Shown: positions 1-64,000 of the stretch, piece by piece
How positions within the stretch are numbered: the first letter of the stretch is position 1
Layout: every line of letters begins with the position of its first letter
From: Streptomyces fradiae ATCC 10745 = DSM 40063
GTDB lineage: Bacteria > Actinomycetota > Actinomycetes > Streptomycetales > Streptomycetaceae
Assembly: GCF_008704425.1 (NCBI RefSeq)
Contig: NZ_CP023696.1
Location: 3,086,501-3,150,500, forward strand
Direction: 5' to 3'
Length of the DNA: 64,000 nt
Made by a program: the position numbers and the translations under genes
The notes under the pieces: model-generated
The model's database searches: none
What the model was told of the DNA's origin: nothing
Seen by the model: only the letters and a program-made list of their open reading frames with translations

Positions 1-185
1 ATCCGCAGCGCCTTGGCGACCTGCTGGAGCACCTCCGCGCTCGGCTTGCGCAGCCCGCGCTCGATCTGGCTCAGATACGGATTCGACACCCCGGCCGCCT
101 CCGCGAGCTGCCGCAGCGAGAGCTGCGCGGTGCGCCGCTGCTCACGGAGGTACTCGCCGAGGTTGCCGACGTTCAGTGATGCCAT
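1..185 (-). CDS. XRE-family helix-turn-helix regulator, N-terminal part (cut by window edge)
   Basis: The reverse strand from 185 encodes 61 residues that run off the left edge. They read as a complete Cro/C1-type helix-turn-helix: 'EYLREQRRTAQLSLRQLAEA' then 'GVSNPYLSQIERGLRKPS', the SNPYLSQIE segment being the usual recognition helix of Streptomyces XRE proteins. This is a DNA-binding transcription factor; its effector domain and targets lie outside the window. It is divergent from the next gene, with about 230 bases between. I see no other gene in that gap. Confidence 0.85.
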   Translation of the reverse strand, partial: MASLNVGNLGEYLREQRRTAQLSLRQLAEAAGVSNPYLSQIERGLRKPSAEVLQQVAKALR

Positions 186-411
186 GTCCCGATACTGCCC
201 CAGCGGTGCTAACAATTGCAAGCAGACGCTTGCGCCAGTTATACGAGCGGGGCGCTCCGTCCGCCCGCCGACCGTCCGGTCCGCCGAAGACGGGCCCTTC
301 GGTTCCCGGCACGCCAGGGCCTCAACTTCACTCGGGCGCAAGGCGATACGGCCTCTGCTCGGTGTGTCCGCGTGCCAGCATGGGGTGGGAGTCGTCGGCG
401 GGAGGGGAGCC

Positions 412-1188
412 ATGGCAGCCGAACGCGTGTGGCTGGACGTGCCGTTCGCGGAGAAGGACGAGGCGAAGAGGGGCGGTGCGCGGTGGGACGCCGCCGCGAA
501 GCGGTGGTACGCGCCCCGGCCGGGGATGGCGGGGCTGGAGCGGTGGGCCGCCGCACCGGAGGTGCCCGATCTGCTGCCGGGTGAGGACCGGAGCCTGGGC
601 AGCGGGCTGTTCGTCGACCTGGTACCGCGCAGCTGCTGGTTCACCAACGTCCGGTACTGCGTGGACGGCAGGGACTGGGAGCGGCTGCGCCGCATGATCA
701 CCCGCAGGGCGGGCTTCCGCTGCGAGGCCTGCGGCGCCGCCGAGGACCGCGACCGGCGGCGCTGGCTCGAGGCGCACGAGCGGTGGACGTACGACGACTC
801 CACCCGCGTGCAGACCCTCAGGCGGCTCATCTGCCTGTGCACCGACTGCCACACGGTCACCCACTTCGGGCTCGCCCAGGTCCGGGGCGTCGAGGCGCGG
901 GCGTTCGCCCATCTGGTGGAGGTCACCGGGATGACCGAAGCGCAGGCGCGGCAGCACGTCGGTGCGGCCTTCGCGGTGTGGGAGCGGCGTTCCCGGGTCA
1001 CCTGGGAGCTGGACCTCGGCATCCTCACCGACGCGGGGATCACCCTCGCCGTGCCCCCGGACGCCGCGGACCGGGCCCGGGTGTCCGAGGAGACCCTGCG
1101 GCGGGAGGGGCGTCCGGCCGTGCCCCGGCAGTCCGGCTCCGGCCCGTACGGCGGCGGCGACGCCGGGCGGTCGAGCGGGCCGCGCTGA
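412..1188 (+). CDS. DUF5710 domain protein with HNH-like cysteine motifs
   Basis: A 258-residue protein; ATG at 412 follows a GGAGGGGAG ribosome site, so the longer upstream reading frame is not used. Residues about 5-40 ('VWLDVPFAEKDEAKRGGARW', 'KRWYAPRPG') match DUF5710, a small domain found with DNA-processing and conjugation proteins. The middle has CxxC ('CEACG', about residue 104) and CxxCH ('CTDCH', about 145) with 'LEAHERW' between, the layout of a zinc-bound HNH/McrA-like nuclease fold. Catalysis is inferred, not shown. It stands alone and its substrate is unknown. Confidence 0.75.
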   Translation: MAAERVWLDVPFAEKDEAKRGGARWDAAAKRWYAPRPGMAGLERWAAAPEVPDLLPGEDRSLGSGLFVDLVPRSCWFTNVRYCVDGRDWERLRRMITRRAGFRCEACGAAEDRDRRRWLEAHERWTYDDSTRVQTLRRLICLCTDCHTVTHFGLAQVRGVEARAFAHLVEVTGMTEAQARQHVGAAFAVWERRSRVTWELDLGILTDAGITLAVPPDAADRARVSEETLRREGRPAVPRQSGSGPYGGGDAGRSSGPR

Positions 1189-1289
1189 CGGAGGGGCGGG
1201 GCGGTACTGAGGAGGGGGGTGGGGCTGGGCGGGGAGAGCGGGGCGCGGCGAACCGGTCGGCCGGGCGGGACGGCCGGGCCGGGTGGGGC

Positions 1290-2456
1290 TCAGCGTCCGG
1301 TTCCGCCGCCCGCCCCGCGCGCGGCCCCGTACAGCAGCAGCGCCGCCGCGCCGAGCAGGGACACCGCGGCGGTGGCGACGAGCAGCGGCCCCAGCCCCAG
1401 GCCGGGCAGCACCGCACCGGCGAGGGCCGGCGCCGCGACCGAGCTGAGGGCCCCCACGACCAGGCAGGCCGTGAACGCCGCGCCCGCGTGCTCGGGCACC
1501 AGCCCGGCGGTCCAGACCGCGAGCACCGCGGACCCCGTCATGTACCCGGCTCCGAAGACGCACGCCGAGGCCGCCGTCGCGACGACGGAGTCGCCGCCCA
1601 GCGCGAGCAGCACCAGCGCCGCACCGACCGTCGCCAGGCACAGCGCGGCGACCCGGAGGCTGCCCGCTCGCCGCACGAGAGCCCCGGTCGCCACCGCCAC
1701 CATGCCGGTGAGGCCGATGGCCGCGTAGAGGGCCGGGACGGCTGCCGCCGGGAGGCCACCGCGGTCCAGGGCGTCGGCGGCGTAGGTGAAGTAGACGACC
1801 ACGGCCGCGAAGTAGACGACCGAGTAGGCCGCCGGGGCGCGCAGCGCCGCCACCAGGGAGGGGGCACCGGATCGTCCCTTCCGGTGCGGGGCCGCCCCGG
1901 TCCGCGGCACCAGGCGCACGTTCACGAGTGCGGCGGCCACCGCGGCGATGGCGATGCCGGCCCAGACCCGCCGCCACGAGCCCACCGCGGCCAGGACGGC
2001 CAGCCCGCCCAGCAGTACCAGTCCGCCGCTGGTGCCGGTCGTGATGACCGCCAGCGCCCTGGGCCGCTGTCGCGACGGCACCGAGCGGGTCACGATGTCG
2101 GAGTAGGGCGCCCAGACCCAGCCGCCGGCGCTGCCGGCCAGGACCACACCGACGGCGAGCGGCTCCGGGGACCGGGCGAGGGTCACGATCACCGCCCCGG
2201 CGGCGCCGCACACCCCGCCCGCGGTCGTCGGCGCGCGCGGGCCGTGGCGGGCGGCGAGCCGTCCCGCGAGCAGCAGCCCGGCCAGGTAGCCCGCGAAGGT
2301 CGCGCCGGCGATCAGGCCCAGCACCGACTCGGAGAGCCCCAGGTCCGCCCGGATGCCGGGCAGTGTCAGACCGTAGGCGTAGCGGGCCATGCCGAACGCG
2401 ACCCCGACCACCGCCGCCCCGGCCAGGCCGATCCGTCCGCCCGCGGAGAGCGTCAT
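1290..2456 (-). CDS. MFS transporter (YbfB/YjiJ-like)
   Basis: A 388-residue integral membrane protein of about twelve hydrophobic segments. The N-terminus 'GVAFGMARYAYGLTLPGIRA' and the loop 'LAGRLAARHGPRAP' are typical of the YbfB/YjiJ branch of the major facilitator superfamily. The start at 2456 was chosen because a GGGGGT stretch lies just upstream; an in-frame ATG 36 bases earlier is possible. Substrate unknown. A 250-base gap separates it from the ATP-grasp gene, which is transcribed in the same direction. Confidence 0.85.
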   Translation of the reverse strand: MTLSAGGRIGLAGAAVVGVAFGMARYAYGLTLPGIRADLGLSESVLGLIAGATFAGYLAGLLLAGRLAARHGPRAPTTAGGVCGAAGAVIVTLARSPEPLAVGVVLAGSAGGWVWAPYSDIVTRSVPSRQRPRALAVITTGTSGGLVLLGGLAVLAAVGSWRRVWAGIAIAAVAAALVNVRLVPRTGAAPHRKGRSGAPSLVAALRAPAAYSVVYFAAVVVYFTYAADALDRGGLPAAAVPALYAAIGLTGMVAVATGALVRRAGSLRVAALCLATVGAALVLLALGGDSVVATAASACVFGAGYMTGSAVLAVWTAGLVPEHAGAAFTACLVVGALSSVAAPALAGAVLPGLGLGPLLVATAAVSLLGAAALLLYGAARGAGGGTGR

Positions 2457-2706
2457 GGGACCCCCGTCACGCCGTGGGCCCGGCGGCATCACGGACCCGC
2501 GGCCGGGTGCGGCGGGTGTCGACCAGCACGGGGCGCATGCGCCAACCCTTCCACAGCGGGACCGGTCCGGCCGGATCCCGGTGGCGTCGATGTGCCGGAG
2601 CCACGCCTCCTGATCGGACCCGACGGGTCGGCGGGATGCCGATGCGCCGGGGCGGTCAGCCTCCGGCGCCCGGGTCGGAGGACGGGGTCCGGGGGCGTGC
2701 CGGGGG

Positions 2707-4008
2707 TTAGGTGTTCGCGGGGCGAGTGGTCACGACAGGGGTGGCGCGCAGTGCGGTGACCGCCGCCGCGCAGGCCGCCGGGCCCGGTGCCGTCAGCAGG
2801 GCCGTGCCGAGGCGGTCCGCCGACGACCTGAGCGGCGTCACCGGGTCGCCCGGCTCCACCGGCACGTCCCAGTGCTCCAGCCGCCAGGCCGCCGGTTCCG
2901 GCCGGGGCGCGACGGACGTGACGCGGCCGGGCGGCGCGGTCACGAACACGGTCGCCGCCGCCGCCACGGCCTCCCCCGGCTCCTCGCGCGGGCCCACCCC
3001 GAGCACCCACCCCAGGGCGGCGCGCCGCCAGTCCACGCGCCGGGTGAGCCGTACGAGGTCGGGGATGCCGTCGCCGCCGGGCCGGGTGTGCGTCTCGATC
3101 ACGGTCACCCGGCCGCCCTCGACCTTGACCTCCGTGTGCGCGGGGCCGTCGGCGAGGCCCACCGCGTCGAGGAGTTCCGCGACCGCCCGCTCCACGCGCC
3201 GCCGGCCGGCCGCGCCCAGCGAGGGCGGCGGCATCAGATGCGCCACCTCGACGAACGCCTCGCCCTCGGTGCGCTTCTCGGCGATGCCCAGGAACGTGTG
3301 GCGCCCGCCCGAGGAGAGCGACTCGACGCTGAACTCCCGCCCCCCGACGTACCGTTCCAGCAGGGTGGCGCGGTTCCTGCGGTCCTCCGGCAGGTCCTCC
3401 GCCGCGCGCAGCAGCGTGACGGCGTGGCTGCCGGTGCCGCCGACCGGCTTGGCGACGACCAGCGCGCCCGCCCCGGCGCCACGGGGGCCGCCGCGGTGGC
3501 CACCAGGCCCGTGACCGGGCCGCCCGCCGCGGGTCCCGTGGCCGCTGTGCCCGCCACCGTGGCCGCCGGGGCCGTCTCCGCGCCCGCCACCGCGGCCGCC
3601 GTCCGGTGCGAAGAGCCCGGCCACCGCCCGCGCGTCGTCCCCGGCCGCGAACGGCGGGTTCAGGTGCGGGGCCTTCCGCTCCAGCAGGCGCCGCATCTCC
3701 AGCTTGTCGCGCGTCGCCCGTACGACCTCCGGCGGCACCCCGGCCGCGCCGAGGCGCCGCGCCGCGACGGCCGCCGGTTCCAGGCCGAGCTCGGTCAGCG
3801 AGACGACGGCGGCCGGGGCCAGGGGGCGCAGCACCTCGTCCACGAACCGGAGGAACGTCGGACCGTGCTGGTAGTCGGCCGCGTGGTACGCGGCGGCCGG
3901 GACGTCCAGCGGCGCGGCGCCCGGCAGCCGTACGTGGACGACGTCGGCGGGCAGCGTGGCCGCCGCCCGGGCGACCGCCGCGTCGGCGCCGAGGACGACG
4001 AGCGTCAC
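2707..4008 (-). CDS. ATP-grasp domain enzyme with Gly/His-rich insertion
   Basis: A 433-residue protein with a GTG start ('VTLVVLGAD'). It has an N-terminal Rossmann-like pre-ATP-grasp half, then 'DKLEMRRLLERKAP', the 'VVAKPVGGTGSHAV' ATP-binding strand at about 184-197, and 'VTVIETHTRPGGDGIPDL' near 315, the metal-binding end of the ATP-grasp fold. Such enzymes join a carboxylate to an amine, thiol or hydroxyl using ATP; the substrates cannot be read here. Residues 137-181 are an extra Gly/His/Arg-rich stretch placed just before the ATP-binding strand. It may be in the same transcript as the HelD gene upstream, but 356 bases separate them. Confidence 0.8.
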   Translation of the reverse strand: MTLVVLGADAAVARAAATLPADVVHVRLPGAAPLDVPAAAYHAADYQHGPTFLRFVDEVLRPLAPAAVVSLTELGLEPAAVAARRLGAAGVPPEVVRATRDKLEMRRLLERKAPHLNPPFAAGDDARAVAGLFAPDGGRGGGRGDGPGGHGGGHSGHGTRGGRPGHGPGGHRGGPRGAGAGALVVAKPVGGTGSHAVTLLRAAEDLPEDRRNRATLLERYVGGREFSVESLSSGGRHTFLGIAEKRTEGEAFVEVAHLMPPPSLGAAGRRRVERAVAELLDAVGLADGPAHTEVKVEGGRVTVIETHTRPGGDGIPDLVRLTRRVDWRRAALGWVLGVGPREEPGEAVAAAATVFVTAPPGRVTSVAPRPEPAAWRLEHWDVPVEPGDPVTPLRSSADRLGTALLTAPGPAACAAAVTALRATPVVTTRPANT

Positions 4009-4201
4009 GGCGCCCGCCCCGGGGCGCGCACCCGGCCGGCGCGGTGTTCGTAGCCGCACTCCACACGCCGGATCGTAGCCGCCGCCGTACGGCCGGGGAG
4101 GGCGTACCGGGACCCGTCGTGGTGGCTCCTGGGCGGGGCCTCCCGGGCGGGCCTCGTGTGCCGAGCCGCGAGGGTGGGAGGCTCGGGAGGCGGGGCCGTC
4201 C

Positions 4202-4345
4202 GGTGGCGCCTCACCCGATGGCGCCTCACCCGGTGGCGCCTCACCCGCTGGTGCCTCCCCGGGTGGCGCCTCACCCGGTGGCGCCTCCCCTGCTGGTGCC
4301 TCCCCCGCTGGTGCCTCTCCGGTGGCGCCTCTCCGGTGGTGCGGA
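4202..4345. repeat. 15-bp tandem repeat, about nine copies, between HelD and ATP-grasp genes
   Basis: Units close to GGTGGCGCCTCACCC follow one another head to tail, drifting to GGTGGCGCCTCTCC at the right end. The array lies in the 356-base space 4009-4364, downstream of the HelD stop codon on the transcribed (minus) strand. No gene is supported there. Read on the minus strand it would code for a repeating Gly-Glu-Ala-Pro-Pro, but no start or ribosome site serves it. Confidence 0.85.
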
Positions 4346-4364
4346 CGCGTTCGTACGGCTCCGC

Positions 4365-6524
4365 TCACTCCGCCCGCAGTTCCGGTGGCAGTGGCCGGGC
4401 GTGCAGGACGTCCAGGCGCGACACCGCCCGGGTCAGGGCGACGTACAGCCGGCTGAGGCCGCGGGGGTCCCCGCCCGCGACCGTCGCGGGCTCGGCCAGG
4501 ATCACGTGGTCGTACTCCAGGCCCTTCGCCAGCCCGGCCGGCACCACCGTGACGCGCGGCGCGTCGGCGGCGACCTCGCCGGGGTGCCCCGCCGGTACGC
4601 CCGCCGCGGCCAGCACCTCGCGCGTCCGCCCGTACGCCGCGTCCGCCACGACCACCCCGACGGAGCCCTCCCGTGCCAGCGCGGCCCGCACGGCGTCCAC
4701 GACCGCCGTCTCCAGGACGTCCACCGCCCGTACGGTCACCTCGCCGTCCCGCCGCACCGACCGGGCGGGCGGCACGTCCACGGGGAGCGCGGCGAGCAGC
4801 CGGTTGGCCAGCTCGACGACGGCGCCCGGCACCCGGTACCCGGCCGTCAGCGCCGTGACCCGCGCGTCCGGGCGGCCCAGGTGCGCGAGCTGCTCCCGCC
4901 AGTCGCGGGCCGCCCAGGGGGCCGTGCCCTGCGCGAGGTCGCCCAGCACGGTGAGGGAACCGGACGCGGCGGTACGGCGGGCGACCGCCCGGCACTGCAT
5001 GGGCGACAGGTCCTGCGCCTCGTCCACCACGATGTGGCCGTACCCGGCGGGGCGTTCGAGCGCGGCGGCCAGTTCGTCGAGGAGGACCAGGTCGGCGGCG
5101 GTCCAGCGGGCGGAGCGGTACGAGCGCGGGGGCCTCGCCCAGCGGATCGCGGCCCGCTCGGCGCCGGTCAGCACGGGGTCGCGCGGGTCGGCCAGCACCT
5201 CGGCGAGCACCTGCTCGGGGGTGGCCCTGGGCCAGCACGCGTCCAGCAGGGCGGCGACCGGGCGGGACCGGCCCGCCCGCCGCTCCCACGCGGCGCCCAC
5301 CGGTCCGGCGCGCCGCTCGGCACGCGCGCGCAGCGCCCGTACGACCCGGCTGCGCAGGCGCTCCCGGCCCACCAGGTACGGCGGGGCCTCCGCCCGTACC
5401 TCCGCGACGAGCGCGGCCAGCTCGTCCGCCGGGACGCGCCAGCGGTAGGCGCCGTCCGGGACGGCCAGCTCCCCGGCGGGGGGCGCGACGCGCGCGTACA
5501 GGGCGCGGTGCAGTACGGCGGCCATGCGGGCGTCGTGCTTGACGGCCGCCGCCGCGTCGGTGTCCTCGGCGCGGGGCTCGTGGCCGACGGTCCGGGCGAT
5601 CTCCTCGTCGACGGTGGTCTGCCGCACGTCCCGCTCGCCGAGGGCGGGCAGGACCTCGGAGACGTACGCCAGGAAGGCCCGGTTGGGACCGAGGATGAGC
5701 AGTCCGCCGCGCTGGACGCGCCGGGGGTGGGTGTACAGCAGGTACGCGGCCCGGTGCAGGCCGACGGCGGTCTTGCCGGTGCCGGGGGCGCCCTGCACGC
5801 ACAGCGACGCGGAGAGCGGGGCCCGGACGAGGTCGTCCTGCTCGGGCTGGATCGTCGCGGCGATGTCCCGCATGGGGCCGACCCGGGGGCGCTCGATCTC
5901 GGCGGCGAGCAGTCCCCCGGTGGCGGTACCCGTCTCGCACGCCGCGCCGGGCCCCGAGGCGGCGCCCGCGCCGCGCCGCGCGTCCGGCACCCGGTCGGCT
6001 CCCGCCCCGTCGCCGAGCGCCGCCTCGGGCGCCGCCCCGCGTTCCGCCCCGGGCGCCGTGCCGGGGGCGGGCGCCGGGAGGGCCAGGTGCTCGTCCTCCA
6101 GGCCGGTCAGGTCCGCGGAGTCGCCCTCGCTGTACGGCGCCCAGCCGAAGCGCCGCCGGACGGCCACGCCCCGGGGGTCGTCCCGGCGCGCCTGGTAGAA
6201 CGCGCGGGCCACGGGCGCCCGCCAGTCCACGACGAGCGGCGGCTCGGCCGGGTGGGCGCCGATCCGGCGGCGGCCGATGTGGTGGCTGCGCCCGTCGGTG
6301 TGGTCGAGGCGGCCGAAGAACATCGGTCCGGGCGGCTCCTCGCGCAGCTCCTTGGCGTGGCTGCGCAGCCGGTAGCCGAGGGCCTCGGCGTCGGCGCCGG
6401 ACGCGGAGACGTCCTCGCCGGTGACGACGCGTTCGGCGGCGCCGTCCGCCATGCGGTGCAGCGTGGTGCGGCAGAGGTCGTGGAAGTCCCGTTCCCGTCG
6501 CAGGTCATGGTCGAGTGGCGTCAT
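4365..6524 (-). CDS. helD: HelD-type RNA polymerase recycling ATPase (UvrD/Rep superfamily)
   Basis: A 719-residue superfamily-1 helicase-like ATPase. The N-terminal part carries the HelD signature 'VVDWRAPVARAFYQA' (about 98-112). Walker A 'GAPGTGKTA' lies near 245-253 and motif II 'VVDEAQDLSPMQ' near 500. HelD proteins bind RNA polymerase and pull it off DNA; the related HelR of Streptomyces venezuelae displaces rifamycin. Residues about 151-204 are a low-complexity Ala/Gly/Pro insertion. It lies 48 bases after a TetR gene on the same strand, with a palindrome in that gap. I looked for a rifamycin-associated element upstream and saw none. The exact HelD subclass is uncertain. Confidence 0.85.
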   Translation of the reverse strand: MTPLDHDLRRERDFHDLCRTTLHRMADGAAERVVTGEDVSASGADAEALGYRLRSHAKELREEPPGPMFFGRLDHTDGRSHHIGRRRIGAHPAEPPLVVDWRAPVARAFYQARRDDPRGVAVRRRFGWAPYSEGDSADLTGLEDEHLALPAPAPGTAPGAERGAAPEAALGDGAGADRVPDARRGAGAASGPGAACETGTATGGLLAAEIERPRVGPMRDIAATIQPEQDDLVRAPLSASLCVQGAPGTGKTAVGLHRAAYLLYTHPRRVQRGGLLILGPNRAFLAYVSEVLPALGERDVRQTTVDEEIARTVGHEPRAEDTDAAAAVKHDARMAAVLHRALYARVAPPAGELAVPDGAYRWRVPADELAALVAEVRAEAPPYLVGRERLRSRVVRALRARAERRAGPVGAAWERRAGRSRPVAALLDACWPRATPEQVLAEVLADPRDPVLTGAERAAIRWARPPRSYRSARWTAADLVLLDELAAALERPAGYGHIVVDEAQDLSPMQCRAVARRTAASGSLTVLGDLAQGTAPWAARDWREQLAHLGRPDARVTALTAGYRVPGAVVELANRLLAALPVDVPPARSVRRDGEVTVRAVDVLETAVVDAVRAALAREGSVGVVVADAAYGRTREVLAAAGVPAGHPGEVAADAPRVTVVPAGLAKGLEYDHVILAEPATVAGGDPRGLSRLYVALTRAVSRLDVLHARPLPPELRAE

Positions 6525-6557
6525 TCCCCCGAGAATAACGCAACCGAGTAGCTTTTT

Positions 6558-6568
6558 TAACTGAGTTA
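6558..6568. promoter_or_regulatory. 11-bp palindrome TAACTGAGTTA upstream of HelD gene
   Basis: A perfect inverted repeat (TAACT-G-AGTTA) in the 48-base space between the TetR stop and the HelD start. Its AT-rich surroundings contrast with the rest of the window. It resembles TetR-family operators, so the adjacent TetR protein could control helD from here. That link is inference. Confidence 0.5.
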
Positions 6569-6572
6569 CACT

Positions 6573-7436
6573 TCAGGCCCGGACCGTCGGGAGGCCGCCC
6601 GCCTCCTTCCCCCCGGACGACCGCGCGGACCCCTCGCCCGACTCCCGCACGAGCCCCTCAGCAAGCCCCTCGGCGAGCCCCTCCGCGAGCTGGCGGAACG
6701 CCACCCCCGCCGCCGCCACCGCGTCCGGATGGACCCGGTCGGCACTCTCCCCGGCCTCCACGCGCCGCCAGTTCTCCTCCGCCAGGACCCGCAGCACCGC
6801 CACGATCTGCCCGGCGGCGAGCCGCGCGGCCACGGCCGGGCGCCCCGGCGCGCCGGTACCGCCGAGCGCCTCGGCCAGCGCCCGCTCGGACTCGCCCTGG
6901 TACGCGTGGAGCCGCGCGACCAGGCTCGGCGTGCCGTAGAGCAGCCGGTGGAAGGCCAGGACGGACGGCTCGTCGCTCAGGCCCGTGACCGGGTCCCGGC
7001 GGTCGAGGCCGTCGAGGTGGTGCCGGTGCAGGGCCTCCAGCGGGCCGACGCCCTCGGGGCGGGCGGCGACCACGCGGGCCGCCTCGTCGCGGTGGTCGGC
7101 GAACCGGTGGACGACCAGGTCCTCCTTGGCGGGGAAGTACCGGAACAGCGTCGGCTTCGACACCTCGGCCGCCGCCGCCACCTCGGCGACGGACACCCGG
7201 TCGAAGCCGCGCTCCTGGAACAGGGCGATGGCCGCGTCGGAGATGGCCCGGTACGTGCGGGCCTTCTTCCGCTCCCGCAGCCCGGGAGCCGCATCGGCGC
7301 CCGCGCCTCCCGCGCCTCCCGCAGCGCCCGTACCGCCCGTACCGCCCGCAGCGCCCGTACCGCCCGCGCCGCCCGTACCGCCCGCGCCGCCGCCGGGGAC
7401 GCCCGGACCACCCCCGCGCCCGCCCGCCTCAGCCAT
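6573..7436 (-). CDS. TetR/AcrR-family regulator with long Gly-rich N-terminal tail
   Basis: A 287-residue protein. A helix-turn-helix typical of TetR begins near residue 60 ('AISDAAIALFQERGFDRVSV', 'VSKPTLFRYFPAKEDLV'). The C-terminal ligand domain has no recognisable type. The first about 50 residues are Gly/Ala/Thr repeats with no other in-frame start inside, so the tail is either real or mis-annotated by nature of the start. Its ATG overlaps the stop of the preceding TetR gene by 8 bases, which implies translational coupling. HelD follows it. Confidence 0.8.
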   Translation of the reverse strand: MAEAGGRGGGPGVPGGGAGGTGGAGGTGAAGGTGGTGAAGGAGGAGADAAPGLRERKKARTYRAISDAAIALFQERGFDRVSVAEVAAAAEVSKPTLFRYFPAKEDLVVHRFADHRDEAARVVAARPEGVGPLEALHRHHLDGLDRRDPVTGLSDEPSVLAFHRLLYGTPSLVARLHAYQGESERALAEALGGTGAPGRPAVAARLAAGQIVAVLRVLAEENWRRVEAGESADRVHPDAVAAAGVAFRQLAEGLAEGLAEGLVRESGEGSARSSGGKEAGGLPTVRA

Positions 7437-8193
7437 CGAACCGCCCCGCCACCAGTACCTCGACCCCGTCCAGCAGCCGCTCCAGCCCGAAGCGGAACTC
7501 GTGGTCCGGGTCGTCGGGGCCGTCCAGCACACCGGACTCCAGCGCCCGCGCCACCGCCGGATACCGCTCCGGGTCCGCCAGGAGGCGAAGGGTGCGGGCG
7601 TAGCGGGCCATCACCTGCTCGTGGGTCCCGCCCGTGGCCGTCACCGCCGCGTCGAGGTCGGCCATCAGCCCGGTGTCGTTGCGGACCAGTCCGCCGAGGA
7701 GCATCACCACGGAGATCTTGGCGCCCTCGTCCAGCGGTGTGGCCTCCAGCGCCCCCATCCCGGCCTCCCACCACGCCACCGAGTTGGGCGTGGCCGGCGG
7801 GCCCGAGACCGGGACGCGCAGCAGCCACAGGTTCCGCTGGAACACCGCGCGCTGCGCCCACGCCCAGCGGGTCAGGGCCTCGCGCCAGCCGGTGCCGGGC
7901 GGCGGCGGGTCCGGCGGCGCGCCGATCGCGGCGTCCTGCATCAGCACGTACAGCTCGTCCTTGGAGCCGACGTACCGGTAGAGCGACATGGTCGAGGCGC
8001 CGAGCTCCTTGGCGACGCGGCCCATCGACACCGCGGCCAGACCCTCAGACGCGGCCACGGCGACCGCCGCGTCCACGATCCGGTGGACGCTCAGGCCGGG
8101 CCTGGGGCCCTTGACGGGGCGCTCGCGCAGCCCCCAGGCGGCCGCCAGGCCGGGCGTGAGCCCCGTATCGCCCTTGTCCGCCACCGGCTCCAC
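7429..8193 (-). CDS. TetR-family regulator of a divergent drug ABC exporter
   Basis: A 254-residue protein with a TetR helix-turn-helix at about 35-80 ('RIVDAAVAVAASEGLAAVSM', 'STMSLYRYVGSKDELYVLM') and a C-terminal domain like those of TetR proteins beside DrrAB-type exporters. The gene diverges from the ABC transporter genes at 8502, and two near-identical palindromes lie in the gap, so it most likely represses both itself and the exporter and is released by an exported compound. Its stop overlaps the next TetR start. The inducing ligand is unknown. Confidence 0.88.
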   Translation of the reverse strand: MEPVADKGDTGLTPGLAAAWGLRERPVKGPRPGLSVHRIVDAAVAVAASEGLAAVSMGRVAKELGASTMSLYRYVGSKDELYVLMQDAAIGAPPDPPPPGTGWREALTRWAWAQRAVFQRNLWLLRVPVSGPPATPNSVAWWEAGMGALEATPLDEGAKISVVMLLGGLVRNDTGLMADLDAAVTATGGTHEQVMARYARTLRLLADPERYPAVARALESGVLDGPDDPDHEFRFGLERLLDGVEVLVAGRFDG

Positions 8194-8246
8194 CCCTCCT
8201 GGCCTCCAGCCCGTACGCCGGGCCGCTTGACGTCCATCCTAGTAAT

Positions 8247-8282
8247 GCGTAAGGCTTACGCAGTAACGCGTATGGCATACGC
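8247..8282. promoter_or_regulatory. Twin 15-bp TetR operators
   Basis: Two perfect palindromes, GCGTAAGGCTTACGC (8247-8261) and GCGTATGGCATACGC (8268-8282). They differ only in the inner bases and their centres are 21 bp apart, two helical turns. They sit 54 bases before the TetR start (8193) and 220 bases before drrA. The rest of the 308-base gap (8194-8501) is C-rich, with CCACCACCCCGGCCACCACC-like repeats and no gene. Confidence 0.8.
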
Positions 8283-8501
8283 AGTACGGGGGGCGACGGG
8301 CCGCACCCGTCCCCGGCCAGGCCCGCCATGCGCCGGCCGCGGCCACCGCGGCGCCCCGCCCCTCACGAGCCACCGCCCCTCCGCCCCCCGGCCCCCCCGT
8401 CCCTCACGCCCACCCCGCCCACCCCGGCCACCACCCCGGCCACCACCGCCACCCCGACCAGCACCGCCCCCCCAACCACCACCGACCCCGCAGGAGCCGC
8501 C

Positions 8502-9707
8502 ATGGGAACCACCGCCCACCCCCCGACCCGAGCCACCACACACGCCCCCACCGGCACCGCCGTCGAGGCCGTCGGACTCCGCAAGTCGTACCGGAACGTC
8601 CGCGTCCTGGACGGCCTCGACCTGCGCGTGCCGCGCGGCTCCGTCTTCGCCCTGCTCGGCCCGAACGGCGCGGGCAAGACCACCACCGTCCGCGTCCTGG
8701 CCACGCTCACCCCGCCGGACGGCGGCAGCGCGCGGGTCGCCGGGTACGACGTGGTCGCCGAACGCTCCCGCGTACGCCGGGCGATCAGCCTGACCGGGCA
8801 GTACGCCGCCGTGGACGACCACCAGACCGGCGCCGAGAACCTGCGCATGACCGCGCGGCTGGCCGGGCTCCCCCGGCGCGCCGCGCGCCGCCGCGCGGCC
8901 GAGCTGCTGGAGCGGTTCGGCCTCGCGCACGCCGGCGACCGGCTCGCCGGCTCCTACTCGGGCGGGATGCGCCGCCGCCTCGACCTGGCCGCCGGGCTCG
9001 TGGGAGAACCCGAGGTGGTCTTCCTGGACGAGCCGACGACCGGCCTGGACCCGCGCAGCCGCCAGGAGTTGTGGGAGGTCGTACGGGACCTGGCGGCGGG
9101 CGGCGCGGCGGTCTTCCTCACCACCCAGTACCTGGAGGAGGCGGACCAGCTCGCCGACCGCGTGGCCGTCATGGACGGGGGGCGGGTCGTCGCCGAGGGC
9201 ACGGCCGACGCGCTCAAGTCCCGCGTGGCCGGGCACCGCCTGGAGGTGGTGGCCGCGGACGGCGCCGCGTACGACCGCCTGGCGGCGGGGGCGGAGGCGG
9301 TGACCCGCGGCACGACGCTCGCCGGCCCCGGTACCGCCCCCGGTACCGCCCCCGCCGGCGGCGGCTCGGCGGCCTGGACCGCGCCCACCGGGCCCACCCC
9401 GCCCACCGCGCCCACCGCATCGGCGGACGCGTCCCCGTACCGCTCCCCCGAGGGCCTCACGCTCGGGCTGCCCACCGACGGCACCGCCCCGCAGGTCCGG
9501 GCGCTGCTCGACGCGCTCGACCCGCACGGCACGGACATCGCCCGCTTCGCGGTGCGCACCGCGACCCTCGACGACGTCTTCCTCGCCCTCACGGGCGCCC
9601 CCGCAGCCCCCACTCCCGGCGCCGGGCCCACCCCCGCGTCCACCCCCGCGTCCGCGTCCGCCACCCACCCCGCCCCCGTCTCCCCGAAGGAGTCCCGCCG
9701 TGTCTGA
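8502..9707 (+). CDS. DrrA-type daunorubicin-resistance ABC transporter ATP-binding protein
   Basis: A 401-residue ATPase; ATG at 8502 follows CAGGAGCC. Walker A 'GPNGAGKTT' at 53-61, signature 'YSGGMRRRL' near 151 and Walker B '[12 protein letters not shown]' near 170 are intact. The C-terminal extension ends in '[12 protein letters not shown]', the DrrA-specific motif. With the permease encoded next it would export a hydrophobic drug or lipid. Two Pro/Thr/Ala-rich inserts, about 275-315 and the last 40 residues, are longer than in typical DrrA. Its stop overlaps the permease start by 8 bases. Confidence 0.9.
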
Positions 9708-10452
9708 CGCCGCCCTCACCCTCGTCGGCCGGGGCGTCCGGCTCAGCCGCCGCAACCCCGACGCGCTCATCACCGCCATGGTGCTGCCGGTCATGCTGAT
9801 GCTGGTGTTCGTCTACTTCTTCGGCGGCGCCATCGACACCGGCACCCGCACCTCGTACGTGACGTACGTGGTGCCCGGCGTCCTGCTGCTGTGTGCCGGC
9901 TTCGGCGCGTCCACCACCGCCGTGCGGGTCAGCGAGGACATGAGGGCCGGGATCGTGGACCGGTTCCGCTCGCTGGACGTGGGGGCGACGCCGATCCTCG
10001 CCGGGCACGTCGGGGCGAGCCTGCTGCGCAACGTCCTGTCGACGGCCCTCGTCGTCGCGGTCGCGTTCCTGATCGGCTTCCGCCCGCAGGCCGGCCCCGC
10101 CGGGTGGGCGGCGGCGCTGGGGCTGCTGGCCGCGTTCGTGCTGGCCGTGTCGTGGCTGTCGGCGGCGGCCGGGCTGCTGGCGCGCACCCCGGAGGCGGCG
10201 AGCGGCTTCACCTTCTTCATGATGTTCCTGCCCTACCCGAGCAGCGCCTTCGTGCCGATCGACACCATGCCGCGGTGGCTGCACGGCTTCGCGGAGCACC
10301 AGCCGGTCACGCCGGTCATCGAGTCGCTGCGGGGCCTGCTCCTCGACCAGCCGGTGGGCGACGCCCCGTGGATCGCGCTGGCGTGGTGCGGCGGGCTGCT
10401 CGCGGTGGCCGTCGGCCTGTCGGGCGCGCTGTTCCGCGCCCGGACGAGGTGA
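9700..10452 (+). CDS. DrrB-type ABC-2 permease
   Basis: A 250-residue ABC-2 family membrane protein with six hydrophobic segments. It has '[20 protein letters not shown]'-like C-terminal sequence ('[20 protein letters not shown]', about 170-190) and '[15 protein letters not shown]', both typical of DrrB permeases. GTG start at 9700 overlaps the ATPase gene, so the two are co-translated and form one exporter. Substrate not identifiable. The gene runs convergently into the Eis-like gene with a 24-base gap. Confidence 0.9.
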
Positions 10453-10476
10453 CCGGCGCCGACGTACCGGCCGGGG

Positions 10477-11751
10477 CTAGAAGATGTCCGGGCACCACGC
10501 CCGGCGCGGGGTGCGCAGCAGCAGGTCGGCCCGCGCCGCGGCGCCCGGCACGGCCTCCTCCGCCCGGCCCAGCGCCACGAGCCGGGTCACGGAGCCGTCG
10601 CCCAGGTACAGCGCCCCCAGGTCGCCCACGTCCAGGACCAGGTCGGCCGCGAGCGAGGTGGGCGCGCAGGCGGCGCCCTCCGGCGAGGCGTCCAGCCGGT
10701 ACCGGCCGCCGGCCAGGCCCGTCGCGTCCCGCACGTCCAGCACCAGCGCGCCGGACGCGTCGTACGCGCGCGCCTCCAGGGCCCGTACGACGTCGAGGAC
10801 GCGCACCCACATCATGTCCGCCTGGGTCTCCACCCGCGCGGCCCTCGGGTCCGGCAGCAGCGACGGCAGCAGGTCGTCCGGGGCGCGGTTGCCGCTCCTG
10901 ACGAAGGTCACCCAGTCGATCGCGCACACGTACCGCCACAGTGCCCGCTCGGCCGCCGGGGTGGCGGCGACCAGGTCCCGCACCGTCAGGGTGAGCAGCG
11001 GCTGCTTGCCGTCGTCCCACGCGTCGTCGGCGGCGTAGGTGACGTACCCCTCGACCTCGCCGGCGGCGGAGCGGTACGTGGCGTGGAACGGCTCCGTCCA
11101 GGGCTCTCCCGGCACCGGGTTCCAGCCGGTGCGGCGCTCCCAGTCGCGCGCGCAGCGGCTCACCATGCCGTGCCGCAGGGCGCGCGCCCGGTCGTACACC
11201 TCGGGGCCGACCTTCCGCAGGACGTCGCCGTCCACGAGGTCCACCCGGCCGCCGTCCTGCGGCCCGGACCAGTTCGGGTCCAGTCCGGCGCGGCGCAGGT
11301 CCACCTTCCAGCGGGTGAGCCAGGTCGCGGGGCCGTAGCCGTACCGTCCGTAGATCGGGTACTCGGCGGCGATCAGCGTCGCCAGCACGTCGCCGCGCTC
11401 GCGGGCGTCGGCGAACTCCGCCGCCATCAGCCGGCTCAGCAGGCCCCGGCGGCGGTGCGTGGGCGACACGGAGACGTTCGTGACGGCGGTCGCCGCCACC
11501 GGGGCGCCGCCGACCGCGGTCACCTCCTGCGCGAACGACCGGAACGTCGCCACGCACCGCCCCTCGTCGAACGCCCCGCGCATCCGGGAGAGGTCGTAGT
11601 GCGGCAGCCGGACCGCGACCTCCTCCGGGGTGGGTGTCGGCGGGCGCACGAAACCGGTGTGCAGGGCGCGGATCCAGCCGGGCACGTCGCCCTCGTCGAG
11701 GGTGCGCACGGCGAGGCCGCCGGGGGAGGGGAACGGGGAGTCGGGCGTCAT
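10477..11751 (-). CDS. Eis-like GNAT N-acetyltransferase
   Basis: A 424-residue protein, the usual length of the Eis family: an N-terminal GNAT domain with the acetyl-CoA loop '[15 protein letters not shown]' (about 94-108), a second GNAT-like domain, and a sterol-carrier-like C-terminal domain ending in a free carboxylate after 'CPDIF'. '[11 protein letters not shown]' is also an Eis family signature. Mycobacterial Eis acetylates several amines of aminoglycosides and host proteins; the Streptomyces substrate is unknown. Monocistronic, convergent with the DrrB gene. Confidence 0.88.
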
Positions 11752-11837
11752 GGCGCCACGCTAGAGCGCCGCCCGTCCGGCCCGCATCGGGGTTTCCCCC
11801 CGCCCGCCCCCACGCCGTCGGACCTCCGGGCCCGGTC

Positions 11838-12515
11838 TCAGGCCAGCAGGTCGTCCACCTGTGCCTCGCCCTCCCGGTACCGGCGGGCGATCTCCGCGCC
11901 GCAGGCGTCCGCCGTGCGCTGCAGCTCCTGGCGGCGCCGCGAGACGAGCTGCTCGTACCCGGCCAACCGGCCCATCGCCTCGCGCAGCTCGCCCTCCGTA
12001 CGGGCCGCGAGGTCCGACAGCTCCACCTCGGCGAGCATCTCCGCCGCGAGCAGCCGGTACTCCTCGCCGCGCGGCGTGGACAGCGTCACGTGCCGCGCCG
12101 AGCTGGGGCGGCGGCCCGACGGCGCGTCCGCGAGGATCTCCGACAGCCGGTGCATGACCGGCACCTCGGGCGCCGACCGCCGGGCCAGCTCCGCCCGCAG
12201 GATGTCGATGCGGCCCTGCAGCAGCCGCCGCACATAGCTGAGGTCGGCCTCGTCGGTGTGCGAGTCCCGCCGCAGCGCGCGGAGCTCGCCGAGACGGAGC
12301 GCCCGCAGGTCGGGCGACACGGACTCCTCCGGAGGCCGTACGGCCTCCAGCGCGGCGAACCCGACGCCCCGTGTCGTGCCCGCCACCGCCTTCCCCGGCG
12401 CACCCTCCCCGGCGGCGGCGGACCGCTGCGCCGGCGGACGGGACCGCTCGCGCGCCGGGCCGGCACAGGTGGTCGATACGGGGCCGGGCTGGTGCCCGGC
12501 GCCAGATGTGCTCAT
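11838..12515 (-). CDS. rsiG: RsiG, c-di-GMP-dependent anti-sigma factor of sigma WhiG (AmfC-like)
   Basis: A 225-residue, mostly helical protein. It has two copies of the published c-di-GMP-binding signature E(X)3S(X)2R(X)3Q(X)3D: E89-S93-R96-Q100-D104 and E188-S192-R195-Q199-D203, both complete. In Streptomyces venezuelae RsiG loaded with c-di-GMP holds sigma WhiG inactive and so delays sporulation. The first about 60 residues look disordered. ATG at 12515 follows GGGGACGGAAC. It stands alone, divergent from dtd; whiG is not in the window. Confidence 0.93.
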   Translation of the reverse strand: MSTSGAGHQPGPVSTTCAGPARERSRPPAQRSAAAGEGAPGKAVAGTTRGVGFAALEAVRPPEESVSPDLRALRLGELRALRRDSHTDEADLSYVRRLLQGRIDILRAELARRSAPEVPVMHRLSEILADAPSGRRPSSARHVTLSTPRGEEYRLLAAEMLAEVELSDLAARTEGELREAMGRLAGYEQLVSRRRQELQRTADACGAEIARRYREGEAQVDDLLA

Positions 12516-12630
12516 GGTGTTCCGTCCCCTCGACCGGTGCTTCAGGAGCACCGCCTGACAGGCATGGTGCCACTCCGGCATGGCCCGCGCAGTCGTGTGC
12601 ACCCGTTCGGCCCTCGGTAAGTTGGGGACC

Positions 12631-13056
12631 ATGCGAGCAGTGGTACAGAGGGTCGACGGGGCGCGGGTCGAGGTCGCCGGGGAGACGGTCGGGGAGATCG
12701 TCGGCGAGGGGCTGTGCGTCCTCGTCGGCGTCACGCACGACGACACCCCGGAGAAGGCGGCGCAGCTCGCGCGGAAGCTGTGGAGCCTGCGGATGCTGGA
12801 CGGCGAGAAGTCCTGCTCGGACGTGAACGCGCCGCTGCTGGTGATCTCGCAGTTCACCCTGTACGGGGACGCCCGCAAGGGGCGCAGGCCCACGTGGAAC
12901 GCGGCGGCGCCCGGCCCCGTGGCGGAGCCGCTGGTGGACGAGGTCGTGGCGCGGCTGCGGGAGGCGGGCGCGACCGTGGCGACGGGCCGCTTCGGCGCGG
13001 AGATGCGGGTCTCCCTCACCAACCACGGGCCGTTCACGGTGCTGGTCGAGGTCTGA
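12631..13056 (+). CDS. dtd: D-aminoacyl-tRNA deacylase
   Basis: A 141-residue protein of the normal DTD length. Both active-site signatures are present: 'SQFTLYGD' (about 73-80) and 'NHGPFT' (about 131-136), the latter being the NxGPxT cross-subunit motif. It hydrolyses D-amino acids (and glycine from tRNA-Ala) off mischarged tRNA as a homodimer. The ATG lies only 12 bases after a TAAGTT hexamer, so the mRNA may be nearly leaderless. Downstream, 13100-13200 holds CCGGCTCCGTACC-like direct repeats and no gene. Confidence 0.95.
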
Positions 13057-13202
13057 GGTGCCGGGGCCCTGAGAGGCGCCGGAGACGGAGAGCCGGGGCC
13101 CCGGCCCCGTACCGACCCCGGCTCCGTACCGGCCCCGTAGCGGCCCCGGCTCCGTACCGGCCCGGCTTCGTACCCACCCGGCCCCGGCTCTGTGCGGGCG
13201 CC

Positions 13203-14186
13203 CTACGGCTCGACGACCGTCTCCTGGGCGGCGGCCGTGCCCGTGCCCACGACGAGGGGCGCGTCGACCGGGACGTTCCGCTTCACCAGCGCCAGGGCGA
13301 TCGGCCCGAGCTCGTGGTGGCGCACCGCCGTGGTGACGAAGCCGAGCTGCCGCCCCTCCGGGCCGTCCGCCGCGAGCCGGACGGGCGCGCCGTGCGGCGG
13401 CAGGTGGACCTCGCTGCCGTCCAGGTGCAGGAAGACCAGGCGGCGCGGCGGCTTGCCCAGGTTGTGGACGCGGGCGACGGTCTCCTGTCCCCGGTAGCAG
13501 CCCTTCTGGAGGTGGACGGCCTGCCCGATGAGGCCGATCTCGTGCGGGATGGTGCGGTGGTCGGTCTCGAAGCCCAGCCGCGGCCGGTGCGCCTCCACGC
13601 GCAGCGCCTCGTACGCGAGGATCCCGGCGAGCGGGCCGTGCGAGGCCGCGTACGCCTCCAGGTCGGCGCGCGGCAGGAACAGCTCGCGGCCGTGCGGGGT
13701 CTCCCGTACGACCGCGCCGTCCGGGACCTCGGCGATCGAACCGGCCGGCAGGTGCACGACCGCGTACTCGTCCGTGCGGTCGGCGACCTCGACCCGGTAG
13801 AAGAACCGCATCGACTCCAGGTACGCGAGGAGCGCCTCGCGCGTGCCGGGCTCGACGTGCGCCCACACGGTGGTGCCGTCGTCCACCAGGTACAGGGCGT
13901 GCTCGATGTGGCCGTTGGCGGAGAGGATCAGGGCGTCCGCGGCGCGGCCCGGCGGCAGCTCGCTGACGTGCTGGGTGAGCAGCAGGTGGAGCCAGGTCAG
14001 CCGGTCGTCGCCGGTGACGGTGACGACGCCCCGGTGCGAGAGGTCCACGAGGCCGCTGCCGCCTTCGAGGGCGCGCTGCTCGCGGAACGGGTCGCCGTAG
14101 TGCGCGGCGACACCCTCGTCGCGCCCCTCGGCGGGGACCGCGCCGGGCTGGGACAGCAGGGGGCTGGTCGGTGAAGGTCGCTGCAT
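13203..14186 (-). CDS. ygfZ: YgfZ/GcvT-like folate-binding protein
   Basis: A 327-residue protein. The YgfZ signature K-G-C-Y-x-G-Q-E ('KGCYRGQETVARVHNLGKPP') lies near residue 225, with the aminomethyltransferase-like fold before it ('VDLSHRGVVTVTGDDRLTWL'). YgfZ proteins use tetrahydrofolate and help keep certain Fe-S enzymes active. The gene begins 10 bases after the nur stop on the same strand, so the two may be co-transcribed. Confidence 0.92.
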   Translation of the reverse strand: MQRPSPTSPLLSQPGAVPAEGRDEGVAAHYGDPFREQRALEGGSGLVDLSHRGVVTVTGDDRLTWLHLLLTQHVSELPPGRAADALILSANGHIEHALYLVDDGTTVWAHVEPGTREALLAYLESMRFFYRVEVADRTDEYAVVHLPAGSIAEVPDGAVVRETPHGRELFLPRADLEAYAASHGPLAGILAYEALRVEAHRPRLGFETDHRTIPHEIGLIGQAVHLQKGCYRGQETVARVHNLGKPPRRLVFLHLDGSEVHLPPHGAPVRLAADGPEGRQLGFVTTAVRHHELGPIALALVKRNVPVDAPLVVGTGTAAAQETVVEP

Positions 14187-14196
14187 GGCGTCCAGC

Positions 14197-14646
14197 CTAC
14201 GACCCGCCCTCCGGCGCCTTCGCCCGCGCCTTGTCGGTGCAGGCGCGGCACCGTCCGTAGATCGCGAAGTGCTTCATGTCGGTGTCGAAGCCGAACGAGT
14301 CGAGGAGCTTGCGGGTGAACTCGGCGGCGACCGCCACGTCCGCCTCGATGACGTCGCCGCAGTCCCGGCACACCAGGTGCAGGTGGTGGTGGCGGTCGGC
14401 GAGGTGGTACGTGGGCGCCCCGTGGCCGAGGTGGGCGTGGCTGACCAGGCCCAGCTCCTCCAGGAGCTCCAGCGTCCGGTAGACGGTGGAGATGTTGATC
14501 CCGGAGGCGGTTCTGCGCACCTCGGTCAGGATGTCGTCGGGCGTGGCGTGTTCCAGCGCGTCCACCGCCTCCAGGACGAGCTGGCGCTGGGGCGTCAGCC
14601 GGTAACCGCGCTGCCGAAGGTCGCTCTGCCAGTCGGTGCTCACCAC
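14197..14646 (-). CDS. nur: Nur, nickel-responsive Fur-family repressor
   Basis: A 149-residue Fur-family regulator that closely follows my memory of S. coelicolor Nur, including the opening 'MVSTDW'. That match decides the GTG at 14646. Nickel-site ligands H70, H72 and H126 and the second metal site H33, H86, H88 and H90 are all present; two CxxC pairs ('CRDC', 'CRAC') are also seen. Nur with bound nickel represses nickel uptake and the Fe superoxide dismutase gene. None of its known targets is in this window. 14701-14731 upstream has a CCGGACCGCC tandem repeat. Confidence 0.92.
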   Translation of the reverse strand: MVSTDWQSDLRQRGYRLTPQRQLVLEAVDALEHATPDDILTEVRRTASGINISTVYRTLELLEELGLVSHAHLGHGAPTYHLADRHHHLHLVCRDCGDVIEADVAVAAEFTRKLLDSFGFDTDMKHFAIYGRCRACTDKARAKAPEGGS

Positions 14647-14797
14647 GCGCTCCAGTGTAGGAGCACCGGGCGGCCCCGCCGGAGTGTTCGGCGCGAACCT
14701 CCCGGACCGCCCGGACCGCCCGGACCGCCCGTGCGCCGCGGGCGGTCCCGCGCGGGAGGCGGTCACGGGCAGGGGGCGGTCACACGCAGGGGGCGAC

Positions 14798-15370
14798 CTA
14801 CTTGAAGAAGGCGATGCCGTCGTCCGGCAGGTCGCCGAGGCTCTTGGCCATGGCCTCGACCTCCTCCGGCGTGACGACCTTCTTCAGGTGCGCCGACATG
14901 TACGGGCGGAGCGGCACCTCGGGGGTGGCCTTCTCGCCGACCCACATCAGGTCGCTCTTGACGTACCCGTACAGCCGCTTGCCCCCGCTGTAGGGGCCGG
15001 ACGCGGCGGTGCGGGCGACGGCGTCGGTCGCCAGGTCGATCTGCGGCTTCTTCTCGGCGAGCTCGCCGTACCACACCTCGACGATGCCCTGGTCGCGGAC
15101 CATGACGACCTCGACCTTGCGGTCCTTGTCGACGCGCCAGTAGCCGCTCTCGCTCTCCAGCGGGCGGACCTTGTTGCCCTCCGCGTCCAGGACCCAGGTG
15201 CGGGAGGTGTACTCGATGAAGTCCCGGCCGTCGTGGGCGAACGTCACGGACTGGCCGAAGTTGCACTTCTCGGCGCCGGGGAAGTCGGAGACGCCCGCGC
15301 CCTCCCACGTGCCGAGCAGGAACGCGAGCGGGACGAGGTCCGGGTGCAGGTCGGACGGGATCTGGATCAT
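14798..15370 (-). CDS. Nitrobindin-like FABP-family protein (THAP4/DUF1794)
   Basis: A 190-residue beta-barrel protein. It opens 'LVPLAFLLGTWEGAGV', the GxWxGxG signature of nitrobindins, which bind heme and react with nitric oxide or peroxynitrite; the barrel continues to about residue 160. The length agrees with the Streptomyces family. Heme binding is family knowledge, not shown here. A 39-base gap follows a very small membrane-protein gene on the same strand, so they may share a transcript. Confidence 0.88.
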   Translation of the reverse strand: MIQIPSDLHPDLVPLAFLLGTWEGAGVSDFPGAEKCNFGQSVTFAHDGRDFIEYTSRTWVLDAEGNKVRPLESESGYWRVDKDRKVEVVMVRDQGIVEVWYGELAEKKPQIDLATDAVARTAASGPYSGGKRLYGYVKSDLMWVGEKATPEVPLRPYMSAHLKKVVTPEEVEAMAKSLGDLPDDGIAFFK

Positions 15371-15409
15371 GATGTCAGGCTGCCTGGCGATCTGTGCGGG
15401 TGCGGGGGG

Positions 15410-15511
15410 TCAGCGCTGGCCCTGGTACAGCTTCTTCACGGTGAGCCCGGCGAAGGCGAGGACGCCGACGCAGACCAGGACCAGCAGGGCGGAGAAGAAA
15501 GCCTCAAGCAC
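15410..15511 (-). CDS. 33-residue single-pass membrane peptide
   Basis: GTG at 15511 follows GAGGAG at the right distance. The product opens 'LEAFFSALLVLVCVGVLAFA' and closes with a short basic tail (KKLYQGQR): one membrane helix and a cytoplasmic end. It is too short for most gene finders but has a strong ribosome site and Streptomyces codon use. It sits 39 bases before the nitrobindin-like gene. Function unknown. Confidence 0.7.
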   Translation of the reverse strand: MLEAFFSALLVLVCVGVLAFAGLTVKKLYQGQR

Positions 15512-15658
15512 GGGGTGCTCCTCGGATGGCGGGCGGTTCGGTATAGGGGCCGGGTCCCAGCCTAATGGGTGGGCCCCGGCCCCTTCCTGCGAGGTGCGCG
15601 GCAGCGGCGCCGGGGCGCCCGCCACCGGGGCCGCCGGGAGGGCTTCCGGGCGCCCCGC

Positions 15659-16489
15659 TCAGCCGAGGAGCTGCTTCTGGAGGACGACGGTCTGGTGGAA
15701 CGGCACCGGCGCGGACGTGCCCTTCCTGGACTGCACGACCAGCCCGAGGGTGTCGCCGGCGACGATGTACGCCTGCCGGGTCTGCTCGGCCCCGTACGGG
15801 GCCTTCTCCCGGAACACGTACGACGACGTGTCCGCCTGGTCGGGCAGGACCCAGTCCGGATCGCTCTCCAGGTCGGGCGCGCCCATGAGGGGCGTGCCCG
15901 CGGCCCCACCGAAGGACAGGTCCCAGTCCTGGTAGGCGCGGGTGAACGCCGTCGAATCGAACTGGAGCAGGTAGATCCGGGTCGACGTGCCGTCCGGCAT
16001 GGTCCAGCCGCGCGCGGCGACATGGCGCACGCCGTGGTCGGTCAGTGCCTGGCGCAGCTTGGCGCGCTCGCCCTCCTCGTACTCGGCGAGGTACCGGTCG
16101 ACGGGCACCCAGCCGCCGGTCAGCTCCTTGTCCGCCGTGGCGCCGCCCGGGGCGGGGAGGAGCAGTCTCCGCAGGTCGGCGTGGTGGAGCTGGCCGTAGT
16201 TGCCGTCGCTGTACGGGCGGGGGACGTCGACGGGGAGGGCGGGCAGGGAGAGCCGGGGGTACTCCCAGCGTCCGTCCGGCTCGGTGGCGAGACCCGGCAC
16301 GTCGTGCCGCTCCATCCCCGCGAGACCGTACGCGACGCCGGTCGCGGCGCCCGCGCAGACCGCGACGGCGGCGGCCCACCGCCCCACCGCGAACCCGATC
16401 CGCCGCAGACGCCCGCGCCGGGCGGCCGCCGCGCCGGCGGTGCTCCCGTCCTCCGTCGGCTCGGCGACCGGGGCCGTGTTCTCGGTCAT
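15659..16489 (-). CDS. Membrane-anchored protein, third of three related proteins
   Basis: A 276-residue protein: about 35 basic cytoplasmic residues, one membrane helix (about 35-55), then an outer domain. After the helix comes 'DLRRLLLPAPGG', which recurs in the two upstream genes. The outer domain ends in 'FHQTVVLQKQLLG'. Its ATG overlaps the stop of the preceding gene by four bases (ATGA). I do not recognise the family; the shared motif and layout point to an extracytoplasmic domain duplicated twice. Confidence 0.85.
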   Translation of the reverse strand: MTENTAPVAEPTEDGSTAGAAAARRGRLRRIGFAVGRWAAAVAVCAGAATGVAYGLAGMERHDVPGLATEPDGRWEYPRLSLPALPVDVPRPYSDGNYGQLHHADLRRLLLPAPGGATADKELTGGWVPVDRYLAEYEEGERAKLRQALTDHGVRHVAARGWTMPDGTSTRIYLLQFDSTAFTRAYQDWDLSFGGAAGTPLMGAPDLESDPDWVLPDQADTSSYVFREKAPYGAEQTRQAYIVAGDTLGLVVQSRKGTSAPVPFHQTVVLQKQLLG

Positions 16490-17277
16490 ACGTACTCCCC
16501 CGGGGAGGCGATGTGGTCGAGCTGCTGCTTCACGAAGTCGGCCACCTCCGACGTGTCGAGGGGGTCCGTGGCGACGGCGCCGATGACGACGGACGTGTCG
16601 CCGGTGTACGCCGTGCACCGCATGCCGTCGAGCCCGCTCTCCTCCTCCGCCCCGTCCGCGTCGAGGTCGATGTAGGGCGGGAACATGTGGCACACGGCCT
16701 CGGGGTGTCCCTTGATCTTCGGCCCCTTCTTCAGGTCCATCCACTCGACGAGTCCGCGGTCGAGCTCGTGGAAGCCGCGCAGGTACTTCCGGTCCTTCAG
16801 ACGCATGACCTGCACTTCCAGGACCAGCTCGTCGCTGTCGGCGAGGTACGAACGATGGGCCAGGCCGCCCAGCCCCAGCTTCTCGACCCGCTTCTCGAAG
16901 TCGCGGCGGTCCTTGCCCGCGAGGCCGCGCCCGAGGTCCTTCATCCGCTGCGTGGCCTCCTTGGCGCCGACCTCGCTGTCGTTGCCGTGTCCGTCGATGT
17001 CCGGGCCGAGCCGGTAGCCCTCCGGGACGGGCAGCAGCAGCCTGCTCATCGGCGTGGAGGACCGGCCCCGTACGGCCGCGTCTCCCGCCGGGTCCTTGCC
17101 CGGCTTCGGCAGGTTCCTCGACCAGAGGGAGGTCGGCACGGTGCGGTCCGCCTCGTCCGCGGTCCGCTGCACGTAGACGAGGCCGCCGCCCGCCGTACCG
17201 AGCGCCAGCACGACGGGGAGGACGACGCCGACCAGCCGCCGTGCGCGGGAACGGGGCTCGGGTTCCCTGGTGGTCAC
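16486..17277 (-). CDS. Membrane-anchored protein, second of three related proteins
   Basis: A 263-residue protein with GTG start inside a GTGA overlap with the upstream gene. It has a short basic N-terminus, one membrane helix ('VVLPVVLALGTAGGGLVYV'), then an outer domain starting near 'MSRLLLPVPEGYRLG', equivalent to the 'LLxPxPxG' motif of its neighbours. It contains two cysteines (in 'EAVCHMF' and 'MRCTAY') that could form a disulfide. It ends 'FVKQQLDHIASPGEYV'. No known family recognised. Confidence 0.85.
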   Translation of the reverse strand: MTTREPEPRSRARRLVGVVLPVVLALGTAGGGLVYVQRTADEADRTVPTSLWSRNLPKPGKDPAGDAAVRGRSSTPMSRLLLPVPEGYRLGPDIDGHGNDSEVGAKEATQRMKDLGRGLAGKDRRDFEKRVEKLGLGGLAHRSYLADSDELVLEVQVMRLKDRKYLRGFHELDRGLVEWMDLKKGPKIKGHPEAVCHMFPPYIDLDADGAEEESGLDGMRCTAYTGDTSVVIGAVATDPLDTSEVADFVKQQLDHIASPGEYV

Positions 17278-18347
17278 AGGCGCTCCAGCTGTCGTTCGGC
17301 GAGGGTGCGGATGGCGCTCGCGGGTATGGGCTTCGAGTCGTAGATCCAGATGTCGGTCATGATGTCGCCGCGGTGGAACACCGCCCTGGCCCGGTAGAGG
17401 GGCAGGTAGCCGGGCTTGCGGTTCGGCTTGTCGTAGACGTAGTAGCGGCCCTCGGCTGTCCCCTTGAGGACGGCGCCGTCGTTGCCCGCGTGCCCGTCGC
17501 CGGTCATGTAGGAGCGCTGGCCCTCCGCGTGGTCGGCGGCGGCGTTGGTGTAGCCCGGATGGAACTGGACCAGACGGACGTGGGTCTTCCGATCCCCTTC
17601 CCTCCAGTGCCTGATCGCGACACGGCGGAACTCCTCCTCCGCGAGCGCGCTGAACATGCGTGCCTTCGATTCGAAGGTCACGGCGTACACCGGAAGACCC
17701 CCCAGCTCGTCCCTCGCGTCCACGCCCTTGGGAGCGGGCGCCAGCAGCTTGCGGAGGTCGCCGTCCGTCTTGACGCGGCGGTCCTCGGCGGCCGTGAGCG
17801 GGTGCGGCTCCTCGCCCTTGGGGAGCGGCGCGGCCGGGTAGGCGAGGCCGGGCTGGTTCAGGGGCGGGAGCGGGGTCGGCGGGCGGTCGGCCTGGATCCG
17901 GTAGCCGACCGCCGTGCCGGCGCTGACGCCGATGACCGCCGCGGCGGCGATCAGCAGGACCGTGCGGCCCCATCGGCGGGCGGGGCGGGGCGCGCCCTGG
18001 GCGGGCGGGAGCTCCGCGCTCGCGGCGGCGTCCGGGGCGGTGGCGGCGTCCGTGGCCGGGGCCGGGGCGGCGCCCGGAGCGGCGTCCGGGGCCTTCGGCG
18101 CGTCCCGGGTGTCCGGGTTCTTCGGCGCGTGGTCCTTCGGCGCCTCCGGAGCGACGTCCGGGGCGTCCGAGGCCGGGGACGGGATGGCGTCCGGGGCCGG
18201 GGCCGTGGCGGTCGGCGCGTCCTGGGCGGTGGCCGGGGCGCCGGCGGCCTCCGGGGCTTCGGCGGCGCCCGGTTCCTCCGCGGCGCCCGGTTCCTCGGCG
18301 GCGGCGCCCGGTCTTCCGGCGGCGTCCGTGCTGTCTGCGGTGTTCAA
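17274..18347 (-). CDS. Membrane-anchored protein, first of three related proteins, with Ala/Pro-rich cytoplasmic tail
   Basis: A 357-residue protein. The first about 120 residues are Ala/Pro/Asp/Glu-rich (repeats such as EEPGAAEEPGAAEAP), then one membrane helix (about 127-147), then an outer domain with 'DLRKLLAPAPKG' near 200, matching the next two genes. It heads a three-gene operon whose stops and starts overlap by four bases each. The start lies 110 bases from the divergent DsrE gene, so the promoter is in 18348-18457. Function unknown. Confidence 0.85.
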   Translation of the reverse strand: MNTADSTDAAGRPGAAAEEPGAAEEPGAAEAPEAAGAPATAQDAPTATAPAPDAIPSPASDAPDVAPEAPKDHAPKNPDTRDAPKAPDAAPGAAPAPATDAATAPDAAASAELPPAQGAPRPARRWGRTVLLIAAAAVIGVSAGTAVGYRIQADRPPTPLPPLNQPGLAYPAAPLPKGEEPHPLTAAEDRRVKTDGDLRKLLAPAPKGVDARDELGGLPVYAVTFESKARMFSALAEEEFRRVAIRHWREGDRKTHVRLVQFHPGYTNAAADHAEGQRSYMTGDGHAGNDGAVLKGTAEGRYYVYDKPNRKPGYLPLYRARAVFHRGDIMTDIWIYDSKPIPASAIRTLAERQLERL

Positions 18348-18457
18348 GAGAGGGTCCCCCCACGAGACCTGAGCGTGATCGAATCGGATCAGGTGTACGA
18401 CTCACTGACATGTACAGGCACGGCGGGGTTGTACGCACCCGCATTACAGTTCGGCAC

Positions 18458-18820
18458 ATGGCGAAAAAGCTCGTGATCAAGGTGACCGCCGGGGCCGACG
18501 CTCCCGAGCGGTGCTCGCAGGCGTTCACGGTGGCGGCGGTCGCCGCGGCCAGCGGCGTCGAGGTGTCGCTGTGGCTGACCGGGGAGTCCTCGTGGTTCGC
18601 GGTGCCGGGGAAGGCGGCCGGGTTCGAGCTGCCGCACGCCGCGCCGCTTCCCGATCTGATCGCGTCGGTGCAGTCGGCCGGCCGGATCACGCTGTGCACG
18701 CAGTGCGCGGCCCGCCGGGAGATCACGGAGGCGGACCTGATCGAGGGCGTGCGGATCGCGGGCGCCCAGGTCTTCCTGAGCGAGATCATGGAGGACGGCG
18801 TCCAGGCGCTCGTGTACTGA
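18458..18820 (+). CDS. DsrE-family sulfur-relay-like protein
   Basis: A 120-residue protein with the small alpha/beta DsrE fold: 'KLVIKVTAGADAPERCSQAF' at the start and 'ITLCTQCAARREIT' near 85. DsrE/TusD-like proteins pass persulfide sulfur along cysteines; the CxxC here could play that part, though many actinobacterial members are uncharacterised. The context supports sulfur chemistry: a DUF1416 protein, a thiosulfate sulfurtransferase and a MoaD-like carrier lie within 5 kb. Confidence 0.85.
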   Translation: MAKKLVIKVTAGADAPERCSQAFTVAAVAAASGVEVSLWLTGESSWFAVPGKAAGFELPHAAPLPDLIASVQSAGRITLCTQCAARREITEADLIEGVRIAGAQVFLSEIMEDGVQALVY

Positions 18821-18856
18821 GCGGCCCGCTGCCAGGGGCCGGGTCGCGGGCGCGGT

Positions 18857-19123
18857 CTACGGCGGGCCCGGCTTCTTCTTCCCGTCCAGCTCGGCCCACC
18901 ACTCGTCGGACTGCGGGTCCCCGGAGGGGTCGTCCCACCAGCGGTCGTCCGGGCCCCGCCGGTTCGCCGCCCAGGAGGCGAGCGGCGGCAGCAGCATCGC
19001 CGCGAAGGCCATCCCCGCCGCGGCCTCCACGGACCACAGCCGTACGAAGGCCCAGGCGCTGACGAACAGGGTCAGACAGGTGCCCATCAGCACGAAATAG
19101 GTGCGCCTACGCCGTGCGTACAC
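18857..19123 (-). CDS. DUF3099 small membrane protein
   Basis: An 88-residue protein with GTG start, preceded by GAAGG. It has a basic start ('YARRRRTYFVLMG'), two membrane helices, then an acidic tryptophan-rich tail ('DDRWWDDPSGDPQSDEWWAE') as in actinobacterial DUF3099 proteins. The long upstream reading frame is discarded because its residues are low complexity. No function is known for the family. Confidence 0.85.
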   Translation of the reverse strand: MYARRRRTYFVLMGTCLTLFVSAWAFVRLWSVEAAAGMAFAAMLLPPLASWAANRRGPDDRWWDDPSGDPQSDEWWAELDGKKKPGPP

Positions 19124-19285
19124 ACCTTCAGGGTAGGAGCCTCCGGCGCGTCCGTCCCGCCGGGCGGCGGGGCCTCCCGCCGCCCGCCCGGCGCGCGCGG
19201 CGGCGGTACCGCCCGGAGACGGGCCCCGCCCCGCTGCCGGACCCGCACGCCACGCGGCAGGCCAGGCGGCACGGCACGGCAAGAC

Positions 19286-19344
19286 CGAAGGGCCGCACCT
19301 CAAGTCCCGGAAAGCGTCCAACCCCCAGGAGGCGCGGCCCTTCG
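19286..19344 (-). terminator. Inverted repeat after the DUF1416 gene
   Basis: CGAAGGGCCGC (19286-19296) and GCGGCCCTTCG (19334-19344) are exact complements with 37 bases between. They start 20 bases past the stop of the sulfurtransferase/DUF1416 operon. There is no T-run. It is the likeliest transcript end, as many Streptomyces terminators lack a T-run. Confidence 0.5.
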
Positions 19345-19364
19345 GCCGTTCGTGTACCGCCGTG

Positions 19365-19652
19365 TCAGACGGCGATGGCGACCTCCGCGAGACCACCGGT
19401 CTCCACGACGACCTGCCGGTCCGCCGTGCCGCCCGGCACCAGGGCGCGGACGGTCCAGGTGCCCTCGGCCGCGTAGAACCGGAACTGGCCGGTCGCGGAC
19501 GTCGGGACCTCGGCGGTGAACTCGCCGGTCGAGTCGAGCAGCCGCACGTAGCCGGTCACGGGCTCGCCGTCACGGGTGACCTGACCCTGGATCGTGGTCT
19601 CACCGGGCTTGATCGCGGAGGCGTCGGGGCCGCCGACCTGGGCTCCACACAT
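19365..19652 (-). CDS. sseC: DUF1416 protein (SseC-like)
   Basis: A 95-residue protein beginning 'MCGAQVGGPDAS', the invariant N-terminus of the DUF1416/SseC family, followed by a carboxypeptidase-regulatory-like beta sandwich ('GQVTRDGEPVTGYVRLLD'). In mycobacteria and Streptomyces it always follows a thiosulfate sulfurtransferase gene, as here with a 36-base gap, which suggests a joint role in sulfur transfer. Cys2 is the only evident reactive residue. Confidence 0.92.
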   Translation of the reverse strand: MCGAQVGGPDASAIKPGETTIQGQVTRDGEPVTGYVRLLDSTGEFTAEVPTSATGQFRFYAAEGTWTVRALVPGGTADRQVVVETGGLAEVAIAV

Positions 19653-19688
19653 GTCGTACCTGTCCTTAAGCGTCGCTGGTGGGGAGGG

Positions 19689-20534
19689 TTACTTGGCGGG
19701 GCCGAGCTCGATCGGCACGCCGACGAGGGAGCCGTACTCGGTCCACGAACCGTCGTAGTTCTTGACGTTCTCCTGGCCCAGCAGCTCGTGCAGGACGAAC
19801 CAGGTCAGCGCGGAGCGCTCGCCGATGCGGCAGTAGGCGATGGTGTCCTTCGCCAGGTCCACCTGCTCGTCGGCGTAGAGCGCCTTCAGCTCGTCGTCCG
19901 ACTTGAAGGTGCCGTCGTCGTTGGCGTTCTTCGACCACGGGATGTTGCGGGCGCTCGGCACGTGGCCGGGGCGCTGCGACTGCTCCTGCGGGAGGTGCGC
20001 CGGGGCGAGCAGCTTGCCGCTGAACTCGTCGGGCGAGCGGACGTCGACGATGTTCTGGCTGCCGATGGCGGCCACGACGTCGTCGCGGAAGGCGCGGATC
20101 GAGGTGTCCAGGGCCTTGGCCTTGTACGCGGTGGCCGGGCGGTTCGGGACCTCGGAGCCGTCCACCAGGTCGCGGGAGTCCAGCTCCCACTTCTTGCGGC
20201 CGCCGTCGAGGAGCTTCACGCTCTCGTGGCCGTACAGCTTGAAGTACCAGTAGGCGTACGCGGCGAACCAGTTGTTGTTGCCGCCGTAGAGGACGACCGT
20301 GTCGTCGTTGGCGATGCCCTTCGCCGAGAGGAGCTTCTCGAAGCCCTCCTGGTCCACGAAGTCGCGGCGGACCGGGTCCTGGAGGTCCTTCTTCCAGTCG
20401 ATCCGGACGGCGTTGCGGATGTGGTTCTTGTCGTACGCGGAGGTGTCCTCGTCGACCTCGACGAGGACGACCTTCGGGTCGTCGAGGTGGGCCTCGACCC
20501 AGTCGGCGTCTACCAGGACGTCGCTGCGGCTCAT
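19689..20534 (-). CDS. Thiosulfate sulfurtransferase (CysA/SseA-type rhodanese)
   Basis: A 281-residue two-domain rhodanese. The C-terminal domain holds the catalytic loop 'YCRIGERSA' (about 234-242), the CRxGE(R/x)S form characteristic of thiosulfate-specific enzymes; the N-terminal domain is the inactive copy. It transfers a sulfane sulfur from thiosulfate to cyanide or a thiol acceptor. ATG at 20534 follows GGAGAAGACAG. A cysteine-containing leader peptide lies 154 bases upstream and the SseC gene directly downstream. Confidence 0.93.
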   Translation of the reverse strand: MSRSDVLVDADWVEAHLDDPKVVLVEVDEDTSAYDKNHIRNAVRIDWKKDLQDPVRRDFVDQEGFEKLLSAKGIANDDTVVLYGGNNNWFAAYAYWYFKLYGHESVKLLDGGRKKWELDSRDLVDGSEVPNRPATAYKAKALDTSIRAFRDDVVAAIGSQNIVDVRSPDEFSGKLLAPAHLPQEQSQRPGHVPSARNIPWSKNANDDGTFKSDDELKALYADEQVDLAKDTIAYCRIGERSALTWFVLHELLGQENVKNYDGSWTEYGSLVGVPIELGPAK

Positions 20535-20688
20535 GCTGTCTTCTCCTCCGGGGCAGTCTGCGGCGGGATGATGCGGGTGCGGCACGTGCGCCGGGCGCTC
20601 TACGCGTACGGGGGTGCGGGGCGGCCACGGCGCGGGGAAGGCCCCTCGGTGCGGAAGGGCCGGAAGACGCGGGGTGCGAGGGCCCCGC

Positions 20689-20772
20689 TCAGACAGTGCG
20701 ACAGAGCATGGCGGCGACGCGGCACAGGTCTACTGCCCGCCGCTTCGTGAGGTCCGCCTGTCGCTTCATCAT
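20689..20772 (-). CDS. 27-residue leader peptide of the sulfurtransferase operon
   Basis: ATG-ATG at 20772/20769 opens a peptide reading 'MMKRQADLTKRRAVDLCRVA' and ending AMLCRTV. The 'RRxVDLxRVAxxLC' pattern is that of the short leader peptides seen ahead of sulfur-assimilation operons in Streptomyces. Its two Cys codons each precede Arg codons. The 154 bases to the sulfurtransferase gene contain GGCCCTCG (minus strand, about 20680) and CGAGGGGCC (about 20645), which can pair as a hairpin. Control by ribosome stalling at Cys codons is inferred. Confidence 0.75.
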   Translation of the reverse strand: MMKRQADLTKRRAVDLCRVAAMLCRTV

Positions 20773-20947
20773 GGTCCGATCGTAGGGACGGACCGGCGGC
20801 CGTGTCACCGGCGTGTCGGATAGTGAGACAGGAACATCCGAATGGCGGGATACGACCGCCCCGCGCGCCGGTCCGGGCGCGGCCCGTCCGGGGTGTTCCC
20901 GCAGTTCGTCTAGGGGGTGGACGTCCGCGTCTCGCGATGTGGTCCGG

Positions 20948-21637
20948 TCAGCCGGCCAGGACCAGGTTCCGGCCGGTCACCGTGATCTGGAGGCCGTCGG
21001 GCGTGGCGTCCACGCGTTCGATGCCCAGCCCGGCCGGGAAGCCCTTGACCTCGCGGTCGAAGTCCGTGCGCTGCCGCACCAGCTCCTCGATGCCCGGGAT
21101 GCCCTCGCCGGGCACCTCGTCGGCGCGCACCCGCAGCGTGTCGCCGTCGACGACGCTCACCGTGGACAGCACGCTCCGCGTCAGGGTGCGGCCCAGCACC
21201 TCGACGCTGCCGGTGACCTTCAGCTTGCCGTCGCCGCCGTAGCCGAGCGCGACGTCCTTGTCCGACGCCTTGCTCAGCTCCTCGTACGAGATGCGGGCCG
21301 TGCCGGTCGCGGAGGCGGCGACGGCCCGCGAGTAGCCGTTCTCCAGCCGCACGCCGCGCAGCCGCGCCTCGAGCTCGCCCACGCGGACCGTGCGGCCGCC
21401 CGCCGTCGCCTCGACGCCGGTCATGGCCACGTCCACCTGGTCCAGCTCCTCGCCGAGGACCTGCGTCAGGAAGGGGAACCCCCGGATCGACACGTCCGGC
21501 GTGCCGGCCAGGCCCTGCCCGGCCCGGATCCGGTCGGCGGCCTCGGACTCGGCGGCGGCGACCGCCAGCCGGTCCACGACGGTGAAGAGACCGCCGAGGA
21601 CGACGGCGATGATCAGCAGTGTGCGCAGTGCTCGCAT
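20948..21637 (-). CDS. LmeA-family phospholipid-binding protein (DUF2993)
   Basis: A 229-residue protein: an N-terminal signal or anchor helix ('LLIIAVVLGGLFTVVDRLAV') then 'AADRIRAGQGLAGTPDVSIR' and 'GFPFLTQVLGEELDQVDVAM', the conserved opening of DUF2993/LmeA proteins. The mycobacterial relative binds phosphatidylinositides and acts in lipomannan elongation; for Streptomyces only lipid binding outside the membrane can be proposed. The 234-base gap upstream (21638-21871) ends in GGGGGCGAGCGGCC direct repeats (about 21806-21865). Confidence 0.88.
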   Translation of the reverse strand: MRALRTLLIIAVVLGGLFTVVDRLAVAAAESEAADRIRAGQGLAGTPDVSIRGFPFLTQVLGEELDQVDVAMTGVEATAGGRTVRVGELEARLRGVRLENGYSRAVAASATGTARISYEELSKASDKDVALGYGGDGKLKVTGSVEVLGRTLTRSVLSTVSVVDGDTLRVRADEVPGEGIPGIEELVRQRTDFDREVKGFPAGLGIERVDATPDGLQITVTGRNLVLAG

Positions 21638-21871
21638 GGTTCGGTGAATCCCCCGCCCAGTTGGTGCCCGGCCCCCCGCGCCGACGTGAAGATCGACGTA
21701 CGGGGCCTGGCTGATGGTTCCCCGGCGTCTCACAGGTCACACCCGGCACGGGCCCGCCGGTGGCCGGTCTCCTCATGGACCGGTGGACCCGTGACCGGTG
21801 GCCCGGCCGGGGGCGAGCGGCCGGCGGGCGAGCGACCGGGGGCGAGCGGCCGGGGGCGAGCGGCCGGCCGG

Positions 21872-23584
21872 TCAGGCCAGCGCGCGGCCCAGCACGTACA
21901 CGACCGGCGCGGCGACGGCCAGCGGCAGCGCGACGCCCGCCGTCATGTGCACGAACCGCGACGGGTAGTCGTACGCCGCCACCCGCAGCCCGATCACCGC
22001 GCACACCCCGGCCGCGAGGCCCAGCACGGCCCCCGTCACGCCCAGGCCGGTCACCGCCCCGGCCACCGCGCCCGCGCCCGCTGCGGCGAGCAGGGCGCCC
22101 ACCAGCGAGACCGGGCCGGGCAGCGGCAGCGCGCGGACGACCGTCGCGGCGGCGACGCCGAGGGCGCCCACCACGACCGCGTCCGGCTCGGCGGCCGGGA
22201 AACCGGCGGCCACGACGGCCAGCGCCGACGACACCACGGTCGCCATCAGCCCGTACATCCGCTCCTCCGGCGCCGCGTGGCTGCGCAGCTGGAGGACGAG
22301 GACCAGCAGGACCCACACGCCGAGGGTGCCCAGGATCGCGGCGGGCGCGTGCTCCCGCCCGGCGGCGAGCAGGGCCGCGTCGGCGACGACGCCGCCGAGG
22401 AAGGCCAGCGCGATGCCCTGGCGGGCGGGCCACATGCCGTTGAGCCGGAACCATCCGGCGGCGGTGACCGCCTGGAGCAGCACCAGCGGGACCAGCAACG
22501 CGTACGGGCCCAGGGCGGCGCCCCCGGCGAGGAGGACGCCGAGCAGCGCGGTGAGCCCGGCGGGCTGGATGCCCGGGTCGATGATCGGCGACCGCCCCTC
22601 GGCGCGGGCGCGCTGCGCGTCGGTGATCCGGGTATTGCCGAGGGTGGTGGGCGCGCTGTACTCCGGCTCGTGCGCGGGCGGGTCCGCGGGGGAGGTCGCG
22701 GTGGTGGCGGGGCTCGCGGGCGTGGGGGCGGCCGCGTGTGCGGTGCCGGACGGGTGGGCGGCGGGGGCGTACGGGACGTCCTGGCCCGCGTGGCCGGGGG
22801 CGGGCGCGTACGGGGTGTCCGAAGCGGCGGGGGCGTACGGGGAGCCGGGGGCCTGAGCGCCCGGGGCCTGGCCGTACGGGGCGGCGGGGACCTGGCCGTG
22901 CGGGGCGACGGGGGCCTGGCCGTGCGGGGCCTGCGTGTAGGGGGCCTGTGTGTAAGGGGTCTGGCCGTACGGGGCCGGGGCCGCGTGGCCGGGGGCCTGC
23001 GCGTACGTGCCGGGCGCCGCGTGGCCAAGGTGCTCCGGGGCGCCGCCGTACGTGCCGGACGCCGGGGGCTGCCCGTACCCGGGTGCCTGGGCGCCCGCGC
23101 CGGTCGCCGGGCCGGAGCCGTACGCGCCCTGGCCGGTCGCCGGGCCGGAGCCGTACGCGCCCTGGCCGGTCGCCGGGCCGGGGCCGTACGCGTGGTGGCC
23201 GGTCGCCGCGCCGCCGTACGACGGGGGGCCCGCGGGCGCCGGCCCGTGGCCGGTCACCGGCGGCAGGTAGGCGGTCGGCGCGTCGTACCCCGGCGCCTGC
23301 GCGCCCGCCGGAGCGCCCGGCGGGGTTCCCGGCGGCACCGGGTGGCCGGACTGGCCGGTCACCGGTGGCAGGTACGCCGTCTCCTCCGCCGCGCGCGGCG
23401 GCTCGTCCCGGACGGCCGGCTGGTAGTGGGTGTCCCAGGTCTGGCCCTGCCAGGTCTGGGCGACGCCCGCGTCGTACGACCCGGCCCCGCCGTGCGGCCC
23501 GCCGTCGGCCCCGGCACCGCCGTGGGGCCCGTCGTGCGGCCCGCCGTACGACGGGTCGTACGGGTTGTGCTGATCGCTGCTCAT
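21872..23584 (-). CDS. Polytopic membrane protein with long repeat-rich N-terminal region
   Basis: A 570-residue protein in two parts. Residues 1 to about 330 are Pro/Gly/Ala/Tyr/Gln-rich with several repeat types (GPATGQGAYGS, PYGQAP, PYTQAP, APGHAAP) and are probably disordered in the cytoplasm. The rest ('GRSPIIDPGIQPAGLTALLG' onward) has about eight membrane helices. No known family recognised. The gene begins 10 bases after the MoaD-like gene, so the two are co-transcribed. Confidence 0.8.
   Translation of the reverse strand: MSSDQHNPYDPSYGGPHDGPHGGAGADGGPHGGAGSYDAGVAQTWQGQTWDTHYQPAVRDEPPRAAEETAYLPPVTGQSGHPVPPGTPPGAPAGAQAPGYDAPTAYLPPVTGHGPAPAGPPSYGGAATGHHAYGPGPATGQGAYGSGPATGQGAYGSGPATGAGAQAPGYGQPPASGTYGGAPEHLGHAAPGTYAQAPGHAAPAPYGQTPYTQAPYTQAPHGQAPVAPHGQVPAAPYGQAPGAQAPGSPYAPAASDTPYAPAPGHAGQDVPYAPAAHPSGTAHAAAPTPASPATTATSPADPPAHEPEYSAPTTLGNTRITDAQRARAEGRSPIIDPGIQPAGLTALLGVLLAGGAALGPYALLVPLVLLQAVTAAGWFRLNGMWPARQGIALAFLGGVVADAALLAAGREHAPAAILGTLGVWVLLVLVLQLRSHAAPEERMYGLMATVVSSALAVVAAGFPAAEPDAVVVGALGVAAATVVRALPLPGPVSLVGALLAAAGAGAVAGAVTGLGVTGAVLGLAAGVCAVIGLRVAAYDYPSRFVHMTAGVALPLAVAAPVVYVLGRALA
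23099..23197. repeat. 33-bp in-frame tandem repeat, three copies
   Basis: Three head-to-tail units at 23099-23131, 23132-23164 and 23165-23197 inside the membrane-protein gene. The first two are identical. Each unit codes for GPATGQGAYGS on the minus strand, so copy-number change would lengthen or shorten the disordered region without breaking the frame. Confidence 0.85.
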
Positions 23585-23594
23585 GCTGTGCGGC

Positions 23595-23849
23595 TCACCC
23601 TCCTGCGAACGGCGGGAGCACCTCGACGGTGCCGCCCTCCGCCAGCCGTACCGTCTCATGTCCGCGCGCCCCGACGGGGTCGCCGTCCACCAGGAACGAG
23701 CACCTCCGCAGCACGCGGACCAGCTCCCCCGGATGCCGCTCGCGCACGGCGGCCAGCGCCTCCGCGAGGGTCTCCGCGGCGTACGGCTCCTCGGCCGTAC
23801 CGGCGGCGGCCTTGGCCGCGGCCCAGTAGCGGATCGTTCCCGCTGCCAT
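23595..23849 (-). CDS. MoaD/ThiS-family sulfur carrier protein
   Basis: An 84-residue ubiquitin-fold protein ending in Gly-Gly ('VEVLPPFAGG'), the C-terminus that is adenylated and thiocarboxylated in MoaD and ThiS. 'IRYWAAAKAAAGTAEEPY' is the usual MoaD opening. It may carry sulfur for molybdopterin or another cofactor; the matching E1-like enzyme is not in the window. It is first in an operon with the repeat-rich membrane protein. Confidence 0.9.
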   Translation of the reverse strand: MAAGTIRYWAAAKAAAGTAEEPYAAETLAEALAAVRERHPGELVRVLRRCSFLVDGDPVGARGHETVRLAEGGTVEVLPPFAGG

Positions 23850-23926
23850 GGAGGGCTCCTTTCGTCAGGGTTCCATGATGGGCCACGCCCCGGCGCCCCC
23901 CGGTCCCCCGGCCCGCCGCCCGCCGC

Positions 23927-24808
23927 TCAGCCGCCGCCCCGCGCCGCTCCGGTCAGCCAGCGGGCGATCCGGGTGAGCAGTTCCTCCCCCGCGGCGTTCT
24001 CGGCGTGCCCCATGCCCGGCTCCAGCCACAGCTCGGCGTGCCCGCCCGACGCGGCGGCCAGCGCCCGCGGGTGGTCGACCGGGAAGTACGGGTCGCGGTC
24101 CCCGTGGACCACGAGCAGCGGCGTGGGCGCGATCATCGGCACCGCCGCCACCGGCGGCAGCGGTACGGGGTCCCAGTCGCGGTCGTGGATACGGGTGCCG
24201 AGCCCGTACCGCCCCACCAGCCGCCCGGCGGGGCGGGTGATCAGCCAGTGCACCCGCCGCATCGGGGGCGTGCCCCGGTAGTACCAGCGCGCCGGGGCGC
24301 TCACCGCGGCGACGGCGTCCGTACGCCCCTCGCGCCCCTCGCGCCCCTCGCGCCCCTCGCGCGCCACGTGCTCCCCGCGCTCCCCGTACAGCGCCGCGTG
24401 CCGCAGCACCACGGAGCCGCCCATGGAGAAGCCGGCGGTCGCCACGCGCGCGTACCCGAGGTCCCTCGCCCGGCCCACCGCCGCCGCCAGGTCCAGCACC
24501 TCGCGGTCGCCGACCGTGGAGCGCCCTCCGGAGCGGCCGTGGCCCCGGAAGGAGAAGGTCACGACCGCCGCGTGCCGGGCCAGGACGGCCACCGCGCGGC
24601 GCAGCGCCGGGCGGTCCACCGACCCGGTGAAACCGTGCGCGACGACGATCGCCGTGTCCGTCGGGCCGGCGGCGCAGGGGTCGTGGCGCGCCTCCAGGAG
24701 GACTCCGTCATCAGTCCGCAAAGACATACGCAAGGTTTCACCCAGAGGGCCGTACGTGAGCGAGGAGACATCCACACTGTGAAATGAGCCCTCTGTCCCG
24801 GATCTCAT
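23927..24808 (-). CDS. Alpha/beta hydrolase
   Basis: A 293-residue serine hydrolase. 'VVAHGFTGS' near 61 is the oxyanion-hole loop, '[10 protein letters not shown]' near 130 the nucleophile elbow with catalytic Ser, '[12 protein letters not shown]' supplies Asp and 'GMGHAENA' His. Substrate unknown. The start is placed at 24808; a later GTG ('VDVSSLTYG') is possible because no strong ribosome site is seen. An in-frame 9-bp repeat (24334-24370) codes for [12 protein letters not shown] in a surface loop. Divergent from glnR. Confidence 0.85.
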
Positions 24809-24830
24809 GTGGGTTATTGTGGCTGGCAGA

Positions 24831-24869
24831 GGATCCGGGCGAAGCAGCCCCCGGATCCTTTTGTGTTTT
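24831..24869 (+). terminator. Rho-independent terminator in the hydrolase-glnR gap
   Basis: GGATCCGGG (24831-24839) pairs with CCCGGATCC (24850-24858) and TTTTGTGTTTT follows: a stem, short loop and T-run, unusually orthodox for Streptomyces. It works on the plus strand, yet no plus-strand gene precedes it, since the hydrolase is on the minus strand. It would end a short RNA or act as an attenuator in a long glnR leader. The remainder of 24809-25215 has CAGGACCCG and GACGAGCAGGACCAGCAG direct repeats (24904-25030 and 25090-25140) and no gene that I can support. Confidence 0.75.
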
Positions 24870-25215
24870 CCCGCCTCTGTTACGGACGGGTGAACAAAGG
24901 CTCTCAGCAGGACCGCAGAACCGGCAGGACCCGCAGGACCCGCACGACGCAGGACCCGCACGACCGCAGTACCCGACATGGACACGCAGGACCCGCAGGA
25001 CCCGCAGTACCCGAACGACACAGTGCCGCAAGTCCTCGCACGGACCGAGGAGGAACCGACGTGATGGGCGAGCCGACCGTGCACGACCGGACGACGAGCA
25101 GGACGAGCAGGACCAGCAGGACCAGCAGGACGAAGACCGGCGGCGAGGCCGGCGGCGGAACGCCGGCCACCGGGGCGACGGCCACCGCGACGACGACCCG
25201 GGCGGGTGGGACACG

Positions 25216-26040
25216 ATGAGTTCTCTGCTGCTGCTGACGAACGCCCTCCAGCCGTCGGCCGAGGTGCTCCCGGCACTCGGGCTGCTGCTGCACAACGTGC
25301 GGGTGGCCCCCGCCGAGGGCCCCGCCCTCGTGGACACCCCCGGCGCCGACGTGATCCTCGTGGACGGCCGCCGCGACCTGCCGCAGGTGCGCTCGCTGTG
25401 CCAGCTCCTGCGCTCCACTGGCCCCGGCTGCCCGCTCCTCCTCGTCGTCACCGAGGGCGGTCTCGCCGCCGTCACGGCCGACTGGGGCGTCGACGACGTA
25501 CTCCTCGACACGGCCGGACCGGCGGAGGTGGAGGCGCGGCTGCGGCTCGCGATGGGCCGCCGGCAGATGTCGGCCGAGGACCTGCCGACGGAGATCCGCA
25601 ACGGCGACCTGTCGGTGGACGAGGCGACGTACAGCGCGAAGCTGAAGGGCCGGGTGCTGGACCTCACCTTCAAGGAGTTCGAGCTGCTCAAGTACCTCGC
25701 GCAGCATCCGGGCCGGGTCTTCACGCGGGCGCAGCTCCTCCAGGAGGTGTGGGGGTACGACTACTTCGGCGGCACCCGCACGGTCGACGTCCACGTGCGG
25801 CGGCTGCGCGCCAAGCTGGGGCCCGAGCACGAGTCGCTGATCGGCACCGTGCGGAACGTCGGGTACCGGTTCGTGGCGCCCGAGAAGGTGGAGCGCGCCG
25901 CCGAGGAGGCGCGGTCGCCGGGCACCCGCCCGGGGTCGCGCACGGGGGGGCGTACGGAGGCGCGGGCACACGCGGCGGCGGGCGGCGGGCAGGACACGCC
26001 CGAAGTCCTCCGGATGGCGGACGGGAAAGATCCCCGGTAG
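25216..26040 (+). CDS. glnR: GlnR, orphan OmpR-type nitrogen regulator
   Basis: A 274-residue atypical response regulator. The receiver domain keeps D50 ('[11 protein letters not shown]') but lacks the rest of the acidic pocket, as in actinobacterial GlnR, which works without a kinase as a charge-stabilised dimer. The C-terminal winged helix ('[20 protein letters not shown]', '[17 protein letters not shown]') is nearly the family consensus. GlnR controls ammonium uptake and glutamine synthetase genes. The last about 50 residues are a variable disordered tail. No sensor kinase lies beside it. Confidence 0.95.
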
Positions 26041-26091
26041 GCCGCCGCACGACCTGCCCAGAGGCGGGTCACCCCGCGTAGACTGCCGCGC

Positions 26092-27120
26092 GTGGCCAAG
26101 GTGACGCGGGACGACGTGGCACGACTGGCGGGTACTTCCACCGCGGTCGTGAGCTACGTCATCAACAACGGACCCCGGCCGGTCGCCCCGGCCACGCGCG
26201 AGCGTGTCCTCGCCGCCATCAAGGAGCTGGGCTACCGGCCCGACCGGGTGGCCCAGGCGATGGCGTCGCGGCGCACGGACCTCATAGGCATGATCGTCCC
26301 GGACGCGCGGCAGCCGTTCTTCGCCGAGATGGCGCACGCCGTGGAGAGGGCCGCCGCCGACCGGGGGAAAATGGTCCTCGTCGGCAATTCGGACTACCGC
26401 GACGAACGCGAGATCCACTATCTGCGCGCGTTCCTCGGAATGCGCGTGGCCGGCCTGATCCTCGTCAGCCAGGGCATGAGCGAGGTCGCCGCCCAGGAGA
26501 TCGAGGCGTGGGACGCGCGCGTGGTGCTGCTCCACGAGCGGCCCGAGGCGCTGGACGACGTGGCGGTCGTGACGGACGACATCGGCGGCGCCCAGCTCGC
26601 CACCCGCCACCTCCTGGAGCACGGCCACCCGTACGTCGCCTGCCTCGGCGGCACGGCGGCCACCCCCGCGGTCGGCGACCCGGTGGCCGACCACATCGAG
26701 GGCTGGCGCCGCGCGATGCGCGAGGCGGGCCGCTCCGTCGAGGGACGGCTGTACCAGGCGGAGTACAACCGGTACGACGCGTACGAGACCGCGCTGAAGA
26801 TCCTCGCCGGCCCCGACCGGCCGCCCGCGATCTTCTGCACCACGGACGACCAGGCGATCGGCGTGCTGCGCGCGGCGCGGGAGCTTCGGCTCGACGCGCC
26901 GGGGGACCTGGCGGTGGCCGGCTTCGACGACGTGAAGGAGGCCGGGCTGACCGACCCGCCGCTGACGACCGTCTCGTCGGACCGCCCGGCGATGGCCCGC
27001 GCGGCGGTGGACCTGCTCCTCGACGACGGGCTGAAGGTGTCGGCGTCGCGCCAGGACCGGGTGAAGTCGTTCCCGTCGGCGCTGGTGGTCCGCCGCAGCT
27101 GCGGCTGCGACGGCGCGTAG
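26092..27120 (+). CDS. LacI-family transcriptional repressor
   Basis: A 342-residue regulator with GTG start. The N-terminus '[20 protein letters not shown]' is a LacI helix-turn-helix with hinge '[18 protein letters not shown]', followed by a periplasmic-binding-protein-like sugar domain ('[15 protein letters not shown]', '[17 protein letters not shown]'). It ends in a Cys pair ('RRSCGCDG') common in this subfamily. No sugar-use gene is adjacent, so the target and ligand are unknown. The 323-base gap after it (27121-27443) holds CTCGCGCCCCCCGCGTC-like repeats, then the boxes described below. Confidence 0.9.
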
Positions 27121-27392
27121 TCCCGCCGCGCCGGCCGCGCGCCGGCGCTCGGCGCCCCGGGCACGCGAGAAGCACCTGTCGGCCGTTGGCCCCTCAGGCC
27201 CACGGGTGCTCGGGTCCACGGGTCCACGGGCGCTCGCGCCCCCCGCGTCCTCGCGCCCCCCGCGTCCTCGCGCCCCGGCGCCCTCGCGCCCCGGCGTCCT
27301 CGCGGCCCCGGCATCCTCGGGCGGCTCACGGGCCCCTGGGCACGGAGCATCCCCACCGGACACACGAGGCCCTGACGGGGTTCTTCACCTCT

Positions 27393-27420
27393 TCTCAGGG
27401 CGCTTTCAGGAACCTTTCAT
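27393..27420 (+). promoter_or_regulatory. Three 11-bp-spaced direct repeats (TCTCAG, TTTCAG, TTTCAT)
   Basis: TCTCAG at 27393, TTTCAG at 27404 and TTTCAT at 27415 lie one helical turn apart, 24 bases before the HtrA-like start. Direct repeats with 11-bp period are how OmpR-family regulators bind, and such a regulator is encoded 1.2 kb downstream. In mycobacteria MprA controls the HtrA protease PepD in this way. No promoter hexamers are clear. Confidence 0.6.
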
Positions 27421-27443
27421 CCACCGGCGGCAGAGTCGTCGGC

Positions 27444-28472
27444 ATGACGGACCACGACCGCGCCCACCCCACCGCCGGTACCGCCCGCCCCGCTTCCGGC
27501 GACGCGACCGCCCCCGGGCGCCCGCGGCGGCGCCGGCGGGCCGGGCGGCCGGTCGGGCTGGTCGCCGCCGCGGCGCTCGTGGCCGCCGCCGTCGGGGGCG
27601 GGGCGGGCGCCCTGGCCCAGCGCCTCGCCGACGGCCCCGCCGCGCCCGCCCCGAGCGCGGCCACCGGCGCCACGGCGGCGCGGGCCGCCGCGACGGGCAC
27701 CGTCGCCGAGGTCGCGCGGGCCGTGTCGCCCAGCATCGTGGAGATCAGGGCCGCGACCGGCTCCGGGGAGTCCACCGGCTCGGGGGTGATCCTCACGGCG
27801 GACGGCGAGGTCGTCACCAACCACCACGTGGTCGCCGGCGCGTCCGAGGTCCGGGTGCGGCTCGCGGACGGCACCGCCTACACCGCCGACGTGGCCGGCA
27901 CCGCCCCGGACAAGGACCTGGCGCTGCTCAGGCTGCGCGGCGCCGAGGGCCTGAAGGCGGCGGCGCTCGGCGACTCCGGCACGCTCCGGGTGGGCGACCC
28001 GGTCGTCGCCATCGGCTCCCCCGGCGGGCTCACCAACACCGTGACCAGCGGGATCGTCTCCGCCCTCGACCGGGAGGTGACGGTCGCGAAGGACGACGGG
28101 AAGGGTGCGGGGCCGGACCGGCCGTACGGGTACGGCGGGGAGCCCTACGGCTACGGCGGGGAGTCCCACGGCGGCGGGGAGTCCCACGGCGGCGGCGCGG
28201 ACGCGTCGCGGCAGCCGTCCGGTACGGCGGGCGCGGACCGGACGACGTACAAGGCGATCCAGACCGACGCCTCCCTCAATCCGGGCAACTCCGGCGGCGC
28301 CCTGATCAACATGCGGGGCGAGGTCGTCGGCGTGAACTCCGCCATGTACGCGCCGAGCGCGGCGACCGGCCGGAGCGCGGGAGCCGGTGCGGCGGCGGGC
28401 AGCGTGGGGCTGGGCTTCGCCATCCCCGTGAACACCGTCAAGGCCGACCTGCCCGCCCTCCGCGGCGCCTGA
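27444..28472 (+). CDS. HtrA/DegP-like membrane-anchored serine protease without PDZ domain
   Basis: A 342-residue protein with a basic cytoplasmic tail, one membrane helix (about 37-60) and an outer trypsin-like domain. The triad is H128 ('TNHHVV'), D158 ('DKDLALL') and S283 ('NPGNSGGAL'). There is no PDZ domain after it, so it is shorter than DegP. Residues about 222-262 are a Gly/Tyr/His insertion between the two barrels. It probably degrades misfolded proteins outside the membrane. The next genes encode a two-component system of the MprAB kind. Confidence 0.9.
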   Translation: MTDHDRAHPTAGTARPASGDATAPGRPRRRRRAGRPVGLVAAAALVAAAVGGGAGALAQRLADGPAAPAPSAATGATAARAAATGTVAEVARAVSPSIVEIRAATGSGESTGSGVILTADGEVVTNHHVVAGASEVRVRLADGTAYTADVAGTAPDKDLALLRLRGAEGLKAAALGDSGTLRVGDPVVAIGSPGGLTNTVTSGIVSALDREVTVAKDDGKGAGPDRPYGYGGEPYGYGGESHGGGESHGGGADASRQPSGTAGADRTTYKAIQTDASLNPGNSGGALINMRGEVVGVNSAMYAPSAATGRSAGAGAAAGSVGLGFAIPVNTVKADLPALRGA

Positions 28473-28524
28473 CCCGTACGCGGCACCCGGCCCCATGTCC
28501 CGCGCCACCCGCACCCGGGCCCCC

Positions 28525-28632
28525 GCCCGCACCCACCACCAAGCCCCCGTCCGGCCCCCCGCCCGCACCCACCACCGGGCCCCCGTCCGGCCCCCCGCCC
28601 GCACCCACCACCAAGTCCCCGTCCGCCACCCG
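28525..28632. repeat. 36-bp tandem repeat, three copies
   Basis: Units beginning GCCCGCACCCACCACC occur at 28525, 28561 and 28597. The first two differ at three positions and the third drifts at its end. The array fills much of the 237-base gap between the protease and response-regulator genes. No gene is present. Confidence 0.85.
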
Positions 28633-28709
28633 GCCCACGCCCGGCCCCCGGCCCGCACGCGCCACCTGGCCCGTGTCCGCCCCCCGGCCCGCGTGCGACG
28701 CTGAAGCGC

Positions 28710-29447
28710 ATGAACACCACCGCCGAGCCCGACCGCATCCTCGTCGTCGACGACGAGCCCGCCGTCCGCGAAGCGCTCCGGCGCAGCCTGGCCTTCGAGG
28801 GGTACGGGACGCTGACCGCCGACGACGGGGTGGACGCGCTGGAGAAGATCGGGGCCTACGCCCCCGACCTCGTCGTCCTGGACGTCCAGATGCCCCGCAT
28901 GGACGGGTTGACCGCCGCCCGGCGGATCCGGGCGTCCGGCTCGACCGTGCCGATCCTGATGCTCACCGCCCGCGACACGGTCGGCGACCGGGTCACCGGC
29001 CTCGACGCGGGCGCCGACGACTACCTGGTGAAGCCGTTCGAGCTGGACGAGCTGTTCGCCCGCATCCGCGCGCTGCTGCGGCGCAGCTCCTACGCCGCGG
29101 GCGGCGCGGAGCGGGGCGCCGGGCCGGGCGACCCCGGTGACGTGCTGGCCTTCGCGGACCTGCGGATGAACCTCGCCACCCGGGAGGTGGCGCGCGGCGG
29201 GCGGCGGGTCGAGCTGACCCGCACCGAGTTCACCCTGCTGGAGATGTTCCTCACGCACCCGCGCCAGGTCCTCACCCGCGAGCAGATCCTCAAGGCCGTG
29301 TGGGGCTTCGACTTCGAGCCGACCTCCAACTCCCTGGACGTGTACGTGATGTACCTGCGCCGCAAGACCGAGGCGGGCGGCGAGCCGCGCCTGGTGCACA
29401 CCGTGCGGGGCGTCGGGTACGTGCTGCGGGAGGGGGGCGGGGAGTGA
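28710..29447 (+). CDS. OmpR-family response regulator (MprA-like)
   Basis: A 245-residue regulator: receiver domain with phosphorylation site in '[13 protein letters not shown]', switch residue in 'MLTARD' and Lys in 'YLVKPFEL', then a winged-helix domain ('[20 protein letters not shown]', '[15 protein letters not shown]'). It overlaps the kinase gene by four bases, so the pair is cognate. It lies just after the HtrA-like protease gene, whose upstream boxes are good candidate sites for it. Confidence 0.93.
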
Positions 29448-30889
29448 CGACCGGTCCCGTACGGCGCTTCCGGGCCCTGCCGCTGCGCTCCCGGCTGGCG
29501 CTGCTGACCTCGCTGGCGGTGGCCGTGGCGGTGGCGGCGGTGTCGGTGGCGGCCTGGCTGCTCACGCGGGCGCAGCTGCTGGAGGAGCTGGACCGGTCGC
29601 TGGAGAACACGGCGGCGCCGCAGGAGCAGGTGGTGGAGGCGCTGGTGCGGTGCCGGGCCGGGGTGTCGCCGGACCCGCCCGTACCGGACCGCCCCGGCTT
29701 CGCGTACACGCAGCTGGTCGGGGCGGACGGCGACCGGTGCGTGGCCCGGTACTCGCGGGCGGTGCGGGTGACGGCGCGGGACGTGGAGGTCGCGGCGGGG
29801 GACGCCGAGGAGGCGATGCACACCTCCCGGACGGACAGCGGGGAGGCCGTGCGGGTGCACACCGTGCGGCAGACGGTGACGCTGCCCGGGACCGGTCAGC
29901 GGGTCCCCGTCGCCGTGTCGCTGGCGCGCCCGCTGACCGAGGTGGACGCGGCGCTCAGCCGGCTGGCCCTGCTGCTGACGGCGCTGGCCGGGATAGGCGT
30001 GGTGGGCGCGGGCGCGGCGGGGCTGTGGGTGGCGCGGGCCGGGCTGAAGCCGGTGGACCGGCTGACGGACGCGGCCGAGCACGTCGCCCGTACCGAGGAC
30101 CTGACGGTGCGCATACCGGTCGAGGGCGAGGACGAGATCGCCCGGCTGTCGCGGTCGTTCAACGCGATGACCGGCGCGCTGGCGTCGTCCCGCGACCGGC
30201 AGGCCCAGCTCATCGCGGACGCCGGGCACGAGCTGCGGACGCCGCTGACGTCGCTGCGCACCAACGTCGAGCTGCTGGCCCGCGTGGAGGAGTCCGGGCG
30301 GGCGCTGCCGGCGGAGGACCGGCGGGCGCTGCTGGCGTCCGTGAAGGCCCAGACCGCGGAGCTGGCGGCGCTGATCGGGGACCTCCAGGAGCTGGCCAGG
30401 CCGGACGCGGTGGCGCAGGGCCGGCTGGAGGTGGTCGCGCTGCACGACGTGCTGGACCAGGCGCTGGGCCGGGCGCGGCTGCGCGGGCCGGAGCTGGTGT
30501 TCACGCGGGACGTGCGGCCCTGGTTCGTCCGGGCGGAGCCGGCGGCGCTGGAGCGGGCGCTGGTGAACGTGCTGGACAACGCGGTCAAGTTCTCCCCGCC
30601 GGGCGGGACCGTGGAGGTGCGGCTGGTGGACGGCGTCCTGTCGGTGCGGGACCACGGTCCGGGCGTGCCGGAGGAGGAGCTGCCGCACGTCTTCGACCGG
30701 TTCTGGCGCTCCCCGTCGGCGCGGTCGCTGCCGGGTTCGGGGCTGGGGCTGTCCATCGTGGCGCGTACGGTGCGGCAGGCGGGCGGCACGGTGGCGCTGG
30801 TCCGCGCGGAGGGCGGCGGCACCCGCGCGGAGATCCGGCTGCCGGGCGCGCCGACACCGCCGCCGGGGCCGGCCGGCCCGCGGGGCTGA
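29444..30889 (+). CDS. Sensor histidine kinase (MprB-like)
   Basis: A 481-residue kinase with GTG start in a GTGA overlap. Two membrane helices (about 22-42 and 175-200) flank an outer domain of about 130 residues. HAMP follows ('[20 protein letters not shown]'), then the H-box '[13 protein letters not shown]' and an ATP-binding domain ('[14 protein letters not shown]', 'GSGLGLSIV'). It probably senses envelope stress and phosphorylates the adjacent regulator. The outer domain is not recognisable. Confidence 0.92.
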
Positions 30890-30990
30890 GGCGGCGGGGG
30901 TGCGGCGGCGGAGGTGCGGCGGCGGAGGTGCGGCGGCGCGGTGCGGGGTGCTCCGCGCCGCGGTCCGGTCACCCCCGGCAGGCAGACGAA

Positions 30991-31020
30991 CGGGGGCGGA
31001 CCCGAGTGGGCCCGCCCCCG
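30991..31020. terminator. Hairpin between convergent kinase and nucleotidase genes
   Basis: CGGGGGCGG (30991-30999) pairs with CCGCCCCCG (31012-31020) around a 12-base middle that can extend the stem. The genes on both sides converge on it. No T-run. Confidence 0.6.
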
Positions 31021-31030
31021 CCACGAACAC

Positions 31031-31090
31031 GTCACCGCGTGCGCGTCACCACGTCCGCGTACGCGTCACCACGTGCACGTACGCGTCACC
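31031..31090. repeat. Spaced GTCACC direct repeats
   Basis: GTCACC occurs at 31031, 31045, 31065 and 31085, the last three inside near-identical 20-bp units (ACGTACGCGTCACC type). The array lies between the hairpin and the 5'-nucleotidase stop codon. A separate GGAGGTGCGGCGGC repeat occupies about 30900-30945. Confidence 0.7.
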
Positions 31091-31102
31091 GCGCTGCCGC
31101 TC

Positions 31103-32926
31103 CTACTGCCTGACCGTGATCCGGCCGGTCGCGGGCGGCGCCAGCGGGGCGTCCGGCGACGAGTGCTTGCCCAGGTAGGCGATGAAGACGTCCAGGTCGG
31201 AGGCGCCGACCAGCTTGTTCGCGCCCTGGCCGAGGGCGGCGAAGCCGTCGCCGCCGCCCGCGAGGAACTCGTTCATCGCGACGCGGTACGTCGCGGCCGG
31301 GTCGAGCGGCTGCCCGTTCAGCCGGACCGAGGAGGCGTCGACACGGTCGGCGCCGGTCTTCGTCATGTCCAGCGTGTAGGTGAAGCCCCGCGACACCTGG
31401 AGGATCTTCGGGGACGCCTCGTTGGCGCCGCTGACCTGCTGCCGGAGCGCGGCCAGGAGCTGCGCGCCGGTCAGGTCGACCGTGGTCATCATGTTGGTGA
31501 ACGGCTGGACGGTGTACGCCTCGCCGTAGGTGACGATGCCGTCCACGGCCTCGGTGCCCGACTTCGCGCGGACCAGGTCGGCGCGGATGCCGCCGGGGTT
31601 CATCAGGGCGAGCTGCGCGCCGCCCTTGGCCGCCGGGGCGAGGGCCTCCAGCTGGGCGTCGGCGATCAGGTTGCCGAGCGGCTTCTCGTAGGCGGTGGAG
31701 CCGCGGCCGCCGATGTCGGCGGCGATGTGGCCGACGGGGCGGTCGGCGATGGGCGCGGCGAGGCCGTTCCACTTGGCGATGAGGTCGGTCATGTCCGGCG
31801 CCTTCGGCACGTCGCGGGTGACGACGTGGTTGGCGGAGGCGACCTTGGTGCGGACGATGTCGCGGGTGGCGCGGTCGTAGGTGAGGGTCGTGTCGGTGTA
31901 GAGCTTGCCGAACGACGCCGCCGAGGTGACCGTGCGCGGCTTGCCGGCCGGGTCCGGGATGGTGCAGGCGTACGCCTGGTGGGTGTGGCCGGTGACCAGG
32001 GCGTCGACCTGCGGGCTGAGCTTCTTGGCGATGTCCACGACGGGGCCGGAGATGCCGTCGCCCGGCCCGGGGCTGTCGCAGTCGTGGTTGTACGCGGAGG
32101 AGGCCGGCGCGCCGCCCTCGTGGATCAGGGCGACGATGGAGCGGACGCCCCGGCGCTCCAGGACCTTCGTGTACTTGTTGATCGCCTCGACCTCGTCGCC
32201 GAACTTCAGGCCCTTGATGCCCTCGGCGTTGACGATGTCCGGGGTGCCCTCCAGGGTCACGCCGATGAAGCCGATGCGGACGCCCTTCCTCTCCCACACG
32301 AAGTACGGGTCGAGGATCGGCTTGCCGGTCTTCTCGTCCGTGACGTTCGCGGCCAGGTAGGGGAAGGCGGCGCCCTCGTAGGAGGTGCCCTCGGCGCAGC
32401 CGTCGACGGGGTGGCAGCCGCCGTTCTGGATGCGGGCCAGCTCGGCGGCGCCCTCGTCGAACTCGTGGTTGCCCACGGAACTGACGTCGAGCTTCAGCTT
32501 GTTCAGCGCCTCGACGGTCGGCTCGTCGTGGAACAGGCCGGAGATCAGGGGGGAGGCGCCGATCATGTCGCCGGCGGCGGCGGTGATCGAGTACGGGTTG
32601 CCCTTGCGGGCGTCCCGCAGGTGCGTGGCGAGGTACTCGACGCCACCGGCCTTGATCTTCTCGGTGGTGCCGTCCGCGTGGCGGTGGGTGACCTCGCCGG
32701 AGGAGCCGGCCGGGGGCTCCAGGTTGCCGTGGAGGTCGTTGAAGGAGAGGAGCTGCACGTCGACGGTGCGGCCGTGGGCCTTCTTCCCGTACGTCCAGCC
32801 GCCCGCGCCGTCCTCCTCGGCGGCGCCGGCCGGGAGGGCCGCCACCAGCGCGCCGAGCGTGGCGACTCCGGCCGCGGCGGCGAGTATCCGCCGCCCCGTC
32901 CGGTTCCTGCGTCGTGTAGCTGCCAT
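31103..32926 (-). CDS. Secreted bifunctional metallophosphatase/5'-nucleotidase
   Basis: A 607-residue protein. Signal peptide: basic start, 'ILAAAAGVATLGALVAALPA', cleavage near AGA-AE. Metallophosphatase motifs 'FNDLHGN', 'VGNHEFDEG' and 'GHTHQAY' bind two metals; the C-terminal 5'-nucleotidase domain has 'NPGGIRADL' and 'FLAGGGDGF' for the nucleotide. It releases phosphate from extracellular nucleotides. The start at 32926 is chosen because AAAGGGGA lies at proper distance; ATGs at 32935 and 32953 are closer to or above it. I found no convincing PHO box. Confidence 0.92.
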   Translation of the reverse strand: MAATRRRNRTGRRILAAAAGVATLGALVAALPAGAAEEDGAGGWTYGKKAHGRTVDVQLLSFNDLHGNLEPPAGSSGEVTHRHADGTTEKIKAGGVEYLATHLRDARKGNPYSITAAAGDMIGASPLISGLFHDEPTVEALNKLKLDVSSVGNHEFDEGAAELARIQNGGCHPVDGCAEGTSYEGAAFPYLAANVTDEKTGKPILDPYFVWERKGVRIGFIGVTLEGTPDIVNAEGIKGLKFGDEVEAINKYTKVLERRGVRSIVALIHEGGAPASSAYNHDCDSPGPGDGISGPVVDIAKKLSPQVDALVTGHTHQAYACTIPDPAGKPRTVTSAASFGKLYTDTTLTYDRATRDIVRTKVASANHVVTRDVPKAPDMTDLIAKWNGLAAPIADRPVGHIAADIGGRGSTAYEKPLGNLIADAQLEALAPAAKGGAQLALMNPGGIRADLVRAKSGTEAVDGIVTYGEAYTVQPFTNMMTTVDLTGAQLLAALRQQVSGANEASPKILQVSRGFTYTLDMTKTGADRVDASSVRLNGQPLDPAATYRVAMNEFLAGGGDGFAALGQGANKLVGASDLDVFIAYLGKHSSPDAPLAPPATGRITVRQ

Positions 32927-32959
32927 TGTCCGCATTTCCCCTTTTGACACCACATGACC

Positions 32960-32989
32960 TTACGTGCCGTCAAGTGACGCCGCGGCCAT
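32960..32989 (-). CDS. Possible 9-codon upstream ORF before the 5'-nucleotidase
   Basis: ATG at 32989 follows a perfect AGGAGG and opens MAAASLDGT-stop, ending 33 bases before the nucleotidase start. The ribosome site is better than that of the real gene. It could be a regulatory upstream ORF or chance. Confidence 0.35.
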   Translation of the reverse strand: MAAASLDGT

Positions 32990-33112
32990 GCCTCCTGGTC
33001 TGCTGCCGAGCGCAGCCTAAGGTCAACGCGCGTAGCGCAACAGGGGGGAACGGGTTACGACCTGGTTGCCATCACCCCCCGCGGCCGGGTGCGCCGCCGT
33101 AGGCTCGTACCC

Positions 33113-34096
33113 ATGACCACAGACGTTCGCGCAACAGCCCCCGAGGCGGGACGCCGCATCGAGATCTTCGACGAGCTCACCCCCGAGCAGGCTCGGGACG
33201 TCCTGGACCTGATCGCCGAGGCCGCCCGCACGGACGGCATGCAGGCGGTGTCCGAGCAGGGCAGGCTCCAGCTCAAGGCGTTCCTGACCGCGCGGGACGC
33301 CGCCGCCGGGGGCTCCGGCGAGGGCGGCGGCCGGCGCGAGGGCGTGCGGCACCTGCTGCTCTCCGTCGGCGACCGGCTCGTCGGGTACGCCCAACTGGAG
33401 GACACCGACCCGGTGGAGGCCCCGGCCGCCGAACTGGTCGTCGACCCCGCGATGCGCGGGCGCGGCCACGGGCGGGCGCTGGGCTCCGCGCTCCTCGCCG
33501 AGTCGGGCAAGCGGCTGCGGGTGTGGGCGCACGGCGGCAAGCCGGCCGCCCGCCACCTGGCGCAGGTGCTGGGCCTCACCCTCTTCCGTGAGCTGCGGCA
33601 GCTGCGCCGCCCGCTGGCCCCGCTCGACATCCCGGAGCCGGCCTTTCCGGCCGGGGTCGCGGTGCGCACGTTCGTGCCCGGCCGGGACGACGCGGCGTGG
33701 CTGGCGCTCAACGCCGCCGCGTTCGCCCACCACCCGGAGCAGGGGGCGCTGACCCAGCGGGACCTGGACGACCGCAAGGCCGAGCCGTGGTTCGACCCGA
33801 AGGGCTTCTTCCTCGCGGAGCGCGAGTCCGACGGCGCCCTGGTCGGCTTCCACTGGACGAAGGTCCACGCCGAGGAGCGGCTGGGCGAGGTGTACGTCGT
33901 CGGCATCGCCCCGGACGCGCAGGGCGGCGGCCTCGGCAAGGCCCTCACCGCGACGGGCCTGCGCCACCTGGCGGCCCAGGGCCTGCCGACGGCGATGCTC
34001 TACGTGGACGCCGACAACCCGGCGGCCCTGCGCGTGTACGAGGGCATGGGCTTCACCACCCACGAGGTCGATCTCATGTACCGCACGGAGACGTGA
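33113..34096 (+). CDS. mshD: Mycothiol synthase
   Basis: A 327-residue double-GNAT protein. The N-terminal copy is degenerate ('LVVDPAMRGRGHGRALGSAL'); the C-terminal copy binds acetyl-CoA ('VVGIAPDAQGGGLGKALT') and ends 'VYEGMGFTTHEVDLMY', the MshD hallmark. It acetylates Cys-GlcN-Ins in the last step of mycothiol synthesis. A TAGGCT hexamer 13 bases before the ATG suggests a leaderless mRNA. Divergent from the 5'-nucleotidase. Confidence 0.95.
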   Translation: MTTDVRATAPEAGRRIEIFDELTPEQARDVLDLIAEAARTDGMQAVSEQGRLQLKAFLTARDAAAGGSGEGGGRREGVRHLLLSVGDRLVGYAQLEDTDPVEAPAAELVVDPAMRGRGHGRALGSALLAESGKRLRVWAHGGKPAARHLAQVLGLTLFRELRQLRRPLAPLDIPEPAFPAGVAVRTFVPGRDDAAWLALNAAAFAHHPEQGALTQRDLDDRKAEPWFDPKGFFLAERESDGALVGFHWTKVHAEERLGEVYVVGIAPDAQGGGLGKALTATGLRHLAAQGLPTAMLYVDADNPAALRVYEGMGFTTHEVDLMYRTET

Positions 34097-34238
34097 GGGC
34101 ACGGCGCGCACGCGTGAGGGCACTGCCCGGCCCGTGGCGCCCCCCGTGGCGCCTTCCGTGGCGCCGAAGCACCCGTCCTGACGGGTTCCAGACCCCCGCA
34201 CCTCGCGCCCTGCCGGCCCGGAGCGGGGGTCTTCGCGC

Positions 34239-34571
34239 ATGGGGCCCACAGGCTTCGGGGGAGCCGGCGCGACCGGGGACGGGACCGGCGGAGGCCGCGT
34301 CAGGCGCCGTCCGCCGTGCCGCCCCCGGAGCCCTCGGCGGGCGGGAGGAGCCCGTCGGACCGCTCCCGCCGCTCCCCCGCTCCCGGCCCACCGTTCCCCG
34401 TACGGGTGGGAGGAGCGGTTCGACGACCCTGCGGGGCCGCTGGTGCGCCCGTACCTGGTCCGGTTCGAGGAGAGCGCCCGTCGGCGGCGGCGGCTCGCGC
34501 TCGTACTGGCGGCGGACTTCGGTGCCGACCCGGACGCGCGCGTCCCGCACGGGGCGGGGGCGGGCCGGTGA
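34239..34571 (+). CDS. Small hypothetical protein with basic C-terminal helix
   Basis: A 110-residue reading frame. Only the second half ('GWEERFDDPAGPLVRPYLVR' then 'FEESARRRRRLALVLAADFG') looks like conserved protein, a type of short Arg-rich helix common in small Streptomyces proteins. The ATG at 34239 has GGGGG nine bases before it, but the first half is low complexity, so the true start may lie further in. Unknown function. Confidence 0.5.
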   Translation: MGPTGFGGAGATGDGTGGGRVRRRPPCRPRSPRRAGGARRTAPAAPPLPAHRSPYGWEERFDDPAGPLVRPYLVRFEESARRRRRLALVLAADFGADPDARVPHGAGAGR

Positions 34572-34623
34572 GCGAGGCGCCCGGAGCGGGGACCCGCGCG
34601 GCGGGGCGCAGGGCGGCGTGCGC

Positions 34624-34815
34624 ATGTGCGTGCGCTGCGACCGGATCACGGACGCCCCCGTCGTCGTCGCGGAGGTGCACCAGAACAGCGGCCCCGGGTG
34701 CCACGTGTACGCCTGCCGGGAGTGCGCACCGGGCTTCCCGCCCGTGCCGGACGTACTGGAGCTGTTCGGCGGCCCGTACGAGGGCGGGCGGGAGCGCGGC
34801 GAACGGGAGGAGTGA
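34624..34815 (+). CDS. Small zinc-ribbon-like protein
   Basis: A 63-residue protein opening 'MCVRCDRITDAPVVVAEVHQ', with a second pair in 'YACRECAPG'. The two CxxC pairs 30 residues apart would bind one zinc. A GTG at 34618 is an alternative start. It follows the preceding small gene by about 50 bases. Function unknown; similar short proteins are common in Streptomyces. Confidence 0.6.
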   Translation: MCVRCDRITDAPVVVAEVHQNSGPGCHVYACRECAPGFPPVPDVLELFGGPYEGGRERGEREE

Positions 34816-34991
34816 GCGGGCACGCTCCCAGGCCGGCCGGGGCCCGGAGAGGCCGAAACCGCATCCTCTCCGGGCAGATCCACAGGATCGGGCGGCGCCC
34901 CGGCGCGGGGCGGTGGCACGCAGGGTGACACGGTGCGGAGAGGGCGCGCGCCCGCCCCGTACACACCCCGCCCGCACCCCTCCGCAGCCGG

Positions 34992-35024
34992 GACGTCACG
35001 TGATCGTCACCGGTCATTCAGACA
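34992..35024 (+). promoter_or_regulatory. PHO box upstream of ppk
   Basis: Three in-register 11-bp units, GACGTCACGTG, ATCGTCACCGG and TCATTCAGACA, carry TCA at the same offset. They resemble the GGTTCAYYYRG units bound by Streptomyces PhoP, and ppk is a known PhoP target in S. lividans. They sit 95 bases before the chosen ppk start; no other feature is seen in 34816-35118. Confidence 0.6.
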
Positions 35025-35118
35025 CGCTTGCGACGCTCGGCCAATGAAGCCCGCCGTGTCCGCCTTCACGGTCCGCTCCGACGCGCCTGACCTGGCTCTG
35101 GCGCGGAAGAATGGTGTC

Positions 35119-37428
35119 ATGAGCCAGCAGCCCGCAGAGGTCCCGGTCCCGCAGGTACAGCCGTCCGCCCCGCACGCGCAGCCGTCCGCGGGGTCCACAG
35201 CCGCGCACCGGTCGCGGGGCGCCACCGGGGCCGTCGCGCCCGGTTCCGCGCCCGCCGACCGCGGGCCCGGCCGCGGGTCCGGCCGCGGGTCCGGCCGGGG
35301 GCCCGAGCACGGGCCCGGCCTAGACCCGGACCTCGACGCCCACGACGGGGAGGGGGGCGGCGGCGAGCTGCCCGAAGGCCGGTTCCTGGACCGGGAGCGC
35401 AGCTGGCTCGCCTTCAACGAGCGGGTGCTGGAGCTGGCCGAGGACCCCGCCACGCCCCTCCTGGAGCGGGCGAACTTCCTCGCCATCTTCGCGTCCAACC
35501 TGGACGAGTTCTTCATGGTCCGGGTCGCCGGCCTCAAGCGCCGCATCGCCACCGGCGTCGCCACCCGCTCCGCCTCCGGGCTGCAGCCGCGCGAGGTCCT
35601 CGACCTGATCTGGACCCGCTCCCGCGAGCTCATGGCGCGGCACGCCGCCTGCTTCCAGCAGGACGTGGCCCCGGCCCTCGCCGACGAGGGCATCCACCTC
35701 GTCCGCTGGGCCGACCTCACGGAGAAGGAGCAGGCCCGGCTGTTCACGCTGTTCCGGCAGCAGATCTTCCCGGTGCTGACCCCGCTGGCCGTCGACCCGG
35801 CGCACCCCTTCCCCTACATCTCCGGCCTCTCCCTCAACCTGGCCGTCGTCGTGCGCAACCCGGTCAGCGGCCACCGCCACTTCGCCCGGGTGAAGGTGCC
35901 GCCGCTGCTGTCGCGGTTCCTGGAGGCGTCCCCGCAGCGGTACGTGCCGCTGGAGGACGTCATCGCGGCGCACCTGGAGGAGCTGTTCCCCGGCATGGAG
36001 GTGCTGGCGCACCACATGTTCCGGGTCACCCGCAACGAGGACCTGGAGGTCGAGGAGGACGACACCGAGAACCTCCTGAAGGCCCTGGAGAAGGAGCTGA
36101 TGCGGCGCCGCTTCGGGCCGCCCGTGCGGCTGGAGGTGGAGGAGTCCATCGACCCGTACGTCCTCGACCTGCTCGTCCGGGAGCTGAAGGTCTCCGACGC
36201 CGAGGTGTACCCGCTGCCCGGTCCGCTCGACCTGACCGGCCTGTTCGGCATAGCCGGGCAGGACCGGCCGGAGCTGAAGTACCCCAAGTACGTCGCCGGC
36301 ACCCACCGCGACCTGTCCGAGGTGGAGACGGCGTCCGCGCCCGACATCTTCGCCGCGCTGCGCGAGCGGGACGTCCTGCTGCACCACCCGTACGACAGCT
36401 TCTCCACGTCCGTGCAGGCGTTCCTGGAGCAGGCCGCCGCCGACCCGGACGTCCTGGCGATCAAGCAGACGCTGTACCGCACCTCCGGCGACTCCCCGAT
36501 CGTCGACGCGCTCATCGACGCCGCCGAGTCCGGCAAGCAGGTCCTCGTCCTGGTCGAGATCAAGGCCCGCTTCGACGAGCAGGCCAACATCAAGTGGGCC
36601 CGCAAGCTGGAGGAGGCCGGCTGCCACGTCGTGTACGGGCTGGTCGGGCTGAAGACCCACTGCAAGCTCTCCCTGGTGGTCCGCCAGGAGGGCGAGCTGC
36701 TGCGCCGCTACTCCCACGTCGGCACCGGCAACTACCACCCCAAGACCGCCCGGCTCTACGAGGACCTCGGCCTGCTCACCGCCGACCCGCAGGTCGGCGC
36801 CGACCTGTCGGACCTGTTCAACCGGCTGTCCGGCTACTCGCGCCGCGAGACCTACCGCCGCCTGCTGGTCGCCCCCCGGTCGCTGCGCGACGGGCTCGTG
36901 TCGCGCATCCACAAGGAGATCGTCCACCACCGGGCGGGCCGGCCCGCGTACGTCCGGATCAAGGTCAACTCGATGGTGGACGAGGCCGTCATCGACGCCT
37001 GCTACCGCGCCTCGCAGGCCGGCGTCCCCGTCGACGTGTGGGTCCGCGGCATATGCGCGCTGCGCCCCGGCGTCACCGGCCTCTCGGAGAACATCCGGGT
37101 CCGCTCCGTCCTCGGCCGCTTCCTGGAGCACTCGCGCCTCTTCGCCTTCTGCAACGGCGGCGAACCCGAGGTGTGGCTCGGCAGCGCCGACATGATGCAC
37201 CGCAATCTCGACCGCCGCATCGAGGCGCTGGTACGGGTCGCCGACCCGGCGCACCGCGCGGCGCTCACCCGCCTGCTGGAGACCGGCATGGCCGACACGA
37301 CCTCGTCGTGGCACCTCGGCCCGGACGGCGAATGGACCCGGCACGCGACCGACGCGGACGGCCGGCCGCTGCGGCACGTCCAGGAGATGCTCATAGACGC
37401 CCGGAGGCGCCGACGTGCACAACCCTGA
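35119..37428 (+). CDS. ppk: Polyphosphate kinase 1
   Basis: A 769-residue enzyme. The conserved part starts '[20 protein letters not shown]' at about residue 90; the first 85 residues are Pro/Gly/Ser-rich. The phosphorylated His is in '[15 protein letters not shown]', and '[16 protein letters not shown]' near the end holds the second catalytic His. It reversibly transfers the gamma phosphate of ATP to polyphosphate. ATG 35119 is preferred over 35044, which would be almost inside the promoter. It overlaps the CHAD gene by 14 bases. Confidence 0.95.
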
Positions 37429-38371
37429 CCCCCAGGCGACCGCGGGTGCCGTCCTGGCCCCGTACCTGCACGCCCGGGCGAACGACTTCCTGCGGGCGCT
37501 CCGTACGCACACGGAGAGCAGCGGCTCCGACACCGCCGGCGCGGAGGAGGCCTCCCGGTCCCTGCGCGCCGCCGCGCGCCGCATCAGCGGGACGCTGCAC
37601 ACCTTCCGCCCCCTGCTGGACGGGGCCTGGGCGGACGGGCTGCGCACCGAGCTGGCCTGGCTCTCCGGGCTGCTCGCCCAGGAGCACGCCTGCACCTCCC
37701 GCCTCGTCCGGCTCGTCGACGCCCTGCACCGGCTCACGGGCGGCCCCGTACCGGCCCCGCGGGGGGCGCGCGGGGGCACGGGGGCGCGCGCCGGGGGCGA
37801 GGCCATCACCATGGGCGCCGCGCGCGCGGGCGCGCTGCTGGAACGCCAGCTCACCCTGGCCCGGACGCGCGCCCACTCGGCGGCCCTGGAGGCGCTGGGC
37901 TCGTCGCGGTTCCACGCGGTGGCCGACGCGGTGGCGCTGCTGGCGTCGGAGGTGCCGTTCGGTCCGGCCGCGTCGTCGCCCGCCGGGGAGATCCTGCCGG
38001 TCCCGGCCGAGACGGTGGAGCGCCGGCTGCTGGACGCCGTGGGCGCCCTCCCGATGAGCCCCGCCGTCGGCGGCGAGCACCAGGACGGCCCCTGGCACCA
38101 GGTGCGGCTGCTGCTGCGGCTGCACCGGTACGCGCTGGAGGTGCGGTGCGCCCCGGCGCCCGAGCTGTACGAGGCGGCCACCGCGCTGGACCGGCACCGG
38201 GACGCCGCCGAGGCCGCCGCCGCCGCGGCGACGGCCGCCCGCACGCCCCGGATCGCCCCGGCGACGGCGTACACCCTGGGCGTGCTCCACGCGGACCAGC
38301 GGCACGAGGTGGAGGCGGCCCGGCTCGCCTTCCACCGCGCCTGGCGCCGCACGGCGGTGACGGCCCCGTGA
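37415..38371 (+). CDS. CHAD-domain protein
   Basis: A 318-residue, mostly helical protein with GTG start inside the end of ppk. The spaced His and basic residues ('[16 protein letters not shown]', '[14 protein letters not shown]') are those of CHAD domains, which bind polyphosphate. Co-translation with ppk supports that role: it may hold or guide the polymer. Its second half carries a poly-Ala stretch (about 262-275). It overlaps the Nudix gene by four bases. Confidence 0.9.
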
Positions 38372-38874
38372 CCGGGCCGGCCGGGGCGGCGGGTGGCGGG
38401 AGAGGCCGTGCGGCCGGTGACGGCCCGGCCGCCGGGAAGGACGGCAAGGGCACCGCGACCGGCCGGGGCGGCGCCCGCCCGGCCGTCGTCCTGGCGGCCG
38501 GGTGCGTGCTGTGGCGCCCCGCCCAGGACGGCACGGTCGAGCTGTGCCTGGTCCACCGGCCCAAGTACGACGACTGGTCGTTCCCGAAGGGCAAGGCCAA
38601 GCGCGGCGAGGACCTGCTGGCGGCGGCGGTACGGGAGGTCCGCGAGGAGACCGGCCACGTCTGCCTGCCCGGCACCCGCCTCGGCACCGTCCGCTACCGG
38701 GCCGGGGCGCGCGAGAAGGAGGTCGCGTACTGGTCGGCGCGGGCCGCGTCCGGGGCCTTCACGCCCAGCCGGGAGGTCGACGCCGTGCGGTGGCTCCCGC
38801 CCGAGGAGGCCCGCCGCCTGCTCACCCACCCGCAGGACCGGCCGGTCGTGGACTGGTTCCTCACGGCGCCGTGA
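38368..38874 (+). CDS. Nudix hydrolase (MutT-like)
   Basis: A 168-residue protein with GTG start in a GTGA overlap. The complete Nudix box begins 'GKAKRGEDLLAAAVREVREE' and ends TG, binding Mg and hydrolysing a nucleoside diphosphate linked to another moiety. It lacks the histidine-phosphatase half found in some MutT1-type proteins, and its first 35 residues are Gly/Ala-rich. It is third in the ppk operon, so diadenosine polyphosphate or an oxidised nucleotide is a reasonable guess at substrate. Confidence 0.9.
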   Translation: MTGPAGAAGGGRGRAAGDGPAAGKDGKGTATGRGGARPAVVLAAGCVLWRPAQDGTVELCLVHRPKYDDWSFPKGKAKRGEDLLAAAVREVREETGHVCLPGTRLGTVRYRAGAREKEVAYWSARAASGAFTPSREVDAVRWLPPEEARRLLTHPQDRPVVDWFLTAP

Positions 38875-39020
38875 CCCGCGCCCGGCCCCGCCGCGCCCCC
38901 TCGCGCCCGGCCCCGCCGTACGGGCTCGCGCCCGCCACCGCCCGCCGCAAGCCCCGTACGCCCCCGGGGGCGCACGGGCCACACGGCCCACCGCCCGCAC
39001 CACGCGACCACCACCGCCCG

Positions 39021-39119
39021 CACCACGGCACCGCCGAGCCGCCCGCACCCCACAGCCACCCGCACCACGGCACCGCCGAGCCGCCCGCACCCCACAGCCA
39101 CCCGCACCACGGCACCGCA
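39021..39119. repeat. 42-bp tandem repeat, two full copies and a partial
   Basis: Two identical units (39021-39062, 39063-39104) that begin CACCACGGCACCGCCGAGCC, then a third that diverges after 14 bases. Further right, CGCCCGCACAG repeats three times (about 39200-39232). These lie in the 591-base gap between the Nudix gene and pstS; no gene is present, only these repeats and the PHO box. Confidence 0.85.
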
Positions 39120-39244
39120 CAGCCCACCAGAACCGCACGCGCCACCCACCCACCACAGAGCCGCACGGGCCGCAAGAGGCGCATGGGGCGCACCACAGCG
39201 CCCGCACAGCGCCCGCACAGCGCCCGCGCGACGCCACGCGCCGG

Positions 39245-39310
39245 TACTCACCGGTGCTTACGGCACGGTTCACCTCGCGTTCACTCTCCCCCGTCGGCCG
39301 CTTCACCTGA
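39245..39310 (+). promoter_or_regulatory. Extended PHO box of the pst operon
   Basis: Six contiguous 11-bp units in one register: TACTCACCGGT (39245), a weak unit (39256), GGTTCACCTCG (39267), CGTTCACTCTC (39278), a weak unit (39289) and GCTTCACCTGA (39300). The TTCACC core recurs at the same offset in four of them. This is the PhoP-binding pattern of Streptomyces pstS promoters; phosphate starvation would switch the operon on. The start codon lies 156 bases on. Confidence 0.88.
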
Positions 39311-39465
39311 TCTGCCTAATTTCGGCCGTACACGGTGACCGGCAGACGCCACCACCACCCACCCCGACACACGCCGTCGTACAACCGGCCATGGACGCGG
39401 ATCACTCAGCGGACCGACGCCATGCGCTCACCCAGCTCGGCGGTTACTGGAAGGAACACCCGAAA

Positions 39466-40596
39466 GTGAAGCTTCATCGCAAGACCGGGCTTCGCGCCAC
39501 CGCGCTCGGCGCCCTCGTCGTCTCCGGCGCCCTGGTTCTCACGGCGTGTGGTTCGGACGACAACGCGAGCCCCGCCGGGGAGAAGAAGACCGCCTCCGCG
39601 TCGAACGTCAAGTGCGACGACGCCAAGGGCCAGCTCCTGGCGGCCGGCTCGACCGCCCAGAAGAACGCCATGGACCTGTGGGTCAAGAACTTCCAGGCGG
39701 CCTGCGCGGGTGTCGAGGTCAACTACCAGGCCATCGGCTCCGGCGGCGGCATCACCAAGTTCAACCAGGGCCAGGTCGCCTTCGCCGGCTCCGACTCCGC
39801 GCTGAAGGAGGAGGAGGTCGCCGAGTCGCAGAAGATCTGCAAGGGCGGCAAGGGCATCAACCTCCCGATGGTCGGCGGCCCGGTCGCGATCGGCTACAAG
39901 CTGGACGGCGTGGACGACCTCGTCCTGGACGCCCCCACCCTCGCCAAGATCTTCGACTCGAAGATCACCAAGTGGAACGACCCCGCCATCGCCAAGCTGA
40001 ACCCGGGCGCCAAGCTGCCCGACACGGCGATCCAGGCCTTCCACCGCTCCGACGAGTCCGGCACCACGCAGAACCTCGGCAAGTACCTCAGCGAGGCCGC
40101 CCCCGCCGACTGGAAGCACGACCCGAAGACCAAGTCGTGGCCCGCCCCCGGCGGCCAGGCCGCGAACGGCTCCTCCGGCGTCGCCGCCGCGGTCAAGGAC
40201 ACCAACGGCGCGATCGGCTACTTCGAGCTCTCCTACGCCACCGCGAGCAACATCAGCACGGTCAAGCTGAACACGGGCGCCGCCCAGCCGGTCGAGGCCA
40301 CCACGGAGAACGCCTCCAAGGCCATCGCCGCCGCGAAGATCAAGGGCACGGGCAACGACCTGGCCCTCTCCCTCGACTACAAGACCAAGGCCGAGGGCGC
40401 CTACCCGATCATCCTCGTCACGTACGAGATCGCCTGCGACAAGGGCAACAAGGCGGAGACGCTGCCCACCCTGAAGGCGTTCCTCAACTACACGGTGAGC
40501 GAGGAGGGCCAGAAGGTCCTCTCCGACGCCGGCTACGCCCCGCTGCCGGCCGAGATCGCGACCAAGGTCCGCGAGATCGTCCCCACCCTCTCCTGA
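39466..40596 (+). CDS. pstS: Phosphate-binding lipoprotein PstS
   Basis: A 376-residue lipoprotein; GTG at 39466 follows AAGGA. The signal ends in lipobox 'LTAC' (Cys about 27). Phosphate-contact motifs 'AAGSTAQKNAMD', 'GSGGGITKFNQG' and 'RSDESGTTQNLG' are intact. It captures phosphate outside the membrane for PstCA. The extended PHO box upstream implies strong induction when phosphate is low. An intergenic 105 bases precede pstC. Confidence 0.97.
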   Translation: MKLHRKTGLRATALGALVVSGALVLTACGSDDNASPAGEKKTASASNVKCDDAKGQLLAAGSTAQKNAMDLWVKNFQAACAGVEVNYQAIGSGGGITKFNQGQVAFAGSDSALKEEEVAESQKICKGGKGINLPMVGGPVAIGYKLDGVDDLVLDAPTLAKIFDSKITKWNDPAIAKLNPGAKLPDTAIQAFHRSDESGTTQNLGKYLSEAAPADWKHDPKTKSWPAPGGQAANGSSGVAAAVKDTNGAIGYFELSYATASNISTVKLNTGAAQPVEATTENASKAIAAAKIKGTGNDLALSLDYKTKAEGAYPIILVTYEIACDKGNKAETLPTLKAFLNYTVSEEGQKVLSDAGYAPLPAEIATKVREIVPTLS

Positions 40597-40701
40597 GGAC
40601 CCGCCGGGGCCGGCCCGCTCACCCCTGGGCCGGGCCGGCCCCGGCATCCGGTGCACCGCCGCCAGGAGCCGCCACGGCTCCGCAGACCGGAGAACACAAC
40701 G

Positions 40702-41700
40702 ATGGCCACAGCCACCACGCACACCCCACCGCCCCCGGGGCGGAACGACACCGCACGCGCCAAGGCGTCCGCCCCCTCCCAGGCGGGTGACCGGATCTTC
40801 AGCGGGCTCTCCCGCGGCTCCGGCATCACCCTGCTGGTGATCATGGCGGCGATCGCGGTCTTCCTCACGTACCGCGCGATCCTCGCCATCGCCGACAACG
40901 AGGGCAACTTCCTCACGACCTCCGAGTGGAACCCGGCCGGCGACCCGCCCGTCTTCGGCATCGCCGTCCTGGCCTTCGGCACGATCGTCAGCTCGATCAT
41001 CGCCATGGCCATCGCCGTGCCGGTCGCCATCGGCATCGCGCTGTTCATCTCGCACTACGCGCCGCGCAGGCTCGCGGCGCCCCTCGCGTACGTCGTCGAC
41101 CTGCTCGCCGCCGTGCCGAGCATCATCTACGGCCTGTGGGGCGCGATCTTCCTCGTGCCCTACCTGGACGGCCTCAACAAGTGGCTCGACCAGTACATGG
41201 GCTGGACGTACATCTTCGACAAGTCCGGCGAGGGCGTCGCGCGGAACATGTTCACCGTCGGCATCCTGCTGGCGATCATGATCCTGCCGATCATCACCAA
41301 CGTCACCCGCGAGGTCTTCCTCCAGGTACCGCGCATGCACGAGGAGGCCGCGCTGGCCCTCGGCGCCACCCGGTGGGAGACCATCCGCATGTCGGTGCTG
41401 CCGTTCGGCCGCTCCGGCATCATCAGCGCCTCCATGCTGGGCCTGGGCCGCGCGCTCGGCGAGACGATGGCCGTCGCCGTCGTCCTGTCGCCGAGCTTCA
41501 TCATCTCCGGGCGCCTCCTCGACCCGGGCGGCGGCACGTTCGCGCAGAACATCGCCGCGAAGTTCAACGAGGCGAACGAGTACGGCCGCGACGCCCTGAT
41601 CGCCTCCGGCCTCGTCCTGTTCTTCATCACGCTGCTGGTCAACGGCGCCGCCCGCTGGATCATCGGACGCCGCAAGGAGTACTCGGGGGCCAACGCATGA
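40702..41700 (+). CDS. pstC: Phosphate ABC transporter permease PstC
   Basis: A 332-residue membrane protein with six helices. The EAA loop 'MHEEAALALGATRWETIRMS' that docks with the ATPase is clear, as is 'GLGRALGETMAVAVVL'. The N-terminal 40 residues are a variable cytoplasmic tail. It pairs with PstA to form the channel. Its stop overlaps the pstA start by four bases. Confidence 0.97.
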   Translation: MATATTHTPPPPGRNDTARAKASAPSQAGDRIFSGLSRGSGITLLVIMAAIAVFLTYRAILAIADNEGNFLTTSEWNPAGDPPVFGIAVLAFGTIVSSIIAMAIAVPVAIGIALFISHYAPRRLAAPLAYVVDLLAAVPSIIYGLWGAIFLVPYLDGLNKWLDQYMGWTYIFDKSGEGVARNMFTVGILLAIMILPIITNVTREVFLQVPRMHEEAALALGATRWETIRMSVLPFGRSGIISASMLGLGRALGETMAVAVVLSPSFIISGRLLDPGGGTFAQNIAAKFNEANEYGRDALIASGLVLFFITLLVNGAARWIIGRRKEYSGANA

Positions 41701-42785
41701 GCCACGCCGTCCAGGACCAGCGCCAGCGCCCGGTCGTCACCGCGCCCGCCCGCCGGCGCGCCCCGCTCTCCCACGCGCGCATGCCGCGCTGGGCCCCGGC
41801 CGCGATAGCCGCCGGCTCCATCGCGGCGGGCGTCGGCATCGGCGCCGCCGCCGGCTGGGAGAGCCGCACCCAGTGGGGCATGCTCTCCGCCCTGATCTTC
41901 GTCCTCGCCACGTACGCCATCACCACCAAGGTCGAGAACTCCCGCCAGGCCAAGGACCGCGTCGCGACCAGCCTCGTCTGGGTCTGCTTCGTCCTCGCCG
42001 TCGTCCCGCTCGCCTCCCTCTCCTGGGTCACGGTGAGCGAGGGCCTGGAGGTCCTCGACGGGTACTTCCTCACCCACTCGATGAACGGCGTCCTCGACGC
42101 CGAGACGGGCGGCGGCGTCTACCACGCGCTGCTCGGCACCATCGAGCAGGTCGCCATCGCCGCGGTCATCGCCGCCCCGATCGGCATGCTCACCGCGATC
42201 TACCTCGTCGAGTACGGCCGGGGCAGGCTCGCCCAGGCCGTCACCTTCTTCGTCGACGTCATGACGGGTGTCCCGTCCATCGTCGCCGGCCTCTTCATCC
42301 TCGCCACCTGGAACCTGATGCTGGGCTTCGGGCCCTCCGGCTTCGCCGGTTCGATGGCGCTGGCCATCCTGATGATGCCGGTGGTCGTCCGCTCCACGGA
42401 GGAGATGCTCAAGCTCGTCCCGAACGAGCTGCGCGAGGCGTCCCTCGCGCTGGGCGTCCCCAAGTGGAAGACGATCCTCAAGGTGGTCCTGCCGACCGCG
42501 ATCGGCGGCATCACCACGGGCGTCATGCTCGCGATCGCCCGTATCACCGGCGAGACGGCCCCCGTGCTGCTCCTCGTCTTCGGTACGAAGCTGATCAACC
42601 CGAACCCGTTCGAAGGCGCCCAGGCGTCGCTGCCGCTCTACGTGTACGAGCAGTACGCCGTCGGTACGGACGCCGCCGTGGCCCGCGCCTGGGCCGCCGC
42701 GCTCGTCCTGATCGCCTTCGTCATGATCCTCAACCTGGTGGCCCGCGGCATCGCCCGCTGGAAGGCCCCGAAGACCGGCCGCTGA
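41697..42785 (+). CDS. pstA: Phosphate ABC transporter permease PstA
   Basis: A 362-residue membrane protein. The EAA loop 'LREASLALGVPKWKTILKVV' and 'IARITGETAPVLLLVFGTKL' are typical of PstA. The first 130 residues include two extra hydrophobic segments before the common six-helix core, as in other actinobacterial PstA. ATGA overlap with pstC. Confidence 0.97.
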   Translation: MSHAVQDQRQRPVVTAPARRRAPLSHARMPRWAPAAIAAGSIAAGVGIGAAAGWESRTQWGMLSALIFVLATYAITTKVENSRQAKDRVATSLVWVCFVLAVVPLASLSWVTVSEGLEVLDGYFLTHSMNGVLDAETGGGVYHALLGTIEQVAIAAVIAAPIGMLTAIYLVEYGRGRLAQAVTFFVDVMTGVPSIVAGLFILATWNLMLGFGPSGFAGSMALAILMMPVVVRSTEEMLKLVPNELREASLALGVPKWKTILKVVLPTAIGGITTGVMLAIARITGETAPVLLLVFGTKLINPNPFEGAQASLPLYVYEQYAVGTDAAVARAWAAALVLIAFVMILNLVARGIARWKAPKTGR

Positions 42786-42850
42786 GGCCACGAGAACCGG
42801 CGCCGCGGCCGGCTCCCCCGACCGCGGCGCACACTGGGAAGTGATTGAAG

Positions 42851-43627
42851 ATGGCCAAGCGAATCGACGTCAGCGGCCTCTCCGCGTACTACGGCAACCA
42901 CAAGGCGATCGACGACATCTCGATGACCGTCGAGCCCCGCTCCGTCACCGCCTTCATCGGCCCCTCCGGCTGCGGCAAGTCCACCTTCCTGCGCACCCTG
43001 AACCGGATGCACGAGGTCACCCCCGGCGGCCGCGTCGAGGGCAAGGTGATGCTGGACGACCAGAACCTCTACGGCAAGGACGTCGACCCCGTCGCCGTGC
43101 GCCGCACGGTCGGCATGGTCTTCCAGCGGCCCAACCCGTTCCCCACGATGTCGATCTTCGACAACGTGGCGGCCGGCCTCCGGCTGAACGGCGGCTACCG
43201 CAAGTCCGAGCTGGGCGACATCGTGGAGCGCTCCCTCAAGGGCGCCAACCTCTGGAACGAGGTCAAGGACCGCCTCAACAAGCCGGGCGCCGGCCTCTCC
43301 GGCGGCCAGCAGCAGCGCCTGTGCATCGCCCGCGCCATCGCGGTCGAGCCGGACGTCCTGCTGATGGACGAGCCCTGCTCCGCCCTGGACCCAATCTCCA
43401 CGCTGGCGATCGAGGACCTGATCGGCGAGCTGAAGGAGCAGTTCACGATCGTCATCGTGACCCACAACATGCAGCAGGCGGCCCGTGTCTCCGACCGCAC
43501 GGCGTTCTTCAACCTCGCGGCGGTGGGTCAGCCGGGCAAGCTGATCGAGATCGACGAGACGGAGCGGATCTTCTCCAACCCGTCGGTCCAGGCCACGGAG
43601 GACTACATCTCCGGCCGCTTCGGCTGA
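42851..43627 (+). CDS. pstB: Phosphate ABC transporter ATP-binding protein PstB
   Basis: A 258-residue ATPase. Walker A 'GPSGCGKST' at 37-45, '[15 protein letters not shown]' (PstB-specific Q-loop), signature 'LSGGQQQR' near 149 and Walker B '[12 protein letters not shown]' near 170. It powers phosphate import with PstSCA. The start at 42851 uses GGGAAG upstream; an in-frame TTG two codons earlier is less likely. The operon ends at the hairpin that follows. Confidence 0.97.
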
Positions 43628-43685
43628 TCCGACCCGCGCCACAGGCGTCGTGCGGTGCTGCATGGCGGTGCCACCGCACGACGAA

Positions 43686-43720
43686 GGGCCCGCCCTCTCG
43701 CTCCCGGAGAGGGCGGGCCC
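43686..43720. terminator. Strong hairpin ending the pst operon
   Basis: GGGCCCGCCCTCTC (43686-43699) and GAGAGGGCGGGCCC (43707-43720) are perfect complements with a 7-base loop: 14 GC-rich pairs, 58 bases after the pstB stop. The sequence is symmetrical and can also stop transcripts coming from pit. Confidence 0.85.
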
Positions 43721-43793
43721 GCTCGTCTTCCACCCGCGGCGGCGCCCCCGCCGCGCCCGGCCGGAGCGCGCCCGGCACGTGCCTCCCGGGCGC

Positions 43794-43851
43794 CCGGTTC
43801 GGCCGGCGGGGTACGCCTCCGGCCGGAGGCGTACCCCGCCGGCCGAACCGG
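43794..43851. repeat. 58-bp perfect palindrome downstream of pit
   Basis: The 29 bases from 43794 are the exact reverse complement of the 29 bases to 43851, with no spacer; the centre reads CTCCGGCCGGAG. It lies 35 bases past the pit stop on the minus strand. The flank 43850-43886 again has GGACGTACCGCCGGCC, an imperfect relation of the arms. Such a long perfect palindrome is rare in this genome type; it may end the pit transcript. Confidence 0.92.
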
Positions 43852-43886
43852 CCGGGGACGTACCGCCGGCCGCCGGGGGCGTACCG

Positions 43887-44885
43887 CTAGCCGAAGAAGA
43901 TCCGTACCGCGAAGAAGCTCACCGCGGCCACCGCGGCGGCGGCCGGCATGGTGATGAACCAGCCGAGCACGATGTTCTTGGCGACGCCCCAGCGGACCGC
44001 GTTGATCCGCTTCGTGGCGCCCACACCCATGATCGCCGAGGTGATGACATGGGTCGTGGAGATCGGCGCGTGGAACATGAACGACGCCGAGTACATGACG
44101 GACGCCGCCGTCGTCTCGGCCGCGAAGCCCTGCGGCGGGTCCAGCTCGATGATCCGGCGGCCGAGCGTGCGCATGATCCGCCAGCCGCCCGCGTACGTGC
44201 CGAGCGACAGCATCAGCGCGCTGGCGACCTTCACCCACAGCGGGATCGGGTCGCCGGACTGCTCGACGTCGGCGATGACCAGCGCCATCACCACGATGCC
44301 CATGGTCTTCTGGGCGTCCTGGAGGCCGTGGCCCAGCGCCATGGCCGCGGCGGAGACGGTCTGCGCGATGCGGAAGCCGCGCTTGGTCTTGTGCGGGCCC
44401 GACCTGCGGAAGATCCACATGATGGCGGCCATCACCAGGTAGCCGATGATCAGGCCGACGAACGGGGAGACGAACATCGGGATGACGATCTTCTCGAGGA
44501 CCCCGCCCCAGATGACCTCCGTCCCGCCGGCCAGCGCCGCGCCGACCATGCCGCCGAAGAGGGCGTGCGAGGACGAGGACGGCAGCCCGAAGTACCAGGT
44601 GACCAGGTTCCAGACGATCGCGCCGACCAGCGCGGCGAAGAGGATGCCCATCCCCTTGTCGCCGGTCGGCGTGGCGATGATGCCCTCGCTGACGGTCTTC
44701 GCGACGCCGCTGCCCATGAAGGCGCCGGCGAGGTTCATGACCGCCGCCATCAGCAGCGCGGCCCGCGGGGTGAGCGCCCGCGTCGACACGGAGGTGGCGA
44801 TGGCGTTCGCCGAGTCGTGGAAGCCGTTGGTGTACGTGAAGAAGAGCGCGACCCCGATGGTCACGACCAGTGCGAAGGTGTCCAC
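43887..44885 (-). CDS. pit: Low-affinity inorganic phosphate transporter (PiT family)
   Basis: A 332-residue membrane protein with the two PiT signature repeats: 'FTYTNGFHDSANAIATSVST' at the N-terminus and 'PISTTHVITSAIMGVG' near 280, where phosphate and cations pass. It imports metal-phosphate by proton symport. The DUF47 partner gene lies six bases upstream. Facing the pst operon, it places both cellular phosphate importers side by side. Confidence 0.93.
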   Translation of the reverse strand: MDTFALVVTIGVALFFTYTNGFHDSANAIATSVSTRALTPRAALLMAAVMNLAGAFMGSGVAKTVSEGIIATPTGDKGMGILFAALVGAIVWNLVTWYFGLPSSSSHALFGGMVGAALAGGTEVIWGGVLEKIVIPMFVSPFVGLIIGYLVMAAIMWIFRRSGPHKTKRGFRIAQTVSAAAMALGHGLQDAQKTMGIVVMALVIADVEQSGDPIPLWVKVASALMLSLGTYAGGWRIMRTLGRRIIELDPPQGFAAETTAASVMYSASFMFHAPISTTHVITSAIMGVGATKRINAVRWGVAKNIVLGWFITMPAAAAVAAVSFFAVRIFFG

Positions 44886-44891
44886 GGAGGT

Positions 44892-45512
44892 TCAGGACTC
44901 CTTGACGGCGATGGTCTCCACCGTGTTCGCCACGTGCTCGAAGGCGTCGGCCGCTTCCTCCAGCACGTCCACGATCTGCTTCAGCTTCAGCACCTCGATG
45001 GCGTCGTACTTGCCGTTGAAGAGGTGGGCGAGCAGCTTGCGGTGGATCTGGTCGGCCTGGTTCTCCAGGCGGTTGACCTCGATCCAGTACTCGGTGAGGT
45101 TGTCCATCGTCCGCAGGTGCGGCATCGCCTCGGCGGTCAGCTCGGCGGCCCGCGCCAGCACCTCGATCTGCTGCTCGACGCCCTTCGGCAGCTCCTCGAT
45201 GTTGTAGAGGACGACGAGGTCGACGGCCTCCTCCATGAAGTCCATGATGTCGTCGAGCGACGAGGCCAGGGCGTAGATGTCCTCGCGGTCGAACGGCGTG
45301 ATGAAGGAGGAGTTCAGCTGGTGGAAGATCGCGTGGGTGGCGTCGTCCCCGGCGTGCTCGGCCGCCCGCATGCGCTCCGCGATGTCGGCCCTCGCGGACG
45401 CCTCCGCTCCCAGCAGTTCCATCAGGAGCTTCGAGCCGGTGACGATGTTGTCCGCCGATGCGGAGAACATGTCGTAGAAGCTCGTCTCCCGGGGGGTCAG
45501 ACGAAAGCGCAC
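44892..45512 (-). CDS. DUF47 family PhoU-like Pit accessory protein
   Basis: A 206-residue helical protein, GTG start. 'FYDMFSASADNIVTGSKLLM' and 'MRAAEHAGDDATHAIFHQLN' followed by 'FDREDIYALASSLDDIMDFM' are the DUF47/YkaA family marks, a PhoU-like bundle that binds metal through ExxxD motifs. These proteins are made with Pit transporters and probably gate them. The divergent space 45513-45702 carries the csoR operator on its right; I could not find a clear PHO box for pit. Confidence 0.92.
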   Translation of the reverse strand: MRFRLTPRETSFYDMFSASADNIVTGSKLLMELLGAEASARADIAERMRAAEHAGDDATHAIFHQLNSSFITPFDREDIYALASSLDDIMDFMEEAVDLVVLYNIEELPKGVEQQIEVLARAAELTAEAMPHLRTMDNLTEYWIEVNRLENQADQIHRKLLAHLFNGKYDAIEVLKLKQIVDVLEEAADAFEHVANTVETIAVKES

Positions 45513-45654
45513 GGGGGGTCCTTCGGTGCATGGAGGTCGGTCAGGCTGATGCTAGGCGCATCATCCGGCCACGGCGAACCGGCGTTTCTCAGTGTCGCCC
45601 ATCGGGCCCGGTGAACTGAACCGACCCCGCACAATCCCCCGAGGATCGGTAACA

Positions 45655-45673
45655 TATACCCGCGAGGGGTATA
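45655..45673. promoter_or_regulatory. CsoR operator
   Basis: TATACCC (45655-45661) and GGGTATA (45667-45673) with a 5-base middle match the known CsoR operator of Streptomyces. It sits 30 bases before the csoR start, so CsoR represses itself until copper binds. Confidence 0.85.
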
Positions 45674-45702
45674 CCCACCCTTTGCGGACAACGGGAGGAC
45701 CC

Positions 45703-46056
45703 ATGACGACCACCGAGCCCGCCGGCCTGCCGGTCGCCGAGCCCGTCCGCACCCACGGTGACCACGATCACGCGGTGCACGGCTACCACAAGCAGAAGGA
45801 CGAGCACCTCAAGCGCCTGCGCCGGATCGAAGGCCAGATCAGGGGCCTGCAGCGGATGGTCGACGAGGACGTCTACTGCATCGACATCCTCACCCAGGTA
45901 TCGGCGTCCACGAAGGCGCTGCAGTCCTTCGCCCTCCAGCTGCTGGAGGAGCACCTGCGCCACTGCGTCGCGGACGCGGCGCTCAGGGGCGGCAACGAGA
46001 TCGACGCGAAGGTCGAGGAGGCCACGAAGGCCATCGCCCGGATGATGCGGACGTGA
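45703..46056 (+). CDS. csoR: Copper-sensing repressor CsoR
   Basis: A 117-residue four-helix protein; ATG 45703 follows GGGAGG. Copper ligands C59, H84 and C88 have the exact Cys-x24-His-x3-Cys spacing of CsoR. 'HLKRLRRIEGQIRGLQRMVD' is the family signature of the DNA-contact helix. It leaves DNA on binding Cu(I). The first 25 residues contain His and acidic residues. No copper pump gene is adjacent, so other targets are distant. Confidence 0.95.
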   Translation: MTTTEPAGLPVAEPVRTHGDHDHAVHGYHKQKDEHLKRLRRIEGQIRGLQRMVDEDVYCIDILTQVSASTKALQSFALQLLEEHLRHCVADAALRGGNEIDAKVEEATKAIARMMRT

Positions 46057-46117
46057 CGCCCGGGGCTGTCCGAAACCGATCGATGACCGGTCGATAACCG
46101 GGTCGATGACCGACCGC

Positions 46118-46306
46118 TCAGCAGACCGGCGCGGCCTGGCCCTCCGGTCCGGCGGACACCCTCAGCACCTCGTCGATCCGGTCACGGCTGAGCCGCTCCC
46201 CGTCGGCGGTCGCGGCGGCGATCATCAGCTCCCCGCACAGTTCGATCTCGGCGAGCGCCACGTGGTCCTGGAGGGTCTTCGCAGTGAGGAGCAGCAGCGG
46301 GGCCAC
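46118..46306 (-). CDS. Small hypothetical protein (62 residues)
   Basis: GTG at 46306 follows AGAGGTGA. The product ('APLLLLTAKTLQDHVALAEI', 'ELCGELMIAAATADGERLSR') reads as two helices and a short tail ending in Cys. Codon use is Streptomyces-like. Convergent with csoR. It has no domain that I recognise. The 285 bases upstream (46307-46591) are C-rich with CGGCCGCGGGACCC repeats near 46480-46515. Confidence 0.65.
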   Translation of the reverse strand: MAPLLLLTAKTLQDHVALAEIELCGELMIAAATADGERLSRDRIDEVLRVSAGPEGQAAPVC

Positions 46307-46591
46307 GCGCGTTCACCTCTTCCGGCCGGGTTCGGCTTCCCAGCGTAGGGAGCGGAGCACGTAGCGCGCATGACACGTCCGGACCATTCTCGGCCCACCC
46401 GACCGGCCCCCCGCACCCCCTGACACGGGCCCTCCCGGCGCGCCGCGCGCCCGAGCCGGCGGGGCCGCGGGCTCCCGGCCGCGGGCCCCCGGCCGCGGGA
46501 CCCGGCCGCGGGACCCCCGCACGCCCCCGCGGGCTCCCGGTGCGAGCCCGGATGGCCGGGACACGGCGGCCGGGCGGCATCCCGGTGGCGG

Positions 46592-47548
46592 CTACGTGGA
46601 GATCCGCCCCGTGTAGATGTGGGCGCGCGGCGGCAGCCACACCTCCACCTCCGCCCCGAACGCGTACAGCTCCGTGGTGGAGGCCACCTCCACCTCCCGC
46701 TCCCCGTTGGCGAAGCTGAAGCGGTGCCGCACCTTCCGCAGCCGCCCCGCCTCGTCCAGGTACGCGTCGAAGGGCACCGTGTCCGTGACGAACCCTTTCG
46801 CCGCCGCCACCAGTGCCCCCCGCGCCCACGGGGCGGCCGCGCGCGCGGCGGCGCCGATGTCCGTCGTGCCCCGGTAGTGCGCGACCCGCACGCCCCCCAC
46901 CCGTACCCGGCCCACGTACGTGACCTTCCGCGCCGCGCGCAGCAGCTCGGCCGCCGCGCCCGGGTCGGTGGCCCCGCCCGTGACGAGATTGCCGTCCTGG
47001 AGGGTGGTGGTGTCCACCCGCACCCACTTGTCGGCGGGCACCCCGGCGCCCCGGTCCTTCATGTACAGGGCGCCCGGCGTGAACAGCTCGGTGATCGCCC
47101 GGCGCGGCCGGTCGCCGTCCTCGGGGAGCAGCACCCGGACCCGCCCGTGCCCGGCGCGGAAGTCGTACCCGCCCTCGCCCTCGATGGTCAGCCGCGTGCC
47201 GCCCGTCACCATCTCCAGCGCGGTCCTGGCCCTGGACGTACCGGACCGGGCGAGCAGGTCGGGCGCGGCGCGCACCGCCCCGAGCGGCCCCCCGCCCACC
47301 TCACCGGCACCGGCCTCCCCGGCCTCGCCCGCGCCCGCCGGCCCCGAAGCGCCCGCATCCGCCGCCCCGGCCTCGCCCGCATCCACCGGCCCGGCGACGA
47401 CCTTCCCGGCGGGCGGCCTCACGGCCCCGGCGCCCCCGCCGGGCGAGCAACCGGCCAGCACCGCAGCAACCGCCGCCACCATCGCCGCGGTGGCGGTGAC
47501 GGCGTCCGCGCCGACCGCCCGTGTGCGCCTGTGCACCACCATCGCCAT
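46592..47548 (-). CDS. Lipoprotein, LppX/LprAFG-like
   Basis: A 318-residue lipoprotein with lipobox 'VLAGC' near residue 34. About 60 Ala/Gly/Glu-rich residues follow, then a domain with 'TRLTIEGEGGYDF', 'GALYMKDRG', 'VRVDTTTLQDG' and 'PFDAYLDEAGRLRKVRHRFS', the curved beta-sheet pattern of LppX/LprG lipid carriers. It probably sits on the outer face of the membrane and carries a lipid or hydrophobic molecule; this is inferred from fold. Confidence 0.78.
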   Translation of the reverse strand: MAMVVHRRTRAVGADAVTATAAMVAAVAAVLAGCSPGGGAGAVRPPAGKVVAGPVDAGEAGAADAGASGPAGAGEAGEAGAGEVGGGPLGAVRAAPDLLARSGTSRARTALEMVTGGTRLTIEGEGGYDFRAGHGRVRVLLPEDGDRPRRAITELFTPGALYMKDRGAGVPADKWVRVDTTTLQDGNLVTGGATDPGAAAELLRAARKVTYVGRVRVGGVRVAHYRGTTDIGAAARAAAPWARGALVAAAKGFVTDTVPFDAYLDEAGRLRKVRHRFSFANGEREVEVASTTELYAFGAEVEVWLPPRAHIYTGRIST

Positions 47549-47697
47549 CGCCTGCCTACCCCAACACCGTGCCGCTGCCTGCCGAACCCCCGCCTTCGGC
47601 CCGCGGTCTCGACGACCGGGGGACGCCCCACTCGCCTAACGACGGCTGTCTTCGCCCGTCACGCCCGCGCGGCCCCCGCCGCCGGTACGGTGGACGG

Positions 47698-47901
47698 GTG
47701 CACTCGCATGACGTGTCCTCGACGTCGCCGGCCACCGGCGGCGCACCGCACCAGGCGACCACCACCGAACGCGGCGCCTTCGCCCTCGCCCGCTGCCCCT
47801 GCGGCTGGTCGGGCCCCGCGCGCCGCTCCCGCGAACGGGCCCGCGCGGACGCCGCCGCGCACATGAACATGACGGAACAGGCGCACCCCGTGCCGGGGTG
47901 A
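47698..47901 (+). CDS. Small Cys/His-rich hypothetical protein (67 residues)
   Basis: GTG at 47698. A disordered start precedes 'FALARCPCGWSGPARRSRER' and 'AHMNMTEQAH'. The CPCGW motif is typical of small zinc-knuckle-like proteins found widely in Streptomyces. The ribosome site is weak. The start and function are uncertain. Confidence 0.55.
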   Translation: MHSHDVSSTSPATGGAPHQATTTERGAFALARCPCGWSGPARRSRERARADAAAHMNMTEQAHPVPG

Positions 47902-48047
47902 CACCGGGCACCGGCCGGGCCGCCCCGTCAGCCGGGCGGCCCCTCGGCCACGCGCCCCGGCCACCACCCACGGGGCGAGATCACCACCCGCACAGCCCCG
48001 CCACCACCCACGCGGCGAGATCACCGCCCCCACGCCCCCGTCACCGC

Positions 48048-48767
48048 CTACGCGGCGAGGTCGCGCTCACCTCCCCCGCCCGCTTCCCCGCGAGGGTCCG
48101 CCAGTGCGACCGTCTCGTGCCGGCCCCCGCCTCCGGGGGCCTTCCGGGACCGTACGAGCACCCCGGCCCGCGGGGAGCGGGCGACGGCGGAGGCGAAGGG
48201 GGTGAGCAGGGCGAGCGCGACGGGCGCGAGGAGCAGCGCGACCGCGGTGCCCAGCGCGAAGCCGCCGATGACGTCGGTCGGGTAGTGGACGCCCATGTAG
48301 ACGCGGCAGAAGCCCTCGGCGAGGGCGAGGCCGATGGCGGCGGCGCCGAACCGCTTGTTCACGATGAAGAGGCCGACCGCGATGGCCATGGCCAGGGTGG
48401 CGTGGTCGCTGACGAACGAGTAGTCCGTCTTGCCCTGGACCAGGACCTCCAGCCCCTCGTGGTCGCGGAACGGTCGGGGCCGTTCGACGAAGCCGCGGAT
48501 GGGGACGTTGACGAGGACGGCGAGCGCGGCGGCGAGCGGCGCCCACACGATCCCGGCGGCGGCGGTGACGGAGTCCTCCGCCGTGCCGCTGCTGCGGCCG
48601 CGCCACCAGCACCACACGGCGACGAGGACGAGGCCCAGCATGATGCCGTACTCGCCGACGAAGCCCATGACGCGGTCGAACCAGCCGGGGGCGGCCTTGG
48701 CCAGCCCGTTGATGTCGTAGAGCAGGCTGACATCGGGGTTCGTACCGTCCGATGCGAGTCCGGCCAT
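48048..48767 (-). CDS. PAP2-family phosphatase
   Basis: A 239-residue membrane protein with six helices. The three catalytic motifs are present: 'VERPRPF' (KxxxxxxRP type), 'SFVSDHATLA' (PSGH position, here VSDH) and 'RVYMGVHYPTDVIGG' with the nucleophile His. It dephosphorylates a lipid phosphate such as phosphatidic acid or undecaprenyl pyrophosphate. The C-terminal 40 residues are a basic cytoplasmic tail. Not closely linked to its neighbours. Confidence 0.9.
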   Translation of the reverse strand: MAGLASDGTNPDVSLLYDINGLAKAAPGWFDRVMGFVGEYGIMLGLVLVAVWCWWRGRSSGTAEDSVTAAAGIVWAPLAAALAVLVNVPIRGFVERPRPFRDHEGLEVLVQGKTDYSFVSDHATLAMAIAVGLFIVNKRFGAAAIGLALAEGFCRVYMGVHYPTDVIGGFALGTAVALLLAPVALALLTPFASAVARSPRAGVLVRSRKAPGGGGRHETVALADPRGEAGGGGERDLAA

Positions 48768-48915
48768 GCGCTGCGGCCCCTTGCCTTGTGCTGCGGTGAG
48801 GTGGGTGCGGTCCTTCGAGGGAACGACGTGTGTGAGGGGTACGTTCCACGCTCCACGAAACGCTCACACGACGTTACCGAAGAGAGATCACCGCTCGGCG
48901 GCCGGGCTCTCCCGA

Positions 48916-49932
48916 TCAGGCGTCAGTTCCGCGCCGGGGAAGGGCCTGCGCCCCGTCGCTCGTCACGCGGGTGGCGCCGAAGTAGTCCGGGGTGTCGATC
49001 TTGTCGAAGCGGATGACCGCGCCGGTGTAGGGCGCGTTGATCATGTAGCCGCCGCCGACGTACATGCCGACGTGCCGGATGGCGCGCGAGTCGGTCAGGT
49101 CGTCGGAGAAGAACACGAGGTCGCCGGGGAGGAGCTCCTCGCGGGAGGGGTGGGGTCCGGCGTTGTACTGGTCGTTGGCGACGCGCGGCAGGTCGATGCC
49201 GACCGTGGCGTACGCGGCCTGGGTGAGCCCGGAGCAGTCGAACCGGCCGCCGTCAGCGGCGGTGCCCTCGCCGCCCCACAGGTACGGCTTGCCGAGCTGC
49301 TTCTGGGCGAAGTAGATCGCGCCGGCGGCCTGCCGGGAGGGCTCGACGGGGGCGACCGGCCGGGCGAAGCTCTTCTCCAGGGAGCGGATGACGCGCACGT
49401 AGTTCTGCGTCTCCTTGTACGGGGGGACGCCGCCGTACTTGATGACCGCGTACGCGCCGGCGTTGTAGGCCGCGAGCATGTTGTCGGTCGGGTCGCCGGG
49501 GACGTCCTTCACGTACTGCGCGAGGGAGCAGTCGTAGGAGGCCGCGGAGGGGATGGCGTCGTTGGGGTCCCACACGTCGCGGTCGCCGTCCTTGTCGCCG
49601 TCCACGCCGTGCGCGGCCCAGGTGCCGGGGATGAACTGGGCGATGCCCTGGGCCTGAGCGTGGCTCTGGGCGCGGGGGTTCCAGCCGCTCTCCTGGTAGA
49701 GCTGGGCGGCGAGCAGCGCGGGGTTGACGGCCGGGCAGAGGTTGCCCCACCGCTGGACGAGCGGCTGGTACGCGGCGGGCACGGCGCCCTTGGCCAGCCC
49801 GACGGCCCCCCGCACCCCGCCTCCGGCCCCGCCGAGCTGGGCGGCGACGACGTAGGTCCCGACGACGAGCAGCGCGACGAAACTCAGGCAGGCGCCGACG
49901 ACGACCCCGCCCACCAGCCACGTCTTACGCAC
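48916..49932 (-). CDS. Lytic transglycosylase / NlpC-P60 endopeptidase
   Basis: A 338-residue two-domain cell-wall hydrolase. GTG 49932 is preferred because GGGGG lies seven bases upstream, over a TTG at 49938. One N-terminal helix, then a transglycosylase domain with catalytic Glu in 'LYQESGWNPRAQ' and 'AQGIAQFIPGTW', then NlpC/P60 with Cys in 'RFDCSGLTQAAY' and His in 'IRHVGMYVGGG'. Such fusions (VirB1- or CwlT-like) open peptidoglycan for secretion systems, and the type IV-like operon begins 1.8 kb away. Opposite strand, so the link is by context. Confidence 0.92.
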   Translation of the reverse strand: MRKTWLVGGVVVGACLSFVALLVVGTYVVAAQLGGAGGGVRGAVGLAKGAVPAAYQPLVQRWGNLCPAVNPALLAAQLYQESGWNPRAQSHAQAQGIAQFIPGTWAAHGVDGDKDGDRDVWDPNDAIPSAASYDCSLAQYVKDVPGDPTDNMLAAYNAGAYAVIKYGGVPPYKETQNYVRVIRSLEKSFARPVAPVEPSRQAAGAIYFAQKQLGKPYLWGGEGTAADGGRFDCSGLTQAAYATVGIDLPRVANDQYNAGPHPSREELLPGDLVFFSDDLTDSRAIRHVGMYVGGGYMINAPYTGAVIRFDKIDTPDYFGATRVTSDGAQALPRRGTDA

Positions 49933-50231
49933 CGTCAAACCCCCGTACGGAGTAGGACCGCCACCGCCGAGCCCAGTCTAGGTACCGAAGCCCGTCCCAC
50001 GTAGGCATGAAAGCGCATTGCATCCGAAAACCAGCACATGTGATCATCCGTCGCATGACCACACCGGGGGCAGGTCACACAGAGGCGACACCGGCACGGC
50101 CACACTCCAGACCACCCCCGCCCATGAGGCGACGGGCCCAGCGCGTACACGGGCTCCGGCGTCATCCGCGCGAGCCGGGTCCGCTACGAGCACGACGCCC
50201 AGGGCCGCGTCGTCCTGCGCCCGAGAACCCG

Positions 50232-50369
50232 CCTGTCACGCAGGCCGGACACCTGGACACCCCGCGCCAACTGGAGGAGTACCGGATGCTCCTGGACCGC
50301 ATGGAAGCGGTCGCCCTGGAGCCGGAGAAGTCCCGCGACCTCATCCACGCCATCGCCCGAGACCTGTGA
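50232..50369 (+). pseudogene. C-terminal remnant of an XRE/DUF5753 regulator
   Basis: 'LDTPRQLEEYRMLLDRMEAV' followed by ALEPEKSRDLIHAIARDL is the ending of DUF5753-type XRE regulators, which are encoded just before DUF397 genes. Here the DUF397 gene follows 11 bases on, but the helix-turn-helix and most of the DUF5753 domain are missing; no start precedes the remnant. Upstream (49933-50231) I see no gene, though a second frame reads 'VIRASRVRYEHDAQGRVVLR', which may be more debris. Confidence 0.65.
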
Positions 50370-50380
50370 AGGGACCCTCG

Positions 50381-50725
50381 ATGCACAGCACGTTCGGCCA
50401 GGCCGCCTGGCGCAAGTCCTCGCACTGCGCCACCGGCGACGCCTGCATACACCTCGCCCCCGCCCCCCAGGGCGCCGTCAGACTGACCGAGAGCAGCGAC
50501 CCGTCGGGCACCGTGCTCACGCTGGCCCCCGCCACCTGGAGGGCCTGGCGGCGGGCCATCGGGGACGGGCGGCTGCCCCGGCCGGACGCGGAGCCCGGTC
50601 CCGGCGGGCGCCTGCTCCTGCGGAGCCCCGACGACCAGGGCCTCGTCGTCACCACGACCACCGCGCAGTGGGAGGCCTTCGCCGCCGGGGTGCGGGACGG
50701 CGAGTTCGACCGGCCGGCGGGCTGA
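50381..50725 (+). CDS. DUF397 protein
   Basis: A 114-residue protein. 'QAAWRKSSHCATGDACIHLA' and 'VRLTESSDPSGTVLTLAPAT' are the DUF397 signature (WRKSS...CVEVA). These small acidic partners of XRE regulators are encoded in large numbers in Streptomyces and are thought to counter the regulator. Its partner here is only a remnant, so the protein may be orphaned. ATG 50381 follows GAAGGGACC. The 497-base stretch after it (50726-51222) has no gene but holds a dre site. Confidence 0.85.
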   Translation: MHSTFGQAAWRKSSHCATGDACIHLAPAPQGAVRLTESSDPSGTVLTLAPATWRAWRRAIGDGRLPRPDAEPGPGGRLLLRSPDDQGLVVTTTTAQWEAFAAGVRDGEFDRPAG

Positions 50726-51118
50726 GAGCGGCGCCCGTCCGCGTACCGCCCGGCCCGGAGGAGGGCGAACGAAAGCTGTACGCAAGTGAACATCGGGAGA
50801 ACACTCCAGCCGGTCCGCGCCGGGTGGCCCCCTCCGCCCGCACCCCGCGCGCAGGCGCTGCGGACATCACACGGACGGGACGCAACCACGGCGGGCTTTC
50901 CCTCGTCCTCCCTTGAGCAGACCGTCCGTCAGATTCGCTGCCGGAGTCGACCCTGCCCGGTCGATCCCCTTTGACCTGCACGGATACCGCGACGCACCAG
51001 AGTCGTGCGGGGTGCGGCGCCCGGCCGCACCAGGGAGAGCCCTCAGGGGCGGACCCCGGGGCACCCCCTCCGGAAGGCCCTTCCCGACTCACCGTCACCC
51101 TCCACCCGGCCCCCTCCA

Positions 51119-51134
51119 AGTGGTCTGGACCACT
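51119..51134. promoter_or_regulatory. DasR-responsive element (dre)
   Basis: AGTGGTCTGGACCACT matches the dre consensus AGTGGTCTAGACCACT at 15 of 16 positions. It ends five bases before TACGCT (51139-51144), a good -10 hexamer, and 89 bases before the small membrane-protein gene. DasR, the N-acetylglucosamine-sensing GntR regulator, would block this promoter until sugar phosphate accumulates. Confidence 0.72.
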
Positions 51135-51222
51135 GCGCTACGCTGGGGCGTGCAGCCGCAAACGGCTGTCGTTCACACCCCGGCACCACGACCAGCCGGG
51201 GCCAGCACCACAGGAGAGCACC

Positions 51223-51351
51223 ATGGGGAACAAGGTGAGCCGTCTCGGGGACTCCGGGGGAACGGCCGCCGCGATCGCCGTCATCGCACTGACCGCCGTC
51301 GCCATCGTGGTTCTGGGCTACTTCCTCTTCTCCCAGACGGGACAGTCCTGA
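51223..51351 (+). CDS. 42-residue single-pass membrane protein
   Basis: ATG 51223 follows AGGAGAG. The product starts MGNKVSRLGDSGG, then one helix 'TAAAIAVIALTAVAIVVLGY' and a short end (FLFSQTGQS). It is clearly a real gene: strong ribosome site, own promoter with a dre, own hairpin at 51439-51468. Function unknown. It lies just before the type IV-like operon. Confidence 0.8.
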   Translation: MGNKVSRLGDSGGTAAAIAVIALTAVAIVVLGYFLFSQTGQS

Positions 51352-51438
51352 CCCTGACGGGGGTTCCGACGGAGCCCTGACGGGCGATCAGACCTCGCCC
51401 AGCACCACGCACCACACGCAGTACACGCACCACGTCCG

Positions 51439-51468
51439 CGCCGCCGCCGGAGACTTCCGGCGGCGGCG
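51439..51468 (+). terminator. Hairpin after the 42-residue membrane protein
   Basis: CGCCGCCGCCGGA (51439-51451) and TCCGGCGGCGGCG (51456-51468) are perfect complements with a GACT loop. It lies 88 bases after the stop codon. No T-run. The rest of 51352-51740 has no gene. Confidence 0.75.
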
Positions 51469-51682
51469 TCGCCGTTCCGTCGACAAACCCCCAGTTAAGG
51501 GACAACGACGGTCATTGCCCGCAGTCACGCACCGTGATACACAGAGTCACCATGCGTGTATCCGTACGGGCCGGACCCCGAGCCTCCGCAGGTCAGAGGG
51601 GTCGGGCCGGTCAAACGTGCGGTGATCGGGTAAAGAGACCCGCCAAGACGTCGTACGACGGCGGTTCGATCAGCGAAGATAG

Positions 51683-51714
51683 TTGACGGCCCGTGTCATC
51701 CGGCGGGCCGTCAA
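51683..51714. promoter_or_regulatory. Inverted repeat at the head of the type IV-like operon
   Basis: TTGACGGCCCG (51683-51693) and CGGGCCGTCAA (51704-51714) are exact complements with 10 bases between, ending 26 bases before the first ATG. TTGACG could also serve as a -35. It may be an operator, or a leader hairpin that sets translation of the operon. Confidence 0.55.
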
Positions 51715-51740
51715 ACTACCGATAAGGGGCGGTGAGTTAC

Positions 51741-52049
51741 ATGTTCCTGGCGGCCGAGAAGGGCGACATCACCACCATCATTGGCGGAATCGCCCCGAAC
51801 TGGGGGCCCTTCGGGAGCCTGGGCAACCAGGCGCGCCTGATGGTCGAGATCGTGATGGCCGTGGCCATCCTGCTGTGCCTCGGCATCGCCATCTGGGGCG
51901 CGGCCAAGCAGCGCATCGGCGCCACCGCGCTGCGCGACACGTTCAGCGCCGAGCAGGGCAAGGGCCTGATCGTGGCCGGCCTGACCGGCGTCTTCATCAT
52001 CGGATCGCTCGGCACGCTGTTCACCATCGTCTACGGGATGGCCGTCTAG
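51741..52049 (+). CDS. Small two-helix membrane protein, VirB2/pilin-like
   Basis: A 102-residue protein; ATG 51741 follows GGGGCGGTGAG (a GTG at 51732 is possible). Two membrane helices ('IVMAVAILLCLGIAIWGAAK' and 'GLIVAGLTGVFIIGSLGTLF') are joined by a short basic loop, the layout of VirB2/TrbC pilins, but it has no long signal peptide. It is first in the operon, which is where pilin genes often lie. Homology is inferred from size, topology and context. Confidence 0.7.
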   Translation: MFLAAEKGDITTIIGGIAPNWGPFGSLGNQARLMVEIVMAVAILLCLGIAIWGAAKQRIGATALRDTFSAEQGKGLIVAGLTGVFIIGSLGTLFTIVYGMAV

Positions 52050-52186
52050 CCGCCGTCCCGCCCGACCCGCCTCCAGCTCCGGCGCCCGCAGAGGATGCGT
52101 CTCCTGATGTCCACTCACCACACCGCGCACGCGACGCGGACAGCAGTACGGCAGATGCAGCCATCGTTCGAGGAGGCGTACCCGTC

Positions 52187-53047
52187 ATGAGCTTCGGCGA
52201 CGAGTACGGAGGCGGGAGCGGCCGGGGCAGGGGCGGAACGGGGCGGGCGCGTACCCGCACGCACCCCGGGGACGAGGCCGTCGACGAGTACGGCGACGGC
52301 TTCGGCGACCCCCACCGGCGCCCGCAGCGCACCACCCGGTCGCTGGTCACGGTCGTCGGGGTGGTCGTCCTGCTGATCGCCGCCATCGCCTTCGCGAACC
52401 GCTCGGGCGACGGGGACGGCGACGGCGGCACCGCCAAGGCCCCCCGCGAGGGCGGCCCCGCCCCGACCGCGGCCACCGGCACGAAGCCCGTCACCGGGAA
52501 GAACGGCACGATCCCGTCGGGCTTCGCCCAAGACGAGCAGGGCGCGCAGAGCGCGGCGGCGAACTACGCGGTGGCGCTGGTCTCAGCCGGGATCATCAAG
52601 CCCCAGGAGCGCCCGGAGATACTGCGGCGCGTCTTCGTACCGAGTCGGGTCAAGTCCCTGGAAGCCGACTTCGACAAGGCGTACAGCCCGCAGTTCCTCG
52701 CCAAGCTGGGCCTGGACGCCGACGGCAACGCGGCCCCCGGCATGACGTACGTCTCCCGCGCGGCCCCCGTGGGCACCAAGATCGTCGAGTTGGACAGTCG
52801 AGCCGCGACCGTCGAGGTCTGGTGCACCGGTGTCTTCGGCACCGCCGGTGTCAGCTCCACCAACCCGGTAACGAGCGACTGGTTCACCATGACCATCAAG
52901 CTGCTCTGGTCCGGCGGCGACTGGAAGGTGGAGAGCTTCTCCCAGAAGGACGGCCCCGCGCCGGTGAGCGCCGACCGCACAGCGTCGAACGCCGATGAGA
53001 TCGCGGCGGCAGTCGAGGAGTTCGGAGGCTTCACCTATGCCCGGTAA
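52187..53047 (+). CDS. VirB8/TcpC-like conjugation protein
   Basis: A 286-residue protein; ATG 52187 follows GAGGAGG. A disordered Gly/Arg/Asp N-terminus of about 50 residues, one membrane helix ('SLVTVVGVVVLLIAAIAFAN'), then an outer domain (about 115-286) with 'AQSAAANYAVALVSAG' and 'VEVWCTGVFGTAGVSS' that resembles the NTF2-like fold of TcpC/VirB8. It would link inner-membrane and cell-wall parts of a channel. It overlaps the next gene by 11 bases. Confidence 0.72.
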   Translation: MSFGDEYGGGSGRGRGGTGRARTRTHPGDEAVDEYGDGFGDPHRRPQRTTRSLVTVVGVVVLLIAAIAFANRSGDGDGDGGTAKAPREGGPAPTAATGTKPVTGKNGTIPSGFAQDEQGAQSAAANYAVALVSAGIIKPQERPEILRRVFVPSRVKSLEADFDKAYSPQFLAKLGLDADGNAAPGMTYVSRAAPVGTKIVELDSRAATVEVWCTGVFGTAGVSSTNPVTSDWFTMTIKLLWSGGDWKVESFSQKDGPAPVSADRTASNADEIAAAVEEFGGFTYAR

Positions 53048-54425
53048 GCCGCGCCGCGCCTTGCGGGCCGCCGCCCTCCTCGCAGCCGTCCAGACGTCCG
53101 CCGTACTCTTCGCCTCGCGGGCGTACGCCGAACCGACACCGACAGCCCCCAGTCCGGGTGCATCACCCGCCCCGACCTCCTCACCGTCGAACGACAACGA
53201 CTGTGAGCTCATCGTCGGCCCCACCCGCGACTTCTGCGAGAGCGACGACCCCGGCAGCACCTCCCGCTCCGTCAACCCCCTCGAGCCCGGCGACGCCCTC
53301 GACCCGCTGTCCTCCCTCGCCCGCGGCTGCGCCAACGCCGCCGCGTGGACCGTGGACAAGCTGAGCGAGGCCGTCGAGAGCACGGCCGCCGTCGACTTCA
53401 CGAACCCGCAGTTCCTCAAGCAGTACGCCGTCGTCTTCGCCGCCTCCACCATCCTCACGCTCGTCCTGTGGCTGCTCGCCGTGGCCAAGCGGGCCATCCG
53501 GGGCGTGGCGCTGGGCACGGCGATCTCGGAGGCCGTCGGGTTCCTGTGGCTCACCGTCCTCGCCTCCGCGTTCACGCCGCTGATCCTGCACACCGTGGTG
53601 TCCGCGACCGACGGGGTCACCGAGGTGATCGCCTCCGGTACGGGCGGGCAGACCGACGCGTTCTTCGGGTCGTTCTCCGCCGCCCTGAAGAAGGGCGACG
53701 ACATCGGCGGCGGCCCCATCATGATGATCGTCGTCGCGCTCGTGTCGATCCTCGCCGCCGGCATCCTGTGGCTGGAGCTGGTCATCCGCGCCGCCCTGCT
53801 CTACGTGGGCGCCCTGCTCGGCACGGTGGTGTACGCGGGGCTCGTCGACAGGAACATGTGGGGCCACGTCCGCCGCTGGGCCGGCATCATGATCGCGATC
53901 ATCCTCGTCAAGCCGGTGATCGTGATCGTCCTCGGGCTGGCCGGGGCGCTCTCCTCCGGCGACGGTCCCGACGCGTTCTCCGCCGTCGTCTCCGGCCTCG
54001 CCATCATCCTGCTCGCCATCTTCGCGTCCGCCGCGATCTACCGCTTCGTGCCCGGCTTCGGCGACGAGATCGCCACCGCCCGCACCAACCGCAAGCAGGC
54101 CACCGACGGCGCCCAGGCCGCCGCCGTCATCTCCTCCCCCGCCGCGCTGGTCTCCCAGGGCATCAAGACCCACAGCTCCCGCAGCCACCAGCACAGCGGC
54201 GGCGGCGCCCCGGCAGGGGCGGGAGCCGGCGCCGTGGCCGGCGGAGTCGCCGCCCACAGCAGCCGCGGCAGCGCCCCCACCGGCCCGGCCCCCGGCGCCA
54301 CCGCCACCCCCGCGCCCCGCAGCGCGCCGAGCGCCCCCTCGACCACCGGCAGCCCGCACACCAGCCGCGGCACCGGCAACACGGGTAACAACAGCAACAA
54401 CAGCTCAGGAGGTGGAGGGCGGTGA
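53037..54425 (+). CDS. VirB6/TrbL-like polytopic membrane protein
   Basis: A 462-residue protein; ATG 53037 with GGAGG upstream. A signal peptide (cleavage near AYA-EP), a linker with two Cys ('DNDCELIVGPTRDFCES'), six or seven membrane helices between about 130 and 350, and a Ser/Gly/Asn/His-rich C-terminal tail of about 100 residues ending GNNSNNSSGGGGR. This is the VirB6/TrbL plan: inner-membrane channel component. It overlaps the next start by four bases (GTGA). Confidence 0.75.
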   Translation: MPGKPRRALRAAALLAAVQTSAVLFASRAYAEPTPTAPSPGASPAPTSSPSNDNDCELIVGPTRDFCESDDPGSTSRSVNPLEPGDALDPLSSLARGCANAAAWTVDKLSEAVESTAAVDFTNPQFLKQYAVVFAASTILTLVLWLLAVAKRAIRGVALGTAISEAVGFLWLTVLASAFTPLILHTVVSATDGVTEVIASGTGGQTDAFFGSFSAALKKGDDIGGGPIMMIVVALVSILAAGILWLELVIRAALLYVGALLGTVVYAGLVDRNMWGHVRRWAGIMIAIILVKPVIVIVLGLAGALSSGDGPDAFSAVVSGLAIILLAIFASAAIYRFVPGFGDEIATARTNRKQATDGAQAAAVISSPAALVSQGIKTHSSRSHQHSGGGAPAGAGAGAVAGGVAAHSSRGSAPTGPAPGATATPAPRSAPSAPSTTGSPHTSRGTGNTGNNSNNSSGGGGR

Positions 54426-55984
54426 CGACCCAGTCCCACGCGATCACGCCCCGCCGCACGTATCTCATCGGCCGCGCCCGGCCGAACGCGATCATCGGCA
54501 AGAACCGCGAGACCGGCGAGATCGCCCTGATCATCGCCGGCGCGTTCGTCGGCATGATGTGCGGCCTCCTCGTACCGGTGCTCTCCCTGCGGATCGTGCT
54601 GCTCGCCGGCTTCCCGATGCTGGCCCTCGCCGCCGTGTACGTCCCCTACCGGGGCCGCACCTTCTACCGCTGGTACGAGGTGAACCGCAGCTACAAGCGG
54701 ACCCTCCGCCAGGGCACCGCGTACCGCTCCGGCGCGATGGAGGCGGGCACCCGCCTCGACGGCCGCGAGGTCGAGATCGCGCCTCCGCCCGGCATCGGCC
54801 GCATCAACTGGCTCTCCGCCCCCTTCGGCCCCGACGAGATCGCCGTACTGCTCCACGCCGACCGCCGCACGGTCACCGCGGCCATCGAGATCGAGGGCCC
54901 CGGCGTCGGCCTGCGCGACAGCGAGGACCAGGAAGCCCTGGTGGACCGTTTCGGCACCCTCCTCAAGCACGTCGCCAACGGGGACGGCTTCGTCACCCGC
55001 ATCCAGATGCTCGCCCGGACCCTCCCGGCCGACCCCGACGCCCACGCCAAGGACGTCGCCCAGCGCGGCGACCCGAACGCCCCGCGCTGGCTGCTCGACT
55101 CCTACGACCAGCTCCTCTCCATGGTGTCGACCTCCAGCGAGCAGCACCGCGCCTACCTCGTCGCCTGCATGCACTACACCCGCGAACTGGCCGCCGAGGC
55201 ACACGCCATCGCCCGCGCCGCGCGTCACACCGGCCCCGGCGGCCGGCGGCAGCGGCTCGACAAGGACGCCGGGATCGCCGTGGTGATGGCCCGCGAGCTG
55301 ACCGACATCTGCGCCCGCCTCGCCGAGGCCGACATCCGGGTCCGCCAGCCGCTCGGCCAGTCCCGCCTCGCGTCGCTGATCCACTCCATGTACGACCCGG
55401 ACCACCCGATCGACCACATCCAGGCCATGTCCAAGCGCAACGCCTGGCCCGCCGAGCTGGACGCGGCGTCGCCGACGCACCTCCAGGCGAAGACCCGCGA
55501 GTCCGCGACCCGCGCCCCCTGGTGCCACGCCACGGCGTGGGTCAAGGAGTGGCCGATGACCCCCGTCGGGGTCAACTTCCTCGCCCCGCTGCTCGTCCAC
55601 ACCCCGGACGTGATCCGCACGGTCGCCGTCACCATGGACCTGGAGCCGACCGAGATCGCCATCGAGCGGATGCTCACCGAGAAGACCAACGACGAGGCCG
55701 AGGCCAGCCGCGCCGCGAAGATGAACCGCACCGTGGACCCGCGCGACATCGCCGCCCACGGCCGGCTCGACCAGCGGGGTGAGGACCTCGCCAGCGGCGC
55801 GGCCGGGGTGAACCTGGTGGGGTACATCACCGTGTCGTCGCGCTCCCCGGAGGCCCTCGCGCGGGACAAGCGCACGATCCGGGCGTCCGCCGGCAAGTCG
55901 TACCTGAAGCTGGAGTGGTGCGACCGCGAGCACCACCGGGCCTTCGTGAACACCTTGCCGTTCGCGACCGGCATCCGCCGGTGA
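54422..55984 (+). CDS. SCO6880-family protein (VirB3 plus VirB4 N-terminal-like)
   Basis: A 520-residue protein. Two membrane helices near 34-68 ('IALIIAGAFVGMMCGLLVPV') resemble VirB3/PrgI; the large soluble part corresponds to the region that precedes the ATPase in fused VirB3-VirB4 proteins ('VGYITVSSRSPEALARDKRT', 'SYLKLEWCDREHHRAFVNTL'). It carries no Walker motifs. In this operon the ATPase is the separate gene that follows, so together the two would make one VirB4-type engine. Confidence 0.82.
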   Translation: MTTQSHAITPRRTYLIGRARPNAIIGKNRETGEIALIIAGAFVGMMCGLLVPVLSLRIVLLAGFPMLALAAVYVPYRGRTFYRWYEVNRSYKRTLRQGTAYRSGAMEAGTRLDGREVEIAPPPGIGRINWLSAPFGPDEIAVLLHADRRTVTAAIEIEGPGVGLRDSEDQEALVDRFGTLLKHVANGDGFVTRIQMLARTLPADPDAHAKDVAQRGDPNAPRWLLDSYDQLLSMVSTSSEQHRAYLVACMHYTRELAAEAHAIARAARHTGPGGRRQRLDKDAGIAVVMARELTDICARLAEADIRVRQPLGQSRLASLIHSMYDPDHPIDHIQAMSKRNAWPAELDAASPTHLQAKTRESATRAPWCHATAWVKEWPMTPVGVNFLAPLLVHTPDVIRTVAVTMDLEPTEIAIERMLTEKTNDEAEASRAAKMNRTVDPRDIAAHGRLDQRGEDLASGAAGVNLVGYITVSSRSPEALARDKRTIRASAGKSYLKLEWCDREHHRAFVNTLPFATGIRR

Positions 55985-56217
55985 CCGCCGCACCGGCCGT
56001 ACCAGCCGCTCGTGCCCAGCCGACCGCAGGTGCCGAGCCGGGCCCGCGGTGCGCGCGCGCCGTTGAGGCCGCACCGGCCGTACGGGACACCCAAGCGGAA
56101 CCGGCCGCCCCCGCCAGGACCGCCCCCGCCAGGCCCGCTCCCACCAGGCCAGGCCCGGCCGGACCGGCCGGCGCGGCGCGGGAGCCCGCAGACCACACCC
56201 CCAGGACGAGACGATAG
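55981..56217 (+). CDS. Possible small Ala/Pro-rich protein between VirB4 halves
   Basis: GTG at 55981 overlaps the previous stop (GTGA) and a 78-residue frame runs to 56217, 15 bases before the ATPase start. The product is low complexity (APAVPAARAQ, ARTAPARPAPTRPGPAGPAG). The placing is like that of the other genes in this operon, but composition alone cannot distinguish a gene from a spacer. Confidence 0.4.
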   Translation: MTAAPAVPAARAQPTAGAEPGPRCARAVEAAPAVRDTQAEPAAPARTAPARPAPTRPGPAGPAGAAREPADHTPRTRR

Positions 56218-56232
56218 GACGATAGGGGCCTG

Positions 56233-57645
56233 ATGATGCGCGATCCGCTGTCCGTCCTCACCGAAGCCTTCACCTCCTTCCTCTTCGGGAAGGTGGAGAC
56301 CACCCGCCTGCCCGTGCGCACCTCCACCGGCCAGGCCCAGGCCGTGTACCTGCCGACCGCCGCCCCCGGCCTGGGCGACTCCGGCGTGATCATCGGCCGC
56401 GAGGTGTACAGCGGCAAGGGGTACATCTACGACCCGTTCCAGCTGTACGGCCAGCAGCTCCCCGCCCCGCACTGGCTGGTCCTCGGCGAGTCCGGCAACG
56501 GCAAGTCGGCGCTGGAGAAGACGTACGTGCTGCGCCAGCTCCGCTTCCGCGACCGCCAGGTCGTCGTCCTCGACGCGCAGGGCGAGGACGGCGTCGGCGA
56601 GTGGAACCTCATCGCCGAGGAGCTGGGCATCACCCCCGTGCGCCTCGACCCGAGGGCCGCCCTCGACGACGGCATCCGCCTCAACCCGCTCGACCCGTCC
56701 ATCACGACCACCGGCCAGCTCGCGCTGCTGCGCACCATCATCGAGGTCGCCCTGGGCCACGGCCTGGACGAGCGGTCCGGCTTCGCCCTGAAGGTCGCCC
56801 ACGCGTACGTCAACGAGACCATCACCGACCGCCAGCCGGTCCTCACCGACATCGTGGAGCAGCTCCGCCACCCCGAGCCCGAGTCGGCGGAGGCGATGAA
56901 CGTCGACCTGGACGACGTACGCGCCTGGGGCCTCGACGTGGCGCTGGTCCTCGACCGGCTCGTCGACGGCGACCTGCGCGGCATGTTCGACGGGCCGACG
57001 ACCGTCGGCATCGACCTCGACGCCCCGCTCATCGTCTTCGACCTCTCGCACATCGACCGCAACTCCATCGCCATGCCCATCCTGATGGCGATCGTCGGCG
57101 TGTGGCTCGAGCACACCTGGATCCGCCCCGACCGGAAGAAGCGCATCTTCCTGGTCGAGGAGGCCTGGCACATCATCAACAGCCCCTTCGTGGCGCAGCT
57201 CTTCCAGCGGCTGCTGAAGTTCGGCCGGCGCCTCGGTCTGTCCTTCGTGGCCGTCGTCCACCACCTCAGCGACGTGGTCGACGGCGCGGCGGCGCGGGAG
57301 GCCGCGGCGATCCTGAAGATGGCCTCCACGCGGACGATCTACGCCCAGAAGGCCGACGAGGCACGGGCGACCGGGCGGGTGCTCGGCCTGCCACGCTGGG
57401 CCGTCGAGATCATTCCCACCCTGACGCCCGGCATCGCGGTGTGGGACGTCAACGGCAACGTCCAGGTCGTCAAGCACCTCATCACCGAGGCGGAGCGGCC
57501 GCTCGTCTACACCGACCGCGCCATGACCGAGTCGTCCGCGCCCGAGCTGCCCGACGACCTGAAGGCCGCCGAGTGGGAGGCGGAGCAGCGAGCGGCCCTG
57601 ATGGAGCGGCAGATGAACGGCTCGCCCGAGTCGACGGTGGCCTGA
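56233..57645 (+). CDS. VirB4/TraC-like ATPase
   Basis: A 470-residue P-loop ATPase. Walker A 'GESGNGKSA' at 85-93; Walker B with catalytic acidic pair in 'RIFLVEEAWHII' near 303-314; 'FGRRLGLSFVAVVHHLSDVV' follows, as in VirB4 C-terminal domains. It would energise pilus or substrate movement. It lacks the N-terminal domain of full VirB4, which the SCO6880-like gene supplies. Two ATGs (56233, 56236) follow GATAGGGG. Confidence 0.88.
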   Translation: MMRDPLSVLTEAFTSFLFGKVETTRLPVRTSTGQAQAVYLPTAAPGLGDSGVIIGREVYSGKGYIYDPFQLYGQQLPAPHWLVLGESGNGKSALEKTYVLRQLRFRDRQVVVLDAQGEDGVGEWNLIAEELGITPVRLDPRAALDDGIRLNPLDPSITTTGQLALLRTIIEVALGHGLDERSGFALKVAHAYVNETITDRQPVLTDIVEQLRHPEPESAEAMNVDLDDVRAWGLDVALVLDRLVDGDLRGMFDGPTTVGIDLDAPLIVFDLSHIDRNSIAMPILMAIVGVWLEHTWIRPDRKKRIFLVEEAWHIINSPFVAQLFQRLLKFGRRLGLSFVAVVHHLSDVVDGAAAREAAAILKMASTRTIYAQKADEARATGRVLGLPRWAVEIIPTLTPGIAVWDVNGNVQVVKHLITEAERPLVYTDRAMTESSAPELPDDLKAAEWEAEQRAALMERQMNGSPESTVA

Positions 57646-57647
57646 CC

Positions 57648-59435
57648 GTGGACGGCACGCACGGCCCGTACGGCGCGTCCGGCGCGACGCACGGCGGCCC
57701 GAACGTACCGGGCGGCCCGGGTGGTACGGGCGGAGGCCACGGCGGGCGCACCGGGGGCGGCGTCCCCGACGGGCTGCTCGTGGGGCTGCTGGGGTTCCTG
57801 CTGGGCGTGACGGTGCTGGTGTGGACGGCGACCGGCCTGGCCGGGCTGCTCGCGCACGGCTCGTGGCCGGGCGGGGTCTCCTTCACCCGCACCCCGCAGG
57901 CCCTGCGCCACCTGATCGGCGACCCGCGCGACCTGGTGGGCGCCTGGCCGGAGACGCCCGCCGATCAGCTCCCCGGCCACGGGGTGTTCTGGGGGCTGCT
58001 GATCGGCGAAGTGATGGTGGCGGTGGTGCTGGCGGTGTTCGTGGTGGGCACGTACGCCCGCTGGCGCGCGGTACGGGCCGCCGCCCGCGCCCAGGGCGGC
58101 AGGCCCGGCCTGAGGAAGGCCCCGCAGGCGGAGGCCGTGGCGGCCACCCCGGCGGCGGCCGACCCTGCGACGGCCGACCCGGCACAGGTGCCCGGCCGCG
58201 CGGGCGACCCGACGGAGGGTCCCGTACGCACCCCCGTGCCGGAACCCCGCACGACCCCAGCGCCCGTCGCCCACCAGTCACCCGCGCCCCACCCCTCCAC
58301 CCACCCGCCGACCGCACACGCCCACCCGCACGGCGCGCACCCGCCGGCCCTGGCGGCGCCCACCACGCGACCGGCCCCCCTGCCCGCCGCCCACACCCCG
58401 CAAGCCCACACCCACCACACCCACCACACCCCCACCCCTCCACCCCTCCCCACCATCCCCGAGCCCGGCCAGACCGCACCCGGCCAGACCGGGCCGCGCC
58501 TGCTGTACGGCGATCGGGCCGCGCGCCGCCCGCACGCCCTCCAGGCGATCCTGGAAGCCGCGGGCCCCGCCCTCGTCGTGACGTCCGACCCCACCCTGTG
58601 GGCCGACACCAAGGACGCCCGCGCCAAGCTCGGCCCCGTCGTCCTGTACGACCCCGGCCACCTCTGCGACACCCCGGCCCGCCTCCACTGGTCGCCCGCC
58701 GAAGGCTGCGAGGACACCGCGACGGCCGCCTCCCGCGCCGCCGCGCTCCTCGCCCCGGTACGGCCCCGCGCCCGCCTGGACGCCGCCGTCGCCGACACCG
58801 CCGAGACGCTGCTGCGCTGCTGGCTGCACGCGGCGGCCGTCGACGGGCGGCCGTTCAAGCAGGTCCACCGCTGGGCACAGCACCACGGCACCGCCCACGA
58901 GCCGGTCCGCATCCTCCGTACGCACCCCAAGGCGGCGGGCGGCCACGCGGGCCTCCTGGAGTCCGCGCTCACCGCCCACCCGGAACGCCGGGACGCCGCA
59001 CGGGCGCTGACGGCACGTGCCCTCACCGCCCTGTCGCTGGTCCACGTCCGCGAGGCGTGCACCCCGCACCGAACCGACACCCTGGCGCTCGCATCATTCG
59101 CCGCCGAGGGGGGCACCCTCTATGTGGTGGGCGAACCGATCGAGGACCCTCGGACCGACCCCGGTGCGATGCCCCTCCTCACCGCCCTCACCTCGCACGT
59201 GGTCGAGCACGGCCGCCGCATGGCCGCACGGTCATCCGACGGTCGGCTCGACCCACCAATCGAGCCGCCGCTGACCCTCGTCCTCGACGACGTGGCCGCG
59301 GTCGCCCCGCTCCCCCGCCTCCCGGAGCTCCTCGCGCCGGGGCACGGCGACCGCCTGCCGACGCTCGTCCTGCTCCGCTCCCGGGAACAGGCCCGCGCCC
59401 GCTGGCAGACCCCCCTCGACCGACCGGCACCCTGA
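57648..59435 (+). CDS. VirD4/TraG-like coupling protein lacking Walker A
   Basis: A 595-residue protein with GTG start. Two membrane helices (about 40-65 and 115-140), then about 140 Pro/His/Ala-rich residues, then a domain resembling VirD4 ('ALVVTSDPTLWADTKDARAK', 'GPVVLYDPGHLCDTPARLHW', and 'LTLVLDDVAAVAPLPRLPEL' in the Walker B place). The P-loop expected just before 'ALVVTSD' is absent: the stretch there reads 'LLYGDRAARRPHALQAILEA'. It is therefore a coupling-protein relative unlikely to hydrolyse ATP in the usual way. Confidence 0.75.
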   Translation: MDGTHGPYGASGATHGGPNVPGGPGGTGGGHGGRTGGGVPDGLLVGLLGFLLGVTVLVWTATGLAGLLAHGSWPGGVSFTRTPQALRHLIGDPRDLVGAWPETPADQLPGHGVFWGLLIGEVMVAVVLAVFVVGTYARWRAVRAAARAQGGRPGLRKAPQAEAVAATPAAADPATADPAQVPGRAGDPTEGPVRTPVPEPRTTPAPVAHQSPAPHPSTHPPTAHAHPHGAHPPALAAPTTRPAPLPAAHTPQAHTHHTHHTPTPPPLPTIPEPGQTAPGQTGPRLLYGDRAARRPHALQAILEAAGPALVVTSDPTLWADTKDARAKLGPVVLYDPGHLCDTPARLHWSPAEGCEDTATAASRAAALLAPVRPRARLDAAVADTAETLLRCWLHAAAVDGRPFKQVHRWAQHHGTAHEPVRILRTHPKAAGGHAGLLESALTAHPERRDAARALTARALTALSLVHVREACTPHRTDTLALASFAAEGGTLYVVGEPIEDPRTDPGAMPLLTALTSHVVEHGRRMAARSSDGRLDPPIEPPLTLVLDDVAAVAPLPRLPELLAPGHGDRLPTLVLLRSREQARARWQTPLDRPAP

Positions 59436-59447
59436 CGGCCCCATGGA

Positions 59448-59615
59448 CTAGCGGCCACCGGAACGGGGCCGCCGACGGCGCCGCAGCGGCGCCGTGAGCC
59501 ACACCGTCAGGCCGACGAGGGTCAGGACCACCGCCCCTCCGACGACCGTGGGGACGGCGGCCACGAGGGCGAAGGACAGCAGGAGCTCCCCCCACGTCGA
59601 CGGCTCCTCGCCCAC
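59448..59615 (-). CDS. 55-residue membrane protein
   Basis: GTG at 59615 has GGAGG eight bases upstream, better than the ATG at 59663. One helix ('LVAAVPTVVGGAVVLTLVGL') and a basic end (RRRRRPRSGGR). It lies convergent with the end of the type IV-like operon and may or may not belong to it. Function unknown. Confidence 0.6.
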   Translation of the reverse strand: MGEEPSTWGELLLSFALVAAVPTVVGGAVVLTLVGLTVWLTAPLRRRRRPRSGGR

Positions 59616-59702
59616 GCCCCGTCCCTCCGTCCTGGTCGTCGTCGCGCGGCCGGCACCGATCACACCCCGGCAGTCTCCGGCCCACCGCCCGCACGGGCCC
59701 GC

Positions 59703-60311
59703 TCAGTCCCCGAGCGGACCGAGGTCTTCCGCGCACCCGCCGGGCACCCCCGCCGGCCGCACCACCGCGTACTCGACCTCGACCGCCCCGGGCTCGCCCT
59801 GCACGGGCAGCGTCCGGCCGGTCGGCTCGAACCCCGCCCGCCGGTACAGGGCCGCCGCCCGCCCGTTCCGCTCGTGCACGTACAGCCGTGCTCGCCCCAC
59901 CACCGGGTCTCGCAGCGCCCACGACCACCGCACGGCCGAGGCGAGCAGCCGCGGCGCCAGCCCCGTGCCCCGCGCCTCGGGCCGCACGTACACACCGACC
60001 AGGTGCGTCTGGTCCATCTCCGGGGCCTCGCCGAACGGCACGTGCGCGCCCCGCCGCTCCACCAAGGCGGTCACCGACCCGACCCACCGCCCGTCCGGCG
60101 CGACCGCCACGAACTGCCGGGCCGTACCGCTGTCCTCCGCCGCCCCCTCGGTCCGCTCGCGCCAGTACCCGTCGGGGCGCGCCACGGCGTCCTCGTACGT
60201 GTCGAGGAAGGCGAGCGGCGCCACCGGGTCCCGCAGCGCGTCCAGCCGCAACCGCCGGACCTCACGCCACTCCTCGCCCCGCACGGACCGCACCGCATAC
60301 GTCACCGCCAT
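59703..60311 (-). CDS. GNAT-family N-acetyltransferase
   Basis: A 202-residue protein with the acetyl-CoA loop 'GVYVRPEARGTGLAPRLL' near 110 and 'VHERNGRAAALYRRAGFEPT' near 150, both standard for GNAT enzymes. Substrate unknown. ATG 60311. Divergent from the ABC transporter genes. The gap 60312-60560 is C-rich with CCCGACTCCACGCC repeats (about 60420-60450). Confidence 0.88.
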   Translation of the reverse strand: MAVTYAVRSVRGEEWREVRRLRLDALRDPVAPLAFLDTYEDAVARPDGYWRERTEGAAEDSGTARQFVAVAPDGRWVGSVTALVERRGAHVPFGEAPEMDQTHLVGVYVRPEARGTGLAPRLLASAVRWSWALRDPVVGRARLYVHERNGRAAALYRRAGFEPTGRTLPVQGEPGAVEVEYAVVRPAGVPGGCAEDLGPLGD

Positions 60312-60560
60312 CCCCCGATCCTTCAACCCGCCCCCACACCCCGCAACCCCTTTCCCAGCGCCCTCCCCACCCACCGCCCCAGCCACCCACCACCCACCCC
60401 AGCCCGCTCCGCTCCACCACCCCCGACTCCACGCCCGACTCCACGCCCAGCCCACCCCCAGCCCCACCCCCACCCCGTCATACCCCGGTACGACACCCCC
60501 GCCGCCGCTCCCGTCCACGGTCGGACGCCCCGCGGCACGCCGCTCCGTAGCGTCGGCGAC

Positions 60561-61475
60561 ATGATCCGGGCACACGAACTCACCAAGACGTACGGCACCA
60601 GAACCGCCGTCCACGAACTGACCTTCACCGTCCGCCCCGGCACCGTCACCGGCTTCCTCGGCCCGAACGGCGCCGGCAAGTCCACCACCCTGCGCATGGT
60701 CCTCGGCCTGGACGCCCCGACCCGCGGCCACGCCACCGTCGGCGGACGCCCGTACGCCGCCCACCCGGCGCCCCTCACCCAGGTCGGCGCCCTGCTGGAG
60801 GCCCGCGCCGTCCACCCCGGCCGCACCGCCCGCGCCCACCTCCATGCGCTCGCCCTCACCCACGGCCTGCCGCGCCGCCGCGTGGCGGAGGTACTGGAGC
60901 TGGCCGGCCTGACGGGGGTCGCCGACCGCCGCGTGAAGGGCTTCAGCCTCGGCATGGGACAGCGCCTGGGCATCGCGTCCGCCCTCCTCGGGGACCCGGA
61001 GACGCTCGTCCTGGACGAGCCGGTCAACGGCCTCGACCCGGAGGGCGTCCTGTGGATCCGCACCCTCCTGCGCTCGCTGGCCGCCGAGGGCCGCACCGTC
61101 CTCGTCTCGTCCCACCTGATGTCCGAGATGGCGCTCACCGCGGACCACCTGATCGTCATCGGCCGCGGCCGGCTGCTCGCCGACACCACGGTCGAGGACC
61201 TCGTACGCCGCTCCGGCGGCCGGACCGTCCGCGTCGTCACCCCGCGCGCGGCGGACCTGCGCCGGGCGCTCCTGGCCGCGCACCCGCACGCCTCGGTCGC
61301 CGCCGAGGGCCCGGAGGAGCTGGACGTACGGGGCGTGGAGGCACCGGGCATCGGGCGGGCCGCCGCGGAACTGGCCATCCCGCTGTACGAGCTGACGCCG
61401 CGCGACCCGTCACTGGAGCAGGCGTTCATGGACCTCACCCGCGACACCGTCGAGTACCAGGGAGCCACCGCATGA
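60561..61475 (+). CDS. ABC transporter ATP-binding protein
   Basis: A 304-residue ATPase: Walker A 'GPNGAGKST' at 34-42, signature 'FSLGMGQRLGIA' near 130, Walker B 'TLVLDEPVNGLDP' near 150. The 'SLGMGQR' signature is of the type seen in lantibiotic and bacitracin ABC systems. With the ABC-2 permease next it may export or give resistance to a peptide antibiotic; the two-component genes that follow support a regulated resistance module. ATGA overlap with the permease. Confidence 0.92.
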   Translation: MIRAHELTKTYGTRTAVHELTFTVRPGTVTGFLGPNGAGKSTTLRMVLGLDAPTRGHATVGGRPYAAHPAPLTQVGALLEARAVHPGRTARAHLHALALTHGLPRRRVAEVLELAGLTGVADRRVKGFSLGMGQRLGIASALLGDPETLVLDEPVNGLDPEGVLWIRTLLRSLAAEGRTVLVSSHLMSEMALTADHLIVIGRGRLLADTTVEDLVRRSGGRTVRVVTPRAADLRRALLAAHPHASVAAEGPEELDVRGVEAPGIGRAAAELAIPLYELTPRDPSLEQAFMDLTRDTVEYQGATA

Positions 61476-62341
61476 CCCCCGCACCCACACCGCCCACCTC
61501 CCCCACCTCCCTCACACCGCCCGCCCCACCCACGGCACCCACCCGACCCACCACACCGACCCGAGCCACTCCCCACCCCCACACCGTCACCCCCCTCCGG
61601 GTCCTGCACGCGGAGTGGTTCAAGCTCCTCTCCCTGCGCTCCTCCCGCATCACCGCCGCCACGGCGGTGGCCCTCGTCGTCGGCGTGGCGCTGCTGATGG
61701 GCGGCACGTACGAGTCGGGCGGGGGCGACTCGGACATCGACCCGGTGGTGATGGTGCTCCAGGGCACCCTGCTGTCGCAGATCTGCCTCGCCGTCCTCGG
61801 CATCCTGGTCACCGCGGGCGAGTACGCCACGGGCTCCATCCGCTCGACGCTGACCGCCGTACCGGCCCGCCTGCCCGTCCTGTGGGCGAAGGCGGCCGTC
61901 TTCACCGCGACGGCGTTCGCCGCCAGCCTCACCGCCGCCCTGGTCTCGTACCCCGCGGCGCAGTTCCTCCTCGCGGACACCGACAAGGCGGGCTCGCTGT
62001 GGGACGACGGCGTCCCGGCCGCGCTGGTGGGGAGTTCGGCGGGCGTCACGCTCGTTGCGCTCGTCGCCCTGGGTCTGGGCGCGCTGCTCCGCTCGGTGCC
62101 GGGTGCGCTCGGGGCGTTCATCGGCGGAGTCGTGGTCGTCCCCGAGATCCTGGGCGCCCTTCCCTATGAGGTGACGGAGCAGGCGGTGCGGTACTTCCCC
62201 ACACAGGCCGCGTACGCGCTCGGCTCGTCGACCCCGCTGCCGGGCGCGGCGTCACCGGGCGCGGCGCTGGCGGCGCTGCTGCTGTGGGCGGGCGGGACGC
62301 TGGCGCTCGCCGGGGTCCTGCTGCGGCGCCGCGACGTGTGA
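61472..62341 (+). CDS. ABC-2 type permease
   Basis: A 289-residue membrane protein with six helices after a 35-residue Pro/Thr-rich cytoplasmic start. 'VLHAEWFKLLSLRSSRITAA' and 'VTAGEYATGSIRSTLTAVPA' are typical of ABC-2 permeases paired with the ATPase type upstream. Substrate unknown. It is followed after 58 bases by the kinase gene. Confidence 0.9.
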   Translation: MTPAPTPPTSPTSLTPPAPPTAPTRPTTPTRATPHPHTVTPLRVLHAEWFKLLSLRSSRITAATAVALVVGVALLMGGTYESGGGDSDIDPVVMVLQGTLLSQICLAVLGILVTAGEYATGSIRSTLTAVPARLPVLWAKAAVFTATAFAASLTAALVSYPAAQFLLADTDKAGSLWDDGVPAALVGSSAGVTLVALVALGLGALLRSVPGALGAFIGGVVVVPEILGALPYEVTEQAVRYFPTQAAYALGSSTPLPGAASPGAALAALLLWAGGTLALAGVLLRRRDV

Positions 62342-62399
62342 CGGCACACGGGGCCGGGCGAGGGGGACCGGGCGACGAGGCCGAGACAGGACGTCGAGA

Positions 62400-63740
62400 A
62401 TGACTGACGAGAGCAGACGTACGACGATGGGCGGCATGGATCACCACCAGGCGGGCGGCGCGGGGGCGTTGACGGCCCGCGTGCAGGCGGCGCTGCACCG
62501 GGTGCGGGCGTTCGACGGGCGCCGCCCGCTGGTGTGGGACGCGATGCTGACGGGGTTCTTCGTGGTGGCCGCGCTGACGGAGGCGGGCGGCGGCTGGCGG
62601 AACACCGCCGCGGACCCCGACGTGCCGTCCGGACTGGTCACGGTCCTGAGCCTGTTCCTGTCGGTGCCGCTGCTGTGGCGCCGCCGCCACCCGCTGGCGG
62701 TGCTGGCGGTGATGGCCCCGGCGGCGCTGGTGAGCCAGTGGACGGGGGCGCTGCTCCAGGCGGCGCTGATCCAGCAGGTGGCCGTGTTCGGCGTGGCCCT
62801 GCGGCAGCCGCTGCGGCGGCTGTGGTGGGCGGTGGCGCTGCTGGCCCCGCCGCTGGTGGTGGGCGCGGTGCGGTTCCCCCGGGACGGGTGGGTCCAGTCG
62901 GTCGGGGCACCGCTGTGGCTGTTCGCCCTGGTGGTGCTCGGCGCGGTGGCCGTCCGCACCCGGCGCGAGTACACGGCGTCGCTGGTGGAGCGGGCGCGCC
63001 GGCTCGAAGTGGAGCGGGACCAGCAGGCCAGGCTGGCCGCGGCGGCGGAGCGGGCCCGCATCGCCCGCGAGATGCACGACATCATCGGCCACAACCTGTC
63101 GGTCATCACGGGGCTCGCGGACGGCGGCCGGTACGCGGCGGCGAAGTCCCCGGAGCGGGCCGCGCAGGCGCTGGACGGCATCGCGTCGACGAGCCGCCAG
63201 GCCCTGACGGAGCTGCGCCGCCTCCTCGGCGTCCTGCGCGACGACCCGTCCACACCCGGAGCGCCGGGGGAGCCGGGAGAGCCCGGGACCCCCACCGCAC
63301 CCGTGACGCCGCCGGAGCTGGCCCCGCAGCCCGCGCTGGCGGACCTGGACGAGCTGCTGGAGGGGGTGCGGGCGGCGGGCCTGCCGGTGCGCCACACGGT
63401 CCGCGGGGAGGCGCCTCCCCTGCCGCCGGGCCGCCAGCTGACAGTCTTCCGGGTGGTGCAGGAGGCGCTGACGAACACCCTCAAGCACGCGGGACCGGGG
63501 GCGACGGCGACGGTGGAGGTGTCGTACGAGGACGGTGGCGGGGTCGCCGTCACGGTCACCGACACGGGCGGCGGCGCGCGGACGCCCCCGGTGCCGGGCC
63601 CCCGCGCGGAGGGCCGCGGGCTGACGGGCATGCGGGAGCGCGCGGCGCTGTACGAGGGGGCCCTGGAAGCGGGCCCGCTGCCGCCCCCGGCCGCCGGCTG
63701 GCGCGTCCGCCTCTCCCTACCGAAGGATGCGGTGACATGA
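62400..63740 (+). CDS. DesK/NarX-type sensor histidine kinase
   Basis: A 446-residue kinase. Four or five membrane helices (about 45-190) with almost no outer domain, then a HisKA_3 dimerisation domain with the phospho-His in 'AREMHDIIGHNLSVI' and an ATP domain ('VVQEALTNTLKHAGPGATAT', 'RGLTGMRERAALY'). Kinases of this membrane-embedded type often sense drugs or the state of the adjacent ABC transporter. A Pro/Gly-rich insert lies at about 284-305. ATGA overlap with its regulator. Confidence 0.92.
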   Translation: MTDESRRTTMGGMDHHQAGGAGALTARVQAALHRVRAFDGRRPLVWDAMLTGFFVVAALTEAGGGWRNTAADPDVPSGLVTVLSLFLSVPLLWRRRHPLAVLAVMAPAALVSQWTGALLQAALIQQVAVFGVALRQPLRRLWWAVALLAPPLVVGAVRFPRDGWVQSVGAPLWLFALVVLGAVAVRTRREYTASLVERARRLEVERDQQARLAAAAERARIAREMHDIIGHNLSVITGLADGGRYAAAKSPERAAQALDGIASTSRQALTELRRLLGVLRDDPSTPGAPGEPGEPGTPTAPVTPPELAPQPALADLDELLEGVRAAGLPVRHTVRGEAPPLPPGRQLTVFRVVQEALTNTLKHAGPGATATVEVSYEDGGGVAVTVTDTGGGARTPPVPGPRAEGRGLTGMRERAALYEGALEAGPLPPPAAGWRVRLSLPKDAVT

Positions 63741-64000
63741 CGACGGTGCTCATCGTGGACGACCAGCCGCTGCAGCGGTTCGGCTTCCGCATGCTGCTGG
63801 AGAGCCAGGACGACCTGTCGGTCGCGGGCGAGGCCGGTACGGGCGGCGAGGCCGTCCGGCTGGCGGCCGAGACACGGCCGGACGTGGCGCTCATGGACAT
63901 CCGGATGCCGGGCATGGACGGCATCGAGGCGACCCGCCGGATCGTGGCGTCGGGGGGCCGCACGAGGGTGCTGATCCTGACGACGTTCGACCTGGACGAG
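63737..64000 (+). CDS. NarL/FixJ-family response regulator, N-terminal part (cut by window edge)
   Basis: The first 88 residues of a receiver domain: 'VLIVDDQPLQRFGFRMLLES', phosphorylation site in 'VALMDIRMPGMDGIEA', and 'VLILTTFDLDE' at the cut end. The LuxR-type DNA-binding domain lies beyond the window. It is the cognate partner of the overlapping kinase. Confidence 0.93.
   Translation, partial: MTTVLIVDDQPLQRFGFRMLLESQDDLSVAGEAGTGGEAVRLAAETRPDVALMDIRMPGMDGIEATRRIVASGGRTRVLILTTFDLDE

Follow-up and report, generated by a model that had tools for sequence, protein, structure and literature searches.

The interval between pstB and pit, two convergent genes of phosphate operons in the window (the whole 64,000-nucleotide stretch of Streptomyces fradiae ATCC 10745 that was analysed), holds a perfect 58-bp palindrome that is single-copy in its genome and absent from the corresponding interval of the relatives that we compared. 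Streptomyces carries long, U-poor, near-loopless hairpins between convergent genes. We favour, with moderate confidence, the reading that this palindrome is an extreme, lineage-specific example of them, that it would serve as a two-way stop for transcription, and that it arose recently by template switching.

A perfect palindrome between two phosphate operons

The features of the region, in window coordinates, are these:

42845-43627, + strand: pstB, final gene in the pst operon (Pfam ABC_tran)
43646-43683, + strand: genus-wide conserved stem-loop directly after pstB, with a covarying stem and a near-invariant apex
43686-43720, + strand: conserved terminator-like hairpin after pstB
43791-43854, no strand: extension of the palindrome with one mismatched pair (35-nt overlapping arms, 97%)
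43794-43851, no strand: perfect palindrome, 58 bp, 29-nt arms, no spacer
43819-43872: imperfect tandem repeat, period about 29, made of the right palindrome arm and the next unit
43851-43893: imperfect tandem repeat, period 21; its second copy includes the final codons of pit and the stop codon
43887-44885, − strand: pit, phosphate transporter (PHO4)
44892-45512, − strand: Pit-accessory gene upstream of pit (PhoU_div, DUF47)

The pst operon runs on the + strand and pit, with its PhoU_div gene, on the − strand, so the pstB–pit interval is convergent. The name pstB is our assumption from gene context; Pfam by itself gives only ABC_tran. Read from pstB towards pit, the interval contains the stem-loop, the terminator-like hairpin, a GC-rich spacer and then the palindrome, whose edge lies 35 nt past the pit stop codon, within a plausible 3′ UTR. 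The original prediction had described a 58-bp palindrome with a separate strong hairpin about 75 bases away, and both are real. The palindrome occupies exactly 43794-43851, and its 29-nt arms pair with no mismatch and a loop of 0. The neighbouring hairpin has 14-nt arms and a 7-nt loop, and lies 73 nt from the palindrome.

To place the length of the arms, we used four order-4 Markov sequences, each of 2.04 Mb, in which the longest exact arms were 13–15 nt when loops of 0–20 were allowed and 12–13 nt with loop 0 only; at 29 nt, the palindrome is well beyond chance. It also ranks first by perfect arm length in the 2.04 Mb of real sequence examined (the window and further stretches of the same chromosome, together 30% of 6.73 Mb), where the next arms are 24, 23, 23 and 23 nt long. 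The predicted fold is stable on either strand, with the stem (about 27 pairs) and the 4-nt loop identical from both sides. Folded as RNA, 43791-43854 reaches −68.7 kcal/mol, compared with −34.4 kcal/mol for the conserved neighbouring hairpin.

We then took a census of long hairpins in the same 2.04 Mb, for which genes were called by a crude GC3 caller and no annotation was used. Hairpins with a score of at least 16 numbered 99, with 42 in convergent gaps, 46 in tandem gaps, 5 in divergent gaps and 6 within genes. The convergent share was thus 42/93 hairpins against 242/1146 gaps (Fisher p = 1e-6). When only gaps of 60–600 bp were considered, a hairpin with a score of at least 12 was present in 72/147 convergent, 88/380 tandem and 10/138 divergent gaps; two hairpins in one gap were rarer, and were seen in 7/147 convergent gaps of this size. 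This genome is rich in such hairpins, especially in convergent gaps, and the palindrome is therefore the far end of their distribution and not a class of its own.

Two palindromes in the census with 18-nt arms, at genome positions 3371307 and 3586220 (outside the window), share the core TGTTTCACGTGAAACA, which we take to be the ParB site parS. Some of the counted hairpins are therefore protein sites.

Relatives and the origin of the palindrome

We compared the interval with 80 loci around Pit relatives, of which 76 had both genes and the 4 without pstB were left out, and with 30 more intervals from other Streptomyces genomes (32 genus loci, 2 left out). Together with the window this gave 107 intervals, among which some species may be counted in both locus sets. 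A hairpin lies at the position of the terminator-like hairpin, at most 60 nt from the pstB stem-loop, in 101/107 of them. A second hairpin is present in 9/107, the window included, and in 8 of these 9 it lies at most 90 nt from the pit end. The palindrome itself was found in 0/106 of the other readable intervals. The nearest relative found, S. roseolilacinus, whose Pit is 97% identical, can be aligned with the window on both flanks, at about 91% over the end of pstB and the terminator and at about 94% from the end of pit onwards. Its pstB–pit interval has no such palindrome, and the spacer cannot be aligned with that of the window and is too diverged to be used as the ancestral sequence of the palindrome.

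Because S. roseolilacinus lacks it, the palindrome is so far lineage-specific and, on this sequence comparison, probably recent. A recent origin had been suggested by the original prediction, and it is supported by the absence of the palindrome from the nearest relative found and from the 106 intervals, as well as by the single copy of the arm. The difference may instead reflect loss in S. roseolilacinus.

A search with the spacer in 391 other Streptomyces genomes, in which at most two candidates per genome were scored and sensitivity was limited accordingly, returned weak local matches in 38 (E ≤ 1e-5). We checked 19 of these 38 matches as loci; none was at pstB–pit and none had a comparable palindrome. 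The best match lay 218 kb from the pstB stem-loop of its own genome (G385).

The arms themselves suggest how the palindrome may have formed. The right arm resembles the repeat units between it and the pit stop codon (TRF periods 29 and 21), and the left arm is the right-arm unit inverted. When the right arm was scored against the following 59 nt, its value was reached by 17/2000 shuffles and by 9/5000 genome windows, and the TRF scores of 64 and 76 were reached in 4.2% and 1.6%, respectively, of 2000 simulated regions; judged by these values, the resemblance to tandem copies is of modest significance. In its likeness to decayed tandem copies of the 3′ end of pit, the right arm suggests local duplication and inversion. 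We infer that the palindrome arose through a recent inverted duplication of a repeat unit akin to the 3′ end of pit, most simply by template switching during replication, which could make so exact an inverted copy in one step. That template switching can create perfect hairpins has been argued for RNA genes on the basis of ancestral reconstruction (PMC8794818). The palindrome resembles those hairpins in being a perfect reverse-complement copy of adjacent sequence that is absent in the nearest relative found, and is unlike them in that its switch points are presumed and not traced from an ancestor. It does not follow that retention means function; a recent templated mutation leaves a perfect palindrome as well. 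A palindrome of 58 bp would be short enough to persist stably.

Judged by eye, the spacer of S. roseolilacinus (L003) also seems to contain tandem copies of the 3′ end of pit, short and decayed, that are built on a different unit. The 3′ flank of pit may readily undergo local duplication.

A putative two-way stop and its alternatives

The original prediction offered a very strong bidirectional stop as one possible function. This is still the best functional guess, given the convergent setting, the enrichment of hairpins in such gaps and a Term-seq study in S. clavuligerus (PMC8269248), although we infer both the termination and the direction in which it would be used. In this scheme, a transcript from either side would fold into the stem and then end or be trimmed there. 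The stem would pause and end RNA polymerase leaving pit, keep transcription of the pst operon from running on into pit antisense and protect transcript 3′ ends, and the stop would also restrict antisense RNA between the pst and pit systems. Since pst already has a conserved terminator at 43686-43720, the palindrome would chiefly be a second, pit-side end, with pit as its main client.

Published Term-seq data are consistent with such a role. In S. clavuligerus, bidirectional ends (Bi-TEPs) combine longer stems and shorter loops with lower read-through, and structured ends without U resemble I-shaped terminators (PMC8269248); the terminator hairpins of Streptomyces are U-poor and the longest and most stable among the species compared (PMC12207403). 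The palindrome shares with Bi-TEPs the both-strand setting, long stem, very short loop and high stability: it is placed between convergent genes, and a long stable stem with a short loop is predicted on both strands. It differs from them in its perfect symmetry, its exceptionally long stem and the presence of a second hairpin in the interval, and it is known from sequence alone. Like the I-shaped (U-less) intrinsic terminators of GC-rich bacteria (PMC8269248), it has a stable GC stem without a U-tract; in comparison with these it is a putative terminator, and its stem is roughly double that of the conserved hairpin beside it. Another study describes cutoRNAs, which are RNAs from the overlapping 3′ UTRs of convergent Streptomyces genes, as well as a conserved antisense RNA opposite sco4137, the Pit-accessory gene, in three Streptomyces (PMC3765725). 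The genes pstB and pit are a convergent pair of the kind that forms cutoRNAs, as far as gene layout tells.

Several observations stand against a stop. No U-tract follows the stem on either strand, as it would in a canonical intrinsic terminator, and a consensus scan of 43500-44000 found 0 terminator-like sites. A conserved terminator is already present 73 nt away, and the sister species S. roseolilacinus lives without the palindrome.

The main rival is a serious one. It holds that the palindrome is a neutral by-product, made by replication slippage and template switching in a GC-rich spacer that is under no constraint, with no selected role and possibly weak termination. We regard this as possible but not probable. 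The stretch that separates the conserved terminator from the end of pit cannot be aligned even with the nearest relative, has no homologue in the 391 other Streptomyces genomes save the weak local matches in 38, and contains local tandem repeats. However, the palindrome sits where long hairpins concentrate, and termination there would favour such stability.

A bolder and somewhat more doubtful proposal is that the palindrome is a newborn terminator. Units resembling the 3′ end of pit would have been duplicated and one of them copied back inverted by a template switch during replication, at a single stroke giving pit a private and perfect two-way stop beside the old shared terminator. Such mutation, rather than point-by-point selection, would stock the convergent gaps of Streptomyces with hairpins and keep those hairpins perfect.

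We consider it improbable that the palindrome serves to bind a dimeric protein or plays a structural part as a cruciform. Its perfect dyad symmetry and a DNA fold of −42.5 kcal/mol would suit either, but the arm and the central 24 bp are single-copy, the site lies 3′ of both genes, and it is not conserved. Recurrence at regulon promoters and conservation, which would mark the site of a regulator, were not found for the full arm or the central 24 bp, leaving the protein-binding site of the original prediction without support. Slightly less probable again is an assembly artefact, that is, a falsely inverted copy. The observation does come from a single genome, but diverged copies of the unit surround the palindrome, and the assembly has many perfect hairpins of this type with shorter arms.

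Least probable is that the palindrome is a dispersed palindromic repeat or marks a mobile-element end. The genus may contain repeats of this type, since a tenth pstB–pit interval, from S. dioscori (L009), has an unrelated hairpin with 28-nt arms and a 2-nt loop, a 17-mer of which occurs in 7/80 fetched Streptomyces loci, L009 included; by its sequence that hairpin is a probable dispersed palindromic repeat. However, the 17-mer has no copy in 2.04 Mb of the genome studied here. Neither the arm nor the central 24 bp of our palindrome has a second copy with up to 3 mismatches elsewhere in the 6.73-Mb genome, and viral contigs contained 0 exact copies. The palindrome is single-copy and therefore not a dispersed repeat in this genome, which, together with the viral result, largely refutes this alternative here.

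The conserved stem-loop after pstB

The stem-loop directly after pstB has a 14-nt apex that is identical in 105/107 intervals, with a single change in one and another change in L021. We aligned 32 of the 95 distinct stem-loops, chosen by eye for diversity, a choice that may inflate pair variety. In this alignment, 8/15 pairs changed on both sides, 92.7% of cells were paired compared with 86.2% in shuffles, and the covariation score was reached by 0/500 shuffles. A covariance model found one copy each in 37/37 Streptomyces genomes and none in 24 others; matches were found in 101/104 Streptomyces genomes compared with 0/15 others of the order, with a second match in two genomes. At all 44 of the 44 stem-loop loci checked, pstB was upstream on the same strand, and a convergent pit was present in 40.

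Rfam gave 0 matches in 43400-44200 up to an E value of 1, and our literature searches, supplementary tables aside, turned up no description of the stem-loop. Target sites for the apex in its own genome were also considered. With 3 mismatches allowed, there were 11 matches, including the apex itself, compared with 7 for the control, and these candidates were rejected because the count was at control level. Judged by its predicted structure, the stem-loop followed by the terminator would have the build of a small RNA derived from a 3′ UTR, which we put forward as a hypothesis only.

By itself, the palindrome changes little. It is a clear instance of one lineage acquiring a very long perfect hairpin between two phosphate operons, and is useful for testing template switching against slow selection as the source of the long terminator stems of Streptomyces. 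The pstB stem-loop may be the better lead, as a possible 3′-UTR RNA of the phosphate-starvation operon.

Follow-up and report, generated by a model that had tools for sequence, protein, structure and literature searches.

The cmd operon of Streptomyces fradiae as a candidate domesticated type IV secretion system

Identity of the operon and its published phenotypes

Why does a Streptomyces chromosome carry a row of type IV secretion-like genes with no conjugation genes beside them? The question was raised by a sequence-only reading of a 64,000-nt stretch of S. fradiae DNA (the window), which described six or seven packed genes of this kind and took them for a resident, non-conjugative system with some other export or surface job. 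Six genes were found in the position and order described, running in a single direction from cmdF through cmdE, cmdD, cmdC and cmdB to cmdA, beside tgdA and the pst/ppk region. The features of the locus are as follows.

48916 to 49938, minus strand: tgdA orthologue (SCO4132), VirB1-like partner (Pfam NLPC_P60 1.3e-24, SLT 8.2e-16)
51732 to 52049, plus strand: cmdF (SCO4131 orthologue), VirB2/pilin-like by topology only (105 aa, two transmembrane segments)
52187 to 53047, plus strand: cmdE (SCO4130 orthologue), predicted VirB8-like bitopic protein (AlphaFold2 domain, VIA-align matches)
53037 to 54425, plus strand: cmdD (SCO4129 orthologue), polytopic, putatively VirB6-like (hydrophobic segments, weak NCBIfam match)
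54422 to 55984, plus strand: cmdC (SCO4128 orthologue), presumed VirB3/VirB4 N-terminal equivalent (NCBIfam SCO6880_fam)
55985 to 56232, no strand: cmdC-cmdB spacer of 248 bp, GC-rich and repeat-rich, almost absent in S. scabiei (L201)
56233 to 57645, plus strand: cmdB (SCO4127 orthologue), VirB4 ATPase (Walker A GESGNGKS intact)
57648 to 59435, plus strand: cmdA (SCO4126 orthologue), degenerate VirD4/TraG coupling protein (hhalign; start codon uncertain)

Judged by sequence comparison, the six packed genes at 51732-59435 are the orthologue of S. coelicolor cmdABCDEF (SCO4126-4131), because gene order, the pst/ppk neighborhood, and the published primer peptides all agree. Translation of the S. 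coelicolor cmdB mutagenesis primers gives the peptides ESGNG-SALE and VQVV-HLIT, both of which were found in the window CmdB, around K91 and K414. Upstream, beyond tgdA, lie genes for DUF47, pit, pstB, pstC, and pstS, and then ppk, an order that fits SCO4132-SCO4145 of the S. coelicolor map for the pst/ppk genes.

The cmd genes have been studied experimentally in S. coelicolor, where cmdABCDEF are co-transcribed, and cmd mutants of three Streptomyces species, S. fradiae not among them, show sporulation defects (Xie et al., 2009; PMC2782261). The mutants form 6-8% anucleate spores, have uneven nucleoids, and overproduce actinorhodin, whereas deletion of cmdA by itself gave no sporulation phenotype (PMC2782261). 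CmdB is membrane-located, and two of its lysines are needed for function, with a caveat on protein stability (PMC2782261). Deleting the S. coelicolor cmd orthologue impaired sporulation but left transfer of the SLP2 plasmid unchanged; the same authors noted the VirB4 similarity and proposed testing for a type IV-like channel (PMC2782261). A later screen found raised actinorhodin in cmdBCDEF, tgdA, and SCO5677 mutants (PMC6585502), and SCO4130 (CmdE) was detected as a membrane glycoprotein (PMC6593405). Both the operon and its part in development are thus already known from published work; the mechanistic refinement given below looks unpublished in the open-access literature covered.

Type IV secretion parts encoded at the locus

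The VirB4 ATPase recognized by the sequence-only reading proved to be CmdB, which matched Pfam AAA_10 above the cut-off (3.2e-13) and VirB4 of known structure, PDB 4AG5 (1.4e-6). The Walker A motif of CmdB, GESGNGKS, was intact in 80 of 80 loci. The gene is the sole AAA_10/VirB4 gene in the S. fradiae genome (6.73 Mb, one contig), and its dN/dS of ~0.06 indicates strong purifying selection. CmdC matched the NCBIfam SCO6880_fam model above the cut-off (3.2e-57), and a diverse CmdC profile searched against PDB chains gave no match. A predicted fold of CmdC, obtained from a shallow alignment (~90% identity), was discarded at a mean pLDDT of 32. The description of CmdC as an SCO6880-family VirB3/VirB4N protein therefore stood as to its family, and the fold model added nothing to the VirB3/VirB4N part.

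Fold prediction, which the same reading had proposed for each product, was informative for CmdE. This protein has one transmembrane segment and a domain modeled by AlphaFold2 from an alignment of 33 Streptomyces sequences (pLDDT about 90-97). The best VIA-align matches of the modeled domain were DotI, IcmL, VirB8, and TraE (Z 11-12.6), and nearly all of the top 26 rows were VirB8-family proteins of type IV secretion systems (T4SSs; Z 10.5-12.6), with Gram-positive pIP501 and pCF10 proteins among the family's matches further down. Unrelated NTF2-like folds scored only slightly below the VirB8 family (Z about 10), and Foldseek was less specific, its best two rows being the plastid protein ARC6. 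Matches of CmdE to DUF6480 and CU044_5270 lay below the cut-off and were set aside. The model predicts a VirB8 fold for CmdE (Z up to 12.6), in agreement with the VirB8/TcpC-like protein called earlier from the letters.

CmdD has about six or seven hydrophobic segments and a weak match to NCBIfam SCO6881 (0.094, below cut-off), while CmdF is conserved at a median identity of 91% over 70 Streptomyces loci. By topology only, CmdD may be VirB6-like and CmdF VirB2-like, and to that extent the VirB6-like channel and pilin-like VirB2 first proposed fit these products.

The VirB1-like transglycosylase/NlpC gene that had been placed 1.8 kb away was confirmed as tgdA, whose product is a membrane-anchored SLT lytic transglycosylase with an NlpC/P60 domain. 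In the window, tgdA lies 1.8 kb upstream of the operon on the opposite strand, in divergent orientation; in families f2, f3, and f10 it is immediately adjacent to cmdF, again divergent, and the loci read there have DUF47, pit, or ppk close by. The tgdA-cmdFEDCB block is common to four families, and in S. coelicolor, mutants in tgdA have the same phenotype as cmd mutants (PMC6585502). T4SS parts are therefore present at this locus in the form of VirB4 (CmdB), the SCO6880-type CmdC, the VirB8-fold CmdE, the polytopic CmdD, the CmdF protein with two transmembrane segments, and the VirB1-like TgdA.

CmdA aligned with coupling proteins (T4CPs) of related elements over ~460 columns (hhalign probability 100%, 2.3e-54) and has two N-terminal transmembrane segments, so that its earlier naming as VirD4-like held for homology; the degeneracy of its Walker motifs had not been noticed. 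A P-loop pattern search found no GK/Walker A in CmdA at any of 87 Streptomyces loci, whereas related T4CPs carry GPPRSGKG or a similar P-loop at this place. The acidic D-E pair of Walker B reads D-D in the window and in nearly all aligned relatives, and E-D in one. CmdA also diverges faster than its neighbors (median identity 63% compared to 93% for CmdB), and the dN/dS of cmdA was 0.53 in the one pair computed, compared to ~0.06 for cmdB. In family f3, which belongs to the same order, the operon stops after cmdB and has no cmdA; CmdA of family f2 still reads GPARSGKA, and the plasmid-borne relatives keep intact P-loops. CmdA is thus a VirD4 homologue whose ATP-binding motif has been lost in Streptomyces. 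A genome-wide T4CP search gave short P-loop matches only, which are not decisive on another coupling protein.

Conservation and chromosomal residence

CmdB was ~89-98% identical in almost all of the 247 Streptomyces genomes sampled, and a full-length match was missing in only four, three of which have a full CmdC. Loss of cmd from these three was rejected, as contig breaks or partial genes were found with cmdC intact. The fourth, G139 (98% complete, ~1010 contigs), had neither a CmdB nor a CmdC orthologue, reflecting either an assembly gap or a true loss. With CmdB and/or CmdC in all genomes but G139, the distribution is not accessory or patchy, and the comparison of conservation and synteny across Streptomyces suggested at the outset came out in favor of a resident locus. 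The identity of CmdB was 80-84% in other families of the order and about 50% or less elsewhere, except for one f10 genome at 78%, and the best match among 72,556 plasmid records was below 60%. By sequence comparison, the operon looks to be at the same chromosomal locus in three further families (f2, f3, and f10). In a quick VirB4 tree with several long branches elsewhere, the cmd loci formed one short-branched set next to plasmid-type relatives.

No TrwC/MOBF relaxase was found in the S. fradiae genome in a search for the TrwC family, no tRNA within the window, and no integrase or attachment sites among the flanking genes checked (ppk, pstS, pstC, pstB, pit, DUF47, PAP2, and an ABC transporter); an Rfam search at the cmd locus returned nothing. 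The near-universal presence in 247 Streptomyces genomes and three further families, the missing TrwC relaxase, and the unaffected SLP2 transfer (PMC2782261) all support the resident, non-conjugative system of the sequence-only reading. Its premise that Streptomyces conjugates by TraB alone is incomplete, because VirB4/T4CP/MOBF plasmids and integrative conjugative elements (ICEs) exist in this genus.

It is extremely improbable that the locus is the remnant of a defective ICE, which is how ICE screens would score it. The operon is homologous to plasmid T4SSs and no TrwC relaxase was found, and a mid-chromosome defective ICE reported in all 11 strains of one ICE screen (PMC9513070) may be the cmd locus itself; however, near-universal conservation, a single locus in four families, and strong purifying selection already contradict a remnant, as do the phenotypes of cmd mutants (PMC2782261). 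Such screens may count this core locus among defective mobile elements.

The chromosomes of family f18 (L107, L121, L123, L125) carry a second, separate cmd-like T4SS operon, which is conserved among them. This operon adjoins genes for ergothioneine (egt) and in some cases ilvD; a TgdA-like gene is often found upstream, no coupling protein was recognized, and in the VirB4 tree it makes up a tight clade of its own. Many Streptomyces draft assemblies break ~3 kb downstream of cmdB, which suggests that many species have a repeat at that point, for instance an rRNA operon; no such repeat is present in the window.

Proposed function, a candidate motor, and related systems

Based on these comparisons, we consider that cmd is probably a T4SS captured by the chromosome of the order's ancestor and domesticated as an envelope machine that is driven by VirB4 and serves aerial growth, not conjugation. 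In such a machine, CmdB would hydrolyze ATP on the inner side of a membrane channel built from CmdC-D-E-F, TgdA would open the cell wall locally, and something would be exported or assembled at the aerial hypha surface without a VirD4 motor. Loss of Cmd would disturb aerial hypha growth and septation, with failure of chromosome segregation as a consequence. This reading is favored by a cmdA that is dead or absent and whose deletion is without phenotype (PMC2782261), by plasmid relatives that have the same genes plus a live T4CP (in one case together with MOBF and an SLT/C40 gene), by the adjacency of tgdA in four families and the shared phenotype of its mutants (PMC6585502), by the near-universal conservation and low dN/dS of cmdB (~0.06), and by precedents for VirD4-less T4SSs (PMC12857230). 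It is weakened by VirB6 and VirB2 assignments made by topology only, by the discarded CmdC model, and by SCO5677, which could supply the missing coupling ATPase. We infer an envelope role on aerial hyphae with no DNA transfer, which leaves the export or surface job first proposed on the same conjectural footing.

The segregation defects of cmd mutants would also be explained by a DNA-moving role. A Cmd machine that translocates chromosomal DNA at sporulation septa, along the lines of the segregation role put forward by Xie et al., would account for the 6-8% anucleate spores, the uneven nucleoids, and the membrane-bound CmdB (PMC2782261), but it appears quite unlikely given a dead or missing coupling protein and a genome in which no TrwC relaxase was found. 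Moreover, the aerial branching and the delay in aerial growth speak for an envelope function at an earlier stage, and mutants in the wall hydrolase gene tgdA are similar (PMC6585502).

The S. fradiae gene between gabT (SCO5676) and a semialdehyde dehydrogenase gene (SSADH, SCO5679) is the presumed orthologue of SCO5677, assigned by this gabT-SSADH neighborhood and not by the S. coelicolor sequence. Its product has membrane segment(s) and a Walker A motif that is invariant in 26 of 26 relatives. The f3 forms matched TrwB_AAD_bind (8.8e-6) and HerA (4.2e-8), both above the Pfam cut-off, whereas the Streptomyces forms gave no Pfam match above cut-off and an hhalign probability of 12% to T4CPs; a SCO5677 profile found no convincing match among PDB chains. 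Homologues were present in all Streptomyces sampled, in all f3 genomes, and in f19, with none in f2 or f10 (one genome each). In f19 (L268, L269, L270), SCO5677-like ATPases with an intact Walker A lie beside an amidase-like gene, with no close cmd operon, and strict co-occurrence of SCO5677 with cmd was rejected on this ground.

SCO5677 is a candidate replacement motor, as an unlinked VirD4/HerA-like ATPase; its link to cmd is hypothetical because it rests mainly on a shared mutant phenotype. It is a doubtful, though testable, idea that SCO5677 replaced the dead CmdA as the VirD4-type ATPase and that the Cmd machine still loads substrate from the cytoplasm, through a motor swap in which CmdA died (its gene being deleted in a sister family), substrate loading passed to SCO5677, and TgdA is the wall-opening part. 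SCO5677 transposon mutants showed raised actinorhodin and prodiginine like those of cmd and tgdA, all grouped under aerial hypha formation (PMC6585502), but a common screen phenotype is not an interaction. The invariant Walker A (26/26), the transmembrane segments, and the f3 matches to TrwB_AAD_bind and HerA are consistent with a swap, as is the absence of SCO5677 from f2, where CmdA keeps GPARSGKA, and its presence in f3, which is without cmdA. The weak T4CP homology of the Streptomyces forms (hhalign 12%, no Pfam match) argues against it, as do the f19 homologue without cmd and the f10 genome that has cmd and no homologue, and the f2 and f10 absences come from one genome each.

If the envelope reading is true, a conjugation machine has turned into a fixed developmental organelle in one of the best-studied bacterial genera, and the dead CmdA motor and the SCO5677 lead give specific tests for a phenotype described in 2009 without a mechanism.

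Among known systems, the closest is S. coelicolor cmdABCDEF with tgdA, which has the same genes, order, neighborhood, and CmdB active-site peptides, and differs by ordinary sequence divergence only, plus the 248-bp cmdC-cmdB spacer of the window, which S. scabiei is without. In the published S. coelicolor account, CmdA is not identified as a degenerate VirD4, nor CmdE as a VirB8. Plasmid T4SSs of Streptomyces, for example those of pMDJK44.2 (NZ_CP023977) and NZ_CP108308, have homologues of CmdF, E, D, C, B, and A in the same order, and pMDJK44.2, typed MOBF, has an SLT/C40 gene upstream, like tgdA. In contrast to cmd, their CmdB is only ~40-50% identical, their T4CP Walker A is kept, and their distribution is accessory. 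Homologues of cmdB, cmdC, and cmdD occur in SCO6871-6884 (SCO6878/6880/6881) and among the SLP2 transfer genes, according to Xie et al. (PMC2782261). However, these are other loci; SCO6878 and SCO6881 mutants sporulate without defect, and the SLP2 genes, unlike cmd, are needed for plasmid transfer (PMC2782261). ComB of H. pylori and Trw of Bartonella are likewise VirB4-driven and work without a coupling protein (PMC12857230), but they are Gram-negative systems with other functions, in which the coupling gene was lost, whereas Streptomyces has kept a dead copy.
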